DNA of 7,676 nucleotides from Bacteroidales bacterium. Its GTDB lineage: Bacteria; Bacteroidota; Bacteroidia; Bacteroidales; VadinHA17. Under the pieces are notes generated by a model. The model worked only from the letters and a program-made list of their open reading frames with translations. It did no database searches and was not told the DNA's origin. Below are positions 1 through 7,676 of this stretch, one piece after another. Where the stretch lies: NCBI GenBank assembly GCA_003518245.1, contig DOZA01000412.1, positions 1-7,676 of the forward strand. The letters are read 5' to 3'. Numbering within the stretch: position 1 is the stretch's first letter; every line of letters begins with the position of its first letter. A program made the translations under genes and the position numbers.

Positions 1-2263
1 GCAGGTGGCCAGGGAGGTAAGGGAAAAGCTCAGTGAACTTGAGAAAGACTTGCCCGCTGATGTGAAAATCGACACTATTTTCGACTCATCGGAATTTATA
101 CAGGGGTCAATCGGGAACCTTACAAGTACTTTAATGTATGCAGGTATATTCGTGATCCTGGTGGTCCTATTCTTCCTGGGTAGATGGAGGGCGACATTTA
201 TTGTTATTATTACCATACCTATTTCACTGATAGTTGCATTTATTTACCTTTTCATTTCAGGGAACTCAATAAATATTATTTCATTGTCTTCACTTTCCAT
301 TGCCATAGGTATGGTTGTGGATGACGCAATAGTGGTGCTTGAGAATATCACAAAACATATAGAGAAGGGGAGCAAGCCAAGGGAGGCGGCGATTTATGCC
401 ACGAATGAAGTGTGGCTGGCTGTAATAGTTACAACCCTTACAATAGTTGCAGTATTCTTCCCCCTGACCTTTGTGAAAGGACTTACAGGTGTTATGTTCA
501 GGCAGCTGGGTATGATAGTTACTCTTACAACCATTACCTCAACGCTGGCTGCCATTACACTTACGCCTACCCTTAGTTCACTGATGCTCAGGCTGCGGAC
601 AAAAAAGAAAAAAGTTAAAAAGCTGAGTTATGATAATACCATAAGAAGGTTTCTTGATTCTTTCGATGGTTTTTATGAGAGAACACTCAGGTGGGCAATT
701 ACACATAAAACATTTGTACTGATAGTTTCTATTCTTGTATTCGTGGGTTCAATAATGCTGATGAGCAGGGTAGGTACCGAATTTATGCCTGAGTCAGATC
801 AATCTTCAATGAGTGCAACCATTGAGTTACAAACAGGTACCAGGGTTAATGAAACAAAGAATCTTGCCAGGAGGATAGATAGACTGTTAATGGAAAAATT
901 TCCTGAGATAGATCTTATTTCCACATCCTCAGGATCCGATAAGGACGCAAATTTTGCTACCATGTTCAGTTCAACGGGGACAAATACCATATTGTATAGC
1001 ATGTCGCTGGTGGATATTGAAGAAAGGGACAGGACAGTATGGGATATTGCTCAGGCGTTCAGGAATGAGCTGGATATGTTCCCTGAAATTGTCAATTACC
1101 AGGTTACAACATCAGAATCAGGCATGGGAGTCATAATGAGTAATAATATTGAGGTTGAAGTATATGGTTACGACATTGTGGAAACCAACAATGTGGCAAA
1201 GGAACTGGCAGACAAAATGAGCAGAATAGCAGGGGCTACCGATATACAGATCAGCAGGGATGCATCTAAACCTGAATTGCAGATAGTAATGGATCAGGAC
1301 AAGATGATAATGCATGGCCTTAATACTGCTACTGTATCATCAGCAATCAAAAACAGGATCGATGGTATGCTGGCAACCAGGCTGAGGGAGTTTGGTGACG
1401 AATATGACGTAATTGTACGTTATAAAGAAGAATCAAGAAATTCTATCTCGGATGTGGAGAATATCCCTGTAAGGAATATGCAGGGACAGATAATTAGACT
1501 GGGTGAGATAGCTGAAGTGAAAGAGTTCTGGTCACCTCCTAATATTGAGCACAAGAGGAAAGAAAGAATAGTGTATGTGACAGCCACTCCACATAAACGG
1601 CCCCTGGGAGATATTGCAGCTGATATACAGCAGACAATAGATGAACTGGATGTCCCATCGGGTGTTTCCGTTGAAATATCAGGAGCAATTGAGGACCAGA
1701 TGGAATCCTTTGCTGACCTTGGATTATTAATGGTACTAAGCCTGGTTCTCGTTTACCTGGTTATGGCTTCACAGTTTGAATCATTACGTATGCCTTTTAT
1801 TATTATGTTCTCTATACCATTTGCATTTTCCGGCGTTGCATTGGCCCTTTTTATTACTGATACAACCTTAAGCCTTGTTGCCGGTATAGGAGCAATAATG
1901 CTTATTGGTATTGTTGTTAAGAATGCCATTGTGCTGGTAGACTATATCAACCTGATGAGAGACAGGGGCCTGGAGCTGTATGAGGCTGTAGCCCGGTCAG
2001 GAAGATCAAGGCTGCGCCCCGTGTTAATGACTTCTCTTACCACAATACTGGCTATGCTGCCCCTGGCAATGAGTGTTGGTGAGGGTTCTGAATTGTGGAG
2101 CCCTATGGGAATTTCAGTAATTGGAGGATTAATATTTTCAACCCTGGTAACTCTTGTGCTTGTCCCGGTGGTATATATAATATTCGCAAGAAGGGGAGAA
2201 AGGAATAAGAAGCGGGGAAGTATGGAAGATTATAAGTTCCTTGAATCAGGGGCAGTTAATTAA
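1..2263 (+). CDS. RND multidrug efflux permease (HAE-1/AcrB type), 5'-truncated by window edge
   Basis: This is the inner-membrane, proton-driven subunit of a tripartite RND pump, which normally works with a periplasmic adaptor and a TolC-like outer-membrane channel. About 750 residues are visible against roughly 1,030-1,060 for the family, so some 290 N-terminal residues lie outside the window. The reading frame is open to the left edge, and the GTG at position 5 is not a real start. Counting from that GTG, TM2-TM6 are followed by a large periplasmic loop (about 255-560) and the last membrane helices (about 570-728). The proton-relay residues are present: the Asp pair D106/D107 in GMVVDDAIVVLENI, K639 in GIVVKNAIVLVD, and T676 in RPVLMTSL. 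The VVDD and VVKN motifs favour the drug-type HAE-1 group over heavy-metal pumps. The substrate cannot be deduced. The tail is short, basic and cytoplasmic. The next gene starts 11 bases after the stop, suggesting one transcript. Confidence 0.95.
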   Translation, partial: QVAREVREKLSELEKDLPADVKIDTIFDSSEFIQGSIGNLTSTLMYAGIFVILVVLFFLGRWRATFIVIITIPISLIVAFIYLFISGNSINIISLSSLSIAIGMVVDDAIVVLENITKHIEKGSKPREAAIYATNEVWLAVIVTTLTIVAVFFPLTFVKGLTGVMFRQLGMIVTLTTITSTLAAITLTPTLSSLMLRLRTKKKKVKKLSYDNTIRRFLDSFDGFYERTLRWAITHKTFVLIVSILVFVGSIMLMSRVGTEFMPESDQSSMSATIELQTGTRVNETKNLARRIDRLLMEKFPEIDLISTSSGSDKDANFATMFSSTGTNTILYSMSLVDIEERDRTVWDIAQAFRNELDMFPEIVNYQVTTSESGMGVIMSNNIEVEVYGYDIVETNNVAKELADKMSRIAGATDIQISRDASKPELQIVMDQDKMIMHGLNTATVSSAIKNRIDGMLATRLREFGDEYDVIVRYKEESRNSISDVENIPVRNMQGQIIRLGEIAEVKEFWSPPNIEHKRKERIVYVTATPHKRPLGDIAADIQQTIDELDVPSGVSVEISGAIEDQMESFADLGLLMVLSLVLVYLVMASQFESLRMPFIIMFSIPFAFSGVALALFITDTTLSLVAGIGAIMLIGIVVKNAIVLVDYINLMRDRGLELYEAVARSGRSRLRPVLMTSLTTILAMLPLAMSVGEGSELWSPMGISVIGGLIFSTLVTLVLVPVVYIIFARRGERNKKRGSMEDYKFLESGAVN

Positions 2264-2274
2264 AACATAAAAAA

Positions 2275-2568
2275 ATGAAAGCAGTATTTATTGTATATAA
2301 TCAGGCTCATACTGAAAAAGTTGAATATATTTTTAAGACCCTTGGTATTGATGGCTATACACAGTGGACCAACATGAAGGGCTCAGGGAGCAGGGGTGGC
2401 GTGCCACATCTTGGAACACATACATGGCCGGAGATCAATTCAGCCACACTTACGGTGGTGGAAGATAATATGGTTAAGGATGTACTGGATTCGGTCAGGA
2501 AGATGGACGAGGTGAATAACGATGTGGGCGTCAGGGCTTTTGTATGGGATATTATCTCTGTATATTAA
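2275..2568 (+). CDS. Small PII-like (GlnB-fold) protein linked to the RND pump
   Basis: A 97-aa soluble protein with no signal peptide or membrane segment. The predicted order of elements is beta-alpha-beta-beta-alpha-beta: strand MKAVFIVYN (1-9), helix 12-24, an extended Gly-rich loop (34-55) containing GSGSRGGVPHLGTHTWPE, strand ATLTVVED (57-64), helix 66-79 and strand GVRAFVWDI (85-93). This is the PII/CutA-like ferredoxin fold, and the loop sits where the T-loop of PII proteins lies. H45, H49 and E53 in the loop could bind a metal or ligand. It starts 11 bases after the RND permease stop and has no promoter of its own that I can see, so it is probably cotranscribed. PII-like proteins encoded beside transporters commonly sense small molecules or modulate the transporter; a role in pump regulation is inferred from position only. 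It is too short, and lacks the motifs, to be called canonical GlnB or GlnK. Confidence 0.75.
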   Translation: MKAVFIVYNQAHTEKVEYIFKTLGIDGYTQWTNMKGSGSRGGVPHLGTHTWPEINSATLTVVEDNMVKDVLDSVRKMDEVNNDVGVRAFVWDIISVY

Positions 2569-2584
2569 AATTATACACCCCCGC

Positions 2585-3268
2585 TTATTTAAGAGAATTA
2601 AGGAATTCCACGGCTTTTATCATATCTTCCTGGCTCCTCATTTTCAGTTTGTTATCTTTTATAAAATCATTTAATGCCTTCCCCTTATCACCGGCTATAT
2701 CCAAAAGGTACTTTTTATTTCTGACAAATACAGGCTTACTATCTCCATGGGAAATATATAACAGGGGATCCCGAGTCTGGAATATAGCCGGTCTGGCATC
2801 CTGGTAGGGCTTTACAGGTTCTGCTTGTTTAAACACCACCTGGTACTGTTTTAGCAAGGAATACTCACCTTCAGCAATAATTTCAAGGTAGCCTTCCTTT
2901 TCAACAGACTGGTAATCGTAAAGGGTATATATAAAGCTGTGATCACCCATGATTACCTCGCAAACTATAACACCACGCTTTAGGGCGTATGCACCGTCTT
3001 CAAGTTTAACTTCAAAGAGATCATTATAAACATTATACCTGAGAGGTACGCCTTTGTAAATATTGCTGTCAGAAGAAATTACTATTGCCTCAGTAAATTC
3101 TTCATCCATATAGGGTGAGCCCTCGTAGTCTTCAACTTCACCTTTAAGTGCTTTCCTTATAAGAAGCTCATCATAGAACTTCTGGCCTTCAGCGCCGAGC
3201 CACAGGTTCTGTGCTGAGGCAGTGAATGCAACAAGAATTATGATTAAACTTATGTAAATCTTTTTCAT
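2585..3268 (-). CDS. Secreted protein of unknown function, Bacteroidota family
   Basis: A 227-aa protein with a clear Sec signal peptide: MKK, a hydrophobic stretch (residues 4-17) and a probable signal peptidase I cut after ASA (17-19). There is no lipobox cysteine, so it should be released into the periplasm or exported rather than lipid-anchored. The mature part contains DYEGSPYMDEEF (47-58) and GVPLRYNVYND (73-83), then a mostly beta region, and ends in a helical segment with FIKDNKLKMRSQEDMIKAVEFLNSLK features (202-227). I recognise this pattern from uncharacterised secreted proteins of the phylum, from memory only; no function is known to me. The ATG at 3268 is chosen over an in-frame TTG at 3277 because it begins the signal peptide. 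A TAACTTTG -7 box lies 22 bases upstream. The gene converges on the PII-like gene with a 16-base gap. Confidence 0.85.
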   Translation of the reverse strand: MKKIYISLIIILVAFTASAQNLWLGAEGQKFYDELLIRKALKGEVEDYEGSPYMDEEFTEAIVISSDSNIYKGVPLRYNVYNDLFEVKLEDGAYALKRGVIVCEVIMGDHSFIYTLYDYQSVEKEGYLEIIAEGEYSLLKQYQVVFKQAEPVKPYQDARPAIFQTRDPLLYISHGDSKPVFVRNKKYLLDIAGDKGKALNDFIKDNKLKMRSQEDMIKAVEFLNSLK

Positions 3269-3290
3269 AATTACCAATCTTTCATTTATA

Positions 3291-3298
3291 CAAAGTTA
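3291..3298 (-). promoter_or_regulatory. -7 box of promoter for the secreted protein gene
   Basis: On the minus strand this reads TAACTTTG, an exact match to the Bacteroidota primary-sigma -7 consensus TAnnTTTG. It lies 22 bases before the ATG at 3268, giving a short leader of roughly 15-20 bases. The -33 region offers only a weak TGTG about 20 bases further upstream, and that falls inside the terminator hairpin of the EF-G paralogue gene. Confidence 0.55.
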
Positions 3299-3302
3299 AT
3301 GA

Positions 3303-3342
3303 AATGAAAACAAAAAGGCACAGATATTCTTATCTGCACCTT
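3303..3342 (-). terminator. Rho-independent terminator after the EF-G paralogue gene
   Basis: On the minus strand, the stem AAGG-tg-CAGATA, loop AGAA, TATCTG-tg-CCTT (3342 down to 3315) is followed directly by TTTGTTTTC (3314 onward), a U-rich tract. Stem pairs are 4 outer and 6 inner, separated by a 2x2 internal loop. It lies about 47 bases beyond the EF-G paralogue stop, as expected for its terminator. On the plus strand the same hairpin is followed, after CTATA, by a run of T, so it may work in both directions. Confidence 0.7.
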
Positions 3343-3353
3343 CTATATTTTTT

Positions 3354-3391
3354 TATCTGTGTAATCTGAGTAAATCAGAGTAATCTGCGTT
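3354..3391. repeat. Short degenerate direct repeats of TAATCTGnG type
   Basis: Four successive degenerate 8-10 base units are visible on the plus strand: TATCTGTG, TAATCTGAG, TAAATCAGAG and TAATCTGCG. The block reaches the stop codon of the EF-G paralogue gene. Units of the form GCAGATTACACAGATT recur, in my memory, as intergenic repeats in genomes of this phylum. The neighbouring terminator hairpin (CAGATA/TATCTG) carries the same core, so hairpin and repeats may belong to one element. Copy number elsewhere in the genome cannot be judged from this window. Confidence 0.55.
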
Positions 3392-5543
3392 ATTCTTCTT
3401 CCTGTTCTGCTTCGTACGACTTTATAACTGTTTCCTGTACATCAGATGGTACCTGGACATATTCAGCAAATTTCATGGAGTACATGGCACGTCCTCCGGT
3501 AAGGGAACTCAGTGCTGTTGAATATTTATTCATTTCAGCCAGGGGTACTTTTGCCTTTACCACTTCGAACCCCTTTTCACTGCTCATTCCCAGCACCATA
3601 CCACGACGTCCCTGCAGGTCGCTTATCACGTCACCCATCCTGTCGGAAGGAACCATTATCTCAACATCATATACCGGTTCAAGTATTTTAGGATTGGCAG
3701 ATTTGAAAGCATTACTGAATGCATTCCGGCCTGCCAGTTTAAAAGATATCTCGTTTGAATCCACAGGATGCATCTTACCATCGTAAACATATACCCTTAT
3801 ATCACGTGCGTATGATCCTGTAAGGGGTCCTTCTTCCATTTTTTCCATTATCCCTTTAAGTATAGCGGGCATAAACCTTGCATCAATTGAACCACCAACT
3901 ATGCAATTTACGTATTCCAACATACCTCCCCATGATAGTTTATGTTCTTCTTTATCCCTTATAGATAATTTATAATCCTTTCCACCGACTTTCATGGCAG
4001 GATTAGGAGCTGATCCTTCTTCATATGGTTCGATTATAATATGTACCTCACCAAATTGTCCAGCACCACCTGATTGTTTCTTATGCCTGTAGTCAGCCTG
4101 GGCTGATTTTGTAATAGTCTCCCTGTAAGGAATCTTTGGGGCATAGAAATCTGTTTCGATCTTGAAAATATTATCAAGATGCCATTTCAGTATGTTTAAA
4201 TGATATTCACCCTGTCCATAGATGATTATCTGTTTGAGCTCTTTTGAATACTCTATCAGTATTGTAGGATCTTCCTGGTGCATACGGTTGAGAGCTTCAC
4301 CAAGTTTTTCTTCATCACCTTCACTTTTTGGTTTAATAGCTGTTCGGTATTTGGGTTCCGGGAAACTTATTTCCGGGAATTTATTATTACCCTGGCTATT
4401 AAGAGTGTGATTTGTCCTGGTATTTTTTAGTTTTACCACCGCACCAATATCTCCGGCCTCAAGCTCTGACACCCTTATCCTGTTCTTACCTGCGCTGACA
4501 TAAATTTGTGATAATCTTTCCTTTGTACTATTATTGGCATTGACAACATCAAGGTTCTCAGTTAGCCTGCCCGAAATCACCTTGAAGAAATTTATCTCAC
4601 CAATATGTTCCTCAACCGAAGATTTAAAAACAAATATTGAAGCAGGCCCGCCTGGGTCGCTTTTTACCTCTTTGCCATCCACAGTTGTCCATGCAGGCAT
4701 GTCAGCAGATGAAGGAGCTACATTGGATATGAATTCAGTTATCCTGTCTATCCCAATATTATTTTTTGCAGCAGAGCAGAAGACCGGGAATATACCCCTG
4801 TTTACCAAGCCTGTCTTTATTCCGCTTTTCATTTCTTCTTCAGTCAGGGTATCATTTTCAAAGAATATTTCCATCAGGGACTCATCATTCTCAGCTGCTT
4901 TTTCAATTAGTTCTGACTGCAGTTCTGCTGCCCTGTCGGCATGCTCTGAAGGGATATCCACTTCTTCATAATTTCCACCTGCCTTGGGATATCTGAGCAT
5001 CTTCATTTTGATAACATCAATCACAGCATCAAAGTTCTGACCCTCATTAACCGGATATTGTACCAGGGTAACGTTTCCGCCAAATCGATCCCTGAGCATT
5101 TCTACTGATTTATCAAAATTTGTTTTTTCGTGATCAAGGCCGTTAACACAAATAATGACAGGCTTATTCATTTTGTCAGAATGACGGAAATGAATTTCTG
5201 AGCCTACTTCCACACCGTTTTGAACATTTATAACCAGTACACCCGAATCGGCCACATGTAATGAAGATATAACACCACCAGCAAAATCATCAAGACCGGG
5301 CGTGTCAAGTATATTTATCTTGCTATTGCCATACTCTGTATAAAGAACTGAAGAGAAAACAGAGTTCCCGTTCTCTTGCTCTATTGGTCGGTAGTCAGAT
5401 GCTGTATTCTTGTTTTCAACCGATCCCCTTCTTTCAATAATTCCTCCATTAAAGAGCATTGCTTCCGCGAAGGTGGTCTTGCCGGAGCCTGAATTACCAA
5501 GAAGTGTTATCGACCTGATCTGTCCGGCTTGATATTTTTTCAT
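3390..5543 (-). CDS. fusA2: EF-G paralogue (EF-G2 type) with altered GTPase centre
   Basis: A 717-aa, full-length EF-G-like ribosomal translocase. Domain I (about 1-280) has the P-loop GNSGSGKT (16-23), a switch I of EQENGNS (55-61) where canonical EF-G has EQERGIT, switch II DTPGLDDF (80-87) and G4 motif NGLD (134-137). Domain II (about 295-405) and domain III follow. Domain IV has HKKQSGGAGQFGEV (487-500) and the tip segment DGKMHPVDSNE (588-598); domain V has LQGRRGMVLGM (643-653). The catalytic histidine of switch II is Leu84 and the G4 lysine is Gly135, while the parts that contact the decoding centre are kept. This agrees with the Bacteroides EF-G2 class, reported to translocate without GTP hydrolysis under carbon starvation; equivalence here is inferred from sequence resemblance. 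The ATG at 5543 is chosen because AAAGGG precedes it and a TAACTTTG box lies 54 bases upstream. TetM/TetQ-type protection proteins are a poorer fit. It is divergent from the str operon. Confidence 0.93.
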   Translation of the reverse strand: MKKYQAGQIRSITLLGNSGSGKTTFAEAMLFNGGIIERRGSVENKNTASDYRPIEQENGNSVFSSVLYTEYGNSKINILDTPGLDDFAGGVISSLHVADSGVLVINVQNGVEVGSEIHFRHSDKMNKPVIICVNGLDHEKTNFDKSVEMLRDRFGGNVTLVQYPVNEGQNFDAVIDVIKMKMLRYPKAGGNYEEVDIPSEHADRAAELQSELIEKAAENDESLMEIFFENDTLTEEEMKSGIKTGLVNRGIFPVFCSAAKNNIGIDRITEFISNVAPSSADMPAWTTVDGKEVKSDPGGPASIFVFKSSVEEHIGEINFFKVISGRLTENLDVVNANNSTKERLSQIYVSAGKNRIRVSELEAGDIGAVVKLKNTRTNHTLNSQGNNKFPEISFPEPKYRTAIKPKSEGDEEKLGEALNRMHQEDPTILIEYSKELKQIIIYGQGEYHLNILKWHLDNIFKIETDFYAPKIPYRETITKSAQADYRHKKQSGGAGQFGEVHIIIEPYEEGSAPNPAMKVGGKDYKLSIRDKEEHKLSWGGMLEYVNCIVGGSIDARFMPAILKGIMEKMEEGPLTGSYARDIRVYVYDGKMHPVDSNEISFKLAGRNAFSNAFKSANPKILEPVYDVEIMVPSDRMGDVISDLQGRRGMVLGMSSEKGFEVVKAKVPLAEMNKYSTALSSLTGGRAMYSMKFAEYVQVPSDVQETVIKSYEAEQEEE

Positions 5544-5597
5544 CCCTTTAAAGTTATTATTAGTTATACAATTATATCTATACCTGTTTTGAGCGCA

Positions 5598-5605
5598 CAA
5601 AGTTA
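5598..5605 (-). promoter_or_regulatory. -7 box of promoter for the EF-G paralogue gene
   Basis: Reads TAACTTTG on the minus strand, an exact TAnnTTTG match and identical to the box of the neighbouring secreted protein gene. The predicted start of transcription is near 5594, giving a leader of about 50 bases before the ATG at 5543. I see no good TTTG -33 element at 19-20 bases spacing; the upstream DNA is a T/A-rich tract. A weak -33 would fit a promoter that depends on an activator, which is inference. Confidence 0.6.
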
Positions 5606-5623
5606 GAAAAAATATTTTAAATG

Positions 5624-5667
5624 TTACCCTGAGCAAAGCAAAGGATCAGAATATTTTATAAGGGTAA
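5624..5667. repeat. Inverted repeat enclosing a dispersed-repeat-like sequence
   Basis: TTACCCT (5624-5630) and its exact complement AGGGTAA (5661-5667) flank 30 bases. Within lies CCTGAGCAAAGCAAAGGATC (5628-5647), whose minus-strand form GATCCTTTGCTTTGCTCAGG resembles the GATCCTTCGCTnCGCTCAGGATGAC family of small dispersed repeats seen in many bacterial genomes, recalled from memory. AATATTTTA also occurs twice, at 5611-5619 and 5650-5658. The block is roughly 30-75 bases upstream of the predicted EF-G paralogue transcription start, so it could be an operator or just a repeat insertion. Confidence 0.45.
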
Positions 5668-5733
5668 ATTAATAATGGAATTGTTGAAAACCGGATTGAT
5701 CGAATAACAGAACCTGAGGCTTAAAACAAATTC

Positions 5734-5749
5734 ATAATTCATGAATTAT
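5734..5749. repeat. Perfect 16-bp palindrome
   Basis: ATAATTCATGAATTAT is identical to its reverse complement. It lies at the edge of the broken beta-propeller reading frame and includes that frame's ATG. It may be a binding site for a dimeric regulator or a chance feature of AT-rich DNA. Confidence 0.4.
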
Positions 5750-6055
5750 TCGCATATTATTATTATTAAATTAGTAAGGGAATGTGGTATAGTTGCGTTT
5801 AAAGACAATCAGCTAGAAATATTAATAATGCATGCATTCAGTGTTCCGGCAGTTATCCGGGGAGGAATTATAAATGCATGTTGCACTGAAAAGTACATAT
5901 ACTGTCTTGCGCATGATAATTCAGAAAAGCTTACCCGGGACGACTTTAGAAAGGGCCAGAGGAATGTTTTTATTTTTAACTGGGATGGTACTCCTGTAAG
6001 AATTATTGCGCTCGCATTGAGAATAATTGGTCCTTCAACCTTTAATACAAGATAG
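5741..6055 (+). pseudogene. Probable remnant of a 6-bladed beta-propeller (BF3164-like) protein gene
   Basis: A 104-codon open frame that does not look like a whole protein. Its middle part, INACCTEKYIYCLAHDNS (about 44-61) followed by VFIFNWDGTPVRIIAL (about 76-91), resembles the segment of BF3164-like/TolB-like 6-bladed beta-propeller lipoproteins that usually reads like CATDQYIYALYCG, then IQVFDWDGKPVKKY (from memory). Those proteins are about 350-400 aa with a lipoprotein signal peptide. Here the N-terminal blades and signal peptide are missing, the frame ends soon after the WDG strand, and no downstream frame continues the family pattern that I can see. I infer a decayed gene rather than a functional short protein. 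It is flanked by a 16-bp palindrome and has no convincing promoter or ribosome binding site. An alternative is an unrelated hypothetical protein or a chance frame. Confidence 0.45.
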
Positions 6056-6245
6056 TAGATATGAGAGACCTGTCAATTTTAACAACGTTAATGACAATCA
6101 AATCAGAGATATAACCATGAAATTGAACAGCAGACCAAGAAAAAAATTAGAGTTTAAATCACCAGGTAGTATTTTTTTAAATAGTTTTAACCCTAAAGTT
6201 GCACTTGCCTCTTGAATTTTCGAATCACTATTTTTCCCCTGATTA

Positions 6246-6277
6246 TTTGCACGATACAAAATTTTTCCTTTCCTTTG
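6246..6277 (+). promoter_or_regulatory. Promoter of the rpsL-rpsG-fusA (str) operon
   Basis: A TTTG -33 element (6246-6249) is followed after exactly 20 bases by TTCCTTTG (6270-6277), which matches the Bacteroidota -7 consensus TAnnTTTG with one mismatch. Spacing and composition fit the sigma-70-like promoters of this phylum. Transcription should start near 6281-6285, leaving a leader of about 230 bases before rpsL. Confidence 0.6.
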
Positions 6278-6279
6278 CG

Positions 6280-6512
6280 CCGGTTTTTTAGACCCAGGAG
6301 TACCGGTGGTTTTCTCCTATAAGTAAGTGAATAAAAAATATTCTCTGGGAAACAATCGGGAAGGAACCTGTTAGAAACTTACGTTTTTCAGGTAAAGAGA
6401 CAGGAAAAACCGTTTTAACTGTCACATGGTGGCAGAGGGGTAATTATACTCTGTAAATATTGATAGTTGATTTAATTTAATATAAACAATTTTAATATAA
6501 ACAATTGTATTT
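6280..6512 (+). promoter_or_regulatory. Structured 5' leader of the str operon
   Basis: This ~230-base stretch between promoter and rpsL contains no gene but several pairings. (a) CCGGT (6280-6284) with ACCGG (6302-6306), interleaved with GGAG (6297-6300) and CTCC (6314-6317). (b) GTTTTTC (6083+300=6383-6389) with GAAAAAC (6404-6410), extended with bulges by AC/GT, AAA/TTT and GTT/AAC to span 6370-6419. (c) CTGTCAC-ATG-GTGGCAG (6419-6435), a 7-bp stem with one G-T pair. An alternative pairing, CGGTTTTT (6281-6288) with AAAAACCG (6405-6412), would break hairpin b. In many bacteria r-protein operons are autoregulated by a ribosomal protein binding its own mRNA; such a role here is inference. 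No T-run follows hairpin c, so attenuation by termination is not supported. Confidence 0.4.
6476..6505 (+). repeat. Perfect 15-bp tandem duplication in the rpsL initiation region
   Basis: TTTAATATAAACAAT occurs at 6476-6490 and again, identically and without gap, at 6491-6505. The second copy ends 7 bases before the rpsL ATG at 6513. No Shine-Dalgarno sequence is present; the A/T-rich, probably unstructured repeat occupies the place where a ribosome binding site would be. Confidence 0.9.
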
Positions 6513-6887
6513 ATGCCAACAATACAACAATTAGTAAGAAAGGGCAGAAAAAGGCTTGTTGAAAAAAGCAAAGCTCCTGCTTTGGATTCATGCCCTCAAC
6601 GTAGGGGTGTATGTGTACGTGTATACACAACCACGCCCAAGAAGCCAAACTCGGCCATGCGTAAGGTGGCCAGGGTAAGGCTCACAAATGGCAAGGAGGT
6701 TAACGCTTACATCCCTGGAGAAGGACATAATCTTCAAGAACACTCAATAGTGTTGATAAGAGGCGGCAGGGTAAAAGACCTTCCGGGAGTCAGGTATCAC
6801 CTTATACGTGGAGCACTTGACACTTCAGGTGTCGAAGGTCGTACTCAGAGGCGCTCTAAATACGGGGCTAAAAGACCAAAGAATTAG
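6513..6887 (+). CDS. rpsL: 30S ribosomal protein S12
   Basis: A 124-aa protein of standard length, first gene of the str operon. S12 sits at the decoding centre of the small subunit and affects tRNA selection. The hallmark segments are present: [12 protein letters not shown] at the N-terminus, [19 protein letters not shown] (39-57), [10 protein letters not shown] (69-78) and [13 protein letters not shown] (84-96). The two lysines whose mutation gives streptomycin resistance (K43 and K88 counting Met; K42/K87 in E. coli usage) are wild type, so no rpsL-based resistance is predicted. D89 is the position methylthiolated by RimO in other bacteria. The ATG at 6513 lacks a Shine-Dalgarno sequence and follows a 15-bp tandem duplication. 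rpsG starts 26 bases after the stop. Confidence 0.99.
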
Positions 6888-6900
6888 TTGTTAACAATGC

Positions 6901-6906
6901 AAGGAG
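6901..6906 (+). promoter_or_regulatory. Shine-Dalgarno sequence of rpsG
   Basis: AAGGAG lies 7 bases before the rpsG ATG at 6914, a near-ideal sequence and spacing. It fixes the start of rpsG and stands out because rpsL and fusA in the same operon have no comparable signal. Confidence 0.75.
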
Positions 6907-6913
6907 TTAGATA

Positions 6914-7390
6914 ATGAGAAAATCAAGACCAAAAAAGAAGATCATTCTTCCTGATCCTAAATTCAATGACCCTTATGTAACCAGGTTTGTAAATAACCTG
7001 ATGCTGAATGGTAAAAAGAATCTTGCATTCAAGATTTTTTATGATTCTCTTGACATTGTTGAAGGGAAAGTGAAGGATGAAGAGAAGAGTGCTCTTGAGA
7101 TATGGAAGCAGGCACTGGAAAATGTCACACCACAGGTAGAGGTGAAAAGCCGTAGAGTTGGGGGAGCTACATTCCAGGTCCCGATGGAAGTCAGAGGTGA
7201 CAGGAAGATCAGTATCAGTATGAAGAACCTTATTTTCTTCGCACGTAAAAGGTCTGGCAGGAATATGGCTGAAAGGCTGGCAGCCGAAGTGGTAGCAGCT
7301 TACAACAGTGAGGGAGGAGCTTTCAAAAGAAAAGAAGATACGCACCGGATGGCTGAAGCAAATAAAGCTTTTGCCCATTTTCGGTTTTAG
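6914..7390 (+). CDS. rpsG: 30S ribosomal protein S7
   Basis: A 158-aa protein of normal length for the phylum. S7 is a primary binder of the 3' domain of 16S rRNA and lies near the exit-site tRNA. Recognisable segments are [28 protein letters not shown] (17-35), [20 protein letters not shown] (61-80) with [11 protein letters not shown] directly after it, [15 protein letters not shown], and the C-terminus [25 protein letters not shown], which is strongly conserved. It lies 26 bases after rpsL and 22 bases before fusA in the usual str order. A strong AAGGAG precedes the ATG. In E. coli S7 represses its operon through the rpsL-rpsG spacer; the 26-base spacer here is too short to hold an equivalent structure, so any such control would have to act elsewhere. 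Confidence 0.99.
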
Positions 7391-7412
7391 ATAGCAGAAA
7401 TTACAAACGGTA

Positions 7413-7676
7413 ATGAGTAATAACCTCGAAAATACGCGTAATATAGGCATCATGGCTCACATTGATGCTGGTAAGACCACCACTACAGAAAGAATTCTGT
7501 TTTACACCGGTCGTACCCATCGCCTTGGTGAAGTGCATGATGGCAATGCTCAGATGGACTGGATGATCCAGGAGCAGGAGCGCGGCATCACGATCACTTC
7601 TGCTGCCACGACTGCGTACTGGCGCGACCACTGCATCAACATCATAGACACGCCGGGACACGTCGACTTCACGGCC
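7413..7676 (+). CDS. fusA: Elongation factor G (canonical), 3'-truncated by window edge
   Basis: The first 88 codons of the canonical translocase GTPase. The frame ATG AGT AAT AAC CTC begins at 7413, 22 bases after rpsG, and runs open to the window end. Visible GTPase motifs are P-loop [19 protein letters not shown] (15-33), switch [21 protein letters not shown] (39-58) followed by ITITSAATT, and switch [10 protein letters not shown] (79-86) with the catalytic histidine H83. All signature residues are intact, in contrast to the EF-G paralogue encoded at 3390-5543. Fusidic acid resistance positions lie mostly beyond the window and cannot be read. GC content rises steeply along this fragment, to about 60% in the last 116 bases against about 33-42% in rpsG and the first part of fusA. 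Stronger codon bias of a highly expressed gene could explain part of this. Confidence 0.97.

Follow-up and report, generated by a model that had tools for sequence, protein, structure and literature searches.

Organization of the EF-G2 locus

The window, by which we mean the whole stretch of 7,676 nucleotides that was analysed, carries an EF-G2 gene at 3390..5543 on the minus strand. The gene comprises 717 codons plus a stop, with its ATG at 5541-5543 and its stop at 3390-3392 in the list of window ORFs, and is identified by its ORF, the NCBIfam model NF058620 and a full-length match to PDB entries 7uvp and 8dmf. Running away from it on the plus strand is the start of the str operon. The first gene of this divergent operon is rpsL, which encodes ribosomal protein S12 (6513..6887) and has 92-98% identical matches beside EF-G2 in relatives where these were seen. 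It is followed by rpsG for ribosomal protein S7 (6914..7390), which also has matches in relatives, and by the first 88 codons of fusA (7413..7676), which encode the DTPGHVDF motif of a standard EF-G and are truncated by the end of the contig.

Several other features surround these genes. Between EF-G2 and rpsL, a 104-amino-acid frame on the plus strand (5741-6055) aligns with just the terminal part of the TolB-like propeller family PF15869, at 29.8 bits against a cut-off of 29.2, and is probably what remains of a gene, making the divergent region wider. Directly downstream of EF-G2 and on the same strand, positions 2585-3277 encode a 230-amino-acid protein with no Pfam match; similar genes (40-63%) occupy the same place in three genus mates and in genome G207. 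The plus strand from 2 to 2568 holds the final part of a gene for an RND efflux pump and then a P-II-like gene of 97 amino acids, a layout that is also found beside EF-G2 in several relatives. An Rfam scan of the window at gathering scores returned no matches.

The same genome has a second EF-G fragment on contig C281 (L213:7589-9520), located beside ribosomal protein operons and mosaic in appearance. Compared with fusA of the genus, its first ~240 aligned columns are 41-68% identical and the rest are 85-100% identical. This contig was ruled out as the source of the rest of the window's fusA because its first part fails to match. It is likely chimeric, and recombination may be an alternative explanation.

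Within the EF-G2 gene, all on the minus strand, the P-loop GNSGSGKT (residues 16-23) is encoded at 5475..5498. A G2 motif of NGNSV in place of RGITI (residues 58-62; 5358..5372) retains Ser61, which an excerpt of PMC3150367 gives as an EFG II trait. The G3 motif DTPGLDDF (residues 80-87; 5283..5306) includes codon 84 at 5292..5294, where the plus strand reads aag and the minus strand therefore reads CTT for leucine, at the site that alignments equate with the switch II histidine of standard EF-G. This substitution had been pointed out in an earlier note on the same DNA, by comparison with DTPGHVDF in standard EF-G, and we confirm it. In the G4 motif NGLD (residues 134-137; 5133..5144), glycine stands where NKxD has its lysine. 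Across the 136 EFG II proteins in our alignment, there are zero changes at Gly16, Gly21, Lys22 and Thr23 of the P-loop or at Asp80, Pro82, Gly83 and Asp86.

Domain IV includes the stretch that carries the EF-G2 insert (residues 507-540; 3924..4025), which corresponds to a gap in T. thermophilus EF-G. At the tip of the domain, the codon for H592 (3768..3770) aligns with His573 of T. thermophilus EF-G, and this residue is histidine in 141/141 rows. The loop I glutamine Q496 is also retained. It is Gln in 135/136 EFG II rows, and the standard rows (n=5) show Lys at a place where the alignment is shifted. The loop I arginine of standard EF-G (GGRGQYG) aligns with alanine in the window protein (GGAGQFG), a change that is absent from the earlier note. 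A predicted structure of the protein has a mean pLDDT of 71.5, which is moderate, and superposes poorly on 8dmf overall (TM 0.56).

Family membership and distribution

The window protein scores 1198.8 bits with the NCBIfam model EFG2_Bacteroid (NF058620, 'elongation factor G2'), for which the cut-off is 1000. It reaches 526.7 bits with the standard EF-G model (EFG I, TIGR00484), below the cut-off of 659.4, and it also departs from standard EF-G in having NGNSV rather than RGITI and DTPGL rather than DTPGH. Its best PDB match, 7uvp/8dmf, covers the full length at 962 bits with 59% identity, and the next best match scores 462. In a fold search, 8dmf carries a title that names it ribosome-bound Bacteroides thetaiotaomicron EF-G2, and its sequence is the same as that of 7uvp. 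The PDB molecule label of this protein is Tetracycline resistance protein TetQ, which is a misleading name.

For EFG II, an excerpt of PMC3150367 describes the loss of RGITI with retention of the serine, and gives YGYSV for Bacteroidetes. The window protein lacks RGITI, has serine at the fourth position of its G2 motif (NGNSV) and has Gly16 in the P-loop. The same excerpt gives Leu25 in 99% of that paper's EFG II set. The window protein has Phe25, and among our insert-bearing rows 82/99 have Leu and 12 have Phe. Because this is one position of twelve, and because the family model and the tree support the assignment, we retain the protein in EFG II.

Two quick maximum-likelihood trees without bootstrap were made from 121 and 141 proteins, with columns 84, 135 and 507-541 excluded. 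Their rows were selected from 321 aligned sequences, with 20 more added, and comprise five standard EF-G proteins, 17 and then 37 insertless EFG II proteins, 43 short-insert EF-G2 proteins and 56 long-insert EF-G2 proteins. Because the insertless rows were drawn from the better-scoring phylum matches, all row counts given here hold for this sample. B. thetaiotaomicron EF-G2 is not itself a tree row and is represented by the near-identical protein of B. faecis MAJ27, which is only a few residues off. In both trees, a single branch (support 91 and 88) sets the long-insert rows off from all others, and among them lie both the window EF-G2 and Bacteroides EF-G2, separate from insertless EFG II and from standard EF-G. 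Family model, identity and tree position assign the gene to the same kind of EF-G2 as that of B. thetaiotaomicron, a family already known. The earlier note's identification of an EF-G2-type paralogue is upheld, and the protein lies inside the EF-G2 clade; a position outside it was what that note had named as grounds for rejection.

Homologues are abundant. At least 8000 candidates were scored, all of which pass an E-value of 0.001, and the best 120 of them are 74-100% identical to the window protein, some being named Bacteroidales bacterium by their sources. In a phylum sample of 198 genomes, nine have a protein above the NF058620 cut-off, and 74/198 score at least 739 bits in a single stretch across almost the entire model. 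Below this full-length type, scores drop to 565, for a match spanning the first 510 model positions. Closer to the window, EF-G2 is found at E below 1e-150 in 53/60 relatives, and in 40/44 near-complete genomes, with no stops within the listed matches.

Sequence changes specific to EF-G2

The switch II histidine helps to position the attacking water in translational GTPases. In our sample it is present in 5/5 standard EF-G proteins and absent from insertless EFG II (0/37), short-insert (0/43) and long-insert (0/56) EF-G2 proteins, and so from 136/136 EFG II proteins overall. The insertless rows have 24 Tyr, 10 Leu and 3 Phe at site 84, B. thetaiotaomicron EF-G2 has Ser, and T. thermophilus EF-G-2 has Tyr (DAPGYGDF). 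Leucine occurs in 22/56 long-insert rows and in 27/27 loci of the window's own family (L118-L146 minus L139 and L145, which are from other families and have Ala), and this recurrence argues that the leucine codon is not a sequencing slip. By these comparisons, absence of the histidine is a mark of the EFG II subfamily.

The domain IV insert has a narrower distribution. The stretch at residues 507-540 is 34 residues long in both the window protein and B. thetaiotaomicron EF-G2 and five residues long in insertless EFG II, which makes the insert about 29 residues. Of six standard EF-G rows, three have six residues here and three have 18 residues of unrelated sequence. Han and colleagues (EMBO J 2023) reportedly found that a 26-residue region of EF-G2 is essential and is the cause of its missing GTPase activity. 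We infer that this region is the domain IV insert seen here, and the role that we assign to the insert derives from that reported finding.

Retention of the NKxD lysine also follows the insert classes, with 37/37 insertless, 19/43 short-insert and 2/56 long-insert proteins keeping it. When all substitutions at this G4 site are placed on the tree, 21 changes fall in insert-bearing rows and 0 in insertless rows, a split with an uncorrected chance of ~0.003 given the branch lengths (32.6 versus 10.7). Scored simply as lysine or not, there are six changes, all in insert-bearing rows, and the chance of about 0.18 is non-significant, so the excess is suggestive but unproven. Among 100 sites that are invariant in insertless rows, four change more than the G4 lysine site. 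In these alignments, the domain IV insert and, suggestively, the relaxed NKxD lysine appear to be more specific to EF-G2 than is the loss of the histidine.

Divergent pairing with the str operon

We compared the arrangement of EF-G2 and rpsL across 19 loci from relatives (L215-L233), 18 from the window's family and one from its sister family. The two genes are head to head at ~1.1 kb or less in 16/19 of these loci, two more have them within about 4.5 kb, and in one the contig starts too near to judge. A separate count of 24/29 for divergent pairing overlaps this set. Among 19 loci from other families of the order (L147-L165), several of which are cut by contig ends, the close divergent pair occurs in L147 and L148, and L152 has it at 3.7 kb. 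The pair was seen in 0/80 named loci (L008-L087), mostly from Bacteroidaceae and Prevotellaceae, with flanks of up to 6 kb that are cut in some cases, and in 0/49 phylum-wide loci with 1-1.5 kb of flank.

The divergent loci share the sequence TAnnTTTG, which we take to be the promoter −7 consensus. In the window, a promoter-like −7 box of this form, TAACTTTG, is located upstream of EF-G2 at 5598..5605 on the minus strand. A TAnnTTTG sequence is present within 150 nucleotides upstream of EF-G2 in 19/19 divergent loci (shuffles: mean 2.0, largest 7) and on the rpsL side in 14/19 (shuffles: mean 2.8, largest 8). The 150 nucleotides upstream of rpsL (6362-6512) lack a TACCTTTG box in the window, and the corresponding regions lack it in the three genus mates. 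EF-G2 is thus linked on the DNA to the operon that encodes its GTP-using counterpart, a setting in which the two might be under reciprocal control.

Absence of the Bacteroides Cur box

The Cur box consensus was taken from an excerpt of PMC6989115. Sites with at most two mismatches to it occur within 400 nucleotides upstream of EF-G2 in 23/74 named loci (null mean 0.6, largest 2) and in 4/18 loci from other families (null mean 0.2, largest 2). By the same criteria, the Cur (BT4338) box was found in 0/20 loci comprising the window and its relatives. The best Cur-like site between EF-G2 and rpsL in the window has four mismatches. A Cur box upstream of the window gene was rejected also in view of the two three-mismatch matches in the window, since neither lies upstream and 0.97 would be expected by chance. 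The published 22-base Cur site has an exact copy in 0/117 loci, and the upstream region of B. faecis (L008) shares 20/22 bases with it. A search of the window's own genome for Crp-type regulators gave seven matches, five of them above the cut-off and none assigned to Cur.

The Cur box should be read as a trait of Bacteroides species and not of the NF058620 family model. Given the 0/20 count, the Bacteroides starvation circuit is not visible here. The earlier note mentions a role of B. thetaiotaomicron EF-G2 under carbon starvation; carrying control by carbon starvation over to this genome is not supported, as there is no Cur-like box upstream and the gene is placed elsewhere than in Bacteroides. 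Locus L147, from another family of the order, has both a divergent str operon and a one-mismatch Cur-like box upstream of EF-G2, and its layout is possibly an intermediate arrangement.

A probable GTP-independent translocase and its alternatives

An excerpt of PMC10294740 reports that B. thetaiotaomicron EF-G2 enables GTP-independent translation. By analogy, and on the grounds of family and clade membership, we consider it probable that the window EF-G2 translocates tRNA and mRNA on the ribosome with no GTP hydrolysis, and the protein is likely energy-saving in the same manner. We hold our confidence at this level because none of the papers found reports assaying a member of this EF-G2 family from outside Bacteroides. 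The window protein keeps the phosphate and Mg side of its pocket (GKT, DxPG and Ser61), lacks the switch II histidine, RGITI and the NKxD lysine, and carries the EF-G2 domain IV insert. With GKT, DxPG and the G2 serine intact, there is room for nucleotide binding or slow hydrolysis. Also speaking against this reading are the residue differences from B. thetaiotaomicron EF-G2 at site 84 and in the G2 and G4 motifs, the non-significant two-state result for loss of the lysine and the missing Cur box. In such a mechanism, factor binding rather than GTP cleavage would drive translocation. Loss of the histidine would be an old EFG II trait that is insufficient alone, and the step specific to EF-G2 would lie in the domain IV insert, accompanied by looser nucleotide binding. 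The divergent promoters would then allow the cell to adjust the ratio of EF-G2 to the GTP-using EF-G encoded in the str operon.

The earlier note took the loss of the histidine as the sign and cause of lost hydrolysis, which would mean that the His to Leu change itself abolishes GTP hydrolysis in the window EF-G2. The role of this residue in water placement, and its presence in all five standard EF-G rows where the window protein has Leu, speak for such a view. However, the residue is lacking throughout the sampled EFG II proteins and in B. thetaiotaomicron EF-G2, which has Ser, and T. thermophilus EF-G-2, with Tyr at the site, hydrolyses GTP according to an excerpt of PMC3150367. Leucine itself is found in 10/37 insertless rows that keep the NKxD lysine. 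Because the absence extends across EFG II and includes a GTP-hydrolysing member, it is by itself no proof of absent hydrolysis. We therefore rule it out as a diagnostic of non-hydrolysing EF-G, and regard the direct effect of the His to Leu change as an unlikely explanation. The activity of the T. thermophilus protein, together with the constancy of the phosphate and Mg motifs in the sampled rows, could instead favour an EFG II factor with GTP hydrolysis preserved, either at a slow rate or for a specialised task such as ribosome recycling or rescue, with no energy saved. A division of translocation and recycling between paralogues is reported for the Borrelia EF-G pair in an excerpt of PMC3150367. 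Against this, the window protein shares its family and insert class with B. thetaiotaomicron EF-G2 and has lost the NKxD lysine, and we give a hydrolysing role only a slim chance. The same excerpt describes M. smegmatis EF-G-2 as having no ribosome-dependent GTPase activity, so loss of this activity in EFG II can come by a route other than the insert.

The PDB label of 7uvp might suggest a tetracycline protection protein, and an extra EF-G copy might simply be decaying. Both ideas are rejected and together have a negligible probability. The Tet(Q) model gives the window protein 126.4 bits against a cut-off of 1425, and 8dmf, with the same sequence as 7uvp, is titled EF-G2. Against each of its two nearest relatives, the gene has dN 0.06 and dS 1.6-1.9, for a dN/dS of about 0.03-0.04 that is approximate because dS is near saturation; two further relatives are saturated even more. 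The G domain alone has similar dN and dS values. The gene is maintained under strong purifying selection and, given also its retention in relatives as reported above, the earlier note was right to argue that it is not a decaying copy.

If EF-G2 is indeed GTP-independent, it and the GTP-using EF-G might form the two arms of a single switch in this Bacteroidales family. Back-to-back EF-G2 and str promoters would replace the unlinked, Cur-driven layout of Bacteroides. EF-G2 would be indifferent to the nucleotide, with the base-side lysine let go along with the insert (the 21 versus 0 changes) and the phosphate-side core kept as a structural relic. We offer this combined proposal tentatively and consider it more doubtful than not.

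EF-G2 provides a naturally occurring test of whether GTP hydrolysis is required for translocation at all. This question is debated in a 2025 study, an excerpt of which (PMC12775393) points to an EF-G paralogue capable of translocation without GTP hydrolysis as an argument against a driving role for hydrolysis. Because the missing switch II histidine is common to EFG II at large in this sample, its use overcalls non-hydrolysing proteins, and the domain IV insert, combined with a relaxed NKxD lysine, would be a better marker of the EF-G2 lineage. The genomic setting of EF-G2 in the window's family is unlike that in the gut species. If our reading is true, GTP-sparing translation would come with more than one kind of wiring, and natural variants from uncultured relatives would help to pinpoint the important residues. 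The divergent setting with its −7 box and the absence of the Cur box may be new observations. The regulatory setting and the G4 lysine pattern are the parts worth pursuing, and they may be novel in print.

Comparison with known systems

Like the standard EF-G of the str operon (EFG I, fusA), the window EF-G2 has a five-domain build by Pfam and a histidine at the domain IV tip, whereas DTPGHVDF, RGITI and NKxD belong to standard EF-G and not to the window protein. T. thermophilus EF-G-2 (EFG II; PDB 1wdt) resembles it in its G domain, which has GxxGSGKTT and no switch II histidine (Tyr in 1wdt), over an alignment that ends at residue 510. However, the T. thermophilus protein keeps its NKxD lysine (TKLD) and is the reported GTP hydrolyser of PMC3150367, as excerpted. 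The closest known system is B. thetaiotaomicron EF-G2 (fusA2, BT2167; 7uvp, 8dmf). Relative to it, the window protein has Leu for Ser at site 84, NGNSV for YGYSV and NGLD for NQLD, and its gene adjoins the str operon without a Cur box. Both proteins lack the switch II histidine, RGITI and the NKxD lysine, and they share the family model, a full-length match at 59% identity and a domain IV stretch of equal length.
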